Below are positions 1 through 64,000 of a DNA stretch of 64,000 nt, piece by piece. The stretch comes from Bacillota bacterium (GTDB lineage Bacteria > Bacillota > Clostridia > Lachnospirales > CAG-274). The translations under genes and the position numbers were made by a program. The stretch lies in contig JAFYGI010000006.1 in assembly GCA_017543265.1 (NCBI GenBank), positions 1 through 64,000 on the forward strand, written 5' to 3'. The notes beneath the pieces were generated by a model. The model did no database searches and was not told where the DNA came from. It saw only the letters and a list, made by a program, of their open reading frames with translations. Within the stretch, counting starts at the first letter, position 1. The number at the start of each line of letters is the position of its first letter.

Positions 1-3000
1 ATCTCGTTTTTGATGACCCTTCCGCTAAGGATGGCAATCTCAAACTTATCTTCGCCGTAATCCGACTTTTCGGGTTTCATTTCATGTTCGCCCACATCCA
101 TAGACGGATCGATACCGCCGAATACATCAAACTCTGCGCCGCCCATTTCGGGTATGCTTGGCATAGATACGTTGGTTTCCTTCGGGGGCTCATAGAATTT
201 ACAGCCCGATTCTACCTGACCCGTGCCTCTGCCGAAAGCATCGTAAGGCTCTATGGTAAGTCTGCCGCCGTCTCTGAAATATTCTTTTGCATTAAATGTT
301 GTTTTGTATTTGTAGCTGCCCTGCGGGTTCATCTCCCATGCTTTTATAAGATCGCCGCCCGCGGTGTAACTTCTGAGAACTACCTTTGTTACGCCGTAAC
401 CGTCCGTAACTTTAAGGTCTGCTTCAAGGCTGATGTCCTTATCCACTACATCTATACCTGTTTTGCTGTCCTCGTTGCAGCTGAACTCAAAACGGTCTAC
501 CCATATATTGTCATCCTGATAAGGGATAGCATATACGGTCAGTTTATCGCTTTCCGTTACGACCGTATGCTTTACAAAGGTCTTTTCACCGTCTGCCATG
601 ATAAGGTTTGTCATACGGCCTGCCATGGTATGCGGGACAAGTATCTCGAAATAACCGTTTTTATCCGTTGAGGCATAAGTATTATATTTTTTGCCGTTTA
701 TTTCCTGTGAGGTAGAACCCACAGCACCCACGGTTATATCCATACCCTCATATGCCTTATAGGTGGAACTGTCGTTGATATCCACCCTCTTGCTGCCGAG
801 AGTTCTCAATGTAAACGCAGGCTTTATAATACGTCCGCGTAATACGGTATTGGGTACCTTATCGTTTACGGGTACAAAATAGTATTTTACGGTCGCGCTG
901 TGATCCTGTACCTCAAAACTGAACGAATCACCGACATGTACGGTATATATGGGGTCTTTGTTCTCGTTTTTTGTCTTTGCGGAATCGTCATATACCCATA
1001 CACAGGTATATCCGTCCTCAAGCTGAGCAACAAGATTTACCGTATCTCCCGTTGTAAGGTTGTCTATCGAGTAATTTACGTTCTGTTTTGCCTGGTGTTC
1101 TTCTCTGTATTTTTCGCGGTATTCATTATATGCGGGGGTAACAGCATCGGCAAGTACCAGATCCTCATTCACCGCATTAAAACTGCTGCTGTTATTTATC
1201 AGACTCATAGCGTAAATTTCTCTGCTTGTTTTATCCGAAAGCCCGATATTTGTGGGCTTGTGCATTATAGTGCTAAGCAGATCCGCCTGCTGTTTATCTA
1301 AATGGGCAAATCCGTCTTTATACAACGCATCGCAGAAATCGCGCATCAGTTTGGTATAATAATACTGTTTTATCGTTACGCCGTTGTATGTGATATAACA
1401 ATTGCTTATGGTACTGTACTGATAGTTAAACGCAACTCCCATTTCGGCCCTGTATTTGTTCTTCTCGCTGCAAAGATAATTATACAGCTCGTCCGATATG
1501 GTTTTATATCCCGCATCAATAACATCCTGCGGTACTCCGCCGTTATCAAAATATGCAATAAGGCGCTTGTAATCAGCTGCCTTTAATTGTGTTTTATAGT
1601 CAAAGTTTGTGCTTGAAGCTTTATAGCCGGCAAGATCAAGGTAAAGCTGAGGTATTTCGTTTGTGAATTTATTTGTCAGACCGTTTTCCTCAACATACTG
1701 CTGATATGCCGAAACCAAAAGCTTATCCTTTTCTTCGTCCGAAACGGTTTTAATGAACTCTTCCTTTGACATGGGCTTATAATCGCTTTCGACACCGATA
1801 GCAGCCACCTTGCCGTGAACGATATTCTCGTCAAGGGTCTCCGTGGGGTTGTCGGAAACCATTGCATGGATAATGTTTACGGAATTATCGTCCCTTGCGA
1901 ACTTGACCTCTATAGTCATATTGTTGGAGAGGGAGATATCCTCGCCCTGCTTGTAGCTTTTGCCGCCTGCTGTTATGCCGGCAACATGATATCCCTGATT
2001 AGGTATTACGCTGAGACGCAGTTTGTCGCCCTTGTACCATACGCCGCTTGTAAGGTCGGTATCGTTGTAGACCTTATCGCCTATTTTCACAATACCGTTT
2101 TCGTAAGCCGCTATATGTATCTTGCTTACACGTTCTGTCCTGGCAACATTGGCTTTTGCGGTAAGCCTGCTCTTGGACTGATCTCCGTTGTAGATATAGT
2201 TTCTTATAAAATCACTGTCTGCATAAAAACCTTCGCCCGAAGATTTTGTAATGCTTTTGTTATTGCCTGTTATAGTAACGCTTTGTACGCTGCAGCCGTA
2301 TGTCCTGCCGTAATCGGTAAGATTGCCGTAAGCTCTCAGATAATTGTCTTTTATGAAATTACTCTTAGAGACCGTTGTGGTTGCGGGCAGGAACTCGATG
2401 GTATCGATACGGTTGCCTTCGCCTGTACCGTTGTATACATAGTATTTCAGTTTGTCGGGATTCTGTATAATAAAACTGAAATTTGTATAGTAGGCCCTTA
2501 AATTGCGTATTTCAACATTCATGGGATTGCCCCAGTCGCGGTAGCAACCTATCCAACATTTGACATCGGGCTTGCGAAGTCCGTTGGAAGCAAGTGTGCC
2601 GCCGTCTATCGATCCCGACTGCCAGCTTGACCATGCGGACTTTTTCTCAACCTCATAACCGTTAAGGCCGACATAACTTTTTTGTCTTCTGTCATAAGCC
2701 GATTTTTCTACATTATTTTTCCATTCCCATGAAACATATTCAACACCCGTCAGGTCACGGTAGATGTACCATGCGGGTTTCCATGTGGTTTCCGTATAAT
2801 CGGGGAAACCGACCTCTGAATAGTGCAATGTATGGTCGGCCATTATCGTAAAATACTCGGAACTTGCGTCCATAGCCTCAACGGGTGCATCATCCTCGGA
2901 ATATGCCGCAGGATTGCCGTTTGCATCGGTATCCGAAACATTTATAAGTGACTTGTTGTCGGTATTTGCAAACGGAAGTATCTCTATATGTGTCTTTTTG

Positions 3001-4256
3001 CCCGTAACATTTGCATTGTCTTCAGTCTCTGCCGTTATGTCAAAAGCGATAGACTCATCCAAATGTTTTTCGGCAATTTTATCTTTAAGTATAGGAACAT
3101 AAATTTTCTTTTCCGTTTCACCCGGCAGGAACATTATATCGCCCATAACGGGGGTATAGTCCTCGTCTGCTTTAGCGGTGTCCGCAAGGGTGGATACATA
3201 AACGCTTACATAATCGTTTGCGTTGCCCTCGCGTTTGAGAGTTACGGTAACACCGTCCGCATCGGAGAATACCTGATAATTGTCAAGCGCAAAAGAAATA
3301 TCACATTTTTCTACATTGTCGTTATCGTTTATATATATATTTGACGTACATTGGTCGCCTAATTCCGCACCGTTGGTCGGGTCGTACAATGCAAGTGAAA
3401 TTGCCTCCTGCGCCTCGTACTCGTCATCGTCGATAACTTTAACGTGGATAACTTTGTACGCTTCGCCGTCTGCAAAGTCAACTGTATATGCAAGACCGTC
3501 AAATGCAGCCGCTGCATCGTTCATAAGTTTAAGCTGCTCTTTATTCTGCGGCTCAAAAAAATCGTCAAGCGTATATTCCGCCGAATCGGTAACTACAGGC
3601 GTAGTTTTGCCCAAAGCCTCGTCACGCATTTTGTGGAGCGCCGAGGTATAATCGCCCATATCGTCGGAATATGCAGTAACGGGAGTTTCCTCCGTATTTT
3701 TTAAAGCCTCATCAATGCTTGTTACCGCAGGTGCTTCAATGTTTTGTGTATCGTCGGGATCGCTGCTTTCTGCTTCGACCTCAACAGCCGCGCCCGATAC
3801 GTTTTCATCAAGGGCATATATTTCAAAGCCCGCGCCCGATGCAAGTCTGTCCGTTGTGAACAGGACATCTTTGTTTTTTTCGATTTGTGTTTCAAGGATC
3901 GTCGGATTATCCTCGCTCTTTTTCAGGTCGTGATAAAAACCGAGCGCATCCTTTTCCTGCAAAATAAAGTCATCGCCGTATTTTGCGGAGATCTCTATTG
4001 CTTTTATGTTTACACTGGCATCGCCATCCGTACCGCCGCGCCTTAAAACGTAAAAGTCAAACTCTTTGCCTTCGCCCGTGATAATGTAGGGCGAAAGTAC
4101 CTCGAACACACCGCTTGGGTGTTTTGCGGCAAAGGCTTCACTTACCCTTAAGGCCGACACGTCTATCTCCTGCCCGGTATCCGCCCAGACAACGCTTGGT
4201 GCGGCGATAGTCAGGGCAAGCATAAACGCAATAAATCTTTTTCCCCTTTTTAGCAT
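1..4256 (-). CDS. Giant secreted Calx-beta domain protein (partial, 3' end outside window)
   Basis: The reading frame is open from an ATG at 4256 to the left edge, about 1418 codons without a stop. It starts with a classic signal peptide (MLKRGKRFIAF then a hydrophobic stretch ending VVWA-D). Two Calx-beta-like modules lie around residues 230-450; one ends in acidic turns (INDNDN) and the next carries the typical DADGVTVTLKR and ADEDYTPV patterns. Further on there is a bacterial-repeat/InlB-B-like stretch (HVAGITAGGKSYKQGEDI). The rest is unrecognised beta-rich sequence. No cohesin, dockerin or anchor is visible in the part present. Start supported by AAAGGGATGATTCT upstream. Probably an extracellular adhesion or carbohydrate-interacting protein; the function is inferred from architecture only. 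Being cut by the window, its C-terminus is unknown. Confidence 0.9.
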   Translation of the reverse strand, partial: MLKRGKRFIAFMLALTIAAPSVVWADTGQEIDVSALRVSEAFAAKHPSGVFEVLSPYIITGEGKEFDFYVLRRGGTDGDASVNIKAIEISAKYGDDFILQEKDALGFYHDLKKSEDNPTILETQIEKNKDVLFTTDRLASGAGFEIYALDENVSGAAVEVEAESSDPDDTQNIEAPAVTSIDEALKNTEETPVTAYSDDMGDYTSALHKMRDEALGKTTPVVTDSAEYTLDDFFEPQNKEQLKLMNDAAAAFDGLAYTVDFADGEAYKVIHVKVIDDDEYEAQEAISLALYDPTNGAELGDQCTSNIYINDNDNVEKCDISFALDNYQVFSDADGVTVTLKREGNANDYVSVYVSTLADTAKADEDYTPVMGDIMFLPGETEKKIYVPILKDKIAEKHLDESIAFDITAETEDNANVTGKKTHIEILPFANTDNKSLINVSDTDANGNPAAYSEDDAPVEAMDASSEYFTIMADHTLHYSEVGFPDYTETTWKPAWYIYRDLTGVEYVSWEWKNNVEKSAYDRRQKSYVGLNGYEVEKKSAWSSWQSGSIDGGTLASNGLRKPDVKCWIGCYRDWGNPMNVEIRNLRAYYTNFSFIIQNPDKLKYYVYNGTGEGNRIDTIEFLPATTTVSKSNFIKDNYLRAYGNLTDYGRTYGCSVQSVTITGNNKSITKSSGEGFYADSDFIRNYIYNGDQSKSRLTAKANVARTERVSKIHIAAYENGIVKIGDKVYNDTDLTSGVWYKGDKLRLSVIPNQGYHVAGITAGGKSYKQGEDISLSNNMTIEVKFARDDNSVNIIHAMVSDNPTETLDENIVHGKVAAIGVESDYKPMSKEEFIKTVSDEEKDKLLVSAYQQYVEENGLTNKFTNEIPQLYLDLAGYKASSTNFDYKTQLKAADYKRLIAYFDNGGVPQDVIDAGYKTISDELYNYLCSEKNKYRAEMGVAFNYQYSTISNCYITYNGVTIKQYYYTKLMRDFCDALYKDGFAHLDKQQADLLSTIMHKPTNIGLSDKTSREIYAMSLINNSSSFNAVNEDLVLADAVTPAYNEYREKYREEHQAKQNVNYSIDNLTTGDTVNLVAQLEDGYTCVWVYDDSAKTKNENKDPIYTVHVGDSFSFEVQDHSATVKYYFVPVNDKVPNTVLRGRIIKPAFTLRTLGSKRVDINDSSTYKAYEGMDITVGAVGSTSQEINGKKYNTYASTDKNGYFEILVPHTMAGRMTNLIMADGEKTFVKHTVVTESDKLTVYAIPYQDDNIWVDRFEFSCNEDSKTGIDVVDKDISLEADLKVTDGYGVTKVVLRSYTAGGDLIKAWEMNPQGSYKYKTTFNAKEYFRDGGRLTIEPYDAFGRGTGQVESGCKFYEPPKETNVSMPSIPEMGGAEFDVFGGIDPSMDVGEHEMKPEKSDYGEDKFEIAILSGRVIKNE

Positions 4257-4306
4257 AGAATCATCCCTTTCTCTCTTTTTTTTGTTTTCCGGTCTAAATA
4301 ACAAAA

Positions 4307-4346
4307 GCACACTCATAAAGATTTTATTATCCCGCAGAGTGTGCAA
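4307..4346 (-). promoter_or_regulatory. Leader hairpin, terminator-like
   Basis: In the leader of the Calx-beta gene an inverted repeat GCACACTC/GAGTGTGC is followed on the mRNA strand by TTTTGTT. It lies between the promoter and the start codon, so it could act as an attenuator. The 410-base gap 4257-4667 otherwise holds only the two divergent promoters; no known riboswitch motif was recognised. Confidence 0.4.
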
Positions 4347-4473
4347 AAAATATGATCTGTCTTTGAAATGCGCACAGTTATACGGTTTTGCTACATGTCT
4401 GAAATTATCAGTTTCATCGCGTTCCGTCAACTCCTTTGCGGTTGTGTTTCAAAAACATTTCCGTTATGTTACA

Positions 4474-4502
4474 ATGATAACACATAAGAAACAAAAAGTC
4501 AA
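4474..4502 (-). promoter_or_regulatory. Promoter of the Calx-beta gene
   Basis: On the minus strand TTGACT (4502-4497) and TATCAT (4479-4474) are separated by exactly 17 bases. They would give a leader of roughly 210 bases before the ATG at 4256. Confidence 0.55.
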
Positions 4503-4543
4503 TGTTTTATAATTGCATTTTTATATATTTTTATATCAATACA

Positions 4544-4572
4544 TTGACCTTTATTTTTTTTTATGGTAAAAT
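4544..4572 (+). promoter_or_regulatory. Promoter of the peptide-exporter-like operon
   Basis: TTGACC (4544-4549) and TAAAAT (4567-4572) with a 17-base T-rich spacer, about 95 bases upstream of the first gene at 4668. Confidence 0.55.
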
Positions 4573-4667
4573 ATTATAAATTATACAGAGTAAAAGGACT
4601 GCATCAAAAGTATCGGACAGCGGTATTCGGACGGTCTCAAAAACGGTTAAACGGATAAGGTGATAAA

Positions 4668-5165
4668 ATGCAGAAAAAAATATTGAAAACATTGTCTGTT
4701 CTTATAATTGTTGTCGGTTTTTTTGAAGTGTTGGGGGCAATATTGATCGGCGGGTTAGGAGCCGTTGTGTTTTCCCAAAAAGCCTTTTTTGAACAAACCG
4801 ACTTTTACGTTGAGATAACGAAAAGGATGAAAGAATATCCGTTGTTGACGGCACTGGATATGGATGCTTTAAGTCTGAGTACGGCTTTGCTTTTCTTATT
4901 AGTAGCCGATATTGCCGTAAAAGCAGTATGTAATTTTATTTACGGTACAAGCGGGCTGAAAGCCGCAAAGGGTATAAAAATAAGGCGTTCACGCATTATC
5001 GGCACAGCGGCTTTGGTAATAGGTATATGCAATGTGATAGATGATATTTTTGTGACGAGCGCAGGCATCCGCATATACCGCATTTTGTTTATTGCGGCAT
5101 CGGTGCTGTTTTTGTACTGCTTAAACGGCATTTCTCCTAAAAGAGGTGACAGGTATGAAAATTAA
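4668..5165 (+). CDS. Small multi-pass membrane protein, first gene of exporter operon
   Basis: 165 residues with about four hydrophobic segments: residues 5-35, 65-85, a third near 105-125 and a fourth near 130-150. Ends are basic. The start is supported by AAGGTG seven bases upstream. I do not recognise a family. Its last codons overlap the start of the following lipoprotein gene by 11 bases, which suggests coupled translation and a shared role with the lipoprotein and the exporter genes behind it. It could be an immunity-type or accessory membrane protein; that is speculation from position. Confidence 0.8.
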   Translation: MQKKILKTLSVLIIVVGFFEVLGAILIGGLGAVVFSQKAFFEQTDFYVEITKRMKEYPLLTALDMDALSLSTALLFLLVADIAVKAVCNFIYGTSGLKAAKGIKIRRSRIIGTAALVIGICNVIDDIFVTSAGIRIYRILFIAASVLFLYCLNGISPKRGDRYEN

Positions 5166-6264
5166 AAAAATCACCGCTCTTATTCTTTGCTTTGCAGTTT
5201 TAACGGGTTGTTCGGCAGGCAAAGACACGGCGGACACAATGGGAAACAGCAAAACAATAAAAATAGCCGTGTTAAAAAACAGCCGCGAACAGCAGGCATA
5301 TTTTGAAAAAGGCATAGAACGCGCTTATAAAGATGTGCTTGAAGAATACAAGGACAGCGGTTTTGATATACAATGCGAATTTTATGATAACAGCGGTACC
5401 TACGAAGAAGTGGAAAGGCTGACAAAAGAATTGACAAAAGACAAACAGCTTACCGCAATAGTGGGTTCGGACAATCCCGAATTTTCGGAAAGTCAGCTTT
5501 ATGTCACGCAAAAAAAGGGGAAAATACTGATAAGCCCCGGGCGTATGTATGACGACAGGCTGACAGCAAATGATGACCTGTGCTTTTATATGAGTTACGG
5601 AACGGAGGACATCGGCGAGCTGCTGATGAAGATAGCGGAAACGATTCCCGATGTCAATCTGGCGGTATGCACCGCAAACGACAAGATAACCAGACAGGAA
5701 ACACAGGGATTCAGAAATGCCGATTCCGCAAGGGTCATGGACTATGTCAACACCGACGAACTTAACGTTTATTTTGACAGGATAGTACTGCGGTGGAAAA
5801 ATCTCGGTATTAACGGCGTGGTTATGATGCCTCACTCGAATGACGGTTTTGAATTGCTGTACAGACTGAAAAGGGAGATGCCAGATCTCTGTGTTATAAC
5901 CGACTCCGATATGGATAGCCAGCGGGAGTACAACGAGCACCGTGAAATGTATAACAATTTTTATATCGCAGATATTTTTTCGGTAGACAAAAGCAATGCC
6001 GAATATGTCGAATATACCGAAAAAACAGGTCCGTTTGAAGATACTTGGGAAACACACGGCTATAACTCGTTCAGAATGATAGTTGACACCGCTGTCAAAA
6101 ACAATACCGCCAATCCGCGTAAAATTGCGGAGATAATACATACATCGGGCTATAAAGGCAAGGGAGAAACTTTTAATTTTGGAAAAAACGGGACCCTGAT
6201 ACCCGAAAGCTTCGAGTATTATGATGTGGGTAACTCGGAGGCAAAATTTATACCTGCAAAGTGA
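5155..6264 (+). CDS. Type 1 periplasmic-binding-fold lipoprotein (ABC substrate-binding-like)
   Basis: 369 residues from the ATG at 5155, chosen because AGAGG lies eight bases upstream; a GTG at 5146 is in frame but lacks spacing. The signal peptide ends in a lipobox (VLTGC). The mature part follows the LivJ-like type 1 binding-protein pattern: IKIAVLKNSREQQAY near the start, LTAIVGSDNPEFSESQ in the first lobe and a HGYNSFRMIVDTAVK stretch near the end. Binding proteins of this fold normally hand amino acids or small ligands to an importer, but no permease follows. Instead the neighbours are a peptide exporter. It may therefore sense or bind a ligand outside the cell for this system. The ligand is unknown. 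Confidence 0.8.
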   Translation: MKIKKITALILCFAVLTGCSAGKDTADTMGNSKTIKIAVLKNSREQQAYFEKGIERAYKDVLEEYKDSGFDIQCEFYDNSGTYEEVERLTKELTKDKQLTAIVGSDNPEFSESQLYVTQKKGKILISPGRMYDDRLTANDDLCFYMSYGTEDIGELLMKIAETIPDVNLAVCTANDKITRQETQGFRNADSARVMDYVNTDELNVYFDRIVLRWKNLGINGVVMMPHSNDGFELLYRLKREMPDLCVITDSDMDSQREYNEHREMYNNFYIADIFSVDKSNAEYVEYTEKTGPFEDTWETHGYNSFRMIVDTAVKNNTANPRKIAEIIHTSGYKGKGETFNFGKNGTLIPESFEYYDVGNSEAKFIPAK

Positions 6265-6275
6265 GGTTTGGTTTT

Positions 6276-7202
6276 ATGAAAGAACTTTTCAGAAAAGAGG
6301 CTGTTGACAGCTTTAAAAAACAATTTTTCACGGATAAAAGGCTTTCGCGCATTTCTTTTTCCACACTTGTTATGACTGCTTTGCTTATTGTGGGTCTGAA
6401 ACTGTTTTCGGTGTGGTTTTTTCACGGTACGGTCGTAAAATCCGTAAATATCGGGGGCGTACTGTATTCCTCCGCAGGTATGGAAAACGTATGCGCATTT
6501 AATTCGGGCATAGTAACAAATGTGAATGTACAGCCCGGCGATGAGGTCAAGGTAGGCGAGGTCCTGGTAGTTATACCCGATGAGTCATCACTCGGAGACC
6601 TGAGTTATAATGTGCAGTATGGCAATGATATTGCAGAGGACATAAAAGAATTTGACAAGGATAAAGCCATTGAAAAAGACAGGAACGAATATACGCAAAA
6701 CTCCTTTGTACGCTCGATCGCAGACGGTACCGTGGTTTCTGTGGCACAAAGGGGCAGCTATCTGGAAAGAGGCGATGTTGTTGCGCTTATCGCTGCAGAT
6801 GACAAAATGTTTGACAGAGATAAAGTTATAGTGTTTGTGCCAACCGAAAAAAAAGGCAATATACATAAAGACGACAGCGTTCAGATATCTCCCGACTATG
6901 CAAAAAGGGAAAAATACGGTTATATCCAAGGCCATGTTCACGAGATAGGCACGGATATAATATCAAAAAAAGAAGCGCTTGAACAGTATAATTTTTATAA
7001 TATTCCCAATATGCTGGATGAAAACAAAACTTACATAACCGTAATGATAGCCCTTGACGAAAACGAGGATTACGACGGCGGCCTTGCGTGGTCACAGAAA
7101 TCAAGTGAGAGTATTTCTCCCGAACTCGGTACATATTGCAGCTGCTCGATAATCACGGGTGAGCAAACACCGTTTGAATGGCTGTTTGGGGGTGGTGAAT
7201 AA
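6276..7202 (+). CDS. HlyD-like membrane fusion/adaptor protein of peptide exporter
   Basis: 308 residues from the ATG at 6276, with GAGGT eight bases upstream; a GTG at 6261 is in frame but poorly placed. A cytoplasmic basic N-terminus of about 35 residues precedes one membrane segment (about 36-55). Then come two lipoyl-like half motifs: NVNVQPGDEVKVGEVLVVIP and, after a short helical spacer, GTVVSVAQRGSYLERGDVVAL. The short spacer is typical of the NHLM-type secretion proteins rather than of long-hairpin HlyD. It would link the exporter to the outside face. The gene ends by overlapping the following ABC gene by one base. Confidence 0.85.
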   Translation: MKELFRKEAVDSFKKQFFTDKRLSRISFSTLVMTALLIVGLKLFSVWFFHGTVVKSVNIGGVLYSSAGMENVCAFNSGIVTNVNVQPGDEVKVGEVLVVIPDESSLGDLSYNVQYGNDIAEDIKEFDKDKAIEKDRNEYTQNSFVRSIADGTVVSVAQRGSYLERGDVVALIAADDKMFDRDKVIVFVPTEKKGNIHKDDSVQISPDYAKREKYGYIQGHVHEIGTDIISKKEALEQYNFYNIPNMLDENKTYITVMIALDENEDYDGGLAWSQKSSESISPELGTYCSCSIITGEQTPFEWLFGGGE

Positions 7203-9334
7203 TGAGGAAAAGCGTACCCGAAGTACTGCAAATGGAAAATGTCGAATGCGGAGCGGCGTCGCTTGCAATGATATTACGCTATTACGGCAATTACAGCGTG
7301 TCGCTTGAACAACTGCGCCTTGACTGCCATGTTTCAAGGGACGGCGTGACGGCCAAAGGCATAAAGACCGCGGCGGAAAAATACGGCCTTAAATGCAGGG
7401 TCTTAAAGGCCGACCCCGAAAGTATAAAGATGCTTGCAATGCCTGTCATTATTCACTGGAATATGAGTCATTTTGTTGTGCTTACGGGTTTTGACAAAAA
7501 TAATTATTATATAAACGATCCCGCAATAGGCAGTACAAAGGTAAGCCGTGACGAGTTTGACCATAGTTTTACGGGCATAGTAATGTTGTTTGAAAAAACC
7601 GCGGAATTCAAGTCCGAGAGAGGACGAAAAGAGACAAGTTTTACATATTTCAGAATAAAACCGTTTTTCCCTGCGCTGATTTTAATATCTTTTTTGGGCG
7701 CGGTCGTTACGGTAACAAGTATGATAATTCCGTACTTTAATTCCTCCTATATAGATATAATGCTCCTTGAAACCGATACATCGGGCTTTGAGGTATTTAT
7801 CATAGCGCTGCTGGCGGTTGTGCTCCTGCGCTTTTTTGCAGAGATAATTAAAGAAAAGGCATCTTACGAAACAGAAAGAAATATGAATATAAGTTTAAGT
7901 GTCGGTTTTATGGAAAAGATACTTAAACTGCCTATCATTTATTTTATGCAAAGAACTCCGGGCGAACTTGCAAACAGGCAGCTCGGCAGTTTTGAAACGG
8001 CACAGCTTGTATGCGAAAATTTGTCGCCGATATTCTTTCAAGCCGTACTTGTTGCGGTGTACTGCGCGGCGGCTTTTAAATTTGACGTGCCTATTGCGCT
8101 TATAGGCGTTGCGGCGGTGTTATTAAATACGGTCATCTCTTATATATCTTCAAATAAAATGAGCGATGTATCTGCAATAAACAAAAAAAACACGGGTATG
8201 TATTACGGCGCGCTGGTATCGTCGATAGATATGATGGATACCATAAAATCATCTGCCTGCGAAGAGTCGATTTTTGTCAGACTTACAGGTACGGCGGCAA
8301 TGTGTACACAGCCCCGTATACAGCGCGAAATAATAAAGCTGTATTCTTCCGCCGCGTTTGAAACGGTCAATTTTGCAGTTTCGGCGGCAATACTGCTGAC
8401 GGGTACTTTCCGTGTGCTGAATGGGGAGTTTTCCATAGGCGTTACCGTTGGTCTAATGGGTATGTTTTCGGCGTTTCTTGTGCCGATAGGCGCATTTATA
8501 AACTCCGTTTCCGCCATATTTGACCTTAAAAGTATCTATAACAGGACCGACGATACAATGCGCTATGACAACGAGGATATTTTCCTGCCCGAAAACATTG
8601 AGCAAACAAAAACAATGGGCAATGATATAAGGCTTGAAAATGTCGCTTATACCTACGGCGGCTCCGAAAAAAATGCGGTCACGGATATTTCCTTTGAAAT
8701 AAAAAAGGGTAAAAGTGTGGCACTTACGGGTGAAAGCGGCGGCGGCAAAAGCACCGTTGCAAAGATGATAGCGGGCCTTTTTTCCGAGACCGTGGGTCAT
8801 ATATACTACGGTGATGCGGAGAAAAAAGATATACATAAAAGCAATTTTTATTCAAAGATCGCCGTTGTCAGTCAATCCGTAATAATGTATGAAGGAACGG
8901 TATTTGACAATATCGCTATGTGGAATAAAAATGTCGAATATGAAGATGTGGTGCGTGCCTGCAAAACAGCCTGTATACATAATGATATAATTGCCAGAAA
9001 AGGCGCCTATTACGAAAAAATAACCGAGGGCGGCGCAAACTTTTCGGGTGGACAAAGACAGCGCTTTGAAATAGCGCGGGCACTTGTACGCAGCCCCGAA
9101 ATACTTGTGCTTGACGAGGCAACAAGCGCGCTTGATGCAAATACGGAAGCCGAGATAATGAAAAACATTACGTCGCTTGGCATAACGCTTATTATAATAG
9201 CACACAGACTTAACACGGTAAGAAACTGTGATGAGATACTTGTTTTCAAGGATGGCGGAATTGCGGAAAGAGGCACACATAAAAGCCTTTTGGAACAAAA
9301 CGGCATATATGCACGGCTTATAAAAGAGGGATAA
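7202..9334 (+). CDS. C39 peptidase-containing ABC peptide exporter
   Basis: 710 residues. The N-terminal C39 protease domain has Gln10, catalytic Cys16 (QMENVECG), His90 (SHFVVLTG) and Asp106 (YYINDP). A six-helix transmembrane domain follows (about 155-445). The nucleotide-binding domain has Walker A GESGGGKST at 510-518, signature FSGGQRQR at 614-621 and Walker B LVLDEATSALD near 635-645. Proteins of this kind cut double-glycine-type leaders and export the peptide; the layout with an HlyD partner and a second ABC gene matches the NHLM bacteriocin exporters. All catalytic residues are intact, so it should be active. No leader-peptide gene is visible nearby. Confidence 0.93.
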   Translation: MRKSVPEVLQMENVECGAASLAMILRYYGNYSVSLEQLRLDCHVSRDGVTAKGIKTAAEKYGLKCRVLKADPESIKMLAMPVIIHWNMSHFVVLTGFDKNNYYINDPAIGSTKVSRDEFDHSFTGIVMLFEKTAEFKSERGRKETSFTYFRIKPFFPALILISFLGAVVTVTSMIIPYFNSSYIDIMLLETDTSGFEVFIIALLAVVLLRFFAEIIKEKASYETERNMNISLSVGFMEKILKLPIIYFMQRTPGELANRQLGSFETAQLVCENLSPIFFQAVLVAVYCAAAFKFDVPIALIGVAAVLLNTVISYISSNKMSDVSAINKKNTGMYYGALVSSIDMMDTIKSSACEESIFVRLTGTAAMCTQPRIQREIIKLYSSAAFETVNFAVSAAILLTGTFRVLNGEFSIGVTVGLMGMFSAFLVPIGAFINSVSAIFDLKSIYNRTDDTMRYDNEDIFLPENIEQTKTMGNDIRLENVAYTYGGSEKNAVTDISFEIKKGKSVALTGESGGGKSTVAKMIAGLFSETVGHIYYGDAEKKDIHKSNFYSKIAVVSQSVIMYEGTVFDNIAMWNKNVEYEDVVRACKTACIHNDIIARKGAYYEKITEGGANFSGGQRQRFEIARALVRSPEILVLDEATSALDANTEAEIMKNITSLGITLIIIAHRLNTVRNCDEILVFKDGGIAERGTHKSLLEQNGIYARLIKEG

Positions 9335-9336
9335 AG

Positions 9337-11439
9337 ATGTCGGAGAAAGATGAACGCAACTACAGACAAACCGAATACGTTAACGAGGCATACTTTAAAA
9401 TATTAAATTCCGCTTCGTCCGATAACAACAGCGAAATTGAAGTTATTTTAAGGTATCTGGGGTACGATTACCGCGTAAAAGCCAATACGCTGAGACAGCA
9501 ATTTGAAGAAGTATTAAACGAACTTGGTTTGTCTTTCAGATTTGTCGAATTAAGCGGCGAGTGGTATACGGACAATATGCTGCCGCTTATGGTGTGGCAT
9601 AACGGCGAATATAAGGCGGTGCTGCCGGGTTTCAAGGGTACTTGTTATTATTATGACGGGAAAAATCGCAAAAGGATAACCGGGGAAAATGCGGACGAAT
9701 TTGACACAACGGGCATTTGCTTTTATAAAGGTTTCAAAAAAGGACAGGTAACAAAGGCGGGTCTGATCAAATATATGCTCTCATGTGTGAGAAAACGCGA
9801 ATATTTACTGATGTTGGCTGCGGCAGCACTTGTAACTTTATTTTCGGTATTATACGCACAAATGCAGCATCATATATTCCAAAGCCTTATCCCGTCGGGT
9901 TCCGGAAAATATGTTGCCTCAATAACGGCATTCCTGCTTGGACTGGCAATAAGCATGTTTGTTGTGAATGTGTTTAAAGGCGTTGTTTCGGCCAATATTC
10001 CGCTTGTAATAAGCGCAAATCTTCAGGGGGCGCTTATCGCAAGACTGCTTAGACTTAAACCGTCGTTTTTTGAAGAAAGGCAGTCGGGAAGTTTGGGTGA
10101 GAATATAATAAGACTTTCGGACGTGTCGGATATGATCTCGGGAGAAAATGTTTCGGCGCTGATGTCATTTGTGCTTTCATTTGTTTATATCGCAATGATA
10201 AGGGTAAATGCAAATGAGTTTACGCCTTATGTTTTAATGCTGTTTGCAATAACACTTGTTATGAATGTTGCAAATGCGCTTGTATGTGACCGATACACAA
10301 AGAAATTTCAAAAAAATACCAATGAGATGACAGGTTTTGTGTACGAACTGTTCGGCGGAATGGAAAATGTTAAGCTGAATAATGCCGATGCGACAATGTT
10401 TGATCGTTGGAGCGATTATTATACCGAAACATTGATGTCGCATAAAAAACCGCTTTTTATTAAACATTATAACGCATTTTACGCACTTATAAGTGCCGTA
10501 TATACGATGGCTATTTATATGATAGGTATAAGGTCGAATATAGGTGCGGCGGATTTTATAACTTTTATGGCGCTGTACGGTATGTTTGTTGCGACAACAT
10601 CGGGTATATCAAAGGTATTTGACTCGGTGGTAAGATACAATACGGCTTTTTCAAGGATAGAAGATTTTTTGCGGGCCGAGACCGAAGAAACGGGGAAAAA
10701 GGCCGATTTGAAGGGTATAGAAAAAGCTATAGCCTTTTCAAATGTCAGCTACAAATACCCCAATGCAGATAAAGACGTAATTTCGGATATGTCTTTTTCA
10801 ATACCTAAAGGCAAAAAAATTGGCATTGTCGGCAAAAGCGGCTGTGGTAAGTCTACGCTGCTGAAACTGCTTTTGGGTTTTGAACAGCCGTATTCCGGAC
10901 ATATTTTTATTGACGATACCGACCTTAACGAGATAAATCTGCGCAGCTACCGCAAAAATCTTGGTGTAGTCCTGCAAAATACAAAACTTATACCTGCGGA
11001 TATAATTTCAAATATCACACTTACAAGTCCGTCCGCATCCAATGACGAAGTAATGGCGGCGATAGAAGCAATGGGATTGAAAGGCGATATCGAAAAAATG
11101 CCAATGGGTCTTTCGACTTATATCTCTGAAGAAAATATGAGCATATCCGTAGGACAGAAACAACGTGTGCTGCTTGCGAGGGCTATAATATCAAAACCGG
11201 CTCTGCTTGTGCTTGACGAAGCAACAAATGCGCTTGACAACATAACGCAGGCTGCGGTAACAAGGTATATAGAAAACACAGAGACAACAGCGATAATAGT
11301 TGCTCACAGACTTTCAACAATAAAACAGTGCGATGATATAATAGTGCTTGATAACGGAAAGATAGCCGAACAGGGCAGCTATGACGAGTTGATAGCAAAA
11401 AACGGACAGTTTTATGAGCTTGTGAAAAATCAACTGTAA
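9337..11439 (+). CDS. Second ABC exporter subunit with degenerate C39-like domain
   Basis: 700 residues, two bases after the previous stop. Transmembrane domain about 155-440. Nucleotide-binding domain: Walker A GKSGCGKST at 499-507, Walker B LLVLDEATNALD, but the signature reads ISVGQKQR (604-607 SVGQ) instead of LSGGQ. The first 120 residues align by eye with the C39 domain of the neighbour: EVILRYLG matches AMILRYYG, and YKAVLPGF matches HFVVLTGF. The catalytic Cys and His are missing. This is therefore probably a dead C39-like, peptide-binding domain, and the pair likely works as a heterodimer. NHLM systems have the same two-ABC layout, though their second subunit is usually described differently at the N-terminus. 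Confidence 0.88.
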   Translation: MSEKDERNYRQTEYVNEAYFKILNSASSDNNSEIEVILRYLGYDYRVKANTLRQQFEEVLNELGLSFRFVELSGEWYTDNMLPLMVWHNGEYKAVLPGFKGTCYYYDGKNRKRITGENADEFDTTGICFYKGFKKGQVTKAGLIKYMLSCVRKREYLLMLAAAALVTLFSVLYAQMQHHIFQSLIPSGSGKYVASITAFLLGLAISMFVVNVFKGVVSANIPLVISANLQGALIARLLRLKPSFFEERQSGSLGENIIRLSDVSDMISGENVSALMSFVLSFVYIAMIRVNANEFTPYVLMLFAITLVMNVANALVCDRYTKKFQKNTNEMTGFVYELFGGMENVKLNNADATMFDRWSDYYTETLMSHKKPLFIKHYNAFYALISAVYTMAIYMIGIRSNIGAADFITFMALYGMFVATTSGISKVFDSVVRYNTAFSRIEDFLRAETEETGKKADLKGIEKAIAFSNVSYKYPNADKDVISDMSFSIPKGKKIGIVGKSGCGKSTLLKLLLGFEQPYSGHIFIDDTDLNEINLRSYRKNLGVVLQNTKLIPADIISNITLTSPSASNDEVMAAIEAMGLKGDIEKMPMGLSTYISEENMSISVGQKQRVLLARAIISKPALLVLDEATNALDNITQAAVTRYIENTETTAIIVAHRLSTIKQCDDIIVLDNGKIAEQGSYDELIAKNGQFYELVKNQL

Positions 11440-11508
11440 TTGTCGGAAGATCACAAGCAAAAAGGTTTTTTGACTTTGCCGAATTATATTATCATAGAAT
11501 TATCAAAA

Positions 11509-11715
11509 AAGGATAAAGAGCCTGCGATGAAAAATAACGGTCGGTCGGGGAAATCGATATTATAGCGGAAGAGGATCGGGATGAAATATTTGGTGACGAT
11601 CCCGACTTCAATACGGAAGACGAGGAAGAGTATTCCAACATAATACATATTCCGTTTAAAGATATAAACGGTAGAAGTGTAAATGTAAAAACAGAGTTCC
11701 TTATCAATCCTTGAG
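11509..11715 (+). pseudogene. Gene remnant, unrecognised
   Basis: A frame without a good start reads RSVGEIDIIAEEDRDEIF and continues through an acidic stretch to FKDINGRSVNVKTEFLINP and a stop at 11715. Upstream the same frame is closed by a TAA. The composition looks coding but there is no start or ribosome site. An almost identical DNA block (GGTCGGGGAAAT followed by YGATAT) recurs at about 13295, also at the head of a fragment. Function unknown. Confidence 0.35.
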
Positions 11716-11906
11716 ATTTGGAAAAAGAATAAAAATATCAGGGAGAAGATGGGTGGGTAATTTATCTACTCATAAAGGCGTCATAAAGGAGACTACGAAA
11801 AATCAGAAACAGAATATTGACAAATCTATGCTTTAGTGGTATTATTATTTTAAGAAAAGGAAATGCCGCCTTGATAGACGGTTAGCCCTTGGCTATGTTG
11901 CGATAA

Positions 11907-11950
11907 GATAACCGCTCAAGTTTGCAGACTGTGGGGCGGTTATCTTTTTG
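11907..11950. terminator. Inverted repeat after toxin gene; terminator for the plus-strand antisense RNA
   Basis: GATAACCGC (11907-11915) and GCGGTTATC (11936-11944) form a nine-pair stem. On the plus strand it is followed by TTTTTG, so it would end an RNA running antisense to the toxin tail; on the minus strand it lies directly after the toxin stop codon. Confidence 0.55.
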
Positions 11951-12035
11951 TGTTTTTGCTTCCAAAGGTGTATCCCAAGCCAAAGCAAGCGATACATAGC
12001 CCTAATATAGCTACAAAAGTATCTACTGTCAGCAT
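11940..12035 (-). CDS. Putative holin-like toxin peptide (type I toxin-antitoxin)
   Basis: A 31-residue peptide starting MLTVDTFVAILGLCIACFG and ending GSKNTKR: one hydrophobic helix followed by a short polar, basic tail. This is the pattern of the Firmicute 'putative holin-like toxin' family (Hol_Tox type), small membrane-active toxins silenced by antisense RNA. The ATG has a strong site AAAGGGGTG seven bases upstream. The stop lies at the edge of an inverted repeat (GATAACCGC/GCGGTTATC) of the kind found just after these toxins. A long leader of about 115 bases, partly self-complementary, fits a type I toxin mRNA. Confidence 0.8.
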   Translation of the reverse strand: MLTVDTFVAILGLCIACFGLGYTFGSKNTKR

Positions 12036-12159
12036 AATATCACACCCCTTTATCCTTGGATTTCCGACCGGGTCGGATCGTTATGTAATAACAGGTTCCT
12101 TGGAGTCAAGGGTTTAAATCGCCTACCGTATATTTTGGCGACATTTCCCGGAATTTAGA

Positions 12160-12188
12160 TTTTATCATATAAAGGCGGCTTTGTCTAT
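12160..12188 (-). promoter_or_regulatory. Toxin promoter
   Basis: Minus-strand TAGACA (12188-12183) and TAAAAT (12165-12160) with a 17-base spacer. The resulting leader to the ATG at 12035 would be about 115 bases and contains the palindrome CCGACCGGGTCGG (12064-12076 region) that could occlude or shape the ribosome site. Confidence 0.5.
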
Positions 12189-12460
12189 TCCTGAAATATT
12201 ACATTATGATTACAAAGCAAATTAAGAATTTTGGCACTATGTTTTGTAAACGTGGTGCTTTTTTGCGTGTTTTGCTGCCTTGTAATAAATATTGAAAAAT
12301 TTTTGCTCTTGGTACCGGTCGAGCAGAAATCACAAAACAATCACAATATTTTCAAGAAAATAAATACCGTTCCTATATCAAGCCAATGAATAATATTACA
12401 GTTTATTTGCTTTGAAACTTACAGGGAAAATTATCATATTAATCTAATCAAAGATGAAAA

Positions 12461-12590
12461 CTTTGCGAGCGTCAGCGGGTGCCCTGTTGGGGGTTAAAAA
12501 GTGGAGATTAGTGAAATCTCCCTTTGAAAACGCTCGAGGGAACCCGTTGGCTATGCTTGCAAGATAGTGAAAAAGCCCTTTTGGGGCGTA
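12461..12590 (+). ncRNA. Candidate structured RNA with H-type pseudoknot
   Basis: On the plus strand CGAGCGT (12466-12472) pairs with ACGCTCG (12530-12536). CAGCGGGT (12473-12480) pairs with ACCCGTTG (12542-12549, one G-U). The two stems interlock as an H-type pseudoknot. The loop between them carries a perfect hairpin GGAGATT/AATCTCC (12503-12521), and a GCCC-TTTT-GGGC hairpin follows at 12575-12587. Neither strand has a convincing gene here. Which strand is transcribed and what family this belongs to are unknown. Confidence 0.45.
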
Positions 12591-12817
12591 AAAGAAAAAA
12601 ATATATGTCCCGACAGAGGACAACACTAATTATAGCCTATAAGATTTTTTTTGAAAATAATTTTACATCATCCGGCAGGATTTTTTATTTGCGTGGAGAA
12701 AAATATTCTTAATGGTGCGTGAAAAAAATTTTGATTCACCGATGAGCGCAACGAAAAAATTTCTTTTTTTGTTTTGACTTAATAGAAATATTGTAGAGTA
12801 TAGCAGAGGAAAAAATT

Positions 12818-13171
12818 ATGTTAAAGTTACCGCCGCAGATTAAAGGTGAAAAGGCAAATGAAATAATAACTCGGTTCGTAAACAAAAGATTACTCGACCT
12901 TATGCGGGAGATCATTCTCGATGAGGTGAGTTGGAATTTAGTGCTGACGGGTCAATTAAACGGTGAAGATTTAGCAGCGAAAAGTTTTGACGAGCTTGTC
13001 GATATTGAAAGTTTAATTTACGATATGGATTTTGCGGAAAATATTTCGATGACATATTTGCCCGACAACTATCCTATTGAAAAAGCAAATTATAATTTTT
13101 TCGGACTGTTCAAACTTTTAAAGGCGAAGAAAGAATATGTCCCCGCACTTGCGATGGAGTATAAACTATGA
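12818..13171 (+). CDS. Hypothetical protein
   Basis: 117 residues from an ATG with GAGG nine bases upstream (AGAGGAAAAAATT). Soluble, acidic, predicted mostly helical (NEIITRFVNKRLLDLMREII). I do not recognise the family. It stands alone in a zone of fragments and palindromes, between the candidate structured RNA and a helicase remnant, so it may be part of a decayed mobile or defence island. Codon use looks coding. Confidence 0.6.
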   Translation: MLKLPPQIKGEKANEIITRFVNKRLLDLMREIILDEVSWNLVLTGQLNGEDLAAKSFDELVDIESLIYDMDFAENISMTYLPDNYPIEKANYNFFGLFKLLKAKKEYVPALAMEYKL

Positions 13172-13176
13172 GAAGA

Positions 13177-13259
13177 GAGAAAGCTTGCTTTCTCAATTCG
13201 ATTAGTTTAACGATGCGAAATTGAAAATTTCGTGGAGGTTTGAGGAAGTTTTAACTTCC
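13177..13259. repeat. Cluster of three short perfect palindromes
   Basis: Three hairpins follow each other within 83 bases: GAGAAAGC-TT-GCTTTCTC (13177-13194), CGAAATT-GAA-AATTTCG (13216-13232) and GGAAGTT-TT-AACTTCC (13244-13259). All have very short loops. They resemble in style the hairpins in the 68-base repeats near 29700. None is followed by a T-run, so they are unlikely to be terminators. Confidence 0.6.
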
Positions 13260-13308
13260 GATAATACATTTTATATCACATTATTTACGGAGCGGTCGGG
13301 GAAATTGA

Positions 13309-14025
13309 TATGATAAGGGTGCTAAAAATGCAGATGCGTGGATAAAGTCTCCGTTGATATTGGTACCGGTTGTTATAACAGGAGATACGCTGGGGGCAAA
13401 TTATAAAATAAAACGATACGAGGATGACATTGTTGTTAATCCAACCCTTACATATCTTTTTGAACGAGACTATGGTATTACACTTCCGGAATTTGATTCT
13501 GATAAAGATGATATAGATGTCTTTATGCAAAAGATGGAAGAATTAGTTGATACGAGAGGCTGGAAGGTGAACAGGGATTGTTGTATTGGTCTTATGTCAT
13601 TCTTGAAGATCAGTATGTACAGAGACCTTGTAAATAATGCCGAAAGCCTTAGAAAAAATCCCATAATAAGGGCGTTTGCAGGTGAAGAAAATGAAATAAA
13701 CAGAATTTCGGGCGAAGCGTATGAGTTTGACCATGATGCTGAAAAAACCTCTGATACATTTCAGGTCGTTGATGCTGATTCAAGCCAACAGGATGCAATT
13801 GCATTATCAAAAGCAGGCGTTAGTTTTGTTATGCAGGGACCGCAGGGCACCGGTAAAAGTCAAACAATAACCAACATAATTGCTCAAGGTTTGGCTGATG
13901 GCAAGAAAGTATTATTTGTTTCGGAAAAAATGGCTGCTTTGGAAGTAGTATATCGCCGTTTGTCCGAAACCCATCTTGCTGATTTTTGCCTGCCGTTTCA
14001 CAGCTATGGCAGAAAAGATGCTTAA
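13309..14025 (+). pseudogene. Fragment of DUF4011/superfamily I helicase (defence-type) gene
   Basis: An open frame from 13309 to the stop at 14025 reads AWIKSPLILVPVVI, then a long conserved stretch to a Walker A GPQGTGKSQT and VLFVSEKMAALEVVYRRLSE. This is the internal part of the large DUF4011-containing helicase family (usually well over 1000 residues, often in defence islands). Both the N-terminal region and all helicase motifs after motif Ia are missing. There is no start codon with a ribosome site; a TTG at 13354 is in frame. A decayed remnant, not a working helicase. Confidence 0.8.
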
Positions 14026-14107
14026 TGCTGTCGTTACACCCGTTACTTTACAGTAAACAATAAATTTTATACAAAGCGGTTTATGCCGCAAAAAAGGAGA
14101 AGAAACA

Positions 14108-15274
14108 ATGAAAAGAAAACTTATTTTTGCAGCAAGTGTTATTATGGCATCAAGCCTTATGTCTGTCTGCGCTTTTGCGGCGGATGTAAATATCGTAATT
14201 GACGGTAATACCGTTGCAAGCGATACGGAGCCGCAGATAACGGCAGAGGGACGCACTATTGTACCACTGCGCGTTATTTCCGAAGAACTCGGAGCAACGG
14301 TTGACTGGGATGCGGAAAACAAAAACGTTACTGCGCAAAAGGGCGACAGTACGCTTAAACTTGCAATAGGCGAAAATGTTATGACGGTTGACGGCAGCGA
14401 GATAGAGCTTGATTCTCCCGCGCAGATAATCAACAGCAGAACTATGGTGCCTTTAAGAGCGATTTCCGAAAGCTTCGGCTGTGAGGTTGAGTGGGACGGC
14501 GAGACAAAAACTGTTATAATCAACACAAACGCCGAGGAAACACCCGAGGATCTTCCGACGGAAACAAAAGAAGAAACATATAAGAGTAAAGACGGCTGGT
14601 CGGTAAAATACAACAGCACGCTTGTAAATGTAAACGAAAGTGATGACGCGGTAAGTTTTGTCTACACGGGCGAGAGCGCAGGAACAAATATGTTGACGAT
14701 AAGCTATCTCAAGGGCAAGTCTCCCGAGGAGGTGCTTGGCGAGGTAACAGCCGATTGGGATGGCGAAAAAACACTTCGCACCGAGGGCTATTTTGCAGGC
14801 GAAAACTGGGCATTTTTCAGGGATCTTATATCCGAGGGCGGTTCGGGACTTAATCAGCACTTTATCGCAGCAGAGTATAACGACGGTGTTATTCTTATCG
14901 AGGGTGTTTCTCACACAGATCCCGATGATGAAGAATATACCGTAAGCGATACAATGGCAAATATTCTTGACTCCATGGAGTTTGAAAATTATCAGCCGCA
15001 GAAAGAGTATGACTATGTTCCCGGCGTTTACACACAGACCTACACCGATGAAGTGGGCGGCGAAAAAGTGGAGACCACAAACACCGTTACGCTTAACAAA
15101 GACCATACGGCGGTTATTTCCATACAGGACGTTGTAGAGGGTTTATGGACAAGCACGGGCATCCGTATTGACAACGAGACATTTTACGAGTATACGATAG
15201 AGGGTGAAAAGCTTTATATAAACTTTGACGGTGTATGGAGCGAGTTTGAAAAAGAAACGGACGAAAAGAAGTAA
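14108..15274 (+). CDS. Secreted protein with copper-amine-oxidase-N (stalk) domain
   Basis: 388 residues, AAGGAGAAGAAAC before the ATG. Signal peptide of about 24 residues (VCAFA-A). A double stalk (CuAO_N1-type) domain occupies about 25-140, shown by EGRTIVPLRVISEELGATVDW and its partner NSRTMVPLRAISESFG. Such domains are structural modules of secreted clostridial proteins, not oxidases. The remaining 240 residues are unrecognised; the C-terminal part (TVTLNKDHTAVISIQ ... GVWSEFEK) looks like a small beta-barrel lipid- or polymer-binding fold. Converges with the next gene at a shared terminator. Confidence 0.88.
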   Translation: MKRKLIFAASVIMASSLMSVCAFAADVNIVIDGNTVASDTEPQITAEGRTIVPLRVISEELGATVDWDAENKNVTAQKGDSTLKLAIGENVMTVDGSEIELDSPAQIINSRTMVPLRAISESFGCEVEWDGETKTVIINTNAEETPEDLPTETKEETYKSKDGWSVKYNSTLVNVNESDDAVSFVYTGESAGTNMLTISYLKGKSPEEVLGEVTADWDGEKTLRTEGYFAGENWAFFRDLISEGGSGLNQHFIAAEYNDGVILIEGVSHTDPDDEEYTVSDTMANILDSMEFENYQPQKEYDYVPGVYTQTYTDEVGGEKVETTNTVTLNKDHTAVISIQDVVEGLWTSTGIRIDNETFYEYTIEGEKLYINFDGVWSEFEKETDEKK

Positions 15275-15328
15275 TAAACCGTAATTTGCGTGAAAATGAT
15301 ACAGGGATATTATTTATTGCGCTGCCAA

Positions 15329-15368
15329 TAAAAAAACCGGTCAAGGAGTGATCCTTGGCCGGCTTTTT
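15329..15368. terminator. Bidirectional terminator
   Basis: A-run, then CCGGTCAAGG (15337-15346) pairing with CCTTGGCCGG (15353-15362), then CTTTTT. It serves the convergent stalk-domain genes on both sides. Confidence 0.85.
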
Positions 15369-15371
15369 GCA

Positions 15372-17159
15372 TTATTCTGCGGATTTGAAGTCGATTATAA
15401 CTGCTTTGTCGTATTCGGCAAATAATTCGGTGAATTTATCCTCCGCTTCTTTTCCTTCAAGTTCTTTGTCTTCCGAAACATAAGTGTAAGTTTCGTTTTC
15501 GTCCTTGTCAAATGATACAGTTGCTTTTTCCGTCTCTGTAAGTGTATTGGACTTTTCGTCGTAAACGGCCTTTGCTATCCAATGGCCGCCTGCATAAAAC
15601 AGAGCGCCATCCTTTACTGCAAGAGGATAAGCTGTGCCGCCGCATTCTACGGAGCCGATCTCTTCTATCTTGCCATCCTTGCCATCGGCATAAGCGGTCG
15701 CTTCGATAGCTGCGTTGTGACCGTTAAGATCGTCATAAACATTTTCCGCAACCAGAAGAATGTCTTTATCCTCGCTTACGGCAGCAAAGGCAAAAGCATC
15801 TTTATCCTTAAGTTTGGATATCACGGAAGAATACTTGTCAACATTCTGCTCGTAAACAGAAGGCTTTTCCTCGCCCTTTTCGGCAGGCTTTTCTTCTTCG
15901 TCTGCAACTGCGGGTGCTTCCTCGTTTGTTATGGTTATTGTCTTTGTCTCGCCGTCCCAGTCAACCTTTGCACCGAGTGCTTCCGAAACAAATCTTAAAG
16001 GTACCATTGTACGGCTGTTTTTTATTTCGGCAGGAACAAGAAGTTTGTTTTCCTCGCCGTTTACAAGTGCGGTTTCTTCGCCTATTGTAAGTTTTATCTC
16101 AACGCCGCCTTTTTCTGCGGTAACAAGTTTTTTGTCGTTATCCCAGTCAACCTTTGCACCAAGACCCTCAAATATTGCACGCATGGGTACGCGGGTAGTG
16201 CCGTTTTCGATATAAGGCTCGGAATCAAATGTCATTTTTTCGCCGTTAAGGAATACTTCTATCTTGTTGGGATCCTTTGTTTCGGTTACCTCGGGCTTTT
16301 CTTCTTCGGCTGCCGCTTTGACCTCCGAGGATGTCTTTAAGGTAATGGTCATCTTACCGTCCTTTTCGGCTGCTTCCAATCTTTCTTCCTCTTTTTCCCA
16401 ATCTATTTTATCATAGATATCAAAAATATTAGTGGTAACGGTGATATCGGTTATCATTTCTTTGTCTTTTTCAAGCGCACCGATGTTAAGACCGTCATAA
16501 TAGGGGTTAAAGTGGTATGCCTTTTCTTCGTCGAGTACAAATGAATCAAAGGTGCCGTTAAGGCCTGCTGCCTTGAATTCTTCTGCTTCTTTCTCCTCAA
16601 AATCGGCTGCGCTGCCGCCTGTTTTTACATCGAGAACAACATCAAACTTGCTGCCGTCATAGTCAAAGCCCTTTATCTGTACATCCGCACCGTCGCCATA
16701 GCTGTTTATCTCGCCTGTATACTGCATAAAGATACGGTTTTTGCCGTCAACTTTTTTAACAAATACACAGCCGCCGCCCTTTTCGCCCCAAAGGAAGTTT
16801 GTAATCTTATCGGATGTTGCGGCAAGCTCTGCCTTGCCGTCCTTTTCTTCGTACATCTGTACATATAAAAGGTCCTCTTTATCTGTGTTTTCTGCGTATA
16901 CGGTAAGAAGCTCCTCCTCGCCGTCACCGTCAAAATCGCCTGTCTTGCCGCTGACTACGCCTGATTCAAAATCAAAACCTGCGGGCACGGCGTGGATATT
17001 GTCATTGTCACCGGAGTCGGTATATTTTGCCGTCAAGCCTGAAAGATCTGTCTTTTTGGAATCGGAATATGCCTTTGTGAGCGCATCGGATGCAAAAACC
17101 GTACTTGCGCCTGCAAGCACTGAAATTGCAGTCAATGTAAGTGCTATTTTTCTTTTCAT
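15372..17159 (-). CDS. Secreted stalk-domain protein with VCBS-like region and a shared C-terminal domain
   Basis: 595 residues from the ATG at 17159 (AAAGGA upstream); 11 extra in-frame codons upstream are poor. Signal peptide (ASTVFA). Around residues 65-85 there is an FG-GAP/VCBS-like GKTGDFDGDGEEELLTVY. Two stalk half-repeats (TTRVPMRAIFEGLGAKVDW; SRTMVPLRFVSEALGAKVDW) lie about 300-410. The last 150 residues (SVISKLKDKDAFAFAAVSE to AVIIDF) match by eye the domain that follows the stalk repeats in the gene at 47027. Probably a surface or secreted protein; role unknown. Confidence 0.9.
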   Translation of the reverse strand: MKRKIALTLTAISVLAGASTVFASDALTKAYSDSKKTDLSGLTAKYTDSGDNDNIHAVPAGFDFESGVVSGKTGDFDGDGEEELLTVYAENTDKEDLLYVQMYEEKDGKAELAATSDKITNFLWGEKGGGCVFVKKVDGKNRIFMQYTGEINSYGDGADVQIKGFDYDGSKFDVVLDVKTGGSAADFEEKEAEEFKAAGLNGTFDSFVLDEEKAYHFNPYYDGLNIGALEKDKEMITDITVTTNIFDIYDKIDWEKEEERLEAAEKDGKMTITLKTSSEVKAAAEEEKPEVTETKDPNKIEVFLNGEKMTFDSEPYIENGTTRVPMRAIFEGLGAKVDWDNDKKLVTAEKGGVEIKLTIGEETALVNGEENKLLVPAEIKNSRTMVPLRFVSEALGAKVDWDGETKTITITNEEAPAVADEEEKPAEKGEEKPSVYEQNVDKYSSVISKLKDKDAFAFAAVSEDKDILLVAENVYDDLNGHNAAIEATAYADGKDGKIEEIGSVECGGTAYPLAVKDGALFYAGGHWIAKAVYDEKSNTLTETEKATVSFDKDENETYTYVSEDKELEGKEAEDKFTELFAEYDKAVIIDFKSAE

Positions 17160-17237
17160 AGTAGTTATTGTCCTTTCTTTTACGGACACCAAAGGAGATA
17201 AATTCCTCCCAAGGCACCGCAGTATTTTACATATAAA

Positions 17238-17266
17238 ATTATATCACATTTACCGCCTTTTGTAAA
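17238..17266 (-). promoter_or_regulatory. Promoter of the minus-strand stalk-domain gene
   Basis: Minus-strand TTTACA (17266-17261) and TATAAT (17243-17238), 17-base spacer. Confidence 0.6.
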
Positions 17267-17343
17267 TATTTGATTGTTATTATTTTCGGCGTTTTCGGGG
17301 ATTTTTAAAACATAAAAATATTATGGAAAATTCCATAAAATAC

Positions 17344-17372
17344 TTTATTTATCGGGCTTTTTGTGTTAAAAT
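17344..17372 (+). promoter_or_regulatory. Promoter of HD-GYP gene
   Basis: TTTATT (17344-17349) and TAAAAT (17367-17372), 17-base spacer, 50 bases before the ATG. Confidence 0.4.
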
Positions 17373-17422
17373 AAAAATATGGACAGACTATGTTTTTGTG
17401 ACGGGATAAACGAGGAACAGAT

Positions 17423-18760
17423 ATGGAATTTTTAAGAGAGAATCAGCTTGATATTATGCTTGTTTTAAGCGGCGTATGCGGCTTTATAGCCGTTTTTTCG
17501 CTTATTGTAAAAAATTTGACACCTCGCCGGAAAGTTGCCCTTACGCTTATGGACCTCGGTGCAATGCTTCTGCTTATATTTGACAGATATGCATACATTT
17601 ACAGGGGCAGTACAAGCCGATTGGGTTTTTGGATGGTGCGTATAAGCAATTTTATCGTCTTTTCAATGCCGCTGGCAATAATTTTTTTGTTTAATGTGTA
17701 TCTTGCAGATCTGTATACAAACGAGGGCGGACTTGAAAACCCACCCAAACGCCTTAAAATTGCATCAATAACGGCAGGCATAGGTGAACTGCTTATTATC
17801 TTATCGCAGTTTACGGGGCTTTATTATTCTTTTGATGCACAAAACAGATATCAGCGTGCGGACGGTTTTATTCTGTGCTATGTCATTCCGCTTGTGTTGC
17901 TGATACTCCAGCTTTCGGTGGTTATACAATACCGGGAAAAACTAAATAAACTTAAAAATATCTCGCTGATATTGTTTACCTTTGTTCCGCTTGTTGCTTC
18001 CGTAATACAAATTTTTGCTTACGGTATTTCTTTGACCAATATCACAAGTGTCGGCCTTGTTATAGTGCTTTATATGCTCACGCTTATGGATATGAACACT
18101 CAGATACAGGCGGCTCACGAACATGAGGTCAAGTTGCTTAAAGATGAGCAGAAAAAAATGCGTCGTATGCTTTTACAGACTTCATCTGCATTGGCAAGCG
18201 CAATAGACGCAAAAGACAGGTATACCCACGGCCATTCAAGGCGTGTTGCCGAATATTCGCAGATGATAGCCGAAATTGCGGGCAAAAGCGACAGCGAATG
18301 TTGGGATATATATCTTGCGGGGCTTTTGCACGATGTGGGCAAAATAGGTGTTCCCGATGAGATAATAAATAAAACGAGCAAGCTTTCCGATGAAGAGTTT
18401 GCAAAGATAAAAGAACACCCGACTATCGGCAGAAAAATTTTAAAGAAAATAAATATGACACCGTATTTAAGCGTGGGCGCGGATTATCACCACGAAAGAT
18501 ATGACGGTAAAGGCTACCCAAACGGCGCAAAAGGGGAGGAAATACCCGAAATTGCAAGGATCATAGCCGTTGCTGATGCCTATGATGCAATGACATCAAA
18601 GCGCAGTTACAGAGAGCCGCTGCCGCAGGCTGTTGTGCGCGAGGAAATAGTAAAAGGCTCGGGAACGCAGTTTGACCCGCGTTTTGCCGAGATAATGCTT
18701 AAACTGATAGATGACGACAAGGATTATAATTTAAAAGAAAACGGCGATGAACCGTATTAA
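17423..18760 (+). CDS. Membrane HD-GYP domain protein, probable c-di-GMP phosphodiesterase
   Basis: 445 residues. Seven or so membrane segments fill residues 10-225, followed by a helical linker and an HD-GYP domain. HD is His303-Asp304 (LLHDVGKIGVPD), then EHPTIGRKIL, HHERYDGKGYP from residue 356 and DAYDAMTSKRSYR. These are the metal- and nucleotide-binding residues of the family that breaks down c-di-GMP. Followed after 30 bases by the SpoIIE-type phosphatase, probably in one transcript. Ribosome site GAGGAACAGAT. Confidence 0.93.
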   Translation: MEFLRENQLDIMLVLSGVCGFIAVFSLIVKNLTPRRKVALTLMDLGAMLLLIFDRYAYIYRGSTSRLGFWMVRISNFIVFSMPLAIIFLFNVYLADLYTNEGGLENPPKRLKIASITAGIGELLIILSQFTGLYYSFDAQNRYQRADGFILCYVIPLVLLILQLSVVIQYREKLNKLKNISLILFTFVPLVASVIQIFAYGISLTNITSVGLVIVLYMLTLMDMNTQIQAAHEHEVKLLKDEQKKMRRMLLQTSSALASAIDAKDRYTHGHSRRVAEYSQMIAEIAGKSDSECWDIYLAGLLHDVGKIGVPDEIINKTSKLSDEEFAKIKEHPTIGRKILKKINMTPYLSVGADYHHERYDGKGYPNGAKGEEIPEIARIIAVADAYDAMTSKRSYREPLPQAVVREEIVKGSGTQFDPRFAEIMLKLIDDDKDYNLKENGDEPY

Positions 18761-18790
18761 GAAAATTTTGAACAGACGGGAGGAATGTCA

Positions 18791-20410
18791 ATGAAAGACC
18801 CGAGAAAAAGCATAGTATTCAAAAGCATATTCGGCATTGTGTTTTTGTTATTTGTATTTGCGGTAATAGTTAATATTATCGGCTACAAGGGCTTTACAAA
18901 TTCTCTGCTCACCCTGTATACCGAGGACGGTTTCAGAACAGCCGAAACGGCGGCTGAGCTTATAGATGCCGATAAAATCGACGAATATGAGAAAAGCGGC
19001 GGGGTTACGCAAGAATACAAAGCCGTGTGGAACGGTCTTGACAGATTGTGCAATTCGCAGGGCGTGACTTTTATTTATCTTATTCGTCCCGACAGAACGG
19101 ATTACGGGCATATTAAATTTATTTTTTCTACGATAAATAAAGAAAGTGAGTTTACACCTTATGAATTTGGTTATCTCCGCGAAACGACAAACGACGAATA
19201 CCGCGAAAAATACAAAAACCTATATGACGGAAAAACCGAAAAAGAGGTACTTATAAGAGATAAGGGTTATATCGAAACGGGATCGCATATAACAATTATG
19301 ATACCCGTAAAAGACAGTAAAAATCAGGTTCAGGCACTCTTATGCGTACAGCGGCAGATGGACGGTATGACCCGTTCAAGACGCAATTATGTGGAAAATG
19401 TAAGTCTTGTGCTGATAATTCTTGCTATAGTTGTAATTATCGGACAAGGTGTATATATGCTGAAAGCGTTTTTGGCGCCCGTAAAGATGATAACTGCGGA
19501 GGCGGCGCGTTTTGCAAATGAAAATGCGGCAATGGACGGCAAGCTGACCGATACGATAAAAAATACCGATGAGATAGGCGTTCTTGCCGATTCCATTGAT
19601 AAAATGGAAAGCAGGATAGAAAATTACATAAACCATATCGAAACCATAACTGCCGAAAAAGAGCGCATAAATACCGAGCTTTCGCTTGCAACGCGCATAC
19701 AGTACGGTATGCTGCCGCATACGTTTCCCGCTTTTCCCGATAATAAAGAATTTGATATATATGCTTCGATGGATCCCGCAAAGGAGGTGGGCGGAGATTT
19801 TTACGACTTTTTTATGACGGACGATACACATCTTTGTATGGTAATGGCCGATGTATCGGGAAAAGGTGTACCTGCGGCATTGTTTATGATGGCAACAAAA
19901 ATAATACTTGCAACCAATGCAAAAATGGGAAAATCGCCTGCGGAAGTATTGACGACCGCCAATGACAGGATATGCGCAAACAATCACGAAGAAATGTTTG
20001 TGACGGTATGGCTTGGCATACTTGATATAACAACGGGCAAAGTGATTGCCGCAAACGCAGGACACGAATATCCTATACTGATGCAGCCAAACGGTGAATT
20101 TGAGCTTTTTAAAGATAAGCACGGCTTTGTTGTCGGCGGTATGGACGGTGTTGCATATAAGGAATATGAATTTACTATGCAGCCCGGGGCAAAGCTGTTT
20201 TTATACACGGACGGCCTGCCCGAGGCGACCGATAAAAATAACGAAATGTTCGGCACGGAGCGTGCTTTGGACGTCCTTAACAAATATAAAACTTCTGCAC
20301 CCAAAGAAATATTAAACGGCGTCAAAACGGCGGTGGAGGGCTTTGTAAAGGATGCGGAGCAGTTTGACGATATGACGATGCTTGCAATACACTATTACGG
20401 CGCCGAATAA
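18791..20410 (+). CDS. Membrane-bound SpoIIE/RsbU-type serine phosphatase with sensor and HAMP domains
   Basis: 539 residues; ATG at 18791 chosen because GGGAGG lies seven bases upstream, whereas the ATG at 18785 is too close. A first membrane helix (about 12-30), an extracellular sensor of about 170 residues, a second helix (about 205-225), HAMP and a short coiled coil precede the PP2C-type domain (about 320-539) with LATRIQYGMLPHTFP, DPAKEVGGDFYDFF, MVMADVSGKGVPAALFM and FDDMTMLAI. Such proteins dephosphorylate anti-anti-sigma factors. No partner gene is seen in the window. Confidence 0.92.
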   Translation: MKDPRKSIVFKSIFGIVFLLFVFAVIVNIIGYKGFTNSLLTLYTEDGFRTAETAAELIDADKIDEYEKSGGVTQEYKAVWNGLDRLCNSQGVTFIYLIRPDRTDYGHIKFIFSTINKESEFTPYEFGYLRETTNDEYREKYKNLYDGKTEKEVLIRDKGYIETGSHITIMIPVKDSKNQVQALLCVQRQMDGMTRSRRNYVENVSLVLIILAIVVIIGQGVYMLKAFLAPVKMITAEAARFANENAAMDGKLTDTIKNTDEIGVLADSIDKMESRIENYINHIETITAEKERINTELSLATRIQYGMLPHTFPAFPDNKEFDIYASMDPAKEVGGDFYDFFMTDDTHLCMVMADVSGKGVPAALFMMATKIILATNAKMGKSPAEVLTTANDRICANNHEEMFVTVWLGILDITTGKVIAANAGHEYPILMQPNGEFELFKDKHGFVVGGMDGVAYKEYEFTMQPGAKLFLYTDGLPEATDKNNEMFGTERALDVLNKYKTSAPKEILNGVKTAVEGFVKDAEQFDDMTMLAIHYYGAE

Positions 20411-20441
20411 TACGGAAAAAATATTTTAAGGAGATGAAGTT

Positions 20442-21413
20442 ATGCGAAAAAACAAAATTTTATCAATTATGCTGCTTACGGCGATTTGTTTTACGGGATG
20501 CGGCCAAACACAGCAAAATGTGCAAAACAACACTTTGATGCAGGCAAAACCGACAGCCGAAACACAGGAAACGGCCGAAACACCGCTTTTAATGGAGACC
20601 GACCGCCCCGATACGGAAAATTACAAACTTAAAGAAGTTGTTGTTATGAGCAGACATAACATTCGCTCGCCGCTTTCAAGCAACGGTGCGGCACACGTTA
20701 TTGCTACCCCGCACGAATGGATAAAATGGACGGCCAATTCAAGCGAACTGTCACTTCGGGGAGGTGTGCTTGAAACGATGATGGGACAGTATTTCAGAAA
20801 ATGGCTTGAAGCCGAAGAGCTTATTCCCGAAAATTATATGCCTGCGGATAACGAGGTACGCTTTTACGCAAATTCCAAACAACGTACTATCGCAACGGCG
20901 AAGTATTTTTCAAGCGGTTTTCTGCCTGCTGCTAATGTGAATATAGAGCAAAAAGGCGAGTTTAACAAGATGAATCCCGTTTTTGATCCCAAGATCGATT
21001 TTTACAGCGAGTCTTATGCCCAAGCGGTGCAGAAACAGTTTGAAGAACGCGGCGGCGCGAAGATAGCGGCAGACCTTGAAGAAAACTACAAACTTTTAGC
21101 CGATGTTGTGGACTATAAAGAGTCCGAAGGCTACAAAAGCGGCGAACTTAAAGATTTTGTGACCGACGATACAACAATAACACCCGAACTTGACGAGGAA
21201 CTTACTGTCGGCGGTTCGCTTGCGGCGGCAACATCCGTAAGCGATGCACTTGTTTTGCAGTATTATGAAGAACCCGACCCCGTAAAAGCTGCTTTCGGGC
21301 ACGAACTTACCGACGAGCAGTGGGCGCAGATCGCAGATATAACCACAAAGTACGTTGAGGTACGACACGGACTTCCGCTTGTTGCGGTAAATGCCGCACA
21401 TCCGTTACTGTAA
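20442..21413 (+). CDS. Histidine-phosphatase-like lipoprotein, C-terminally truncated
   Basis: 323 residues with a lipobox (CFTGC) and the phosphatase motif MSRHNIRSPLSSNGA (the RHxxRxP catalytic loop). The usual family (phytase-like histidine acid phosphatases, over 400 residues) continues beyond AVNAAHPLL to an HD proton-donor motif; here a stop follows at once. The next 120 bases, in another frame, read TMKDTFPDEKEKMLDRCIHF to RTDR, an unrelated fragment. The C-terminal half is therefore lost and the enzyme is probably inactive. RBS AAGGAGATG. Confidence 0.75.
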   Translation: MRKNKILSIMLLTAICFTGCGQTQQNVQNNTLMQAKPTAETQETAETPLLMETDRPDTENYKLKEVVVMSRHNIRSPLSSNGAAHVIATPHEWIKWTANSSELSLRGGVLETMMGQYFRKWLEAEELIPENYMPADNEVRFYANSKQRTIATAKYFSSGFLPAANVNIEQKGEFNKMNPVFDPKIDFYSESYAQAVQKQFEERGGAKIAADLEENYKLLADVVDYKESEGYKSGELKDFVTDDTTITPELDEELTVGGSLAAATSVSDALVLQYYEEPDPVKAAFGHELTDEQWAQIADITTKYVEVRHGLPLVAVNAAHPLL

Positions 21414-21420
21414 ATGATGT

Positions 21421-21534
21421 TGTAAATACGATGAAAGACACTTTTCCCGACGAAAAAGAAAAAATGCTTGACAGATGTATACATTTTTTGTATGTGCTTG
21501 AAAGGAATAAATTTATAAAAAGAACCGATCGATA
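21421..21534 (+). pseudogene. Small coding fragment after truncated phosphatase
   Basis: A frame shifted relative to the phosphatase reads VNTMKDTFPDEKEKMLDRC and on to KFIKRTDR and a stop at 21534. It looks coding (charged, helical) but has no start. It marks the recombination or deletion point that removed the phosphatase tail. Origin unknown. Confidence 0.35.
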
Positions 21535-21552
21535 AATTATAGTGGGGGAACC

Positions 21553-21705
21553 GGGGTCAGACAACCTGTCCCCCGCCTTCTCCGATTTTTATGAAAGATT
21601 GGAAAACTGCCGATAAAATGTTGTGATACGGCAGGGGCGGAGTGATTCTTTGTTTTCGGTGAAAGTGGCTTGAACAGCGCCCGGGACAAAGAACCGTCCC
21701 CTGTC
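21553..21705. repeat. GGGG/CCCC REP-like palindromic elements
   Basis: GGGGTCAGACAACCTGTCCCC (21553-21573 in full) folds as GGGG-t-CAG/CTG-t-CCCC, and GGGACAAAGAACCGTCCC (21683-21700) is a second hairpin of the same style. A close relative of the first occurs at 30095-30113. Such palindromes are common in Clostridia and are thought to be moved by IS200-like REP transposases; that link is inference. No transposase gene is present here. Confidence 0.55.
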
Positions 21706-22114
21706 TCATATTAATGTTGAAATTCTCCCCGACAGCGACATCGAAAAATCACTGTCCGCAAAAGGGTCGGCCGCATACAAAGCAGTATGTAACGGCAAAA
21801 CAGTTGGCGGCGCTATTGTTGTGATAAACGAAAAAACACAGCATAATCATCTTGATTTTTTATATGTCAAGTACGGTACGCAGAGCAAAGGGATCGGACA
21901 AAAAATATGGAGCGCAATAGAAAAATTATATCCCGACACAAAAGTTTGGGAGACCTGCACTCCGTATTTTGAAAAACGCAATATTCATTTTTATATTAAC
22001 CGTTTAGGCTTTCGTGCCGTTGAATTTTTTAATCCGCATCATCCCGATAAAAACATTTCCGATGATATGGTCGGTGGAGATTATTTTTTCCGCTTTGAAA
22101 AAACAATGGAATGA
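21699..22114 (+). pseudogene. GNAT family acetyltransferase, 5'-truncated
   Basis: The frame is open from the palindromic element and reads NVEILPDSDIEKSLSAKGSA, then KTVGGAIVVINEKTQHNHLD, the acetyl-CoA loop TQSKGIGQKIW and a normal C-terminus ending at 22114. The usual N-terminus of about 15-25 residues is replaced by the GGGAC/GTCCC element, and no start codon with a ribosome site precedes the domain; a GTG at 21821 is in frame. Probably inactive. Confidence 0.65.
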
Positions 22115-22144
22115 TTATTATATCACGAATTTATGGAGGAAACT

Positions 22145-22381
22145 ATGACTTACGAAGAAGCAGTAAAGATAATTCCGCTTGGACATTATCGCCACTTTAA
22201 AGGAAACGAATATGAAGTTATCGGTATTGCAAGACACTCGGAAACAACAGAGCCTATAGTTATCTATCGCGCCCTTTACGACGAGGGGACCTTATGGTGC
22301 AGACCTGCAGCAATATGGAACGAAACGATAGAACGTGATGGTAAAGAATTTCAACGGTTTAAAAAAATAGAAGTAAACTGA
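22145..22381 (+). CDS. DUF1653 domain protein
   Basis: 78 residues from the ATG at 22145, preceded by GGAGG; an ATG at 22133 would place the ribosome site inside the gene. The sequence GHYRHFKGNEYEVIGIARHS followed by PIVIYRALYDEGTLWCRP is typical of DUF1653, a small SH3-like domain of unknown function found in many bacteria. It sits between two gene fragments. Confidence 0.85.
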   Translation: MTYEEAVKIIPLGHYRHFKGNEYEVIGIARHSETTEPIVIYRALYDEGTLWCRPAAIWNETIERDGKEFQRFKKIEVN

Positions 22382-22565
22382 CTAACTGGTCAAATTCCCC
22401 GTCATATCCCGTAAGAAAAGCAACAAATTCGTGTTCCTGTATCAGCTTGAAAATAATCTCGTCCAAGCGGCTCTCCAACAGCTTTGAATAATAAACGTCC
22501 CTGTGCCCGAAAAAAGATACCGTAAACACATCAAGCATATATCCCATACCTAACACCCCCGACAA
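22359..22565 (-). pseudogene. Truncated SLOG-like/DUF hypothetical gene
   Basis: The frame reads MLDVFTVSFFGHRDVYYSKL to EFVAFLTGYDGEFDQLVS, the N-terminal part of a conserved clostridial protein of the nucleotide-sensing Rossmann (SLOG-like) type, usually about twice this length. After LVS it runs into a few unrelated residues and stops where the DUF1653 gene ends on the other strand. Only about one third of the expected protein remains. Confidence 0.55.
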
Positions 22566-22718
22566 ACTGAATTATGGTTTTAAAAATATTCTACCATATA
22601 ATTCATATAAATTCAAGCAAGGCATTTACTACAAACAACGCTGTAATGTTTATAACTCAACCTAAAACATTTATAATAAATAGCAGGAGCATATTTAGGA
22701 CGATAAGAGGTTGTTGCT

Positions 22719-23069
22719 ATGAATGAAAGATATAAAAAGATCAACGCCGAGATAGGCGAAAGAGTACGCGAAATGCGATATAAGAAAAAGCTGACACAAG
22801 AGGAATTGGCAGAGCAAACAGGCATCAGCAATTCACAGCAGGTCAGCAATATAGAACGCGGTTTGTCGGGAATGTCCATTGAAACATTAAAGGCGGTATG
22901 CAAAGCACTTGATGTTGATGCCGACTATCTTATTTTCGGCATATCCCCGAAAAGCGCAGATACGGTTTTGAGCAAGTATATTAAAGATATGAGTCCCGAA
23001 CAGATTGCTAATCTTTTAGAAATGGTAAAAGCGTATGCCAAAACCTGCGGTATCAATATAACAGAATAA
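22719..23069 (+). CDS. XRE family transcriptional regulator
   Basis: 116 residues. An HTH_3 domain fills residues 8-68 (GERVREMRYKKKLTQEELAE, then SNIERGLSGMSIETLKAVCK). The tail (LSKYIKDMSPEQIANLLEMV) is the usual dimer-forming helix of small cytosolic XRE repressors. It is transcribed alone and ends at a strong terminator. Such regulators often pair with an ImmA protease; an ImmA-like gene lies 3 kb further on, but a functional link is not shown. Confidence 0.9.
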   Translation: MNERYKKINAEIGERVREMRYKKKLTQEELAEQTGISNSQQVSNIERGLSGMSIETLKAVCKALDVDADYLIFGISPKSADTVLSKYIKDMSPEQIANLLEMVKAYAKTCGINITE

Positions 23070-23073
23070 CAAT

Positions 23074-23116
23074 AAATAACAGGTCGTTTTGAGTAAGAAA
23101 TGACCTGTTATTTTTG
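23074..23116 (+). terminator. Terminator after XRE gene
   Basis: AAATAACAGGTC (23074-23085) pairs with GACCTGTTATTT (23102-23113) and is followed by TT. Confidence 0.85.
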
Positions 23117-23169
23117 TATAAACATAAAAGAATTCGTTAAAAAGTTTTTAAAAACTATTCAAAAAACTA

Positions 23170-23200
23170 TTGACTTGGAGTGAACTCCAGGTAGTATAAT
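23170..23200 (+). promoter_or_regulatory. MerR-type promoter/operator
   Basis: TTGACT (23170-23175) and TATAAT (23195-23200) are 19 bases apart, the long spacer typical of MerR-activated promoters. The spacer contains the palindrome TGGAGTGAACTCCA. It drives the regulator and the three redox genes behind it. Confidence 0.85.
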
Positions 23201-23241
23201 ATAATTGACCCCGATGAAAATTAAGAGGAGGTGTAGCTTTT

Positions 23242-23628
23242 ATGACTATCAAAGAGGTATGTGAGAAATTTTCTCTCACACAGGATACGCTGCGTTATTA
23301 CGAGCGTGTCGGTGTGATACCCGAGGTAAACAGGACAAAAGGCGGCATACGCGATTACACCGACGAGGATATCGCATGGGTGGAAAATGCCGTCTGTATG
23401 CGCAGCGCGGGAGTACCCGTGGAAATGCTGATAGAGTATGTAAGGCTTTTCCGCGAGGGTGACGAAACGCTTAAAGCAAGGCGCGACCTGCTTGTCGAGG
23501 CGCGGGTAGAGGTACAGAAAAATCTCGACAAATACCTGACAACTATGGAACGATTGAATTACAAAATATCCCGCTATGAGGAAGCGCTTAAAACGGGCGT
23601 GCTGACATGGGATGTTGAGGACAAATAA
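23242..23628 (+). CDS. MerR family transcriptional regulator
   Basis: 128 residues. Winged helix at the N-terminus (TIKEVCEKFSLTQDTLRYYE, RVGVIPEV), then a dimerisation coiled coil of the length usual for the aldo/keto-reductase-associated group. No cysteine cluster for metal binding is seen, so the signal is more likely an organic or redox stress. It is the first gene behind its own 19-base-spacer promoter, so it should be autoregulated. RBS GAGGAGGTG; 12 bases separate it from the reductase gene. Confidence 0.93.
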   Translation: MTIKEVCEKFSLTQDTLRYYERVGVIPEVNRTKGGIRDYTDEDIAWVENAVCMRSAGVPVEMLIEYVRLFREGDETLKARRDLLVEARVEVQKNLDKYLTTMERLNYKISRYEEALKTGVLTWDVEDK

Positions 23629-23640
23629 GGCGGTAAGATT

Positions 23641-24483
23641 ATGAAATATTTAAAGATGAACAACGGAAGAGAATGCCCCGCTATCGGTATCGGTACATTT
23701 ATGATATCCCCCGCGGATGCAGAAGTAAGCGTAAGAGAAGCACTCAAAATGGGCTATGAATGTGTGGACACCGCTGCGGCGTATGTAAATGAAAGAGCTG
23801 TCGGACGAGGTATAAAGGCAAGCGGAGTTGACAGAGAAAAGGTATTTGTCTCAACGAAACTTTGGCCCACCGAGTATGAGAACGAAAATGCCGTAAACGA
23901 GACATTAGAGCGTTTGGGTGTTGATTATGTTGACCTTCTCTATATACATCAGCCCGCAGGCAATTGGCTTTCGGGTTACAGATTGCTTGAAAAAGCGTAT
24001 AAAGAGGGTAAAGCCAAAGCAATAGGCATTTCAAACTTTGAGGGTAAATATATTGCGGAGCTTGAAACAAAATGGGAGATAGCACCGCAGTTTATCCAGG
24101 TTGAAGCACATCCGTATTTTACACAGGATGAGTTAAGAAAAACGCTTGATAAATACGGTATCAGACTTATGGCGTGGTATCCTCTCGGACACGGTGATAA
24201 ATCGCTTGTCAATGAACCCGTATTCACGAAACTCGGCGAAAAATACGGCAAAAGCAGTGCACAGGTAATTCTGCGCTGGCATACGCAGATGGGATTTGCC
24301 GTAATACCCGGTAGTAAGAATGTCGATCACATTAGGGATAACCTTAATATTTTCGACTTTACCTTGACCGATGAGGAAATGGCAGAGATTGCAAAATTAA
24401 ATAAAGGTGTGCGCTATTACAACGGAACGGACGAACAGCTTGCAGGCTACGCCGCTTGGAAGCCGCCGTATGAGAAAGAATAA
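23641..24483 (+). CDS. Aldo/keto reductase
   Basis: 280 residues, complete TIM-barrel enzyme. Catalytic tetrad pattern is present: DTAAAYVNERAVGRG with Asp and Tyr, KLWPTEYENE with Lys, and YIHQPAG with His; the NADPH loop near the end reads VIPGSKNVDHIRDN. It reduces aldehydes or ketones with NADPH. Second gene of the MerR operon and 12 bases before the flavodoxin gene, which suggests a role in detoxifying reactive carbonyls. Confidence 0.95.
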   Translation: MKYLKMNNGRECPAIGIGTFMISPADAEVSVREALKMGYECVDTAAAYVNERAVGRGIKASGVDREKVFVSTKLWPTEYENENAVNETLERLGVDYVDLLYIHQPAGNWLSGYRLLEKAYKEGKAKAIGISNFEGKYIAELETKWEIAPQFIQVEAHPYFTQDELRKTLDKYGIRLMAWYPLGHGDKSLVNEPVFTKLGEKYGKSSAQVILRWHTQMGFAVIPGSKNVDHIRDNLNIFDFTLTDEEMAEIAKLNKGVRYYNGTDEQLAGYAAWKPPYEKE

Positions 24484-24495
24484 GGAGTGAGATTT

Positions 24496-25017
24496 ATGGC
24501 AAAAGTATTGACAGCTTTCTTTTCGAGAGCAGACGAGAATTATTTTGGCGGAGTTATGCGCTATATCGAGGTAGGCAATACTGAAGTAGCCGTCGAAAAA
24601 ATAAAAGAGCGCATTGATACCGATATTTTTAAGATAGAGATGAAAACGTCCTACGCAAAGGAATACAAAACCTGCATAGACCAGGCGAAAAAGGACAAAC
24701 AAAACGATGCGAGACCCGAACTTGTACCTCTGCCCGACAGTATAGACAGCTATGATACTATAATACTTGCATACCCCAATTATTGGTCAACTATGCCAAT
24801 GGCTGTGTTTACATTCCTTGATGCGTTTTCGTTCAAAGGCAAGACGATACTGCCGCTTTGCACAAATGAGGGCAGCGGTATGGGTACAAGCGAGGGCGAC
24901 ATAAAAAAAATTTGCGCAGGCGCAGATGTAAAAAAAGGTCTGCCGCTTAACGGAAGTAATGTAGGAAAAGCGGATGCGCAGATAGAAAATTGGTTAAAGA
25001 CAAACAACTTGATTTAA
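24496..25017 (+). CDS. Flavodoxin family protein
   Basis: 173 residues from the ATG at 24496, with AAGGAG eight bases upstream. Starts KVLTAFFSRADENYFGG (the FMN phosphate loop is SRADENY rather than the T/SxTGNT form), then LPDSIDSYDTIILAYPNYWS and CTNEGSGMGTSEGDIKK, as in clostridial flavodoxin_4-type proteins that carry electrons or reduce quinones. Third gene of the MerR operon. Confidence 0.9.
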   Translation: MAKVLTAFFSRADENYFGGVMRYIEVGNTEVAVEKIKERIDTDIFKIEMKTSYAKEYKTCIDQAKKDKQNDARPELVPLPDSIDSYDTIILAYPNYWSTMPMAVFTFLDAFSFKGKTILPLCTNEGSGMGTSEGDIKKICAGADVKKGLPLNGSNVGKADAQIENWLKTNNLI

Positions 25018-25030
25018 GGAGGACAAATCT

Positions 25031-26197
25031 ATGTTAGGTAATTTCAGCTATAAAAATGCAACAAAACTTTATTTCGGTGACGACTCTCTTAAATATTTGA
25101 ACGGGGAACTTCCGAAATACGGCAAGAATATCCAGCTTATATACGGCGGCGGCTCGATAAAGAAAAACGGCCTGTATGACGAGATAATAAAGATACTCAA
25201 AGACAACGGTAAAAATATTATCGAGGACGGCGGAGTTATGCCAAATCCGACCGTTGAAAAACTGTACGAGGGCGTAAAACTTGCAAGAGAAAACAAGACC
25301 GACCTGCTGCTTGCCGTAGGCGGCGGCTCCTGCTGTGATTATGCAAAGGCTGTGTCCGTTTCGGTAAACTGTGACGAAGACCCGTGGGATAAGTATTATC
25401 TGCGCTTTGAAGAACCCGACTGCGACATTGTACCCGTCGGCTGTATATTGACTATGGCAGGTACGGGCTCGGAGATGAACGCGGGCTCGGTAATAACAAA
25501 CCACTCGCAGAAACTTAAAATAGGTCACGTTTTCGGCGAAGAAGTTATGCCTAAATTCTCCATACTTAATCCAAAGTATACATTCTCCTTGCCTAAAAAG
25601 CAGATGGTAGCGGGTATTTATGATATATTCAATCATATCTGTGAACAGTATTTTTCGGGCGAGGACGACAACACAAGCGACTACATCGCGGAGGGACTTA
25701 TGAAGTCCGTTATCCACAGCTCTTTAATTGCCATAGAAGATCCCGAAGATTACGAAGCTCGTTCAAATATTATGTGGACAGCAACCTGGGCACTTAACAC
25801 ACTGATAGCAAAGGGTAAAACTACCGATTGGATGGTGCATATGCTTGGTCAGTCTGCGGGCGCATATACTGATGCTACCCACGGAATGACACTTGCTGCC
25901 GTATCATTGCCTTATTATCGTTATATAATGCCTTTCGGACTTGAAAAATTCAAGCGTTTTGCGGAAGAAGTGTGGAATATCTGCTCCGAGGGGAAAACAG
26001 ACGAACAGGTAGCGAATGAAGGTCTTTTGGCAATGGAAAATTGGATGAAGAAAATAGGTGTGATTATGAGCCTTTCAGAACTCGGTGCGACCGAAGATAT
26101 GATAGACGGAATTGCCGAGGGCACATTTATTCTCGAAGGCGGCTATAAGGTACTGACAAAGGATGAGGTAAAAGAAATAATAAAGCAGAGTATGTAA
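25031..26197 (+). CDS. Iron-containing alcohol dehydrogenase (butanol dehydrogenase type)
   Basis: 388 residues, full length for the family. GGGSIKKNGLYDEI and AVGGGSCCDYAKA bind NAD(P); the metal site is given by DIFNHICEQYF, and by MVHMLGQSAGAYTDATHGM with its His residues. Such enzymes reduce aldehydes such as butyraldehyde. The YqhD/BDH clade is frequently induced with aldo/keto reductases under aldehyde stress, which fits this MerR operon. RBS AAGGAGGAC. Confidence 0.95.
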   Translation: MLGNFSYKNATKLYFGDDSLKYLNGELPKYGKNIQLIYGGGSIKKNGLYDEIIKILKDNGKNIIEDGGVMPNPTVEKLYEGVKLARENKTDLLLAVGGGSCCDYAKAVSVSVNCDEDPWDKYYLRFEEPDCDIVPVGCILTMAGTGSEMNAGSVITNHSQKLKIGHVFGEEVMPKFSILNPKYTFSLPKKQMVAGIYDIFNHICEQYFSGEDDNTSDYIAEGLMKSVIHSSLIAIEDPEDYEARSNIMWTATWALNTLIAKGKTTDWMVHMLGQSAGAYTDATHGMTLAAVSLPYYRYIMPFGLEKFKRFAEEVWNICSEGKTDEQVANEGLLAMENWMKKIGVIMSLSELGATEDMIDGIAEGTFILEGGYKVLTKDEVKEIIKQSM

Positions 26198-26263
26198 AAG
26201 TGATTAAAAAACTACGCAAAAGTAACAAAAATGCGGATAGTTTCATAAATGTGAAGTGAAACA

Positions 26264-26305
26264 AAAACAGGCTATCCTTTCGTATTTGAATGATAGCCTG
26301 TTTTA
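26264..26305. terminator. Bidirectional terminator
   Basis: AAAACAGGCTATC (26264-26276) pairs with GATAGCCTGTTTT (26292-26304). It lies between the convergent alcohol dehydrogenase and ImmA-like genes and has a T-run on each strand. Confidence 0.85.
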
Positions 26306-26935
26306 TTAGCATATATAATCATCAAAATTAGGCGGTATGTCCTCATCTTTGAGAAAATCGCCGCAAACAGGAATGACAAAATCGCATAGTTCCAGATTTT
26401 TATGTTTCATAATATCCCATTTTATTCCTAATAATTTATGCGGAACTCGTAATTCTCGGGCGATATATTCAAAATTTTTGCCTTCCTGTAAATACTCCGT
26501 CACGCTACTGTCATCTATCAAAAGTTCGGCAGCGAATATATTAGCTTCTTTTTCCAACGCATTATTGCTGAAAATAGTGGTGTCACTAAATTGCTTGATT
26601 TTATTGCCGGACACATCATTTTCTTTCTGTGTATGGGAATGAAGAAAAACGTGTCCAAGTTCATGTGCGAGAATTATGCGCTGAAATTCTTTGGACATAT
26701 CAGAATTGACTGTTATGGAATTTATCTGATACATCTTTAAGAAAAATCCTTTTGTAGCTTCCTGTCCCGTACCCATAGTTTCGTAGTTTAGTTTAATACT
26801 GCGTTTTAGTTTGCAAATTTGGAATGGGTCGGAAGAACCGTACTCTTTTTTTACTTTATGCACGACGGAACAAATATACTCCCCATTATATATCAATATT
26901 CTGTCCTCCAAAATATAAGAATAGATTATCTCCAT
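26306..26935 (-). CDS. ImmA/IrrE family metallopeptidase
   Basis: 209 residues with the zinc site HELGH at 91-95 and the third ligand in EKEANIFAAELLI. The N-terminal part (VKKEYGSSDPFQICK) is the normal start of ImmA proteins, so the first 25 residues may be extra; the ATG at 26935 has no clear ribosome site and a later start is possible. ImmA proteases cleave XRE-type repressors, usually encoded next door; none is adjacent. The C-terminal 60 residues (WDIMKHKNLELCDFVIP) are unassigned. Confidence 0.85.
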   Translation of the reverse strand: MEIIYSYILEDRILIYNGEYICSVVHKVKKEYGSSDPFQICKLKRSIKLNYETMGTGQEATKGFFLKMYQINSITVNSDMSKEFQRIILAHELGHVFLHSHTQKENDVSGNKIKQFSDTTIFSNNALEKEANIFAAELLIDDSSVTEYLQEGKNFEYIARELRVPHKLLGIKWDIMKHKNLELCDFVIPVCGDFLKDEDIPPNFDDYIC

Positions 26936-26988
26936 TTTTTGCCGTATTTTTCTCTTGCGGTTTCTTTACAAGTGATGTAGGCTTTCAT
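26926..26988 (-). pseudogene. Possible remnant of small DNA-binding protein
   Basis: A 20-codon frame MKAYITCKETAREKYGKKWR resembles the first helix of small clostridial HTH proteins (pattern YITxKEAAxKWG) and stops inside the start of the ImmA-like gene. There is no ribosome site. Low certainty. Confidence 0.25.
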
Positions 26989-27033
26989 AAGGAATTGATA
27001 AAAACTATGGAATATGTGAAAAGGTAGATAATC

Positions 27034-27366
27034 ATGCTCCCTCAATCCTCAAAAAAGCTCCTGCCCGTCGGTTTTGATACAGAGGAGTATTTGAAAGAAC
27101 ATCTTTATATGTATTCGGGCGGCAGCATAACGGCAAAATTCCGCGCCGAAAAGATAATACTCGATGACCTGATAGATTGGTTTAGCACGGATATAGGCAT
27201 TATCGACGAGGACGAAAAACATATAATAGTGACCGCAAGGGTAAACCAAACCGCAATGTATAAATGGGCAATACAGTATTGCGAACACGTTGAGGTGCTG
27301 GAACCGAGGGAATTGAGGGAGAAAGTGACATCTGCTTTAAAAAGTGCAGCAAATAAATATACATAA
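27034..27366 (+). pseudogene. WYL-domain regulator, C-terminal fragment
   Basis: 110 residues that match only the C-terminal WCX part of WYL-type transcription regulators (LLPVGFDTEEYLKEHLYMYS, VNQTAMYKWAIQYCEHVEVL, PRELREKV). The HTH and WYL domains are absent and a stop closes the frame just before the ATG. Probably not functional, although the fragment itself is intact. Confidence 0.7.
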
Positions 27367-27462
27367 TCGTACCGGGAAAAAATAATTATGATAAACCTCG
27401 CACCGTATCGTTTTGAAAAGCATAAGTCTCGGACGACAAATATTAGCAGCGCATATTCCTAA

Positions 27463-27578
27463 AGCAGCGAATACTTTATATTATCCGAGGAAGAATTCAG
27501 GGAGTATTCTTTTAAAGCACTTAACAACAAAATGATAACGCAAAAGCGTTATAACAAAATTCGGGAAAGGGAAAAATG
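27463..27578 (+). pseudogene. Short coding fragment upstream of GH16 gene
   Basis: A frame without start reads EYFILSEEEFREYSFKALN and on to MITQKRYNKIREREK, stopping at the TGA that overlaps the ATGA of the next gene. It looks like the tail of an unrecognised small protein. The rest of the gap 27367-27575 holds nothing else I can identify. Confidence 0.35.
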
Positions 27579-28631
27579 AAAGCAATCAGAAAAACACTTT
27601 TATTGATTATTACAGTTTTTATGTCATTTGTGTCCGTTACTTATGCAGGTGACAGTGATATATTTTATGATGATTTTTCGGGACTGAATTTAGACTCCGA
27701 CAAATGGCTGACGGCTGAAAAAAATTGGGGCGGTACGGTTATTGAAGATGGAGAAAGTGTCGATTACAACGGCGGCGTTATAGCGGAAAATGTACATTTA
27801 CAAAACGGAAAATTGATTTTTACCGGCTGCGGAAATTTATATGAGGGTAAAAAAAGAGGAATAAATCGCAACGGAACATATCGTGACAACGGCAAGAGAT
27901 GCGGCGGTGCAATAGCTACGAAAGATTATTTTGCCTCGGGAAGCTACGAGATACGGGCAAAAATAGCACCAACGCTTGGCTGCTGCTCGGCTATGTGGAC
28001 ATTTGAATATGAGGAGGACTATTCGGGCGATGAATTAAAGGTCACAAATCACGAAATAGATATTGAGTTTCCCGGGCGTACTCCGGACAATGATTACAGC
28101 CTGTCTCACGCTCTGTGTACAACTTGGACAACAGAGGGCGATTATAAAACAAGTTCCGTATATTGCGGTGACCAAACCGACGGGGAATTTCATACCTACA
28201 GATTTGATTGGCACACGGGAGATGCAAACGAAACACCAAGGGTCGAATATTATTTTGACAATACACTTGCGTATACATCATACGATCATATCCCGACAAA
28301 TGCAGGCAGACTGTGGCTTGGTTTGTGGTTTCCGAGATACTGGGCAGGCATACCCGATTTTGATAAAACATATTTTGAAGTAGATTATGTAAAAATAAAG
28401 CCTTTTCACGAAAAAGGTGACAAAGATCAAAATGAATCATATCCCGATGCCGGTTGGAGAAAAAACAATATTGTCAGAGGGGATGTAAACGGCGACAGCA
28501 CCATTGATTTAAGAGATGTTATAGAAATCGAAAAGAGAACGGTAACGGGATATGTCCCAAACGCAGATGTTAATAATGACGAAAACACGGATAGCAAGGA
28601 TGCGATTTTGATTTTAAAAAGTCTGTTTTGA
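27576..28631 (+). CDS. GH16 family glycoside hydrolase with dockerin
   Basis: 351 residues; GGGAAAGGGA before the ATG. Signal peptide (SVTYA). The beta-jelly-roll GH16 domain fills about 28-285, with the catalytic motif Glu160-Ile-Asp162-Ile-Glu164 (nucleophile and acid/base) and WTFEYEEDY before it; the family cleaves beta-1,3/1,4-glucans, xyloglucan or related polymers. The last 55 residues form a dockerin with two calcium loops (GDVNGDSTIDLRDV; ADVNNDENTDSKDA), so the enzyme should dock on a cohesin-bearing scaffold. Convergent with the lipoprotein gene at a strong terminator. Confidence 0.93.
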   Translation: MKAIRKTLLLIITVFMSFVSVTYAGDSDIFYDDFSGLNLDSDKWLTAEKNWGGTVIEDGESVDYNGGVIAENVHLQNGKLIFTGCGNLYEGKKRGINRNGTYRDNGKRCGGAIATKDYFASGSYEIRAKIAPTLGCCSAMWTFEYEEDYSGDELKVTNHEIDIEFPGRTPDNDYSLSHALCTTWTTEGDYKTSSVYCGDQTDGEFHTYRFDWHTGDANETPRVEYYFDNTLAYTSYDHIPTNAGRLWLGLWFPRYWAGIPDFDKTYFEVDYVKIKPFHEKGDKDQNESYPDAGWRKNNIVRGDVNGDSTIDLRDVIEIEKRTVTGYVPNADVNNDENTDSKDAILILKSLF

Positions 28632-28689
28632 TTTCGTTAATTAAATACCGATACAGACAAAAAAACACAGGTACCAAAAGGAATAAACA

Positions 28690-28724
28690 AAAATTCCCGT
28701 CCGATAATTTCGGACGGGAATTGT
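28690..28724. terminator. Bidirectional terminator
   Basis: AATTCCCGTCCG (28692-28703) pairs with CGGACGGGAATT (28711-28722); it separates the convergent GH16 and lipoprotein genes. Confidence 0.85.
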
Positions 28725-28728
28725 GTTG

Positions 28729-29562
28729 TTAACGAGTGATGCCGTAATATTCATCAATGGCCATCATCCAGACTGCCAGATATTCGTCCTTGAACATTTC
28801 CGAATGATATTCCGTCTTGCCGTCGTTCATATAGAAAGTACGGTCTTCGTAATTTATTATCCACGTGTCGTCCTTGTCGTAAGCAGTAACGTTGTAGCGG
28901 TAATCCGCCGCATTATTTGCATCGACACGGCAGTCATTTACCCTTACATTCATTGCATGAAAGTTATTTGCCACGGCAAGTGCCATTATCATATATTTTT
29001 CCGCCCTGTCAAAATCGGAGCTTAACTCTTTGTCAACAAGCACGGTGGCCATAATATCATAAAAGAAGTCCCTGTTTATTCTGCGGCCTTCTTCAAGTAC
29101 GGTCGAATCCACATAGTCAAGAAAACCGTTAAGGTCTTTGCCGCCGTAAAGAACGGTGGAGCCGTTCATACCGCCGTTGGGGATAAGGGTAAGGCCGTCG
29201 TCCGTGCGGTAAACATCGGCATAGCTGTATACCGTTTTTTCGCCTTCGGGCTCGTCTGCGGCGGGCTTTGAGGGCTTGGGCGCAGTATTTTCGGCGCTGT
29301 CTTTACTGCTGCCGTTTATGCTTATATCGGTGTTGATATCCAGATTTTTGATGGCCTCTGCCGAATTGTTTAATTTATCGAGGTCTATATCTGCACCGTT
29401 TGTCTTTGCCGTGCTGCTTTCGGACGTTTCTTCGCCTGCGACCGGGGATTGTGCGGTATTGCCTTCGGATGAGATGTTGTTTTGGCTGCCGCCGCAGGCC
29501 GAAAGCATAGCCGTTAAGGTGAATACGGCTGCTGCCGCAAAAATTTTGGTTTTTGATTTCAT
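28729..29562 (-). CDS. Hypothetical lipoprotein
   Basis: 277 residues from the ATG at 29562 (AAGGAAG upstream); an in-frame extension upstream only translates the 68-base repeats. Lipobox LSACGG. Residues 30-120 are low-complexity, rich in Ser, Ala, Glu and Pro. The C-terminal domain (VYRTDDGLTLIPNGGMNG; DTWIINYEDRTFYMNDGKTE) is unrecognised. Probably a surface-anchored protein; no function can be assigned. Confidence 0.85.
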   Translation of the reverse strand: MKSKTKIFAAAAVFTLTAMLSACGGSQNNISSEGNTAQSPVAGEETSESSTAKTNGADIDLDKLNNSAEAIKNLDINTDISINGSSKDSAENTAPKPSKPAADEPEGEKTVYSYADVYRTDDGLTLIPNGGMNGSTVLYGGKDLNGFLDYVDSTVLEEGRRINRDFFYDIMATVLVDKELSSDFDRAEKYMIMALAVANNFHAMNVRVNDCRVDANNAADYRYNVTAYDKDDTWIINYEDRTFYMNDGKTEYHSEMFKDEYLAVWMMAIDEYYGITR

Positions 29563-29665
29563 TTCATATCTTCCTTTCTTGTTATCAAAAGGGACGGGGG
29601 ACGGCTTTTTGTTTCCATTCCGAAATTTTATAATTTTCATAAAACCGTTCCTTTTTCTTAGAACC

Positions 29666-29846
29666 ATTGCTCCGCAAGTGTCCGCATCTATCTTTGCGGT
29701 TGAGTTCACAACTTTTGGCAAAGCCAAAAGCCAATTGCTTCGCAATTGTCCGCATTTATCTTTGCGGTTGATTTCACAACTTTTGGCAAAGCCAAAAGCC
29801 AATTGCTTCGCAATTGTTCGCATTTATCTTTGCGGTTGATTTCACA
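29666..29846. repeat. 68-base tandem repeats rich in hairpins
   Basis: Units begin at 29681, 29749 and 29817 (spacing exactly 68), with 2.4 copies that differ at only a few bases; the preceding 15 bases look like the tail of a further, decayed copy. Each unit contains three palindromes: CTTTTGGC-AAA-GCCAAAAG, CAATTGC-TTC-GCAATTG and CCGCA...TGCGG. The block lies upstream of the lipoprotein gene start and is not part of it. Confidence 0.9.
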
Positions 29847-29921
29847 CAGATTATAGCATATAATACGCGTTGCCGCAACCGATTTTTTTGAAATAATGCA
29901 AAATTCAAAAAAATATTGATA

Positions 29922-30275
29922 ATGCGGTATAAATATGTTATTAAATTTGATTACAGCCCTGTCGATGCAGAGGGTATGGACGATTACAGCGTGCTTGAAA
30001 ACTATATCCCCGTGGATAAAATAGGCGAGCAGATAAGGTGATTAACGCTTGATGTTTTTTGCCGCTTGACAAATTTGCGGTATGTATGGTGACGGGGGTC
30101 TGACACCTGTCCCGTGTTTGCGGCTTCACTCGATAAATACGATAACCCTCTTTCAAGAGCCGCAAAAGCAAGCGGCTATAGCATCACACCGAGAAACTAT
30201 GTTGAGTTTAAGAAGGTTTATGATACCTATGTGGATAGCTGCTTTAATGATTTGTTGAATAAAATGAAGAAATGA
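29922..30275 (+). pseudogene. Unrecognised gene remnant split by a palindromic element
   Basis: A 39-codon frame (MRYKYVIKFDYSPVDAEGMD ... IGEQIR) stops at 30041. After the GGGGTC...CCC element a second fragment (LDKYDNPLSRAAKASGYS ... NDLLNKMKK) ends at 30275. Neither has a ribosome site. They may be two ends of one gene broken by the element, or pieces of different genes. The stretch 30276-30441 adds only a hairpin. Confidence 0.4.
30095..30113. repeat. REP-like palindrome, second locus
   Basis: GGGGTCTGACACCTGTCCC, nearly the same as the element at 21553. Again it sits exactly at the edge of a gene fragment. Confidence 0.5.
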
Positions 30276-30278
30276 AAA

Positions 30279-30312
30279 ACGCCGCCTTTCCTTTCGGGAT
30301 CGGCGGCATTTC
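30279..30312. terminator. GC-rich hairpin
   Basis: GCCGCC and GGCGGC flank a 15-base loop (ACGCCGCCTTTCC ... GGATCGGCGGC) and ATTTCTG follows. Weak T-run; perhaps the terminator of the broken gene before it. Confidence 0.4.
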
Positions 30313-30441
30313 TGCTGTCAAAATTATTTCGTTGTCCCTTGTAATTCTACAAGGGCGCACTTACAGACGGGCGGAGACCTGTTCTGTTTTAAGTGCGTTG
30401 CTGCGCAAGACTTTTTGTAATGAAATATCGCTGAAGGTATA

Positions 30442-31821
30442 TTAATTTATTGTTGTTATAAGTGTGTCTTTGAAATAAAATCCATCGCTATTAAATCCTG
30501 AATCCGAGTAGAAACGTGCAACACAATGCTTTTTTTCACCGGGGCGCATATTACGCAAAACAGCGTCCCAACACAAACCCCGTTGTACATAAGCATCATA
30601 CTCATATATTCCCCAAGGATTTCTGTAATCGCCCGATCCTGTTTTAAGATAAAAATCGGAATTAAACAACGACCAAGTTGAGTTGCTTACATTTTCTACC
30701 CAAAAACCTATCCATTTACTGTCGCCGTCATACCAAGCTTCTATTTGGGATATTCCGAAATTGCCCACAACTGTTTTTCTGTTCTTCGCAGCTTCTCTTT
30801 CGGCTTCTTCTTTTGCCCGCTGTGCTTCCTCTTCGGCTTTTTTCTGTGCAGCGATCTCATTTTCGCGCGCGGTATTTATTTTATTGTAAAGCTCAGTATA
30901 ATTGTTTTTTGCCATTTCACTTTTTGTAAAAGCTGCATTTATAGTATTTAATGCGGATTCATAATTTCCGCTGTTAAATTCCGTTTCCGCTTTTTGAACT
31001 TCCTCTGCCGCTTCTTTGTATATTTTTATATTATCCGAAAGTTTCTGAGCATCTTCGTTATCTTCTTCGACCTCCAAAATTTTCTTTATCTGTTTTTCCG
31101 CCTCGTCAATATCGCCTTTTCCGCTGTCAAATACTGCATTGGCATTTTGTATCTCTTCTGCTATATACTGTTTGTACTGTTCTGCAAACAAGGAAATATT
31201 CTCATTGTCTTTGTCTATTTCCTTTAGCTGTCCCACAGTGTTTTTATAACTCCAATAATTCCTGCTTTCAAGCTGCTTTCGTGCATGATCTGCACATTGT
31301 TCCGCCAACGAGGAAGAGATCTCTTCTATTTCATTTATTTTTGAGTTTGTAAGCACAGTATAGTCTTTGTAACTTCCTTTTAAGATATTGTTTATCTCGG
31401 CAAATTCATTATCTTTTGCAAACTCTTTGACATCTGCCGTCAAAGCTGTTGCAAGACTTTTGCAGACTTCTTTTTTGGCAGAACAGTTTTCGGCATCGTT
31501 CAACGCTTTTATGGCATCTGCATAATTTTTTTCGGTGATTTGTTTCTTTGCCTGCTCGGTAAGTTCAAGCGTTGACGATACATTATTGTATAGTTTTTCC
31601 GTATCCTTATAATCCTGTTTAACGGACATAGTTTGCTCAAACAGTTCAGATGCCCTTAAATAATTGCCCTTTTCCATCTGTGATATAGCATCGCTGTAGT
31701 ATTCTTCCGCTTGTTTGTTTGTCAGTACATTTTTGACCGTTATACCAATAACCGCAGCTATTATAACCAATACGGCCAATAAAACAAAAAATATTTTTAT
31801 TTTGCTATTTTTATCGTCCAT
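30442..31821 (-). CDS. Membrane-anchored helical-repeat protein with C-terminal beta domain
   Basis: 459 residues from the ATG at 31821 (AGAGGTG upstream). A short basic N-terminus and one membrane helix (about 8-28) lead into 300 residues of TPR-like and coiled-coil helices (QMEKGNYLRASELFEQTMS; NYADAIKALNDAEN) ending in an Ala/Glu/Lys-rich segment. The C-terminal 110 residues (FGISQIEAWYDGDSKWIGFW, NPWGIYEYDAYVQRGLCWD) form an unrecognised, probably extracellular beta domain. The shape suggests a stalked surface protein; function unknown. Confidence 0.85.
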   Translation of the reverse strand: MDDKNSKIKIFFVLLAVLVIIAAVIGITVKNVLTNKQAEEYYSDAISQMEKGNYLRASELFEQTMSVKQDYKDTEKLYNNVSSTLELTEQAKKQITEKNYADAIKALNDAENCSAKKEVCKSLATALTADVKEFAKDNEFAEINNILKGSYKDYTVLTNSKINEIEEISSSLAEQCADHARKQLESRNYWSYKNTVGQLKEIDKDNENISLFAEQYKQYIAEEIQNANAVFDSGKGDIDEAEKQIKKILEVEEDNEDAQKLSDNIKIYKEAAEEVQKAETEFNSGNYESALNTINAAFTKSEMAKNNYTELYNKINTARENEIAAQKKAEEEAQRAKEEAEREAAKNRKTVVGNFGISQIEAWYDGDSKWIGFWVENVSNSTWSLFNSDFYLKTGSGDYRNPWGIYEYDAYVQRGLCWDAVLRNMRPGEKKHCVARFYSDSGFNSDGFYFKDTLITTIN

Positions 31822-31873
31822 AGTTTCACCTCTATAAATCAAGCCGACAGTTTTTCTGCCATCTTGTTAATAT

Positions 31874-32515
31874 TTAATAATATTCGGGATTAAATGCAAC
31901 GGTCAAGACACCGTTTTCTTCTACCGTATAACCTAAAATAAGCTGACTTTGCACATTGTTTGGCGGAGTTCCGTAAATGTAAGCTTTTTTCGCCAATATA
32001 AGCCCCGATGTAGGCACCATTGTTGAATCCGAACTTATTTCGGTAAGTCCCGCTGCCCTTAACGCATTAAAATACTTATCTCTGGCTGCTTGCGAAACAT
32101 TATAGTAAGTGTAATAATTGACTCTTGACGGGTCTTTCTGTCCCGATATTCCCGTTACCGCTGTAAAATCGGGTATGTGCCTGCTTGTGGGGTATGTTGC
32201 ATAACTGCCGTTTGAAGACACTTTAGCTGTGCTTTGGGCAGCCTGCGTTGATACTTTGGGTGCATTGGCTTCCGTACAGGTCTGTAAATAACCCTTGCCG
32301 TTGCGGTTTAAGTAGAAAGTGTTTTTCTCACCCCAATAATTTATATCATATCCGTATATAGCAGCAATATCTTCTTGGGATAACAATACGCATGTACTGT
32401 CGACAGTACCGTCTGATTTTCTATCAGCCCCAAAAAATATAGGTTGATATTTAAGCTGAAGATTATGACCATTTAATCTAAGTTTATTGGAATTGAACCA
32501 AACAGTAAAGTATAA
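31874..32515 (-). pseudogene. Stalk-domain-like secreted protein, 5'-truncated
   Basis: The frame is open from 32515 and reads WFNSNKLRLNGHNLQLKYQP, then SQEDIAAIYGYDINYWGEKN, resembling a stalk/copper-amine-oxidase-N type module, and then a Ser/Thr-rich linker and a domain ending TVEENGVLTVAFNPEYY. No ATG, ribosome site or signal peptide is present before the first module, though homologous modules are always secreted. A TTG at 32386 could start a shorter protein but would cut the module. Most likely a 5'-deleted gene. Gap 32516-32636 shows nothing. Confidence 0.5.
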
Positions 32516-32636
32516 TTATTAAGAGGTTCACTTGATATATGCACTCCGTACAATTTATATACATATTATAGCAAAACTTTGTGAAAATTGCAATATAAAT
32601 CTTTTGAATTTAATGTAGAAAATGATCTCTCAAAAA

Positions 32637-33260
32637 TCATAGTTTTTTAGAGGTTTTGTATATAATGCCATATTCTGCCGACGGTCGGTAAAAGGTAGCG
32701 TCACTACATCCTATAAGGCTTTTAGCTTGCTTCTGCGATAGTTCTCTTTTATGATATTTTTTTAGAATATCCGTATGATCCGATGCTTTATATCTTTTAG
32801 GTCTGCCGAATTTAACGCCTTTTGCCTTTGCAACCGCTATACCTTCTGCTTGCCGTTGCTTTATAAGTTCTCTTTCGTTCTGGGCAACAAATGACGGTAA
32901 TTCCAATACAATGTCGCTCACAAGCGTACCGATCAAATCGCGCTTAAGGGAAGTGTCAAGCAAGGGCATATCCAATACCACAATATCCGCACCGATATCT
33001 TTGGTTATATACCGCCATTGTTCCTTTATCTCATCATAATTCCTGCCCAATCTGTCAATGCTTTTAACAACAAGAATATTAGCCTTGTTTAGCTTTTTTA
33101 ACATACGCTTATAATTCTTTCGCTCAAAGTCACGACCGCTCTGCTTATCAACAAATATGCACGATTTCGGCACACCGTACTCCACCAACGCTATTATCTG
33201 CCTGTCTTCCTTTTGCATCTGTGTAGACACCCTCGCATATCCAATGTGTTTTCTATTCAT
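32637..33260 (-). CDS. Serine recombinase (resolvase/invertase family)
   Basis: 207 residues; AAAAGGAGC upstream of the ATG. Catalytic Ser12 lies in IGYARVST, and conserved arginines in SIDRLGRNYDEI. The C-terminal part has the usual linker helix and a small HTH (SQKQAKSLIGCSDATFYRPS). The size fits invertases and transposon resolvases rather than large phage integrases. No transposase is adjacent. Upstream lie two copies of a 12-base palindrome and two inverted repeats that may be its sites. Confidence 0.93.
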   Translation of the reverse strand: MNRKHIGYARVSTQMQKEDRQIIALVEYGVPKSCIFVDKQSGRDFERKNYKRMLKKLNKANILVVKSIDRLGRNYDEIKEQWRYITKDIGADIVVLDMPLLDTSLKRDLIGTLVSDIVLELPSFVAQNERELIKQRQAEGIAVAKAKGVKFGRPKRYKASDHTDILKKYHKRELSQKQAKSLIGCSDATFYRPSAEYGIIYKTSKKL

Positions 33261-33279
33261 CGTTTTTGCTCCTTTTCTA

Positions 33280-33370
33280 CCGAAATTTCGGCTTATTTTG
33301 TTGCTATCTCCATTTTATAATAGAGAAACACATCAAAATCCATAAATCTCTTTTCACCCCGAAATATCGG
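33280..33370. promoter_or_regulatory. Paired palindromes, candidate recombinase binding sites
   Basis: CCGAAATTTCGG (33280-33291) and CCGAAATATCGG (33359-33370) are 79 bases apart start to start, and flanking bases are also similar (TTTTG on the right of both). They lie just upstream of the recombinase start. Spacing and symmetry fit resolvase sub-sites or an autoregulatory operator. Confidence 0.45.
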
Positions 33371-33479
33371 AATAGTTTTGAACAAAAAATAAGCCTACAA
33401 GACAAGACATAATTCCTTATCTCATAGACTTATAAAATAATTGTATTCTTTTAAGAATAGTGATATACTAAAACTACAT

Positions 33480-33642
33480 CAATGGATATTCAAGACACAC
33501 ATCATATATTTACCACCCGACATATCTTGTCATAATCTTTCGCCTTGAAATATCCATTTTGTGTCAATCTCGTGTCAAACACGACACATCAACTCTTGAA
33601 CTTACGAATATAAGCTGCTTTCAAGAGTCATTATCTACAAAT
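33480..33642. repeat. Inverted repeats between recombinase and TtcA-like gene
   Basis: AATGGATATTCAAG (33481-33494) is mirrored by CTTGAAATATCCATT (33545-33559), and ACTCTTGAA is mirrored by TTCAAGAGT (33592-33630 region) across 19 bases. GTGTCAAACACGACAC lies between. The whole gap 33261-33672 has no coding sign and could be a recombination site region. Confidence 0.45.
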
Positions 33643-33672
33643 TAAAATTTAATTAAAATTTTTTCGGTATGA

Positions 33673-34803
33673 TTATTTTTGGAAGTCATCCAGAAAGCTG
33701 TGCTTTTCATTGCCTTTGTGCCAGCCGATAACCGTATTAAGGTTTATATTGTGTACGCTCTGGAAGATATTTTCTTCTATCAGGGGGCTTTCTTGGCGAA
33801 ATTTTTTAATAAGCTCCTTCATATCGTCACGCTTTGAGCCGCGGCCTCCTCCGCAGGTCGCGCAGTTTTCGGTAAAGCGGCAGGCACATTGTATAAAGTG
33901 CAGCTTGTTATAGTCCCGCCATGCTTTTATTGCATCTTCCTTTACCATATAAAGCGGCCGTATAAGCTCCATATTTTCAAAATTTTGGCTTTTAAGGCGC
34001 GGCAGCATAGTTTCTACCTTGCCGCTGTAAAGCATACCCATAAGCACTGTTTCTATCATATCGTCAAAATGGTGTCTGAGTGCTATTTTATTGCAGCCGA
34101 GAGCCTTTGCCTGCGAATAAAGATACCCTCTTCTCATCCTTGCGCAAAGATAGCAGGGGTTTTTATCTATGACAGCTACCGTGTCGAATATCTCACTTTT
34201 AAACACCGTAAGGGGAATGCCGAGTATTTTGGCGTTATTTTGTATTATCTGCCAATTATCCTTATTATAGCCGGGGTCCATACATAAAAAAACTATCTCG
34301 AACGGAAATTTTCCGTGACGCTGTATCTCCTGCATAAGCTTTGCCAGCAGCATGGAATCCTTTCCGCCCGATATACATACGGCTATTTTGTCATTGGGTG
34401 CAATAAGGTCATATACCTGTATTGCTTTTGTAAACCTGCACCATATATTTTTTCGGAATTTTTTTATGATACTGCGTTCTATTTCGGCGGTCTTGTTTTT
34501 TACTTCGTCATTTTTTATCATATTTTCAAGGCAAAGGCGCAGATAAGCGCGCCAGCCGCCCTCTACATTATAGGCATCATAACCCATATTTTCCAGCTGC
34601 TCCGTAACCGAAACACTGTTTTCGCCCGTGTAGCATAAAACATATACGGGCTTGTCCTTTGGCAGAGCCGAAAGGGTATCGGGGGATGTATTGACTGCGT
34701 TTTTATATGTCCCGCGTGCGTGATCCTCGGGCTTTCTTATATCAATTACGGTTATTTTATTTATATCAAGCCTCTCAAGTTCTTCTATTGTAATACTTTT
34801 CAT
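33673..34803 (-). CDS. Rhodanese-TtcA-like ATP-PPase fusion protein
   Basis: 376 residues; AGGAG before the ATG. An N-terminal rhodanese domain (1-95) has the active Cys57 in VLCYTGENS. After a linker comes a PP-loop ATP pyrophosphatase domain with SGGKDS at 145-150, a CYLCARMRRG pair of cysteines and a C-terminal ENCATCGGGRG motif, as in TtcA-type tRNA thiolation enzymes with a cysteine-bound Fe-S cluster. The fusion would pass sulfur from the rhodanese Cys to tRNA or another acceptor. It stands head to head with the sulfate assimilation operon. Confidence 0.9.
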   Translation of the reverse strand: MKSITIEELERLDINKITVIDIRKPEDHARGTYKNAVNTSPDTLSALPKDKPVYVLCYTGENSVSVTEQLENMGYDAYNVEGGWRAYLRLCLENMIKNDEVKNKTAEIERSIIKKFRKNIWCRFTKAIQVYDLIAPNDKIAVCISGGKDSMLLAKLMQEIQRHGKFPFEIVFLCMDPGYNKDNWQIIQNNAKILGIPLTVFKSEIFDTVAVIDKNPCYLCARMRRGYLYSQAKALGCNKIALRHHFDDMIETVLMGMLYSGKVETMLPRLKSQNFENMELIRPLYMVKEDAIKAWRDYNKLHFIQCACRFTENCATCGGGRGSKRDDMKELIKKFRQESPLIEENIFQSVHNINLNTVIGWHKGNEKHSFLDDFQK

Positions 34804-34827
34804 TTCTTATTCTCCTATTATAATGAT

Positions 34828-34862
34828 ATGAAAATGATATAACAAAGTTTTGCTTTTGTCAA
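34828..34862 (-). promoter_or_regulatory. Promoter of rhodanese-TtcA gene
   Basis: Minus-strand TTGACA followed after 17 bases by TATCAT, about 30 bases before the ATG at 34803. Confidence 0.6.
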
Positions 34863-34868
34863 TAAAAA

Positions 34869-34913
34869 TGAGTCCGCTCTCGATAATACAAGAGCGGACT
34901 CATTTTTTGGGAA
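34869..34913. terminator. Strong hairpin between divergent genes
   Basis: AATGAGTCCGCTCT pairs with AGAGCGGACTCATT, with T-runs on both strands. It lies between two divergent promoters, where no terminator is expected. It could shield the two promoters or end an unseen short transcript. The remaining sequence 34915-35098 shows no gene and no S-box or T-box motif. Confidence 0.7.
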
Positions 34914-35098
34914 ATCTATCATGATATTCACAATAGCGTTTTCAAACCCCGAATATAAAAGACATAAGCCGTTTGTATACCCTCGGCTGTCTTCGGGATG
35001 TAAAATAAGTAAAACATCAAATCCCCCAAATGTCAAATTTTTTTATGGGAAAAAAATATAATTTTTTTCGGGTGGAAAATATATAAAATTTTTTCATA

Positions 35099-35127
35099 TT
35101 TACATTTTTAAAACTTGCGTGTATAAT
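35099..35127 (+). promoter_or_regulatory. Promoter of sulfate assimilation operon
   Basis: TTTACA (35099-35104) and TATAAT (35122-35127), 17-base spacer, about 57 bases before the first gene. Confidence 0.65.
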
Positions 35128-35183
35128 CACCGTTAATCAGCTAAAAAAAGTTGATGTTATTAAAAAATAAAGGAGAGATGATA

Positions 35184-36245
35184 ATGAAAAAAAGGATATT
35201 AAGTTTGTTTTTAAGTGCGGTATTTGCTGCGGGGGCTTTGACGGGCTGCGGCAGCGAGGCAACTTCAACGGAAACTGCGGTGCAGGACAACACACAGGCG
35301 CAGACGGAGGAAAGCAAGGATGTTACGCTTACCAATGTTTCGTATGACCCGACAAGAGAGTTGTATGCGGCATATAACGAGGTCTTTAAAAAGCATTGGC
35401 AGGAAAAAACAGGCGGCAGCGTGGAAATAACCCAGTCCCACGGCGGCTCGGGCAAGCAGGCGCTTGAGGTGGCAAACGGCCTTGAAGCGGACGTTGTGAC
35501 ACTTGCACTTGAATATGATGTTAATGCGGTAAAAAACGCAGGCCTTATTGAGGACGGCTGGGTAAACGAATTTGACAAAAACAGCTCGCCCTACACATCC
35601 ACAATAGTCTTTCTTGTAAGAAAGGGAAACCCGAAGGATATACACGATTGGGACGATCTTATAAAGGATGGTGTAGGTGTTATAACACCCAACCCCAAAA
35701 CCTCGGGCGGCGCTTGCTGGAACTACCTTGCGGCATGGGCATTCGCACAGAAGAAGCTTGGCTATGACGAGGAGCAGACAAAGGAATTTGTAAAGAACAT
35801 ATATAAAAATGTACTTGTGCTGGATTCGGGCGCAAGAGGTGCAACGACCACCTTTGTTGAAAACGGTCAGGGTGATGTGCTTATAGCGTGGGAAAACGAG
35901 GCATTTCTTTCCATAAAGGACTATCCCGATGATTACGAGATAGTTGTTCCAAGCCTGAGCATACTTGCACAGCCGTCGGTAGCGGTCGTTGACAAGGTAG
36001 TGGACAAGCGCGGCACAAGGGAAGCGGCTACGGAATATCTTAGCTATCTTTACTCGGACGAGGCGCAGAAAATAGCGGGCGACAATTTCTACCGTCCGTC
36101 AAACCCCGATATTCTTAAGGAATATGCGGATGTATTCGATCTTAATGTTGATCTTGTGTCAATAGACGATTTCGGCGGCTGGGATGCCGCACACGAAAAG
36201 CACTTTGACGACGGCGGCATTTTTGACCAGATATACGAAAACTGA
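35184..36245 (+). CDS. Sulfate ABC transporter substrate-binding lipoprotein
   Basis: 353 residues from the ATG at 35184 (AGGAGA upstream; an ATG at 35178 is too close). Lipobox LTGCG. The family signature runs through [33 protein letters not shown] and [17 protein letters not shown], as in CysP/Sbp sulfate- or thiosulfate-binding proteins. It captures sulfate outside the membrane for the CysT/CysW/CysA transporter encoded next. First gene of a nine-gene operon. Confidence 0.95.
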
Positions 36246-36271
36246 GAAAACATTTATTAAGGAGCAGTCCA

Positions 36272-37126
36272 ATGACCGAGAAAAAATTAAAAAGAAAAAC
36301 AAAAAACGTAAGGGTCATACCGGGCTTTGGACTTTCGCTGGGTATAACACTTACCGTACTCAGCTTTGTGGTAATTATCCCGCTGGCAACACTTGTTATT
36401 TTCACAGCGGGAATGAGCTTTAACGATGTGATAATGACCGTGACAAAGCCGAGAGTTCTTGCAAGCTTCAGGGTCAGCTTTTTAACGGCCTTTATTGCAT
36501 CGGCAATAAACACGGTAATGGGCATCATACTTGCATGGGTGCTTGTTAGGTATGATTTCCCACTTAAAAGGTTTATGGACGGCATGATAGAACTGCCGTT
36601 TGCACTCCCCACGGCGGTGGCGGGTATCTCGCTCACCGCCCTTACATCGGATAACGGACTTGTGGGCAGCTTTTTTGCCAAATTCGGCATAAGGCTCGCG
36701 TATACAAGGGTCGGTATAACGATAGCGCTTATATTTATAGGCATACCCTTTGTTGTCAGAACGGTGCAGCCCGTGCTTGAAAAGCTCGACCCCTCCTATG
36801 AAGAGGCGGCGGGTGTTATGGGCGCAGACAGGTTTACAATATTCAGGCGCGTTATCTTTCCGGAAATTTGGCCTGCGGCAATAACAGGCTTCGGCCTTGC
36901 GATGGGCAGATGTATAGGCGAATACGGCAGCGTGGTATTTATTGCCGGAAATCAGCCGTTTGAGACCGAGATAACACCGTTGATAATTATGTCAAAGCTT
37001 CAGGAGTACGACTATGCAAGCGCGACAGCAATAGCACTTGTAATGCTTATATTTTCGTTTTTGATACTGTTTCTTGTCAGCTATTTCCAGGCAAGAAATA
37101 CAAAAATGATACAAGGAGGAAGGTGA
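36272..37126 (+). CDS. cysT: Sulfate ABC transporter permease CysT
   Basis: 284 residues with six membrane helices. The coupling motif EEAAGVMGADRFTIFRRVIF lies near residue 180; the PTAVAGISLTAL segment and GRCIGEYGSVVFIAGN are typical of CysT(U). Together with CysW it forms the sulfate channel. RBS AAGGAGCAG; 26 bases after the binding protein gene and four bases before cysW. Confidence 0.95.
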   Translation: MTEKKLKRKTKNVRVIPGFGLSLGITLTVLSFVVIIPLATLVIFTAGMSFNDVIMTVTKPRVLASFRVSFLTAFIASAINTVMGIILAWVLVRYDFPLKRFMDGMIELPFALPTAVAGISLTALTSDNGLVGSFFAKFGIRLAYTRVGITIALIFIGIPFVVRTVQPVLEKLDPSYEEAAGVMGADRFTIFRRVIFPEIWPAAITGFGLAMGRCIGEYGSVVFIAGNQPFETEITPLIIMSKLQEYDYASATAIALVMLIFSFLILFLVSYFQARNTKMIQGGR

Positions 37127-37130
37127 GGAT

Positions 37131-37958
37131 ATGGCCGAAAAACAAAGTAACGGCTTGGTTAAATATTTTCTTATAGCAATATCGGTCATATTCCTGTTTT
37201 TGTTTTTGGTGCTGCCGCTTTATGTGGTGGTAACGGAGGCATTTAAAAAGGGTGCGGAGCAATATTGGCAGGCGGTCTCCGACGAATATACGGTCAAGGC
37301 GATATTGCTTACGCTTGAAGCCACGGTTTTTGCGGTTGTTATAAACACGGTATTCGGGGTGTTTGCGGCGTGGGCTGTGACAAAATTCAGATTTGAGGGC
37401 AAAAAGGTGCTTACAACGCTTATAGACCTGCCCGTTACGGTATCGCCGATAATCGCAGGTCTTATATATGTGCTTACCTTCGGCAGACAAAGCATACTTT
37501 ATCCCCTGCTTGAAAAATACGATATAAAAATAGTGTTTGCCGTGCCCGGTATAGTGCTTGCAACGATTTTTGTTACCTTTCCCTTTGTGTCAAGAGAGCT
37601 TATACCCGTGCTTGAATCACAGGGAACGGATGAAGAAGAGGCTGCTGCGCTTATGGGCGCAAACGGCAGCACAATATTCCGGAGGGTCACCTTTCCGCAT
37701 ATAAAGTGGGCACTTTTATATGGCGTTGTACTTTGTGCAAGCCGTGCTATGGGCGAGTTTGGCGCAGTCTCCGTCCTTTCGGGACATTTAAGGGGAAAAA
37801 CCAATACCCTGCCGCTGCACGTTGAGATACTTTTTAACGAATTTCAGTATATGCCCGCATTTGCCGTATCGTCCATACTGGTAGTTATGGCGATATTGCT
37901 GCTTATAATCAGAAGCATAATAGAGCATAAGGGCAAAAAGGAGACCGAGATAAGATGA
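37131..37958 (+). CDS. cysW: Sulfate ABC transporter permease CysW
   Basis: 275 residues with six membrane helices. DLPVTVSPIIAGLIYVL and the coupling loop EEEAAALMGANGSTIFRRVT, followed by SRAMGEFGAVSVLSGH, identify CysW. RBS AGGAGGAAGGTGAGG. The stop overlaps the cysA start by four bases, which suggests coupled translation. Confidence 0.95.
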   Translation: MAEKQSNGLVKYFLIAISVIFLFLFLVLPLYVVVTEAFKKGAEQYWQAVSDEYTVKAILLTLEATVFAVVINTVFGVFAAWAVTKFRFEGKKVLTTLIDLPVTVSPIIAGLIYVLTFGRQSILYPLLEKYDIKIVFAVPGIVLATIFVTFPFVSRELIPVLESQGTDEEEAAALMGANGSTIFRRVTFPHIKWALLYGVVLCASRAMGEFGAVSVLSGHLRGKTNTLPLHVEILFNEFQYMPAFAVSSILVVMAILLLIIRSIIEHKGKKETEIR

Positions 37959-39031
37959 GTGAAGAAAACAAAAGCTATGTAGAGCTTAAAAATATAAATA
38001 AATTTTACGGAGAATACCATGCATCAAACAATGTCAGCTTCGGTATTGAAAAGGGAAAGCTTGTGGCTTTGCTGGGTCCGTCGGGCAGCGGCAAAACCAC
38101 GATACTGCGTATGATAGCAGGCCTTGAGGCTCCCGACAGCGGCGAAATAATAATTGACGGACAGGTCGTTAATGACATACCCGCAAGCAAAAGGGGCATA
38201 GGCTTTGTGTTTCAGAATTATGCCCTTTTTCGCTATATGACGGTATATGAAAATATTGCCTTTGGTCTGCGTATACAAAAACAAAGCAATGACAAGATTG
38301 ATGCCCGCGTAAAAGAACTGGTGTCGCTTATAGGCCTTGACGGGCTTGAAAAGCGTTATCCAAGCCAATTATCGGGCGGTCAGCGCCAAAGGGTCGCTTT
38401 TGCGAGGGCACTTGCACCAAATCCGCATTTGCTTTTGCTTGACGAGCCCTTTGCGGCAATTGATGCCAAGGTAAGAAAGGAGCTGCGCAGCTGGCTTAAA
38501 AATATGATAGAAAAGCTTGGCATAACAAGCATTTTTGTTACCCACGATCAGGATGAGGCCGTAGAGGTCGCAGACGAGATAATAATTACCAACAAGGGAC
38601 GTGTCGAGCAAAAGGGCAGCCCGATAGATATATACAAAAACCCCGAAACGGCATTTGCCGCACAGTTTTTCGGTCAGACATTTTTTGTGGAAAACTATCG
38701 GGATTTTAAAACCTTTGATTCTGTCGAGGGCGCATCAAATGCTGTTTTGCGCCCCGAATTTCTAAAGCTTACCAAAAAAGACGAGCCTAAAAAATATTCC
38801 GTGACAATAGCCAAGGCGATCGTGCAAAGCGTTGATTTTCGCGGCAGCAATATAGAGGTAACGGTAAAATACAAAAACAATATTTTTATTGCCAGAAGAA
38901 CGCTTGACGAAGCCCCCGTGGAGGTCGGCGAGGAGGTCGATATTTTTGTTTACAGGCTGCTTGTGCTTGACGGCGATAAGGTGCATCTGCTGAAAAACAG
39001 AGCACTTGATGAAGAGTCTGTTGTTATTTGA
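37955..39031 (+). CDS. cysA: Sulfate ABC transporter ATP-binding protein CysA
   Basis: 358 residues. Walker A GPSGSGKTT, Q-loop, signature LSGGQRQRVAFARALAPNP, Walker B LLLLDEPFAAID and the H-loop THDQDEAVEV are all intact. A C-terminal TOBE-like regulatory domain (about 240-345) follows. It powers sulfate import. Ten bases before the aprA start, so transport and reduction genes are cotranscribed. Confidence 0.95.
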   Translation: MSEENKSYVELKNINKFYGEYHASNNVSFGIEKGKLVALLGPSGSGKTTILRMIAGLEAPDSGEIIIDGQVVNDIPASKRGIGFVFQNYALFRYMTVYENIAFGLRIQKQSNDKIDARVKELVSLIGLDGLEKRYPSQLSGGQRQRVAFARALAPNPHLLLLDEPFAAIDAKVRKELRSWLKNMIEKLGITSIFVTHDQDEAVEVADEIIITNKGRVEQKGSPIDIYKNPETAFAAQFFGQTFFVENYRDFKTFDSVEGASNAVLRPEFLKLTKKDEPKKYSVTIAKAIVQSVDFRGSNIEVTVKYKNNIFIARRTLDEAPVEVGEEVDIFVYRLLVLDGDKVHLLKNRALDEESVVI

Positions 39032-39041
39032 GAGGATAATT

Positions 39042-40727
39042 ATGGATATAAAAAGGATACAAACGGATGTGCTGATAATAGGCGGCGGTACGGCAGGATG
39101 CTATGCGGCGCTTACCTTGTACGAAAAAGCACCGCAGCTGAATGTTTTGATATGCGAAAAGGCAAATATAAAGCGCAGCGGCTGTCTTGCGGCAGGGGTA
39201 AATGCGCTTAATGCTTATATCACAAAGGGGCGTACACCGCAGGATTATGTGGACTATGCCCGAAAGGATGCAGACGGCATAGTAAGGGGCGATCTGCTGC
39301 TTACCATGAGCGAAAGGCTGAACGCCGTTACCGCAAGGCTTGAAGAGCTGGGACTTGTAATATTAAAGGACGAAAACGGCGATTACGCTGCAAGAGGAAA
39401 CCGCAATATAAAAATAAACGGCGAAAACATAAAACCCATACTTGCAAAGGCAGTCGAAAAGCTGCCCAATACGCAGATAATAAACCGCATAAATATAACG
39501 GACCTTGCCCTTAAAAACGCAGAGGTCGTCGGTGCATACGGCATAGGCATCGAAAACAGCACGGTCTATATCATAGAGGCAAAGGCGGTGCTTATGGCAA
39601 CAGGGGGCGCGGCGGGTTTGTATAAACCCAATAACCCCGGCTTTTCGCGCCATAAAATGTGGTATCCGCCGTTCAATACGGGCGCGGGCTTTGCCATGGG
39701 CATAAAAGCAGGCGCGGAAATGACCACGTTTGAAATGCGTTTTATCGCGCTGCGCTGCAAGGATACTATCGCACCCACGGGTACGCTGGCGCAGGGTGTT
39801 GGCGCAAAGCAGATAAATTCAAGGGGCGAGGTCTATGAACAAAAATACGGCCTTACCACCTCCGAGCGTGTTTACGGTACGGTAAACGAAAATGTTGAGG
39901 GCAGAGGCCCCTGCTATTTAAAGACCGAGGGAATAGACAAGGCCACAGAGGAATCCCTTATGAAGGCATATCTGAATATGGCACCGTCACAGACCTTAAA
40001 ATGGATAAGCTCGGGTCTTACCCCCTCAAAACAAAATGTGGAGATAGAGGGTACGGAGCCCTACATCGTAGGCGGTCATACGGCAAGCGGTTTTTGGGTG
40101 GATACCAAACGCAGGACGACCGTAAAGGGCCTTTATGCGGCAGGCGATGTTTCGGGCGGATGTCCGCAGAAATATGTTACGGGTGCGCTTGCCGAGGGTG
40201 AAATAGCAGCTGATGCGATAGCGCGGGATATAAAAGACAAGGCCTTCGTATCGATAGAACAAAGCGACATTGATATACATATCGAAGAGATACGTTCTTT
40301 TATCACAAAAAAAGAAGCGCTTTTTACCGCCGAGCAGCTGGAGGAGGCTATGCAGACCGTAATGGACAGCTATGCGGGCGGTATAAAGACAAATTACAGA
40401 TTTAACGAAAAGCAGCTTGATATTGCGGATATAAAAATAAAAAAGCTGTATGAGCTTTCCGAGGATCTGTTTGCCGCAGATTTTCAGGAGCTTATGTATA
40501 TTTACGAGCTGAGGGAAAGGCTTGTTGTCTGCCGCAGCGTTATTGCACATTTAAAGGCGCGTCAAGAAACAAGGTGGCACAGCTTTGCCGAAAACCTCGA
40601 TCATCCGCAAAAGGATGATAAAAACTGGCGAAAATACGTTAATTCAAAATTTGAAAACGGCAGAATAAAAATAGTTTTAAGAGAGCTTGTCGGGGAGGAG
40701 AACAGCTTTGAGCATAGCTATCAATAA
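39042..40727 (+). CDS. aprA: Adenylylsulfate reductase alpha subunit (AprA)
   Basis: 561 residues from the ATG at 39042 (GAGAGGA upstream); a 12-codon upstream extension would overlap cysA. The FAD site IIGGGTAGCYAALTL and the block EKANIKRSGCLAAGVNALNA are hallmarks of AprA, also LYKPNNPGFSRHKMWYPPFN and VGGHTASGFWVD. The enzyme reduces APS to sulfite and AMP with electrons from AprB. It is shorter than the AprA of sulfate respirers (about 650 residues). Here the context is assimilation: no Qmo or Dsr genes are present. Confidence 0.93.
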   Translation: MDIKRIQTDVLIIGGGTAGCYAALTLYEKAPQLNVLICEKANIKRSGCLAAGVNALNAYITKGRTPQDYVDYARKDADGIVRGDLLLTMSERLNAVTARLEELGLVILKDENGDYAARGNRNIKINGENIKPILAKAVEKLPNTQIINRINITDLALKNAEVVGAYGIGIENSTVYIIEAKAVLMATGGAAGLYKPNNPGFSRHKMWYPPFNTGAGFAMGIKAGAEMTTFEMRFIALRCKDTIAPTGTLAQGVGAKQINSRGEVYEQKYGLTTSERVYGTVNENVEGRGPCYLKTEGIDKATEESLMKAYLNMAPSQTLKWISSGLTPSKQNVEIEGTEPYIVGGHTASGFWVDTKRRTTVKGLYAAGDVSGGCPQKYVTGALAEGEIAADAIARDIKDKAFVSIEQSDIDIHIEEIRSFITKKEALFTAEQLEEAMQTVMDSYAGGIKTNYRFNEKQLDIADIKIKKLYELSEDLFAADFQELMYIYELRERLVVCRSVIAHLKARQETRWHSFAENLDHPQKDDKNWRKYVNSKFENGRIKIVLRELVGEENSFEHSYQ

Positions 40728-41022
40728 AAATAAATGTGTCGGCTGCGGCAGGTGCATGGATGTTTGTCCCGGCAGTCTGATAAAGCTTGACGGTGAAAAC
40801 CGCGCCTTTATAAAATATCCCAAGGATTGCTGGGGCTGTACATCCTGCATAAAGGAATGTCGGTCGTATGCGATAGGCTTTTTCCTCGGTGCGGATATGG
40901 GCGGTACGGGAAGTATCGTACATACCGAGGATGAGGGCGATATTCTCAAATGGGTGGTCGATATGCCCGACGGCAGCAAAATGGTCATGGAAATAGACCG
41001 TAACGAATCCAATAAATACTGA
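40708..41022 (+). CDS. aprB: Adenylylsulfate reductase beta subunit (AprB), 4Fe-4S protein
   Basis: 104 residues starting at a TTG at 40708, chosen for GGAGGAG seven bases upstream; it overlaps aprA by 20 bases. Two 4Fe-4S motifs are present: [13 protein letters not shown] and [13 protein letters not shown]. The tail ([17 protein letters not shown]) is the usual AprB ending that wraps AprA. It passes electrons to the flavin of AprA. Shorter than in sulfate respirers (about 150 residues). Confidence 0.9.
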
Positions 41023-41035
41023 AAGGAATTGGGAA

Positions 41036-41935
41036 ATGAGCACATTATCACATCTTGATGAATTGGAAGCGGAAGCGATATATATTATGCGCGAGGTCGC
41101 CGCAGAAAGTGAAAAGCCGGTAATGCTTTATTCCATCGGCAAGGACAGCTCCGTAATGCTGCATCTTGCGTTAAAGGCCTTTTATCCCGAAAAACCGCCG
41201 TTTCCGTTTTTGCACGTTGATACGGGCTGGAAATTTAAGGATATGATAAAATTCAGGGACGATACTGCGAAAAAGCTCGGTATAGAAATGCTTGTGTATA
41301 CAAACCAAGACGGCGTAAAGCAGGGTATAAACCCGTTTGACCACGGCGCAGCCTATACGGATATAATGAAAACACAGGCGTTAAAGCAGGCACTTGACAA
41401 GTACGGCTTTACCGCGGCATTTGGCGGCGGCAGGCGTGACGAGGAAAAATCAAGGGCAAAGGAGAGGATATTTTCCTTCAGAAACGCCGCACACGCATGG
41501 GACCCCAAAAATCAGCGTCCCGAAATGTGGAAGCTGTACAATACAAGGATAAACAAGGGCGAGAGCATAAGGGTATTCCCTATATCAAACTGGACGGAAA
41601 AGGATATATGGCAGTATATCCGCCGTGAAAATATAGATATAGTGCCGCTTTATTTTGCGGCAAAGCGTCCCGTGGTCGAGCGTGACGGCAATATAATAAT
41701 GGTCGATGACGACCGTTTTCCGCTGCGTGAGGGCGAAACGCCCGAATACCGCTCTGTGCGTTTCAGAACACTTGGCTGCTATCCCCTGACAGGCGGCGTG
41801 GAGTCCGAGGCGGCTACACTTGATGAAATAATCGAGGAGACCCTGAGCGCGGTTTCATCCGAAAGGACCTCGCGCGTGATAGACAACGAGGCTGCTGGCA
41901 GTATGGAACGCCGTAAAAGGGAGGGCTATTTTTAA
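41036..41935 (+). CDS. cysD: Sulfate adenylyltransferase subunit 2 (CysD)
   Basis: 299 residues, full length. PP-loop [18 protein letters not shown], then [29 protein letters not shown] and [15 protein letters not shown] are diagnostic. With CysN it makes APS from sulfate and ATP. RBS AAGGAATTGG. Its stop overlaps the cysN start by one base. Confidence 0.96.
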
Positions 41936-43626
41936 TGAACGGATTACTGAAATTTATTACCTGCGGAAGTGTGGATGACGGAAAATCCACACTTATCGGG
42001 CATATTTTATACGATGCAAAGCTGCTTTTTGCAGACCAGAAGCGTGCGCTGGAGCTTGACAGCAAGGTCGGCAGCCGCGGCGGAAAAATAGATTATTCCC
42101 TTTTGCTTGACGGCCTTATGGCGGAACGTGAGCAGGGTATAACCATTGATGTTGCCTACCGCTATTTCACGACAGAAAACAGAAGCTTTATAGTTGCCGA
42201 TACACCCGGACACGAGGAGTATACAAGAAATATGGCAGTCGGCGCATCCTTTGCCGACCTTGCGGTGATCCTGGTAGATGCATCGCAGGGCGTTCTTGTA
42301 CAGACAAGGCGGCACGCAAGGATATGCAGCCTTATGGGTATAAGGTATTTTGTGTTTGCCGTAAACAAAATGGATCTTGTGGGTTACAGCAAGGATGTCT
42401 TTTCAAATATAGAAAAGCAGATAGCACAGCTCAAAAAGGAGCTTTCGCTTGAAAATACGGTAATTATACCCCTTTCCGCTACCGAGGGCGACAATGTTAC
42501 AAAACGCTCCGAAAACATAAGCTGGTACAAGGGTCAGCCCCTGCTTGAATATCTTGAAAATGTGGATATATCGGAGAAAAACAGCGAACAAGGCTTTTAT
42601 ATGCCCGTGCAGAGAGTCTGCCGCCCGAACCACAGTTTCCGCGGTTTTCAGGGTCAGATAGAATCGGGCAGCATAAATGTAAACGACGAAATAATAAGCC
42701 TGCCAAGCGGCGAAAAAGCAAATGTCAGGCAGATACTTGCCGCGGGAAAGGAGACAGACACAGCCTTTAAGGGTCAGCCTGTAACGATAGCCCTTGACAG
42801 AGAGGTGGATGTATCGCGCGGCTGTGTGCTTGTCAAGGGCATAAATCTTGCCGCATACAAAAAGCTTACCGTTTCGCTGCTGTGGATGGACGACAAACCG
42901 CTTGAACCCGGAGCCGATCATCTTGTTAAGCTTGGTACAAAAACTATCCCCGGCATAATCACGGGGGTAAATTATGCAATTGATGTAAACAGCGGCGAGC
43001 ATATAAAAACGCAGACACTTTCAAAAAACGGGATCGCCGTCTGCGAAATACTTTTAAACGAACCCATTGTTGCGGACAAATTTTTGCATCATAAAACGCT
43101 TGGGGAGTTTATACTGATAGACAGGGTAACAAATATGACCTCCGCCTGCGGTATTGTGGAGGAGGTAAGCGAAAAGGACAGCGGTTTTGCGGATAAGCCG
43201 TCCTTCAAATACAATGATATCGAGGCACGCGGCGATATATTCGAGGAATTTTATTACAGCATAGAAAGCCGCGCGGTATTGAAATATCTTAATGTACACA
43301 ATACATATACCTTGGGGGACAAAATACCCACAAAGGGCGAAAGCTACAGCTATCCCGACAGCTTTGATATTCTGGTACTGAGAGATGCAACCGCCGTAAA
43401 GATAAGAGACGGCAGGGTGGCGGCAATAATCCCCTTTGACGAATATTTATTTGAGGGCTTTCCCATAATAAACGGACGCGGCTTTGAAATAAAGGCGGCT
43501 TCCGCGGCAGAAATAAAAGCACTGCTTGAGGAATACGGTTCAACAGGTGGTTCGAGCGAATTTTTTGACAAGTGGATGAATTTTAATACCTACAGACAGG
43601 TCGGATTGGGCAGCGAAAGGAAGTAG
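41935..43626 (+). CDS. cysN: Sulfate adenylyltransferase subunit 1 (CysN) with C-terminal extension
   Basis: 563 residues. GTPase motifs: GSVDDGKSTLIGHIL, DTPGHEEYTRNM and NKMDLVGY, then beta-barrel domains of the EF-Tu type. E. coli CysN is about 475 residues; here roughly the last 125 residues (from about SFKYNDIEARGDIFEEFY) form an extra domain with LVLRDATAVKIRDGRVAAI. It has no P-loop, so it is not the APS kinase (CysC) found fused in some CysN proteins. Its role is unknown. Confidence 0.94.
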   Translation: MNGLLKFITCGSVDDGKSTLIGHILYDAKLLFADQKRALELDSKVGSRGGKIDYSLLLDGLMAEREQGITIDVAYRYFTTENRSFIVADTPGHEEYTRNMAVGASFADLAVILVDASQGVLVQTRRHARICSLMGIRYFVFAVNKMDLVGYSKDVFSNIEKQIAQLKKELSLENTVIIPLSATEGDNVTKRSENISWYKGQPLLEYLENVDISEKNSEQGFYMPVQRVCRPNHSFRGFQGQIESGSINVNDEIISLPSGEKANVRQILAAGKETDTAFKGQPVTIALDREVDVSRGCVLVKGINLAAYKKLTVSLLWMDDKPLEPGADHLVKLGTKTIPGIITGVNYAIDVNSGEHIKTQTLSKNGIAVCEILLNEPIVADKFLHHKTLGEFILIDRVTNMTSACGIVEEVSEKDSGFADKPSFKYNDIEARGDIFEEFYYSIESRAVLKYLNVHNTYTLGDKIPTKGESYSYPDSFDILVLRDATAVKIRDGRVAAIIPFDEYLFEGFPIINGRGFEIKAASAAEIKALLEEYGSTGGSSEFFDKWMNFNTYRQVGLGSERK

Positions 43627-43630
43627 AATT

Positions 43631-44494
43631 ATGGCAGTGGATTATTCAACATTAAAAAAAGGCGGGTTTATGCGCCAAAAGCAAAAGAACAATTTTTCAC
43701 TCAGGCTAAAGGTGGTCGGCGGGCATCTGGATGCAAAGCAGCTTGCCGTTATTGCCGAGGTCGCCGAAAAATACGGAGAGGGCTATGTGCATTTAACATC
43801 AAGACAGGGGGTGGAAATACCCTTTATAAAGCTTGACGATATAGACAAGGTAAAAAATGCACTTGCCAAAGGCGACTGCGAGCCTGGTGTCTGCGGCCCC
43901 CGCGTAAGGACGGTGACCGCCTGCCAGGGCAAGGCAGTATGTCCGAGCGGATGTATAGATACCTATGCCCTTGCGGAGGAAATAAGCGAAAGATATTTTG
44001 CCATGGAGCTTCCGCACAAATTTAAATTCGGTATTACGGGCTGCCAGAATAACTGCCTTAAAGCCGAGGAAAATGATGTGGGGATAAAGGGCGGCATTGA
44101 GGTAAAATGGATAGAGGATAAATGTATACACTGCGGGCTCTGTGAAAAGGTCTGCCGCACAAAGGCATTGACCGAGCAGGACGGCAAGATCGTTCTCGAA
44201 AACGATAAATGCAATTACTGCGGCCGCTGTACAAAGGCCTGTCCCACGGACGCATGGGAAAATAACGAGGGATATATTTTATCCTTTGGCGGACTTTTCG
44301 GCAATCGCATACATAAGGGCGAGGAAATAGTACCCATCATTCACGATAAGGAAACGCTTTTCAGGGTGATAGATGCGGCGGTAAGCTATTTCCGCGATAA
44401 TGCCGATCAGGGCGAACGCTTCCGCCTTACAATAGAACGCACGGGAGAGGAAAACTTCAGACAGTTTATCCAAAATGCGTATTACAATAATTAA
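43631..44494 (+). CDS. Siroheme sulfite reductase with two ferredoxin clusters (AsrC-like)
   Basis: 287 residues. Ferredoxin-like half domain (VHLTSRQGVEIPFIKLDD), the siroheme-4Fe-4S cysteines TACQGKAVCPSG (C-x5-C) and GCQNNC (C-x3-C), then two inserted 4Fe-4S motifs CIHCGLCEKVC and CNYCGRCTKAC, and a short C-terminal part. This is the single-chain clostridial type, similar to AsrC or group I Fsr-like enzymes, that reduces sulfite to sulfide. Last gene of the operon, six bases before the terminator. Confidence 0.92.
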   Translation: MAVDYSTLKKGGFMRQKQKNNFSLRLKVVGGHLDAKQLAVIAEVAEKYGEGYVHLTSRQGVEIPFIKLDDIDKVKNALAKGDCEPGVCGPRVRTVTACQGKAVCPSGCIDTYALAEEISERYFAMELPHKFKFGITGCQNNCLKAEENDVGIKGGIEVKWIEDKCIHCGLCEKVCRTKALTEQDGKIVLENDKCNYCGRCTKACPTDAWENNEGYILSFGGLFGNRIHKGEEIVPIIHDKETLFRVIDAAVSYFRDNADQGERFRLTIERTGEENFRQFIQNAYYNN

Positions 44495-44499
44495 CAATG

Positions 44500-44544
44500 A
44501 AAAAGGACAGCAATGTGCGGGAATACCGCCTCGCTGTCCTTTTT
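44500..44544 (+). terminator. Terminator of the sulfate operon
   Basis: AAAAAGGACAGC (44500-44511) pairs with GCTGTCCTTTTT (44533-44544), with an inner GCGG/CCGC pairing. Confidence 0.88.
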
Positions 44545-44594
44545 GTGGCAGATATCGTGAAAGCCGAAATATCTGCACTAATAGAGGTCAAATT

Positions 44595-46271
44595 TTATAA
44601 TTTTTTTAATATTGCCGCAACATCTCTCAGATCGGGGGAGGCTTTTGTGCTGTCGGTCACTTTTGCAGCCGCAAGCTGAGACTCGCTCAATTCTTCCGTA
44701 CCGCTCAGATATTTCAAAAGCAAGACCGCATCAGCCTTATCAACATCGCCGTCGTCGTCTACATCGCCGTATAACGGTATTTTAAAGGTGGCTATTACAA
44801 ATACCTTTTTGGAGCTGCCGTAAGGGGCTGTCGTTTTTCCGTTAATTGTGGCGGTCTTGATATTGAATGTCGAATATTGGTCGGGCTTAAAGTAAGCCAC
44901 AAACTGATATTCATGCCCCTCGGCCATTACATCCGCCCTTGTCAGATATTTGCCCTCATCAAGGTCATACCATGCAATGCCGCCGTAAACGCCCTCGTCA
45001 TCCATATCCTCATTAAGAAGACAGCCTTCGCTTACATCCGCTGTATAGGCGGGAGGACTGCCTGCCTTGGGCTCTCTTACCGTTACGTCGATGTGTTTTA
45101 TAACAGTTTTTTCAAGGGTGCCGAAATTGTAAGATACTGTTGCTTTTTCCCACGGAAGTTCATTGATGATGTTATTAAATTCTGCCGAATTATCGTTAAT
45201 TGCAGCATTGACTATATATCTTGTGCCCACCCTCAAAAAAGCGCAATTTGTTTTTGCCTCCACGGGTACGGTCACGCTGTAACTGTTTCCGAGGGTAAAA
45301 ACATCGCTTTCGTTCATTTCATTGCCGTTCTCATACCATTTTACCGCATAAGAAAGGGACGGCCGAACAGCATCACTTTGTTTGACAACGGGAGACATAT
45401 CGGGCCTTTTGCCTGCTTGTGGGGCATTAATGTTTACCGAAACTTCATCTACGATAGTATCACGGGATGAACTTATTACGATCGGCTCATCCCCGGCTTC
45501 TATTTTTGAAGTTTCGGTGTTTACACTACTTGTGCCAATCTTTACATTAGATGTGCGTGCGATCACATCATAAAGAGTGAAATTCGCATTGGAAGCGGGG
45601 ATACTTATACATCCGGTTACAATCGCATTTATAATGGCTGTATTTTTATTGAGATCACCAAAATAGATTTTATCCGCTTCGCCGTTGTTGAACACAAGTG
45701 CCGCCGGGTCATATGTAGCCGATGGGACATCTATAATTCCGATCTTTCCACCGTTTATGACAGTAGTACCATCGGGGATAATACGGAGTGTATCTATCGA
45801 GCCGCCGTTTATAACGGTTTCCGAAGAGCATACCACAGCCGATATGTAAGAAAGATTATTGATGATCGTACCGCCGTTCAAAACAAATTTTCCGCCGTAT
45901 GTATATATGCCGTAAACATTTCCATCTGAAACTATACTGCCGTTTCCCACGCTGTCGTTAACGGTAAATGTGCCGCTTTTCAGGCTGATAAGATTATAGT
46001 TATCTTTGTATTCCGTACTTTTGAGTGTGTGTCCCGCAAGTTCAAGGGTAACATTTTTTTCTATAACAAGCGTGCTGCCGTCCGTTGTGATATCATTGCC
46101 TAATTTTACATGACCGCCGTTTGTAAATGCGGTTTTGACATCATTAAAGGTGGTCGCAACATAGGGTGAGCTTTCCGTTCCGCTGCCTGTCATGGCAAAA
46201 ACGGATGTACTCATCAACAATACCGCAGAAACCGCAAAAAGTGCGGCAAAAGTCTTTTTTATTCTTTTCAC
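44595..46271 (-). CDS. Secreted beta-helix-like protein with dockerin
   Basis: 558 residues starting at a GTG at 46271, preceded by GGAGGAACATCA; an upstream TTG-type extension would cover the ribosome site. Signal peptide (STSVFA). The N-terminal 230 residues carry repeated TVNDSVGNGSI, GGKFVLNGGTI, VINGGSIDTL and INGGKIGIID motifs, as in right-handed beta-helix surface proteins. Beta-sandwich modules follow. The end is a dockerin: first calcium loop YGDVDDDGDVDKADAVLLLK is good, the second (TDSTKASPDLRDVAAI) is degenerate. Likely a non-enzymatic scaffold or binding component. Confidence 0.88.
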   Translation of the reverse strand: MKRIKKTFAALFAVSAVLLMSTSVFAMTGSGTESSPYVATTFNDVKTAFTNGGHVKLGNDITTDGSTLVIEKNVTLELAGHTLKSTEYKDNYNLISLKSGTFTVNDSVGNGSIVSDGNVYGIYTYGGKFVLNGGTIINNLSYISAVVCSSETVINGGSIDTLRIIPDGTTVINGGKIGIIDVPSATYDPAALVFNNGEADKIYFGDLNKNTAIINAIVTGCISIPASNANFTLYDVIARTSNVKIGTSSVNTETSKIEAGDEPIVISSSRDTIVDEVSVNINAPQAGKRPDMSPVVKQSDAVRPSLSYAVKWYENGNEMNESDVFTLGNSYSVTVPVEAKTNCAFLRVGTRYIVNAAINDNSAEFNNIINELPWEKATVSYNFGTLEKTVIKHIDVTVREPKAGSPPAYTADVSEGCLLNEDMDDEGVYGGIAWYDLDEGKYLTRADVMAEGHEYQFVAYFKPDQYSTFNIKTATINGKTTAPYGSSKKVFVIATFKIPLYGDVDDDGDVDKADAVLLLKYLSGTEELSESQLAAAKVTDSTKASPDLRDVAAILKKL

Positions 46272-46343
46272 TGATGTTCCTCCTTTCAACGCTTCGGATC
46301 GTGTTATGGTTTGCACATTCCGAATAATGACCGATCTGGTATT

Positions 46344-46372
46344 ATTTTACCATAACCTTACTTAAATTTCAA
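46344..46372 (-). promoter_or_regulatory. Promoter of beta-helix/dockerin gene
   Basis: Minus-strand TTGAAA (46372-46367) and TAAAAT (46349-46344), 17-base spacer. Confidence 0.6.
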
Positions 46373-46623
46373 TTATAAATTGCATTTATTACCAATATAC
46401 AGATGTTATAAAGCTGACGATGCGGATGTAACAAAATTTGCCGCAAAAAAACGAAAATTTGATGAATATTGAAATATACAGCACAAATCAGCCGAAGCCG
46501 TGTGTAAAAAAAAGCACACTCTTTTGCGCGGGCTTAAAGGGTGTGATTTTTGTGTATTGCCTTATCAAACGGGCATATATCTATTGTATTTTAAATAATA
46601 AGTTTATAGAGTCAAAACGCAAT

Positions 46624-46797
46624 ATGACAGAGAAGATCGCAAAAGCGGCTTCCGATATTGAAAAGCTCCGCGATCTGATACAGGCATCCGAAATTAACGG
46701 GGCAGAGCTTGCCGAAAAAAATCCTTATACGGAGCAGTTAAAAAATATCGAACGGCAGGTCATCGGTCTCAGGCGCGAGCTGAGCGATGACGTTTGA
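46624..46797 (+). pseudogene. Short coiled-coil coding remnant
   Basis: 57 codons reading MTEKIAKAASDIEKLRDLIQ and on to IERQVIGLRRELSDDV; highly helical and plausible as a protein tail, but with no ribosome site. The same frame upstream looks non-coding. A GTGTG...CACAC hairpin lies at about 46500. The rest of the gap 46373-47026 shows no gene. Confidence 0.3.
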
Positions 46798-47026
46798 TGC
46801 ATTGGCGGTTTAAAAATCGGGTTTTTCAGGTATTGCCGTTAAAATTTTTATTGCTGTGTTTAAAATATAAATGCCGTAATTATAAAAATGTATTGTAAAT
46901 TTGTCCGAAATATGATAAAATAATCGGTGGATCACTTGGATAAACCGCGGGACGCCGAAGATCATGCCTGCATTTGGCTTTGACCCGATTTTCGGAAGTT
47001 CCCTTTATTCGGAAAGGATGAAAAAA

Positions 47027-48430
47027 ATGAAGAAAAAAATTATTACATCGGCATTGACACTCGCGCTTGCGGCAGGCATATGCGGCAGCGTATACGCAGC
47101 TGAAAAAGCGGTCGAGCTGCAGATCAACAATCCCGTTATGAAAATAAACGGCGAGGAAAAGACCATTGATGCACCGCCCGTTATTATGAACGGACGTACT
47201 CTGGTACCCGTAAGGGCTATTGTTGAGGCACTTGACGGCACAGTTGACTGGAATGGTGAGACAAAGACAGCTACCCTTGTATCGGGCGACAATAAGATCG
47301 AGCTTACGATAGACAGCAACACGGCTAAGCTTAACGGCGAAGAAAAGTCACTTGATACCGCACCCGTTATTATCGACAGCAGAACTATGCTCCCGCTCAG
47401 ATTTATTGCGGAGGGCTTCGGCTATCAGACTGACTGGGAGGCACAGACAAAGACTATCTATGTTTCGGGCGCAAGCGAAGAGCAGCCCGCAGAAACAGAG
47501 ACAGTTTCAAGTGAAAATGACAATATAGGCGTTCAAAAGAATCACAAGCAGGCAATAAACAGCGATGACTGTGATACCTTTACTCAAATCGTCAATAAGC
47601 TTACCGACGGTCAGGCTTACACAAATGTTAAGCTTGGCGATACCGATGCACTTTTGGCGGCAGACAGCGTATTTGGCGTTGATGGTCAGCATAATGCCGC
47701 AGAGGCGGAGGTATTTATATACGAGGACGGAAAGGTGAAATACCTCGGTTCTGTTGCAAGCGGCGGTTCGGCAAATCCCATTGCCGAAAAGGACGGTATG
47801 ATATACACGGCCGGACATCACTATATCGGCAAGCATACCGTTACCGACGGTGCGCTTGTGACCGTTGAGGAAGCGTGGGAGACCTTTGATACCGAAGGAA
47901 ATGTTACTTACCATTACAGCTCCGACGACGACGGCGATTATACGAATATCGACAGCGATGAAGCACGCGAGATATATGATGAGCTTTACGAGGAATACTC
48001 CGGGGCAAAAGTGCTTGATTTTGATGTTGAGGGTGTCGAAAAAGAACAGACCGAAAATATTCCCTTAAAGGAAAACAAAGAGGAAGCCGAAAAGCAGATC
48101 AAGGCGGCTTTACAGAAAAGGTTTGAAGAGGTTTACGGCAAAAAGTTTGACGAGGTAAAAATCAGAGTAGACAAAATTTACACCGCAAAGGAAGAGCAGG
48201 AATTTGATGTCTTAAAGGAACTGGAGCTTGGCGAAAACGAGGTCGCTTTCGAGGCAAGCTATGACCTTAAGCCCACAAAGGATGCAACCGAGGATGATAT
48301 AATGCTTATGCTTATTCCCAACGGCGAATATGATGAAAAGTCGGGCTGGGTAACAGGCTGCTCACGTCTCGGTGTTCTTCGTCCCGACGGTGACGGCTAT
48401 AAGCTCACAAATTTGGGCACAGGCTGGTAA
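47027..48430 (+). CDS. Secreted stalk-domain protein with shared C-terminal module
   Basis: 467 residues from the ATG at 47027 (GGAAAGG nine bases upstream; the ATG at 47018 touches it). Signal peptide (SVYA-A). Two stalk half-repeats lie at about 25-145 (NGRTLVPVRAIVEALDGTVDW; SRTMLPLRFIAEGFGYQTDW). The following 150 residues (FTQIVNKLTDGQAYTNVKLG ... GGSANPIAEKDGMIYTAGHH) match the C-terminal domain of the gene at 15372-17159. The last 120 residues are charged and unrecognised. Confidence 0.9.
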   Translation: MKKKIITSALTLALAAGICGSVYAAEKAVELQINNPVMKINGEEKTIDAPPVIMNGRTLVPVRAIVEALDGTVDWNGETKTATLVSGDNKIELTIDSNTAKLNGEEKSLDTAPVIIDSRTMLPLRFIAEGFGYQTDWEAQTKTIYVSGASEEQPAETETVSSENDNIGVQKNHKQAINSDDCDTFTQIVNKLTDGQAYTNVKLGDTDALLAADSVFGVDGQHNAAEAEVFIYEDGKVKYLGSVASGGSANPIAEKDGMIYTAGHHYIGKHTVTDGALVTVEEAWETFDTEGNVTYHYSSDDDGDYTNIDSDEAREIYDELYEEYSGAKVLDFDVEGVEKEQTENIPLKENKEEAEKQIKAALQKRFEEVYGKKFDEVKIRVDKIYTAKEEQEFDVLKELELGENEVAFEASYDLKPTKDATEDDIMLMLIPNGEYDEKSGWVTGCSRLGVLRPDGDGYKLTNLGTGW

Positions 48431-48463
48431 TGTGCTGATTTTCAGACTTTTACACAGATAAAA

Positions 48464-48536
48464 AATAAGCGGCACGCTTTCCAACCCCAAAGGCAGATAA
48501 TGCTTTATGGGTCGAAAAGCGGGCCGCTTTTTTGTT
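48464..48536 (+). terminator. Long hairpin terminator
   Basis: AAGCGGC ... GCTTT is mirrored by AAAGCGGGCCGCTT, with an inner AACCCC-like arm, ending in TTTTTTG. Confidence 0.6.
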
Positions 48537-48569
48537 CCATTGTCCCTTGGGGGAACTTGAAAAAACTTG

Positions 48570-48598
48570 TTGTGATTTTTATGAAGTTTTGTTATAAT
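48570..48598 (+). promoter_or_regulatory. Promoter of pectate lyase gene
   Basis: TTGTGA (48570-48575) and TATAAT (48593-48598), 17-base spacer. Confidence 0.55.
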
Positions 48599-48722
48599 AT
48601 TAATATAGTGTTTGCGTGAGATGATAAAAAACAACAAAACAATTGAAAACAGCGGTAGATGCAGGCTTTGCATCACGCTTTGAGATCGGAAAAATAAACC
48701 GTTATTGTAAGGAGGGAATACA

Positions 48723-51443
48723 ATGAAAAAAGGTTTGGTAAAGGTTACGGGCGCAATGCTGGCGGCGGTGCTTATAGCGGGTACGGCGATACAGCCGTGT
48801 ATGGCGGAGCCTGTGCCGTCTGTACGGGCGGGCGTTATTGACGTATATGCAGACAAGCTTACAGCAGCTGCCGCGGGCGGAAAGGAAACGGCATATATTG
48901 AGTGGCTGCCTGTAAGCGGTGCGGCAAGGTATGCAGCATATATCAAGGCGGATACCGCGCCCGATTACATACAGCTTGATGACGAGCTTATAAGGCAGTA
49001 TCCCACATATTGCCGCGCGGATGCGGTCGGCATAAAGGCGGGAAGCTGTAGGATAAAGGTGGTTGCCTTTGACGCGGACAATGCGGAGCTGGCAAGCTTT
49101 GAAAGCGAGCCCGTAAGTGTCGGCGCTTACAACAGAAAAGGCTTTGCTTTTGCGCCAAATTCGTTTGAAAAGGGTACGGGTCTCGGCGGATATAAGGCCG
49201 ACGGCACGCCCAAGGACGGTGCGGTCATACTTTACATTACGGATAAAAACAAAAACACGGTGACCTGTGATATAATTACGGACGACAAGGGCGGCAAGAC
49301 CACGGGTACGGGTCTTGGTGAAATTATGCAGCTGATAGGGCAGGGCTATGAGTCAAGGCCGTTTATCATCCGCTTTATCGGTGAGATCGCGCCGCCGTTC
49401 AGCAGAGAAAAATTCCCCTATGATATTACCGATGAGGATATTCACAGCGGTATCGGCGAGGGCGAGCGCATACTTCCCGTCAGGGACAATATGAAAAATG
49501 TTGACAAGGGCGGCATTACCTTTGAGGGTATAGGCGCGGATACCGTGCTGCATTTTAATCTCAGCTTTTCGGGCGCAAGAAGTATCGAGGTAAGAAATCT
49601 CGCCTTCAAGGATATGACCACCTCGGGCGAGGACGGTGTTACCGCGGCAAATGAAACAAACAATTTCTGGGTACATAACTGCGACTTTTTCTACGGCGGT
49701 CAGGGCAGGGATTCCGATCAGGCAAAGGGCGACGGCTCGGTGGATGTGAAAAATACGCCCGATTACGGCCTTATAAACGAAAACCATTTTTGGGACAACG
49801 GCAAAACACTTCTTTGCGGACTTTCGGAGACCTCGGATTTCCGCGTGACATACGCACTTAACTGGTTTGACCATTCGGACTCCAGACACCCGCGCATAAG
49901 AACGGGCTCCGTGCATATTTACAACAACTATTACGACGGTGTGTCAAAATTCGGCGTAGGTGCCACAAGCGGCTGTTCGGCCTTTGCAGAGGGCAATTAT
50001 TTCAGGAATGTAAACGAGCCCATGCTTATTTCGATGCAGGGCAGCGAGGGCAACGGCACGGGTACGTTTTCGGGCGAGCCGGGCGGCATTATCAAGGCCT
50101 ATGACAATATTATGGTTGGCTCTTATCTTTATATAGAGGGCATCAAAAAAGACGAAAACGGCACAAAGACCTACAATACATGGGCGGATGGCTATACCGT
50201 TGATACAAGGAACGAGCTTTTGCCCGATACGCTTAAAACAAGGTCGGGCGGCACAAGTTATAACAATTTCGACACAAATATCGATCTTGGCGTTAAGGCG
50301 GAGGATATCCTGCCCGCAAAGGACGTACCCGCGTATGTTGTTAAAAATGCGGGACGCTGCGGCGGCGGAAATTTTGTCTTTAAATTTGACAATGCAAAGG
50401 ATGACACGGACGGCGAGGTAAATGCACAGCTTGCGGCGGCACTTGCGGCATACCGCAATAAGATAGTCACCGTAGGCGGCGGTGTAACGACACAGCCCGA
50501 TACCACGGCCGAGCCTTCAAGTATGACGGGTGTGGACGGCAATACCGTTTTTGCCGACAGAGCCGCGGAGACAGAGGCCTTTGTTTCGGCACTTCCCACA
50601 CAGACGGATCCCGACGGCAACCGTGCGGAGGAGGGCGTGAAGCCTCCGACTGTTCCGGTGCCCGAAAACGCCGTTATAATTCCCGCCTCCGACCCCGTGG
50701 TCTGCTGTGAACCCGATGGTATAGAGGTGAGTGCCGAAAACTGCGTTGTTTACAACGAAGAAACGGACGATTATCAGTTGGTGGATACCACAAAGACCGC
50801 ATCCACGGTCTGGAAGATACCCTTTGAAAAGCAGTCGGGCGGGGTAGTGTACATTACGGGCTATTTCAGCATCAGCGAGGGCTCGGGCAAGTGGAATATG
50901 CTGCGTATTATCGGCAAAACCGCCGACGGCAAGGACGGACAGGTGGTTTCGTTTGCATCCGATTCAAACAGGGTACTGGGACTTTGGAAAAACGGCACCG
51001 ATACGGGCATTACCTTCGGCGATATGGCAAGAAACAAAAAATATATCTATACATTTAAAATAGATTTGGACAACAAGCACGTTGTGCTTGACGTAAACGG
51101 CAAAACCATGGAGTCGGATATAGATGTCAGCGAGGTAAGCAGCGTTACGCTGATAACGCCAAAGTCAAAGGCTATCAGTATGACTGCGGCGCTTCCCGTG
51201 GCGTACACCCTCCCCGAGGGCAAGATCATATACGGCGACTGGGACGACGACGGCATTATCACGGCCTCCGACGCAGTCGCTATCCTTCAGTATGTGCTTA
51301 AACCCGATGACATGAACGCATCCGAGGAAACGCTTAAAAAATGTGATGTGGACTGCGACGGCCGCATTACCGCATCGGACTCTGCGATGGTATTGCAAAA
51401 GACCCTGAAAAACCATATAGTGATGCCCGCAGAAAAGGCATAA
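48723..51443 (+). CDS. Pectate lyase family 1 (PL1) enzyme with dockerin
   Basis: 906 residues; AAGGAGGG upstream. Signal peptide (QPCMA). A fibronectin-like module (about 35-140) precedes the PL1 beta-helix (about 145-480): FSGARSIEVRNLAFKDM, FWVHNCDFFYGGQGRDSDQ, and DHSDSRHPRIRTGSVHIYNN with catalytic-type Arg388 and neighbours, then NNYYDGVSKFGVGA. The calcium-dependent family splits polygalacturonate by beta-elimination. A carbohydrate-binding-like module (about 660-825) and a dockerin with two good calcium loops (GDWDDDGIITASDA; CDVDCDGRITASDS) complete it. Secreted and probably scaffold-bound. Confidence 0.92.
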   Translation: MKKGLVKVTGAMLAAVLIAGTAIQPCMAEPVPSVRAGVIDVYADKLTAAAAGGKETAYIEWLPVSGAARYAAYIKADTAPDYIQLDDELIRQYPTYCRADAVGIKAGSCRIKVVAFDADNAELASFESEPVSVGAYNRKGFAFAPNSFEKGTGLGGYKADGTPKDGAVILYITDKNKNTVTCDIITDDKGGKTTGTGLGEIMQLIGQGYESRPFIIRFIGEIAPPFSREKFPYDITDEDIHSGIGEGERILPVRDNMKNVDKGGITFEGIGADTVLHFNLSFSGARSIEVRNLAFKDMTTSGEDGVTAANETNNFWVHNCDFFYGGQGRDSDQAKGDGSVDVKNTPDYGLINENHFWDNGKTLLCGLSETSDFRVTYALNWFDHSDSRHPRIRTGSVHIYNNYYDGVSKFGVGATSGCSAFAEGNYFRNVNEPMLISMQGSEGNGTGTFSGEPGGIIKAYDNIMVGSYLYIEGIKKDENGTKTYNTWADGYTVDTRNELLPDTLKTRSGGTSYNNFDTNIDLGVKAEDILPAKDVPAYVVKNAGRCGGGNFVFKFDNAKDDTDGEVNAQLAAALAAYRNKIVTVGGGVTTQPDTTAEPSSMTGVDGNTVFADRAAETEAFVSALPTQTDPDGNRAEEGVKPPTVPVPENAVIIPASDPVVCCEPDGIEVSAENCVVYNEETDDYQLVDTTKTASTVWKIPFEKQSGGVVYITGYFSISEGSGKWNMLRIIGKTADGKDGQVVSFASDSNRVLGLWKNGTDTGITFGDMARNKKYIYTFKIDLDNKHVVLDVNGKTMESDIDVSEVSSVTLITPKSKAISMTAALPVAYTLPEGKIIYGDWDDDGIITASDAVAILQYVLKPDDMNASEETLKKCDVDCDGRITASDSAMVLQKTLKNHIVMPAEKA

Positions 51444-51454
51444 ACTACAAACGA

Positions 51455-51483
51455 TTGACATATTTGCAAATTTAGAATATAAT
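51455..51483 (+). promoter_or_regulatory. Promoter of EAL gene
   Basis: TTGACA (51455-51460) and TATAAT (51478-51483), 17-base spacer; consensus-like. Confidence 0.8.
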
Positions 51484-51548
51484 ATTACCAAGAATATCGA
51501 TATTAAAACATCGGGTGTCATGACCCGTATGGATCGAGGTGAATACCT

Positions 51549-54518
51549 ATGAACAGATACCATTTTCCAGCCGAGGAGTTTGATAATATAGAAAACTCCA
51601 AAATGCCGTTTGCCATATACCAGTTTTTAAACAAGCGTGTGGTGACTATAGCTTTGTCCGAGGGCTTTCGCAAGCTGTTCGGATACGAGGACAAGGCGCT
51701 GGCATATTACGATATGGACAATGATATGTATAAAGACACTCATCCCGACGACGTGGCACGCATTGCGGATGCCGCGATCAAGTTTGCGACCGAGGAAAAC
51801 GGAAAATACGATGTGATATACCGTTCAAAGGACCCAAACGGCGGCGGATATAATATTATCCATGCACAGGGGGCGCACTCCTATACGCCTACGGGCGAGC
51901 GCACAGCCCAGATCTGGTATACCAACGAGGGCACCTACAGCGAGGATGGCGGCAGTACGGAAACAAAGCTCAACGACCTGCTTAAAGGCGCACTTTACGA
52001 GGAAAGCTTTATAAAGGCGAGCCGTTATGACCATTTGACGGGGCTGCCCAGCATGACACATTTTTTTGAGCTGGCAACGCTTAAAAGAAGATCCATGCAG
52101 GACGAGGGAAACAAGCCCGCGCTTATGTTTATGGATTTCAGCGGCATGAAGTATTTTAACCACAAATACGGCTTTGCCGAGGGCGATAAGCTGCTGCGTG
52201 CGTTTTCAAGGCTTTTGTCGGAATTTTTTGGGAACGATAATTGTAGCCGTATAGGACAAGACCATTTTGCGGTCATTTCAAAATCGGAGATGCTGGAGGA
52301 AACGCTCAACGCATTGTTCAAGGCCTGTGCGGGCATAAACGATGCCCGTTCGCTTCCGCTGCACGTCGGTATATATCTGTACTGGCTGGAGGGCACAAAT
52401 GCCAGTATGGCCTGCGACAGGGCAAAGTTTGCCTGTGACACGCTTAAAAACGAGTATTCGTCCGCATTCGGCTACTATGATGTGTCCATGAAGGATACGG
52501 AGGAAAAACAGCAGTACATCATTGCAAACCTTGACAGGGCCATCAAGGAAGAGTGGATAACCGTTTATTATCAGCCCATCGTGCGCGGCGTAAACCAAAA
52601 GGTCTGCGACGAGGAGGCTCTTGCGCGTTGGATAGACCCCGAAAGGGGCTTTATGTCCCCTGCGGATTTTATCCCCACGCTGGAGGAACACAGGCTGATA
52701 TACAAGCTTGATCTGTATATCGTGGAGCGCGTTCTTAAAAAAATAAGGATGCTTGAAAGGGCGGGGCTGCATATAGTGCCGCAGTCCGTCAATCTTTCGC
52801 GCTCGGATTTTGACTCCTGCGATATTGTGGAGGAGATACGCCGCCGTGTCGATCAGGCGGGCATCAAACACAGCTATATCAGCATAGAGATAACCGAAAG
52901 CACCATGGGCAAGGATTTTGATTTTATAAAGGCGCAGATAGAACGCTTTAAAAAGCTGGGCTTCCCCGTTTGGATGGATGACTTCGGCAGCGGCTATTCG
53001 TCGCTTGATGTGCTTCAGGACATCAAATTTGACCTTATCAAGTTTGATATGCGTTTTATGCAGAAATTCAATCAGGGCAATCAGGGCAAGATAATCCTTA
53101 CCGAAATGGTAAAAATGGCTACTGCGCTTGGCATAGACACGATATGCGAGGGTGTGGAAACACAGGAGCAGGTGCACTTTCTTCAGGAGGCAGGCTGTTC
53201 AAAGCTGCAGGGATATTTCTTTGACAGACCCATACCCGTTGAAAACATACTTGAAAAATACGAAAAGGGCTTGCAGATAGGCTTTGAAAATCCCGACGAA
53301 TCGCAGTATTACGAGTCTGTGGGACGTGTCAACCTGTATGACCTTTCTGTCATAGCGCAGAACAACCCCAATGAATTTGACAATATCTTCAACACGCTGC
53401 CCATGGCAGTTGTGGAAATCAATAAAGAGCAGGTGCGCTTTGCAAGGACAAACCCGTCCTACCGCGAATTTATGAAAAGGCATTTTGCCTTTACTGTTGA
53501 CAACAAGCCCGAGTCCTTCCATGACAAGCCCGCTGCGGTCGCTTCGCAGTTTATGCAGGCGCTTATCGAAAGCTGCAAGGACAGCAGTTATAAGCTGTTT
53601 GTTGAAGAGAGGATGCCGAGCAATGCCATTGTGCATTCTTGTCTGCGCCGTCTGGCGGTAAATCCCGTGACGGGCACAGTTGCGGTGGCGGTGGCCGTGC
53701 TTTCGGTGTCAGATGCGGAACAGGGCATATCCTATGCAAATATTGCAAGGGCGCTTTCCGCCGATTACTTCAGTATTTTCTATGTCGATATAACAAACGA
53801 TACCTTCTTTGAATATACATCGGATATCGGCGAAGAAAACCTTACAATGGAGCGCTGCAGCGAGAATTTCTTTGAAAAGGCGCGGGAGGATGCACTTAAA
53901 TACCTTTACAGCGAGGACCGTGAGACCTTTGTGGAGGCCTTTGTCAAGGAAAATATCCTTCGGCAGATAGAAGAACACGGCACCTTCACCGTCAGCTACA
54001 GACTGGTAAGGAACGGCGAGCCGTTTTATGTCAATATGAAGGCAACAAGCATACAGGACAACCCGAACCATATAATTATCGGTGTCAGCGATATAGACCC
54101 GCAGATGAAGCAGCAGGAGCTGCTTGAAAAGGTGCATTGGAACGAGATAACGTTTTCAAGGATAATGGCTTTGTCGGGCAATTATCTTTGTATGTATGCC
54201 GTGGATATCGATACCGAGTACTATGTGGAGTATATCGCCGCTGACGAGTACAAAACGCTTGGGCTTGAGGAAGAGGGCAGAAACTTTTTTACAAGTTCCA
54301 TAGAAAACAGTATCAAGGTGATAGATGCGGATGACCTGCCCCTTATAAAAGAACGGTTCACAAAGGAAAATGTAATGCAGACCATTAAAGATAACGGTGT
54401 GTTTGTAATGCAGTATCATTTTCTGTGGCACGGCGGGAAGATACCCGTAGGTATGCGGGCGGTCCTTGTACGGGAAGATGATGCCGATAAGCTGATAGTC
54501 GGCGTATACAAGCAATAA
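51549..54518 (+). CDS. PAS-GGDEF-EAL protein with further PAS-like modules; probable c-di-GMP phosphodiesterase
   Basis: 989 residues, no membrane segment. PAS-like domain (15-130), GGDEF domain (about 155-305) whose active motif is GQDHF (236-240) and thus probably cannot make c-di-GMP, then an EAL domain (about 322-575) with intact EEALARW (355-361), SVNLSRSDF, EITEST and MDDFGSGYSSLDVL. Three PAS-like repeats follow (from about 610, 730 and 865). Expected to hydrolyse c-di-GMP under control of cytosolic signals. RBS GAGGTG. Transcribed from its own consensus promoter between two secreted-protein genes. Confidence 0.92.
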   Translation: MNRYHFPAEEFDNIENSKMPFAIYQFLNKRVVTIALSEGFRKLFGYEDKALAYYDMDNDMYKDTHPDDVARIADAAIKFATEENGKYDVIYRSKDPNGGGYNIIHAQGAHSYTPTGERTAQIWYTNEGTYSEDGGSTETKLNDLLKGALYEESFIKASRYDHLTGLPSMTHFFELATLKRRSMQDEGNKPALMFMDFSGMKYFNHKYGFAEGDKLLRAFSRLLSEFFGNDNCSRIGQDHFAVISKSEMLEETLNALFKACAGINDARSLPLHVGIYLYWLEGTNASMACDRAKFACDTLKNEYSSAFGYYDVSMKDTEEKQQYIIANLDRAIKEEWITVYYQPIVRGVNQKVCDEEALARWIDPERGFMSPADFIPTLEEHRLIYKLDLYIVERVLKKIRMLERAGLHIVPQSVNLSRSDFDSCDIVEEIRRRVDQAGIKHSYISIEITESTMGKDFDFIKAQIERFKKLGFPVWMDDFGSGYSSLDVLQDIKFDLIKFDMRFMQKFNQGNQGKIILTEMVKMATALGIDTICEGVETQEQVHFLQEAGCSKLQGYFFDRPIPVENILEKYEKGLQIGFENPDESQYYESVGRVNLYDLSVIAQNNPNEFDNIFNTLPMAVVEINKEQVRFARTNPSYREFMKRHFAFTVDNKPESFHDKPAAVASQFMQALIESCKDSSYKLFVEERMPSNAIVHSCLRRLAVNPVTGTVAVAVAVLSVSDAEQGISYANIARALSADYFSIFYVDITNDTFFEYTSDIGEENLTMERCSENFFEKAREDALKYLYSEDRETFVEAFVKENILRQIEEHGTFTVSYRLVRNGEPFYVNMKATSIQDNPNHIIIGVSDIDPQMKQQELLEKVHWNEITFSRIMALSGNYLCMYAVDIDTEYYVEYIAADEYKTLGLEEEGRNFFTSSIENSIKVIDADDLPLIKERFTKENVMQTIKDNGVFVMQYHFLWHGGKIPVGMRAVLVREDDADKLIVGVYKQ

Positions 54519-54546
54519 TTTATTAACATATAAAAGGAGAAATAAT

Positions 54547-56049
54547 ATGAAGAAAAACAAAAAAATATTTACCGCGGCGATAGCCGCAGCGGCCGCAGCT
54601 GCCTTAAGCTGCAATGCCTATGCACAGACCAAAACGGTCGATCTTCAGGTGGGCAATGCCGAAATGCGCATAAACGGCGAGAGCTTTGAGCTGGACTCAC
54701 CGCCCGTTATTGCAGACGGACGTACATTGGTGCCCATAAGGGCGATAGTGGAGGCTCTCGACGGAGAGGTGGACTGGGACAATGCTTCAAAAACGGCTGT
54801 GCTTACAAGCAGCACGGGTGATGTTGTCAAGCTGACAGTAAACAGCAAAACGGCGTATTTCAACGAAACAAGCGCCCAGCTTGATACCGCACCCGTTATA
54901 ATAAACGGCAGGACAATGCTGCCCATAAGATTTGTTGCCGAAAGCTTTGGCTATACGACAGATTGGAATGCCGCAGACAAAAGCATAGTTATCTCAAACG
55001 GCGGCGAAACGGCAAAAGAAAGCACTGTGGATCTGAGCGGATACACAGAGGGAATATCCGCCTCTGATGCGGACGGCAATATCTACTGCGATATGATCGG
55101 CAGCGGGGACAGCTGTTTGCTTATAAAGGACAAGGACGGCAATGCCATTGCGGTATATAAGGCAATAGACGGAAACAATGAAATTTACAAGGATAAAAAG
55201 GGCAATACCCTTGTTTGTTCCTACGTTCTCGGCAAGGATAATTCCATCGAGCTGACGATATCGGTAAACGGCGGGGAAAGAACGGCCAAGCAGGACGATA
55301 ACTACAACACCGTGGATGAAGCGGGCAATGTATACGAGTTTGAAGGCGAGGGCACCATATCCGTAAAGGACAAAAGCGGCAAGGTCATCGAGGAATATGA
55401 AACGACCAATGAACTGCAGTATCCCTATGTTGCCGATAACGGCAGTACGGTGTACAAGGTACTCAGGCGCGGCGGCGGTTACGAGGACGGTTTTATCTAT
55501 GCCGACGGCAAATATGTGCCCTTTGAAAACAACTACGACTGGTCGTATATGGGCAGCGACGGCAGGATATACAACACCAAGTATGAATATATCATTGTTA
55601 CGGACAGCAGCTATAAAAAGCTTGAGGAATGGACAGCCGTACCCAACGGCGTGGACGTTGTCTATATCGGCAATGACAAAACGGAGTATGTCCTTACGGG
55701 CGAAATGGCGGAAACATATGTACTCACCGCTGCCGATAAGAAGATCACGCTTACCTGCGACCCCGAGGAGGAGCATAACAAAAAGCTGCTCGCAGGTGGT
55801 TCTTACGGCACGGACGATGCCATATACTATAACGGCGACGACAAAAATGTTTATGTCGGCAAGGATAATGTATTTACCGTATATGACGGCAGCGGCGCAG
55901 TTATCGACAGCATCAGGCTTTACCGCGACGATGTCAGATACATCTCACAAAGCGGAGAAAAATATATATATTCCTATAATTACGACGAGTCCGATTATCA
56001 TATAAGCTCCGACAAGGGTACGATCGAGCTTGACGAGATAATGGGCTGA
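54547..56049 (+). CDS. Secreted stalk-domain protein with repetitive beta C-terminus
   Basis: 500 residues; AAAAGGAGAAATAAT before the ATG. Signal peptide (CNAYA). Two stalk half-repeats at about 28-148 (DGRTLVPIRAIVEALDGEVDW; GRTMLPIRFVAESFGYTTDW). The remaining 340 residues hold repeated short D-x-x-G-N motifs (DADGNIYCD, DKDGNAIAVY, DKKGNTLV, DEAGNVYEF) separated by beta strands, suggesting a propeller-like or stacked-beta surface domain. No enzyme motif. It starts 28 bases after the EAL gene and may share its transcript. Confidence 0.88.
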   Translation: MKKNKKIFTAAIAAAAAAALSCNAYAQTKTVDLQVGNAEMRINGESFELDSPPVIADGRTLVPIRAIVEALDGEVDWDNASKTAVLTSSTGDVVKLTVNSKTAYFNETSAQLDTAPVIINGRTMLPIRFVAESFGYTTDWNAADKSIVISNGGETAKESTVDLSGYTEGISASDADGNIYCDMIGSGDSCLLIKDKDGNAIAVYKAIDGNNEIYKDKKGNTLVCSYVLGKDNSIELTISVNGGERTAKQDDNYNTVDEAGNVYEFEGEGTISVKDKSGKVIEEYETTNELQYPYVADNGSTVYKVLRRGGGYEDGFIYADGKYVPFENNYDWSYMGSDGRIYNTKYEYIIVTDSSYKKLEEWTAVPNGVDVVYIGNDKTEYVLTGEMAETYVLTAADKKITLTCDPEEEHNKKLLAGGSYGTDDAIYYNGDDKNVYVGKDNVFTVYDGSGAVIDSIRLYRDDVRYISQSGEKYIYSYNYDESDYHISSDKGTIELDEIMG

Positions 56050-56139
56050 AAAATGCAAAATTGACGGTTTACATTTTAAAAAAAATGTTGTATAATTAAG
56101 CTGTACAATATTAAATATTGCTGAATGGAGGTATTTTTT

Positions 56140-56817
56140 ATGCAATACGAGATCAAAGGACAGGTAACACCTGTAGTTGAGGTAACACTTAACAGCGGAG
56201 AAACTATGTATACACAGTCGGGCGGTATGGCATGGCAGACAGAGGGTATAGAAATGTCTACCAACACAAACGGCGGCCTTATGAAGGGTCTTGGCAGAAT
56301 GCTCGCGGGCGAGTCGCTTTTTATGGCTAACTATACAGCCAAAAAGGACGGCGCAATGATAGCATTTAACGCAACCATGCCCGGCAGCGTAATTGCGATC
56401 GACTGCTCAAAGGGCTCCTACATCGCACAGAAGCGTGCTTTCCTTGCTGCGGAAAAGAGCGTTGATGTAAAAATGGCTTTCACCAAAAAGGCGGGCGCTG
56501 GCTTCTTCGGCGGCGAGGGCTTTATCCTGCAGGAGATCAAGGGCGACGGTATGGCTTTTCTTGAAATAGACGGCGATGCCATCGAATACGACCTTGCACC
56601 CGGCGAGGTAATGAAGGTCGATACAGGCAATGTTGCCGCATTTGAATCTACGGTAAAATACGATATCGAAACAATATCGGGTCTTAAAAATATTTTCCTG
56701 GGCGGCGAGGGTCTCTTCCTCACCAAGCTTACGGGTCCCGGCAAGGTATATCTCCAGACAATGAGTGTATCCGAGCTTGCAGGCCTTATAAGCACCTTTA
56801 TACCAAACAAGAACTGA
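56140..56817 (+). CDS. AIM24/TIGR00266 family protein
   Basis: 225 residues from the ATG at 56140; GGAGG lies seven to eleven bases upstream, inside the frame of an upstream ATG at 56125 that is therefore rejected. Sequence blocks MQYEIKGQVTPVVEVTLNSG, ESLFMANYTAKKDG, GGEGFILQEIKGDGMAFLEI and GGEGLFLTKLTGPGKVYLQT are typical of this widespread soluble beta-barrel family. Function is not established in bacteria. Single gene closed by a terminator. Confidence 0.93.
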   Translation: MQYEIKGQVTPVVEVTLNSGETMYTQSGGMAWQTEGIEMSTNTNGGLMKGLGRMLAGESLFMANYTAKKDGAMIAFNATMPGSVIAIDCSKGSYIAQKRAFLAAEKSVDVKMAFTKKAGAGFFGGEGFILQEIKGDGMAFLEIDGDAIEYDLAPGEVMKVDTGNVAAFESTVKYDIETISGLKNIFLGGEGLFLTKLTGPGKVYLQTMSVSELAGLISTFIPNKN

Positions 56818-56865
56818 TAGGGGCTTTGCCGTAAACAGCGGCATCCCCAAAGGTACAATATCATA

Positions 56866-56898
56866 AAAAAGGGCTCATTCAAAATGGGCCTTTTTTTA
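56866..56898 (+). terminator. Terminator after AIM24-family gene
   Basis: AAAAAGGGCTCATT and AATGGGCCTTTTTTT form a stem with a T-run. Confidence 0.8.
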
Positions 56899-56918
56899 TT
56901 GTTAGGGAAAGTTATATG

Positions 56919-56947
56919 TTGTATTATCCTTGTTGTTGTGTTATACT
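56919..56947 (+). promoter_or_regulatory. Promoter of LRR/dockerin gene
   Basis: TTGTAT (56919-56924) and TATACT (56942-56947), 17-base spacer. Confidence 0.5.
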
Positions 56948-56987
56948 TGTTGCATATAAATACGGTATAAGGGAAAGAAGGTAAAGC

Positions 56988-59669
56988 ATGAAAAAATGGG
57001 GTTTAAGGCTTTTGCTGACACTTGTGGCGGTGACGGGGCTTTGTGCGGCGGTATCGGCGGCAGACGGTGTGACGAGCAAAAATATACATACAAACAATTA
57101 CGAAAAATACGGCACCGTGGTCGAAAGTGACCTGTACGAAAATAACGGTGCGCTCGAGCGCGTGGAATACATAAACGGAAGTGTTGTAATAGAAAAATAC
57201 TCGCTTGAGGGGGACTTTGTGTCGGCGGTCAGGACGATAACGCCGCCCCTTTCCATATACGGCGGCTTTTACAGCGGCGAAAATTACAACTATCTGGTTT
57301 TCGGTGCGCCAAACTACAATGACGACAACAGCGTTGAGGTCGTGCGGCTTCAAAAATACACCAAAACATGGCAGCTTATAAAGGAATGCTCCATATATGG
57401 CGCAAACACATATATCCCGTTTGATGCGGGCTCGGCGCGTATGGCGGAGGCGGGCGGCAAGCTGTATCTTTACACCTGCCATGAAATGTACCTGCACTCG
57501 GACGGGAAGCATCATCAGGCGAATATGCAGTTTATTATAGACATCGACAGCTTTTCTTCGCCAGCAAATCCCACATATCCGTATGCGTCCCATAGCTTTA
57601 ACCAGTTTATAAAAACGGACGGCTCCTATATGTATACGGTGGATCACGGCGATGCCTACCCGCGCTCGGTGGTGCTGAGCAAATATGATGCGGGCAAGAC
57701 CTCGTACAGCGAGAAAAGAAGCACGGTGCTGGCGATAGTCGGCAGCACGGGCGACAACTACACGGGCGTTTCCGTAGGCGGGCTGGAGCTGTCCGCGGAT
57801 AATGCCATTATCGCGGGGAATACCGTAAAGCAGGATCAAAGCACCTTCGGTACGGACAAACAGCGCAATATTTTTATCGGCATAGCACCGAAAAATATGG
57901 GCACACCTGCCGTAAAAATGCTGACAAGCTATACCTCGGCAGACGGCGTTACGCCTTACACGCCGCACCTTGTCAAAATAAGCGATACGCGCTTTCTGGT
58001 CATGTGGGAGGAATATACCTCGGCAACGGGCAGCTATGTTACCAAGCTGGTCACCGTGGATGCAGACGGCAATACAGTATCAAGCGCCCAAAACAAGCTG
58101 CCGCTTTCCGACTGCAAGCCCGTGCTTGCCTCGGACGGCCTGCTGCATTGGTTTGTGACAAACAGCACCGAGCCCATCGTGTACTGGCTCGACCCCCTGA
58201 CCTATAACGCACAGAAAACTGTGGAGGAGGACTGGAGCTACAACGAAGCCTCCGCAGTGCTTACCGTCGGCGGCAAGGGCTTTATGCCGAATGACGGCCT
58301 GCCGTGGGCGCAGTATAACTCCGTGATAAAGCACATAGTTATCAAAAAGGGTGTTTACTCCGTTTCTGACGGCGCATTTAAGGACTGCGGCGCATTGGAG
58401 GATGTTACGCTGTCCGACACCGCCGCAATAATAGGCGAATCGGCGTTTGAGGGCTGCGGTTCGCTTAAAAGCATAAATATACCCGACAAAACGTCGGTCA
58501 TAGGCGCGGCGGCATTCAAGGATTGTGCCGTACTTAACGGCATTACGCTGCCAAACGGCATACAGGATATAGAGTCGGACACGTTCAAGGGCTGTACGGC
58601 GCTTGAAAGCATAAATGTTCCCGACGGTGTAAAAAGTATTGGCAGTTCCGCCTTTTACGGCTGTACGGCGCTTGAAAGCATGACCGTTCCCGACAGCGTA
58701 AAAAGCATCGGCAGCTCCGCCTTCCGCGAGTGTACCTCGCTTATCACGGTCGTACTGCCAAACGGCCTTAATGTAATAAACAGCTACACATTCAACAACT
58801 GTACGGCGCTTAAAAATGCCGCCATACCCGAAAGTGTGACAAGCATCGGCTTTTATGGCTTCGGCGGCTGCTCGGCGCTTGAAAACATTACCCTGCCTCA
58901 GGGACTTGTGGGTCTTAGCAGCAGCGCATTCAGAGATTGTACGGCGCTTAAGACCATAGTCATCCCCAAGGGCGTAAAGGGTATACAAAGCAGTACCTTC
59001 AACGGCGACAGCTCGCTTGAAAGCGTTGTCCTGCCCGATACCCTTACCTACATAGATCTCAGCGCTTTTCAGGACTGCAAAAAGCTGACCGACGTGAATA
59101 TACCCGACAGCGTACAGACCATAGGCAGTTATGCCTTCTTCCGCTGTGCGCTTAAAAAAGCAAATATACCGCACGGTATCACGGCAATAAACGACGGGGC
59201 ATTCGGCAGCTGTCCGCTGGAGGAGGTCAATATCCCAAACACGGTAAAAAAGGTCGGCTATGCGGCATTTTTCGGCGCAAGGGATAAGTATATCACCGTG
59301 CCCGAGGGCGTGGAAAGCATTGGCGAACTGGCGTTTTACAGTAACGGCCTTAAGGCGCTTGCCATACCCGAAACGGTAACAAACTTTAACGATAAGGCGC
59401 TTGACTATTTTTACGGCACGGTATATTGTACAAAGGGCTCGCAGGCCGAGACCTTTGCGGCGGGTAAAAATGTGACCTATAAATATGTGGGCGATATGGA
59501 CGGCGACAAAAACATAACCGATGCCGATGCGGCCGAGGTGCTGAAATATGCGGACGGCACCAAGAGCGTACAGGCATCCGACTATGACAAGCAGGCCCTT
59601 ATCGACTGCAATTTTGACGGGGACAGAAATGTGCTTGATGCTATAAAGCTGCTTAACGGCAAGGGTTAA
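56988..59669 (+). CDS. BspA-type leucine-rich repeat surface protein with dockerin
   Basis: 893 residues; AAAGAAGG upstream. Signal peptide (AAVSA-A). The first 400 residues are an unrecognised, probably propeller-like beta domain. Residues about 445-810 hold some sixteen LRR_5 (BspA-like) repeats of 23 residues, e.g. IGSSAFYGCTALESMTVPDS. The C-terminal dockerin has loops GDMDGDKNITDADA and CNFDGDRNVLDAI. BspA-type repeats bind host or polymer surfaces; with a dockerin the protein may be an adhesive part of an extracellular complex. No catalytic motif seen. Confidence 0.92.
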   Translation: MKKWGLRLLLTLVAVTGLCAAVSAADGVTSKNIHTNNYEKYGTVVESDLYENNGALERVEYINGSVVIEKYSLEGDFVSAVRTITPPLSIYGGFYSGENYNYLVFGAPNYNDDNSVEVVRLQKYTKTWQLIKECSIYGANTYIPFDAGSARMAEAGGKLYLYTCHEMYLHSDGKHHQANMQFIIDIDSFSSPANPTYPYASHSFNQFIKTDGSYMYTVDHGDAYPRSVVLSKYDAGKTSYSEKRSTVLAIVGSTGDNYTGVSVGGLELSADNAIIAGNTVKQDQSTFGTDKQRNIFIGIAPKNMGTPAVKMLTSYTSADGVTPYTPHLVKISDTRFLVMWEEYTSATGSYVTKLVTVDADGNTVSSAQNKLPLSDCKPVLASDGLLHWFVTNSTEPIVYWLDPLTYNAQKTVEEDWSYNEASAVLTVGGKGFMPNDGLPWAQYNSVIKHIVIKKGVYSVSDGAFKDCGALEDVTLSDTAAIIGESAFEGCGSLKSINIPDKTSVIGAAAFKDCAVLNGITLPNGIQDIESDTFKGCTALESINVPDGVKSIGSSAFYGCTALESMTVPDSVKSIGSSAFRECTSLITVVLPNGLNVINSYTFNNCTALKNAAIPESVTSIGFYGFGGCSALENITLPQGLVGLSSSAFRDCTALKTIVIPKGVKGIQSSTFNGDSSLESVVLPDTLTYIDLSAFQDCKKLTDVNIPDSVQTIGSYAFFRCALKKANIPHGITAINDGAFGSCPLEEVNIPNTVKKVGYAAFFGARDKYITVPEGVESIGELAFYSNGLKALAIPETVTNFNDKALDYFYGTVYCTKGSQAETFAAGKNVTYKYVGDMDGDKNITDADAAEVLKYADGTKSVQASDYDKQALIDCNFDGDRNVLDAIKLLNGKG

Positions 59670-59805
59670 GACACTTGCATCGAAATTTTAATAAAAATTA
59701 ACCCGTTTCTAATTTATTTTTAATGTTGACGGTTTATTATCATACTCGTAAGGACAAACCAACAAAGCTTTTCCTTATATTGTGAATAACCCTATTTTGG
59801 CAGGA

Positions 59806-59836
59806 GGTCTCCGTATTTGCGGGGATCTTTTGTTTT
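59806..59836 (+). terminator. Possible terminator in gap before copper ATPase
   Basis: TCTCCG and CGGGGA (with a G-U pair) flank TATTTG and are followed by TCTTTTG. The 336-base gap 59670-60005 also holds the copA promoter; nothing else was recognised. Confidence 0.4.
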
Positions 59837-59881
59837 GCGCTTTTTTAAGGCGCAGGGGCATAAAGGCGAAAATGTTTTTTG

Positions 59882-59910
59882 TTGACAACCACCCCCTTTT
59901 ATTATATGCT
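59882..59910 (+). promoter_or_regulatory. Promoter of copper ATPase gene
   Basis: TTGACA (59882-59887) and TATGCT (59905-59910), 17-base spacer. The spacer begins ACCACCCCCTTTT, a C-run vaguely like half of a CsoR operator; no full palindrome is seen. Confidence 0.55.
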
Positions 59911-60005
59911 TATATAAAGGCTCCTGCGGGCGGCATTTGAAGATACTGTCCGATGCTATCGGGGTCTGACGGAGTAATTGATACTTTGCTTAAAGAGGTG
60001 TTGAT

Positions 60006-62510
60006 GTGAAACAATTCGATATTACGGGCATGAGCTGTGCGGCGTGCAGTGCGCGTGTGGAAAAGGCCGTTTCGGGGGTCGAGGGCGTGACAAGCTGTTC
60101 GGTGAACCTTTTGACCAATTCCATGGGTGTAGATGGCACGGCGGACAATGCCGCGATAATTGCCGCTGTGGAGTCGGCGGGTTACGGCGCAAGCGAAAAG
60201 GGTACCGCGCCGACGGCCGATGCCCGCGGGGATGCGTCCTCCGACAGGGAAACGCCCGTGCTTAAAAAAAGGCTGATATATTCCGCGGCTTTTCTGGCGG
60301 TGCTTATGTATTTTTCCATGGGGCATTCCATGCTGGGCTGGCCCGTGCCTGCGTTTTTTGCAAAAAATCATATTGCAATGGGGCTTTTGCAGCTGCTGCT
60401 TGCTGCTGCGGTAATGGCAATAAATCAAAAATTCTTTATAAACGGCTTTAAGGGGCTTGTACACCGCGCACCGAATATGGATACGCTTGTTGCGCTGGGC
60501 TCGGCGGCATCCTTCGGGTGGAGCGTTTATGTGCTTTTTATGATGACACAGGCACAGCTTGACGGCGATAGCGCACAGGTCACGGCGTATATGCACGATT
60601 TTTATTTTGAGTCGGCGGCAATGATACTTACCCTTATAACGGTCGGCAAAATGCTGGAGGCACGCTCCAAGGGCAGAACGACCGATGCGCTGAAGGGGCT
60701 TATGTCGCTTGCGCCCGAGACCGCGACTCTTATAAAAAACGGTGCGGAGGTAACGGTGCCCGCAAAGGATGTGCAAAAGGGCGATATATTTGTTGTGCGC
60801 CCCGGTGAGAGCATACCCGTGGACGGCATCATAACCGAGGGCGATACCGCCGTAAACGAGGCGGCGCTGACGGGCGAGAGCATACCGACGGACAAGACCG
60901 TCGGCGATACGGTGTCGGCGGCAACGATAAACCAAACGGGCTTTATAAAGTGTGAGGCAACAAGGGTCGGCGAGGATACCACGCTTTCGCGCATAATAAA
61001 AATGGTGGGCGATGCGGCGGCAACAAAGGCACCCATAGCAAAGCTTGCGGACAAGGTGTCGGGCGTTTTTGTGCCGGGCGTTATAATTATCGCGGTGCTG
61101 ACCACGCTTGTATGGCTGCTGCTTGGCAGGGAGCTGTCCTTTGCGCTTGCAAGGGGCATATCGGTACTTGTTATAAGCTGTCCTTGTGCGCTCGGGCTGG
61201 CAACGCCCGTGGCGGTAATGGTAGGCAGCAGTGTAGGCGCAAAAAACGGTATTTTGTTCAAGACTGCGGTCTCGCTTGAAAATACGGGCAAGACCGAGAT
61301 AGCCGTGCTGGACAAAACGGGTACGGTGACACGCGGCGAGCCCGAGGTGACGGATATTTTGCCGATGGGCGGCCATGATGCCGACTCCCTGCTTGCGCTT
61401 GCGGTATCGCTGGAGAAAAAAAGCGAGCATCCGCTTGCAAGGGCGGTGATAGATGCGGCCGCGCAAAGACATATCGTTCCGGACGAGGTGACGGATTTTA
61501 AGGCCCTGCCGGGCAGCGGCCTGACGGCAAAGCTTAAAGGCAATACCCTTATCGGCGGAAGCCTGAGATTTATCGGCGAAAATATAAAGCTTGACGAAAA
61601 GGCGAAAAAACGTGCAAAGTCGCTTGCGCAAAAAGGGCGCACACCCCTGCTTTTTGCCAAAAACGGCAGGCTTGCGGGCATTATCGCCGTGGCAGATGTT
61701 ATAAAGGACGACAGCGCACAGGCTGTCAAAGAACTGCAGAATATGGGCATCCGCGTTATAATGCTGACGGGCGATAACGAAAACACGGCCGCGGCCATAG
61801 GGGCGCAGGCAGGTGTTGACGAGGTCATAGCGGGCGTTATGCCCGATGGCAAGGAAAATGTGGTACAGCAGCTTAAAAAGCGCGGCAGGGTGGCCATGGT
61901 AGGTGACGGCATAAACGATGCACCCGCACTTACAAGCGCCGATATGGGCATAGCCATAGGCGCGGGCGCGGATATAGCCATTGATGCGGCGGATATCGTG
62001 CTTATGAAAAGCAGCCTTTCGGACGTGCCTGCGGCGATACGCCTCAGCCGTGCGGTGCTTAAAAATATCAAGCAAAATCTGTTTTGGGCGTTTTTCTACA
62101 ACATAATAGGCATACCGCTTGCGGCGGGTGTGTTTATCGGGCTGTTCGGCTGGAAGCTGAACCCCATGTTCGGCGCTGCCGCCATGAGCCTGTCCAGCTT
62201 TTTTGTTGTGACAAACGCATTAAGGCTCAATCTTTTGAATATACATGACTCAAGTCATGACAAACCAATAAAACCAACCAAACAACAGGAGGAAGAAACT
62301 ATGACAAAGACAATGACTATCGAGGGTATGATGTGCGGACATTGCGAGGCAAGGGTGAAAAAGGTGCTGGAGGCATTGCCGCAGGTAGACAAGGCAGAGG
62401 TGAGCCATACGGCGGGTACTGCCGTTTTGACGCTTAATGCGCCCGTTGACGATGCGGTGCTTAAAAAGACCGTGGAGGATCAGGATTATAAGGTAACGGG
62501 CATTGCCTGA
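60006..62510 (+). CDS. copA: Copper-translocating P-type ATPase with C-terminal CopZ-like domain
   Basis: 834 residues starting at a GTG with GAGGTG upstream. N-terminal HMA domain with CAAC at 11-14; membrane helices; ion-site CPC at 392-394 (VISCPCALGLATP); phosphorylation site DKTGT from Asp436; TGDN and GDGINDAP hinge motifs. After the last helix a His/Lys/Gln-rich linker leads to a second HMA domain (766-834) with GMMCGHCEARV. CPC plus CxxC domains indicate Cu(I) export. A C-terminal HMA is unusual; its codons carry their own start signals (see nested feature). Confidence 0.95.
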   Translation: MKQFDITGMSCAACSARVEKAVSGVEGVTSCSVNLLTNSMGVDGTADNAAIIAAVESAGYGASEKGTAPTADARGDASSDRETPVLKKRLIYSAAFLAVLMYFSMGHSMLGWPVPAFFAKNHIAMGLLQLLLAAAVMAINQKFFINGFKGLVHRAPNMDTLVALGSAASFGWSVYVLFMMTQAQLDGDSAQVTAYMHDFYFESAAMILTLITVGKMLEARSKGRTTDALKGLMSLAPETATLIKNGAEVTVPAKDVQKGDIFVVRPGESIPVDGIITEGDTAVNEAALTGESIPTDKTVGDTVSAATINQTGFIKCEATRVGEDTTLSRIIKMVGDAAATKAPIAKLADKVSGVFVPGVIIIAVLTTLVWLLLGRELSFALARGISVLVISCPCALGLATPVAVMVGSSVGAKNGILFKTAVSLENTGKTEIAVLDKTGTVTRGEPEVTDILPMGGHDADSLLALAVSLEKKSEHPLARAVIDAAAQRHIVPDEVTDFKALPGSGLTAKLKGNTLIGGSLRFIGENIKLDEKAKKRAKSLAQKGRTPLLFAKNGRLAGIIAVADVIKDDSAQAVKELQNMGIRVIMLTGDNENTAAAIGAQAGVDEVIAGVMPDGKENVVQQLKKRGRVAMVGDGINDAPALTSADMGIAIGAGADIAIDAADIVLMKSSLSDVPAAIRLSRAVLKNIKQNLFWAFFYNIIGIPLAAGVFIGLFGWKLNPMFGAAAMSLSSFFVVTNALRLNLLNIHDSSHDKPIKPTKQQEEETMTKTMTIEGMMCGHCEARVKKVLEALPQVDKAEVSHTAGTAVLTLNAPVDDAVLKKTVEDQDYKVTGIA
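62301..62510 (+). CDS. copZ: Nested CopZ-like copper chaperone start inside copA
   Basis: In frame with copA, the ATG at 62301 (codon 766) is preceded by a perfect AGGAGGA at 62287-62293, seven bases away. It would give a free 69-residue HMA protein with metal motif MMCGHC, the normal size of CopZ. The linker codons around it (KQQEEE) encode the ribosome site. Thus one gene could give both a long CopA and a separate chaperone. The internal start is inferred from the sequence only. Confidence 0.6.
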   Translation: MTKTMTIEGMMCGHCEARVKKVLEALPQVDKAEVSHTAGTAVLTLNAPVDDAVLKKTVEDQDYKVTGIA

Positions 62511-62519
62511 AATATTTGC

Positions 62520-62548
62520 TTTACTTTTTTGCTTTATTATGGTAAACT
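62520..62548 (+). promoter_or_regulatory. Promoter of amino-acid transporter operon
   Basis: TTTACT (62520-62525) and TAAACT (62543-62548), 17-base spacer. Confidence 0.5.
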
Positions 62549-62582
62549 AAAAGAACAGAATTTATTAAAAAGGGGTAGTAAT

Positions 62583-63446
62583 ATGAAAAAATTATTGAGT
62601 TTAGCAATAACGGCGGCTTTGATGATGGGCTTTGTGGGCTGCGGCGGTACAGCACCGGCACCCGCACCCGAAGGCGGCGGTACAGATGAGGGCACACAGG
62701 CAGCGGACAGCGGTGAAAATGCCGCAGCGGCAGAGCTTCCCGACCTTTCGGGTCAGAAGTGGGTCATCGGCCTTGATGACGAGTTCCCGCCCATGGGCTT
62801 CCGTGACGAGAACAACGAGATAGTCGGCTTTGACATCGACCTTGCAAAGGCTGCTGCCGAAAAGCTTGGCTGCGAGGTGGAGTTCCAGCCTATCGACTGG
62901 GATACAAAGGAGCTTGAGCTTGAAAACGGCAATATCGACTTTATCTGGAACGGCCTTACAATAACCGACGAGCGTGCGCAGGCAATGGATTTTACCAAGC
63001 CTTACCTTAAAAACAAGCAGATAATAATCGTTAAAAACGACTCCGAAATAAAGTCAAAGGCTGACCTTGCGGGCAAGGAGGTAGGCGTACAGGCAGGTTC
63101 ATCCGCACTTGACGCGGTAGAGGCAGACGAGCTTTATTCAAGCCTTGGCAATGTAAGCACATACGATACAAATATACTTGCGTTTACCGACCTTGACATT
63201 GCGCGTGTTGATGCGGTGGTAGCCGACGAGATAGTTGCAAGATATTACCTTGCAAACAATGAAAATGACTTCCGTGTTGTGGAGGACGGCGACTTTGGCG
63301 ACGAGGTATACGGTGTTGCGGCAAAGAAGGGCAACACAGAAACTGTTGCAAACCTTCAGGCAGCGCTTGATGCAATGTCCGCAGACGGCACGGCAGCGAA
63401 AATATCCGAAAAGTGGTTTGGCGAAGACATTTACGTTCATAACTGA
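62583..63446 (+). CDS. Amino-acid ABC transporter substrate-binding lipoprotein
   Basis: 287 residues from the ATG at 62583 (AAGGGG upstream); an 18-codon upstream extension crosses the promoter. Lipobox FVGCGG, then a Pro/Ala/Glu-rich linker. The domain follows bacterial family 3 solute-binding proteins: IGLDDEFPPMGFRDENNEIV, FDIDLAKAAAEKLG, WNGLTITDERAQAMDFTKPY and LAGKEVGVQAGSSA. The ligand is likely a polar amino acid such as glutamine, glutamate or cystine. The permease gene follows after 61 bases. Confidence 0.95.
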   Translation: MKKLLSLAITAALMMGFVGCGGTAPAPAPEGGGTDEGTQAADSGENAAAAELPDLSGQKWVIGLDDEFPPMGFRDENNEIVGFDIDLAKAAAEKLGCEVEFQPIDWDTKELELENGNIDFIWNGLTITDERAQAMDFTKPYLKNKQIIIVKNDSEIKSKADLAGKEVGVQAGSSALDAVEADELYSSLGNVSTYDTNILAFTDLDIARVDAVVADEIVARYYLANNENDFRVVEDGDFGDEVYGVAAKKGNTETVANLQAALDAMSADGTAAKISEKWFGEDIYVHN

Positions 63447-63463
63447 TGTTTATCGCGTGACTT

Positions 63464-63492
63464 GAGGGGTGCCGCAGGGTGCCCCTTTATTT
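63464..63492 (+). promoter_or_regulatory. Intergenic hairpin between binding protein and permease genes
   Basis: GGGGTGCC...GGGTGCCCC with TTTATTTT behind it. In binding-protein operons such partial terminators lower expression of the permease relative to the binding protein. Confidence 0.5.
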
Positions 63493-63507
63493 TGCAGGGG
63501 AAAATAT

Positions 63508-64000
63508 ATGACTTTACAACAATGGATACCGCAGATGGCTGTCGGCTGTTTGCTTACCTTAAAACTGTTTATCATAACCATCGTATTGTCCATGCCGCTG
63601 GGTCTGGTGCTTACGTTTTTGTACACATCAAAAAACAAGGCCTTGAACAAGGTGGTGGCGTTTTACATACTTATCATGCGCGGCACACCGCTGCTGCTGC
63701 AGATATTTTTTGTATACTTCGGTCTGCCGTATACACCGATCATCGGCAAGTATCTTACCATAAGCGACCGTTTTACCGCGGGTGCGGTGGCATTTATACT
63801 TAACTATGCCGCATACTTTGCGGAGATATTCCGCGGCGGTCTTTTGTCGGTGGACAAGGGACAGTATGAGGCGGCAAAGGTGCTGGGTCTGACGGATATG
63901 CAGACACGCTTTAAAATAGTGCTGCCGCAGATGTTCAGGATATCCTTGCCCGCAGTTTCAAACGAGGCGATAATCCTTATAAAGGACACGGCACTTATTA
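63508..64000 (+). CDS. Amino-acid ABC transporter permease (partial, 3' end outside window)
   Basis: 164 codons to the right edge, from the ATG at 63508 (AGGGGAAAAT upstream). His/Glu/Gln permease family: helices from TLKLFIITIVLSMPLGLVL, the conserved YILIMRGTPLLLQIFFVYFG, NYAAYFAEIFRGGLLSV and the ATPase-coupling EAAKVLGLTDMQTRFKIVLP. It forms the channel for the preceding binding protein. An ATPase gene is expected just outside the window. Confidence 0.95.
   Translation, partial: MTLQQWIPQMAVGCLLTLKLFIITIVLSMPLGLVLTFLYTSKNKALNKVVAFYILIMRGTPLLLQIFFVYFGLPYTPIIGKYLTISDRFTAGAVAFILNYAAYFAEIFRGGLLSVDKGQYEAAKVLGLTDMQTRFKIVLPQMFRISLPAVSNEAIILIKDTALI

Follow-up and report, generated by a model that had tools for sequence, protein, structure and literature searches.

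Peptide exporters of two described classes come close to the locus reported here. The NHLM/NHLP export cluster (TIGR03794, TIGR03796 and TIGR03797; PMC2887384) exports leader peptides and shares with this locus a gene order of HlyD-like adaptor, an ABC exporter half carrying a C39 peptidase domain (C39-ABC) and a peptidase-less ABC half (ABC2). The double-glycine (GG) bacteriocin and pheromone exporters (TIGR01193) likewise have C39 fused to an ABC exporter and handle short precursors with GG leaders. The locus also includes a protein of a third kind, a type 1 solute-binding protein (SBP). Solute-binding proteins are textbook import subunits. AmiC and the ligand-binding domains of class C GPCRs have the same fold as the SBP described here and use it as a receptor, not for import; the likeness is at the level of fold, and what sets this SBP apart is its linkage, through gene order, to an exporter of peptides. 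In searches of open-licence papers on exporters with binding proteins, on NHLM and on SLH proteins with C39, we found no description of such an SBP-exporter pairing.

Organization of the operon

Five genes lie tightly packed on the forward strand of the window (the whole 64,000-nucleotide stretch of DNA analysed), just where the sequence-only reading had placed them, with overlaps of 11 and 1 bases and gaps of 11 and 2 bases. The first (4668-5165) encodes a small membrane protein of 165 aa with several hydrophobic segments, which gave no family match in domain and family profile searches. Comparable membrane proteins of 206-214 aa are present in two related clusters (L018 and L025), and sequence comparison gave no support for their homology to the 165 aa protein. 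The second gene (5155-6264) begins at ATG 5155, so that its start overlaps the end of the membrane protein gene at 5165 by 11 bases, and encodes a type 1 solute-binding lipoprotein with a predicted LivJ-class fold (Peripla_BP_6, E 1e-7) and an LTGC lipobox with its cysteine at position 19. The gene for the HlyD-like adaptor (6276-7202), a TIGR03794 relative scoring under the cut-off, follows from ATG 6276 after an 11-base gap, although an alternative GTG start at 6261 would give an overlap instead. The C39-ABC gene (7202-9334) overlaps it by a single base and is separated by 2 bases from the gene for ABC2 (9337-11439). Motif checks show that Walker A, signature and Walker B are complete in both ABC halves, and that the C39 domain retains Gln10, Cys16, His90 and Asp106; with its catalytic residues all intact the peptidase appears active, as had been proposed. 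The N-terminal region of ABC2 is without C39 catalytic motifs.

An intergenic region (4257-4667) separates the operon from a divergent gene on the reverse strand (3-4256), which the sequence-only reading had omitted from this finding. The region contains a forward-strand promoter-like site at 4544-4572 (TTGACC-17-TAAAAT, with TG before the second hexamer) recognized by consensus match only, and promoter-like sites number 31 in the region against a shuffle mean of 20.8, an excess that does not count as evidence of function. The divergent gene encodes a giant secreted surface protein of which 1418 aa are present, with a Sec signal peptide, Calx-beta domains (E 2e-26) and a beta-rich region. Its reading frame enters base 1 of the contig (C47), which is also the start of the window, and the C-terminal end is lost.

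Relationship to described exporters

Judged by profile scores, the transport genes are related to those of NHLM, but all three lie below the NCBI curated cut-offs. The HlyD-like adaptor reaches 110.3 bits against TIGR03794 (cut-off 156.2), C39-ABC reaches 689 bits against TIGR03796 (853.3) and ABC2 reaches 518.8 bits against TIGR03797 (709.4). Since the genes fall short of every curated NHLM cut-off, we do not class the system as NHLM, and the earlier label 'NHLM-like' holds as a description of likeness and not of membership. The exporter also scores 350 bits against a cut-off of 524 for the bacteriocin_ABC family TIGR01193.

There are several departures from the described systems. First, in contrast to NHLM/NHLP clusters, the window set includes the SBP lipoprotein and a linked giant SLH protein. 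Second, in the window's branch the peptides begin with short, acidic GG leaders in place of NHLP or Nif11 leaders: peptides of the relatives score only 13.5-14 bits against the NHLP leader family TIGR03793 (cut-off 50.9), and a profile search of the window's own genome for the Nif11 leader family TIGR03798 found none. A likeness to NHLM/NHLP does appear further away, where Nif11-type peptides, judged by eye as Nif11-like precursors, adjoin some distant SBP-equipped relatives (L150, L151 and L158). Third, compared with double-glycine exporters, the window has two different ABC halves, an NHLM-type HlyD-like adaptor and the SBP. The best reading is of a system that would operate as double-glycine peptide exporters do, with an external receptor in addition.

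Linkage of the SBP to the exporter

An HlyD profile searched against 295 genomes of the order yielded 13 loci scoring above 125 bits, 13/13 with an SBP, and against 391 genomes of the class a further 13 (in f34, f35, f41, f45, f46, f73 and f100), again 13/13, with the SBP either before HlyD or after ABC2. The SBP thus adjoins the exporter in 26/26 loci with HlyD above 125 bits (25 Clostridia genomes, nine families), a count to be read with the bias that the profile, having been built from SBP-linked loci, has toward finding such loci. Within the window's GTDB family the SBP lies beside HlyD, C39-ABC and ABC2 in G000 (two loci), G002, G004, G010, G012, G022, G025, G028, G029 (whose contig stops within C39-ABC), G030 and G036, and in G034 it lies beside exporter remnants. 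Taken from the side of the SBP, all 24 homologues above 100 bits adjoin such an exporter (in G034 a decayed copy). Eleven weaker matches that were read are ordinary LivJ proteins with LivHMGF importer genes, and three further weak matches are exporter-linked (G073, G104 and G625). Neither importer permeases (LivHM) nor importer ATPases (LivGF) are found in the window operon or in the annotated exporter loci. Linkage to the exporter in many genomes, and not to importer permeases, is the pattern that the sequence-only reading had named as support for a genuine system, and these counts bear it out. At the level of gene neighbourhood the linkage is firm, and the pairing appears to be no accident.

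These observations bear directly on whether this could be a plain NHLM-type bacteriocin exporter whose neighbouring binding protein was recruited for import or is there by chance. The transport genes are clear NHLM relatives and the SBP has the fold of amino-acid importers, as such an explanation would have it; however, conserved linkage across 26 loci and nine families already contradicts both chance and import, as does the absence of importer permeases from the annotated exporter loci, and we regard this explanation as very improbable. Because no importer permease lies beside the SBP, the two-way device that had been offered as an option also looks unlikely.

The SBP is not a fixture of every exporter of this type. 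SBP-free NHLM-type exporters occur in the same order (L126-L128 and L130-L133), and among the three C39 exporters of the window's genome the copy at 146 kb of C47 is without an SBP; GG peptides and a SpoIIE/RsbW-like gene pair lie near that copy. The SBP is kept where the exporter has lost C39 (L038, L039 and L129) and in the three loci where the cargo is of the Nif11 type. Its persistence despite C39 loss and a change of cargo is what would be expected of an exporter component and not of a member of any single peptide pathway, and the exporter, not the cleavage of peptides, is the most likely site of its action. We considered whether the linkage arose only once and do not adopt this view: several changes of label are needed on the ABC tree, some of whose forks are open, and the tree is compatible both with one gain followed by losses and with recruitment of the SBP on several occasions.

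Fold and possible ligand of the SBP

The predicted structure is a good type 1 SBP model (mean pLDDT 82), and structure comparison places it closest to PDB 4mlc/4q6b and LivJ proteins. The modelled fold is common to LivJ/HAAT SBPs (4mlc/4q6b and 4gnr; VIA-align Z 30-31 over 318-326 residues), as is lipidation, and the window SBP has both the type 1 fold and the lipobox that characterize that class; it differs in being encoded with an exporter and with no importer permeases. Of the LivJ pocket positions Ser79 and Thr102, alignment indicates that the Thr varies within the window's family and that some f5 relatives retain it. Because by this alignment the Ser/Thr positions do not appear conserved in the window's family, a leucine-like ligand is not transferable to it, and its ligand is probably different. 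The f45 SBPs, encoded directly before an exporter, are 54-55% identical to PDB 4mlc/4q6b, and 4q6b is the complex of the 4mlc protein with leucine. In Desulfitobacterium hafniense, the source species of the 4mlc/4q6b protein, Nif11 peptides are reported to adjoin the cluster of NHLM transport genes (Haft et al. 2010, PMC2887384), which is consistent with the likeness of 4mlc to exporter-linked SBPs.

The SBP might be a peptide handler and not a sensor, catching the cleaved peptide and either handing it to the giant protein or holding it back as self-protection. Some bacteriocin immunity lipoproteins hold back a peptide for self-protection in this way. A handler of this sort would suit a protein that is lipid-anchored beside the exporter, whose ligand, the LivJ amino-acid pocket appearing not to be conserved in the window's family, may exceed an amino acid in size, and to which an Lgt-like domain is fused in three genomes, a fusion that stresses membrane anchoring outside the cell. 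It sits poorly with the persistence of the SBP although the peptide cores differ completely, and after C39 loss, and with the 54-55% identity of the exporter-linked f45 type to a protein solved with free leucine. We think it rather unlikely, and receptor-type export control is our first choice over peptide hand-over.

The giant surface protein and the candidate cargo peptides

In relatives of the window's branch the full-length giant proteins are about 2,665-2,957 aa long and contain Calx-beta domains and C-terminal SLH repeats. Residues 435-800 of the window's giant are predicted to form beta-sandwich domains, the first of which weakly resembles jelly-roll carbohydrate-binding modules; this likeness, in which Z reaches 9 at most across about 115 residues, is too weak for naming a function. 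Contig C48, which starts with an SLH end and has no peptide after it, was considered as the missing end of the window's giant and rejected.

Scans by leader rule found no double-glycine peptide ORF in the whole 64-kb window, in agreement with the sequence-only reading, which had seen no peptide. Extending the scan for short GG-leader ORFs to searched stretches of the rest of the genome, in line with what that reading had advised, locates precursors with canonical acidic leaders on two other contigs, three in all on C5 and C28. Contig C5 (L018) carries this genome's second locus of the kind, with a 41-aa precursor, MKKEESKNEELVEIDIDSCEEEISGG-SLKDVHTRPTQSVDN, directly after ABC2. Its core motif, SL[KR]DxHxR, recurs in G036, G004, G029, G030 and G012. 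The type I core motif is absent from the window and from the loci of its branch then examined, and the search therefore turned to the DNA behind the giant genes.

Peptide genes are found there repeatedly. In the window's branch a peptide lies behind the giant gene in G002, G010, G025 (two) and G028; peptides also lie by giants in the window's genus in G034 (on both sides) and G031 (two giants), and in its family in G046. On contig C28 of the window's own genome two GG peptides flank a giant remnant; in this remnant a serine recombinase gene sits between the signal peptide and the SLH tail. Overall, a GG peptide lies behind the giant in 16/20 cases, four of which (L122, L123, L124 and L169) count under a looser leader rule; under the strict rule there is a peptide within 300 bases downstream of 12/20 giants, and none in 271 kb of control DNA. 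Exporter-linked giants in f34, f41 and f35 have a GG peptide within 30 bases of the stop in 3/3 cases, as predicted beforehand. The core peptides fall into few types, and several end K-S/G-R/K-I/M/V. No peptide lies within reach of the giants in G005, G006 and G026, genomes that also lack the SBP; G031 and G046 have giant and peptide with no SBP match.

Candidate cognate GG precursors are present in relatives, beside the giant gene or the exporter, and on C5 and C28 of the same genome, with none in the window, so that the view of a system lacking a precursor peptide finds no support. Since the contig end truncates the giant gene of the window, the absence of a peptide there is well explained; most likely it is a contig-end artefact, and we infer a GG peptide gene beside the window's own giant gene, off the contig.

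Accessory genes and a possible regulatory pair

The sequence-only reading had also seen no modification enzymes. This is not true of all relatives, some of which have candidates: loci with the first core type encode a single-module NRPS (condensation, adenylation, carrier and thioesterase) and an Lgt homologue, and radical SAM proteins are candidates as well. In one locus (L152, f46) an Lgt-like protein, SBP, exporter, MFS-type protein and LPG-synthase-like protein are encoded together.

Four giants or their exporters have a GHKL kinase gene as a neighbour (G002, G005, G025 and G035), three of them with LytTR regulators as well. GG pheromones are a known class, and the peptides could be quorum pheromones sensed by an AgrC/AgrA-like GHKL/LytTR pair, with the giant protein as regulated output and the SBP modulating release by nutrients. 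The position of these kinase and regulator genes points that way. However, the window operon, the C5 locus and the C28 peptides all lack a neighbouring GHKL/LytTR pair, the genome's six GHKL matches being elsewhere, and the pair in G005 accompanies a giant without a peptide. A pheromone role seems distinctly unlikely to us, and it is compatible with an exporter that has its own receptor.

Proposed mechanism

On balance, and with modest confidence, we favor an exporter of short GG-leader peptides that has its own extracytoplasmic receptor and whose cargo belongs with the giant SLH-anchored protein. By analogy with the biochemistry of peptidase-containing ABC transporters, the C39 domain would cut the leader after Gly-Gly, and the pair of ABC halves would carry the core peptide, of about 15-50 residues, outward past the HlyD-like adaptor. 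The lipidated SBP, on the external face of the membrane next to the exporter, would influence the exporter externally; most likely it would bind an amino-acid-like ligand or one end of the exported peptide and thereby adjust export. In the window's branch the exported peptides probably have their effect on the giant protein, together with it or close by. The linkage of SBP and exporter is the firm element here, and what the SBP and the giant protein do is put forward as a proposal.

The retention of an SBP with a peptide exporter across nine Clostridia families would imply that export, too, can carry a receptor on the outside. For genome mining, the neighbourhood of giant SLH genes, and not that of the transporter, is a place where cargo peptides can be overlooked, and a crystal structure already solved (4q6b, with leucine) may connect to exporter biology. 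It is possible, though we put this forward tentatively and with some doubt, that these loci represent a widespread and undescribed class of Clostridia exporter controlled from outside by a dedicated SBP, one branch of which would supply GG peptides to a giant S-layer-anchored protein.

Variation among the exporter loci

Downstream of the operon, the window encodes a 117-aa protein whose sole match is a weak one to the NusA C-terminal repeat (12818–13171) and a secreted protein containing PF07833, the copper amine oxidase N-terminal domain (14108–15274), and nothing was seen that ties either gene to the exporter operon. In family f5 of the Clostridia genomes, loci L038, L039 and L129 have gene sets of the form SBP-HlyD-ABC-ABC (SBP, solute-binding lipoprotein), in which the first ABC half (559–585 aa) is without a C39 domain; no cargo was found for these exporter sets.

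At loci L027, L028 and L044 (genomes G030, G004 and G029) the SBP carries at its N-terminus a fused Lgt-like domain, of the prolipoprotein diacylglyceryl transferase family, whose membrane part is followed directly by the lipobox. The same domain is encoded by a stand-alone gene at L025, L049, L152 and L018, the last being the second SBP-exporter locus of the window's genome, G000. Loci of the peptides with the core motif SL[KR]DxHxR come with a single-module NRPS (C-A-T-TE), located at 9814–13302 in L018 and present also in L025/L053, L021/L049, L054, L055, L057 and L174. The third C39 exporter of G000 (L019, G000:C47:138000-156000; 3227–12573) is without an SBP, and is preceded by double-glycine (GG) leader peptides ending in CPxCGG-like zinc-ribbon cores and also by SpoIIE/RsbW-like genes.

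Degenerate copies of the operon and of the giant gene

At L121 (G000:C28:113000-132000; 7227–9077) a giant surface protein gene has collapsed to its signal peptide and SLH tail, and these are separated by a gene for a serine recombinase of 401 aa that runs on the opposite strand; two GG peptides flank the remnant. A decaying copy of the exporter operon is present in G034, a genome from the window's genus (L026, contig C5; 2947–4491), and consists of a frameshifted SBP gene and an HlyD remnant, the ABC genes being absent; in this genome the giant and both its peptides persist at another site (L122, contig C6).

Follow-up and report, generated by a model that had tools for sequence, protein, structure and literature searches.

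The window analysed here is a 64,000-nt stretch of DNA (C47:1-64000) from the chromosome of a gut bacterium, in a 2.49-Mb assembly of 63 contigs. On its minus strand lies an intact reading frame (32637..33260) coding for a small serine recombinase of 207 aa, a predicted local DNA invertase, which possesses the resolvase N-terminal catalytic domain (Pfam PF00239, E-value 1.5e-26). An earlier sequence-only reading of this DNA had called a serine recombinase here and had seen no transposase, and both statements hold, the latter among the genes next to the recombinase. The nearest solved structure by sequence is that of Sin (2r0q, E-value 2.5e-25), with which the YARVS, DRQ, SIDRLGRN and KRQAEGI blocks of the protein align, and its YARVS, ERK and SIDRLGRN blocks align with both Sin and gamma-delta resolvase. 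The Arg and Ser residues in these blocks, which we take to be the catalytic ones, together with the PF00239 domain place the protein among the small serine recombinases and thus outside the tyrosine recombinase class. It scores 42.1 bits against the Mpi equivalog model NF009949, far below the cut-off of 272, and its C-terminus is altered in comparison with its paralogues. The window genome has six other recombinase matches, three of them strong; four of five other genomes of the genus have between 4 and 22 each and the fifth has none. Annotation labels genes of this kind simply "recombinase family protein", as in plasmid entries. Elsewhere in the window, a GH16-type glycosyl hydrolase with a dockerin domain is encoded at 27576-28631.

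Upstream of the recombinase gene are two palindromes, CCGAAATTTCGG at 33280-33291 and CCGAAATATCGG at 33359-33370, which lie 79 bp apart start to start as had been reported, the second of these being only imperfect. As 14-mers they span 33279..33292 (start-proximal, in the leader, 6/7 pairs) and 33358..33371 (distal, 5/7 pairs). Two copies of CCG-W6-CGG within a 140-nt region were not reached in any of 300 shuffles. Between them on the minus strand is a conserved -10-like block, TATTATAAAATGG (33310..33322; consensus among alignable paralogues TATTgTaAAATgG), belonging to the recombinase's own promoter, which has the same orientation throughout the alignable paralogues. The 12-mer alone is unspecific, occurring at 12 places in the genome, of which three are at recombinase genes and nine are away from them. 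When the motif is extended to include the ribosome-binding site, all nine matches, from six genomes, are found immediately 5′ of a recombinase start, with none for the reversed-pattern control. The start-proximal palindrome is conserved: 12 of the 26 genus paralogues have, at -32/-33 relative to the start codon, a 14-mer of the type CCCGAAATATCGGG, which none of 72 wider relatives has there. By eye, about 11 of 16 paralogues in the alignment show a degenerate version of the distal palindrome, which is replaced or absent in the rest.

The sequence-only reading had suggested that this arrangement could be a promoter-inversion switch. An invertible segment between them was considered and rejected, since the flanks make the two copies direct and not inverted (D1, 31 nt, 71%) and the enclosed promoter is of constant orientation; the switch is instead to be sought 3′ of the recombinase. 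The palindromes are most likely a pair of operators flanking the recombinase's own promoter rather than crossover sites, and would hold the enzyme at a low level, possibly through autorepression. It is also possible, if short of an even chance in our estimation, that some unrelated regulator binds them, or that they form a hairpin in the leader RNA close to the ribosome-binding site, in either case tuning recombinase expression only. In favour of this, the start-proximal palindrome keeps a fixed distance from both the start codon (-32/-33) and the ribosome-binding site, and its sequence differs from that of the crossover sites described below, but an RNA hairpin leaves the second, degenerate copy upstream of the promoter unexplained. 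Either form of this explanation is compatible with an invertase cassette at the locus.

Upstream modules and recombinase coding sequences are mosaic among some paralogues (L039, L042, L043, L047). L039 and L042, for example, share 98% identity over the first 400 coding nt, as against 64% over the 70 nt that precede the palindrome. Crossover precisely at the start-proximal palindrome was rejected as the cause of such promoter/gene mosaics, as the break points vary and general homologous recombination fits equally.

Further upstream, a terminator-like hairpin of 19 pairs followed by a T run (33389..33433, minus strand) forms the 5′ edge of the recombinase module, and similar hairpins are present in several paralogues. 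Beyond it and outside the switch is an intergenic repeat of about 200 nt (33437..33651, minus strand) that is dispersed in the genus, with 11 further matches in four genomes (G001-G004), which are 76-93% identical and include one of just 29 nt, and none found in G005. The more distant inverted partners of AATGGATATTCAAG and ACTCTTGAA, which had been proposed as part of the recombinase's arrangement, do exist, but they are contained in this unrelated repeat. Ten of its copies yield a consensus fold of 32 pairs, three of which are changed in both partners. Rfam gave no match to the window copy at E≤5; a structured RNA and a small mobile element are both conceivable identities for the repeat. Three copies (in the window, L313 and L309) adjoin a recombinase module or a remnant of one, and no recombinase was seen within the stretches fetched around the others.

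A TtcA-like/rhodanese gene (33673..34803, minus strand) is a conserved flank; its counterparts in G001 (85% identity) and G004 (84%) have no recombinase beside them. Nucleotide synteny with these two relatives stops at 33646, coinciding with the edge of the dispersed repeat. Past this break the relatives carry another gene, resembling that of a solute-binding protein. Pieces made up of the hairpin and the distal palindrome, with no recombinase gene adjoining, were also noted in L074 (17703-17808), where the piece precedes a large secreted-protein gene, and in L309 (from 2259 downward). G001 and G004 were also compared for a candidate 9-kb inversion at the palindrome. The solo hairpin-plus-distal-site piece in G001 shows 86% identity, while the gene shows 98%, which speaks against a recent simple inversion.

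The features resembling a promoter switch lie on the other side of the recombinase gene. A predicted left crossover site, a 26-mer with 10/13 pairs (32627..32652), covers the recombinase stop codon; 41 of 2000 shuffles reached this degree of pairing, and 21 of its 26 positions are identical in the left site of the paralogue L003. It is followed by the promoter of the predicted invertible element (32565..32593, minus strand; TTGCAA-17-TATAAT with TG before the -10), which is directed away from the recombinase and toward a secreted-protein gene. The predicted right site (32500..32525), its centre 127 bp from that of the left site, is degenerate or hybrid, its inner arm matching that of the left site in inverted orientation at 9/12 positions and its outer arm at 5/12. 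As an inverted repeat the window pair does not rise above shuffles (score 5, shuffle maximum 9). The window has the promoter and the predicted left site of a putative inverton, the right site being degenerate.

The outer arm of the right site is coding sequence of the downstream gene, the putative target (31874..32512, minus strand; frame open over 31877-32512), which is a 5′-truncated secreted-protein remnant. This frame is 51% identical to a homologue in the same genome (G000:C44:4715-5233), whose protein has approximately 110 extra N-terminal residues including a signal peptide; neither protein has a match in Pfam. The frame begins at the residues VYF, and the homologue's DNA reads GTATAT at that point. 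From this one case, the most economical hypothesis is that the inner arm of the element became linked to a GTATAY within the gene, with loss of the gene's 5′ portion. With the target gene cut short at the right site in this way, the window copy is probably a decayed, broken or locked switch.

Comparison with the paralogues of the genus gives the element its context. Their 3′ sites share a GTATAC-like core, and the exchange ends at a GTATA(C) core. Of 26 genus rows, 24 were scored against one reference with the promoter pointing to the next gene (ON, L046) and one with it pointing back (OFF, L032), L031 and L041 being too short. Four rows were ON (L046 itself, the window, L002, and L034, whose scores lie close to background), seven were OFF including L032, and 13 were left without an assigned direction, among them L003 and L030, for which the raw scores favour OFF. 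The window element aligns directly with the ON elements of L002 (0/600 shuffles) and L046 (1/600) and in inverted orientation with L030, L032 and L047 (0/600 each), taken as OFF. Further inverted matches were obtained with L031 and L050 (1/600 each) and L033 (4/600); those with L003 and L038 were ambiguous, and nothing was obtained with L042 and L049. The strongest sign of inversion is given by L046 and L047, sister rows in the recombinase tree, whose elements align once one of them is inverted, with identity reaching the GTATA core and then stopping, this being a comparison of paralogues at different loci. Both orientations were accordingly found between paralogues and not within one locus. 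No clear flip was seen between near-identical recombinases (the pairs L114/L115, L110/L122 and L117/L125 and 18 viral pairs, three of the latter consisting of one contig retrieved two times), in a set of genomes that includes no conspecific two. Several pairs were flagged as inverted at low identity, for example L140 against L114/L115 (0.59 inverted, 0.49 direct), and were not counted.

The 3′ arrangement extends beyond the genus. Eighty related loci were fetched from named genomes and 72 were used, leaving out L090-L095, whose contigs were already among the genus genomes, and L111 and L146, which had little upstream sequence; 65 of those used had at least 250 nt downstream. With a site pattern that was built from the positive loci themselves and allowed five mismatches, a site pair was found in the 300 nt past the stop codon in 35 of these 65 loci, in none of 1300 shuffles and in no upstream region, the remaining 30 loci having no pair by this self-derived pattern. 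The sites are near-palindromes of 20-26 bp on either side of a promoter directed into the following gene, with a start-to-start spacing of 104-223 bp, usually 104-179 bp and most commonly 136-137 bp. In L150, for example, the inverted near-palindromes CTATCAAAAGGTACACCTTTTGATAG and CTTTCAAAAGGTGTACCTTTTGAAAG lie 111 nt apart between the recombinase and the next gene. Site arms measure 26 bp in L150, L161 and L100 and 24 bp in L134 and L147. The 2-bp cores of the 35 pairs are inverted (reverse complements) in 31 cases, palindromic in four and direct in none, an orientation which is a requirement of inversion and not of deletion; the family therefore does place two sites in inverted orientation on one molecule. 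Simple promoter scoring assigned 25 of the 35 elements a direction toward the recombinase and three toward the next gene, with seven undecided. In the window and its relatives alike, the recombinase gene lies outside the invertible element.

The first downstream gene on the same strand had a signal-peptide-like N-terminus, by a crude hydropathy rule, in 18 of 56 cases as against 41 of 271 other neighbours. Many of the recombinase genes are solitary amid unrelated neighbours, and the largest cluster of shared neighbours comprises five loci. Among 75 distinct phage-derived loci, a site pair was present in two and no flips were seen, and the 3′ layout is for this low count considered a feature of chromosomal copies. 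Two other candidates for a common arrangement were rejected. Large inverted repeats around the recombinases gave no consistent pair in 8-kb windows, and SLOG-like, relaxase and MobC neighbours, found beside several genus copies, yielded HMMs that matched none of the 72 wide loci. The neighbour protein of some genus copies that we take to be of the SLOG/DUF1273 type had no family in Pfam.

Together these features suggest, with a good deal of confidence on our part, that the locus is a serine invertase-inverton cassette, an invertase gene followed at once by an invertible promoter, in a form that is probably impaired in the window. Since relatives adjoin a short promoter present in both directions, the enzyme most likely switches its neighbouring gene on and off, all functional readings of the cassette resting on comparative sequence. 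Dimers of the recombinase would bind both 3′ sites, come together as a tetramer and cut at the 2-bp core, and recombination would then flip the promoter between the sites. With the promoter pointing away from the recombinase the next gene would be ON; with it pointing back, the gene would be OFF and transcription would run antisense to the recombinase. The stand-alone invertase with a promoter switch toward a flanking gene that the sequence-only reading had offered is therefore supported by the relatives, although the elements that it had proposed for the switch were the wrong ones.

That reading had also entertained a resolvase left by a lost transposon. In this explanation the upstream palindromes would be a res-like site of a Sin-type resolvase that acts on mobile-element dimers or cointegrates, the window copy being a leftover. 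The plasmid resolvase Sin is indeed the closest solved relative of the recombinase, the two upstream sites are direct by their flanks and overlap the recombinase promoter, and some paralogues adjoin relaxase and MobC genes. However, the direct upstream pair is limited to this genus clade, whereas the inverted 3′ sites span the wider family; the symmetric part of the palindromes is 14 bp only, and their spacing is 79 bp, a whole Sin res site measuring 86 bp. A resolvase remnant is not favoured because the paired 3′ sites are inverted (31) and never direct (0), and the explanation is judged quite improbable, if still conceivable for the window copy by itself. More weight can be given to the window locus being a dead remnant, with the recombinase beside a truncated gene by chance and the 3′ promoter ordinary and fixed, an explanation that we hold possible while inclining against it. 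It accounts for the weak right site, the truncated target gene and the altered C-terminus of the recombinase, but it sits less well with an open recombinase frame that keeps its catalytic blocks and with a promoter element homologous to elements in both orientations.

An extension of the cassette explanation is that operator pair, invertase and invertible promoter form a self-contained unit that has multiplied to around 20 recombinase paralogues in some genomes of this one gut genus and can capture new targets, hopping between genes. The recombinase would do so by joining the inner arm to a GTATAY that happens to lie within an adjacent gene, a course of events hinted at by the window's hybrid right site at the VYF codons. 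This extension is considered unlikely.

It is well established that invertible promoters can have an invertase nearby. The Hin and Gin systems employ a small serine recombinase, inverted sites of approximately 26 bp with a 2-bp core, and promoter inversion, all of which resemble the cassette described here. In Hin-type systems, however, the recombinase lies inside the inverting segment and a Fis-bound enhancer takes part, whereas here the gene is placed outside and beside the invertible segment, which sets it apart from the Hin/Gin subgroup, and the window protein is nearer in sequence to Sin than to DNA-invertase entries. Mpi, the master invertase of Bacteroides, is likewise a serine recombinase tied to invertible promoters (NF009949), but it acts globally, while each copy here has its own adjacent element. 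With Sin and the beta resolvases there is the likeness of the closest solved structure and, in this genus, of two sites upstream of the gene. In the present family, by contrast, the crossover-like sites are inverted, flank a promoter and are found 3′ of the gene. Sin recombines two direct 86-bp res sites (PMC2428073). A counterpart in class Clostridia is inverton group 139 of a defined gut community, which likewise has short inverted repeats and a recombinase adjoining the inverton. The strongest Clostridia link in that community is to tyrosine recombinases, and the word "serine" occurs 0 times in the text (PMC11892184), in contrast to the serine-type enzyme here. A Sin-like serine recombinase with a 3′ inverton and a target gene in Clostridia was not found in the open literature searched, whose coverage of invertons is incomplete, making this weak evidence for novelty of the layout.

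Should the cassette explanation be correct, the 3′ end of such genes in Clostridia would name their own target switch, and assemblies alone could suffice to list phase-variable genes, among them those for secreted proteins and lipoproteins, with no need for deep reads. Each cassette would be a compact recombinase with a matched site pair and so directly testable. With 21 and 22 recombinase matches present in two genomes of the genus, phase variation there may be far more extensive than is known. Some of the cassettes appear to be decaying, given that an in-frame TAG stop lies within the recombinase gene of one paralogue (L035, G001:C56).
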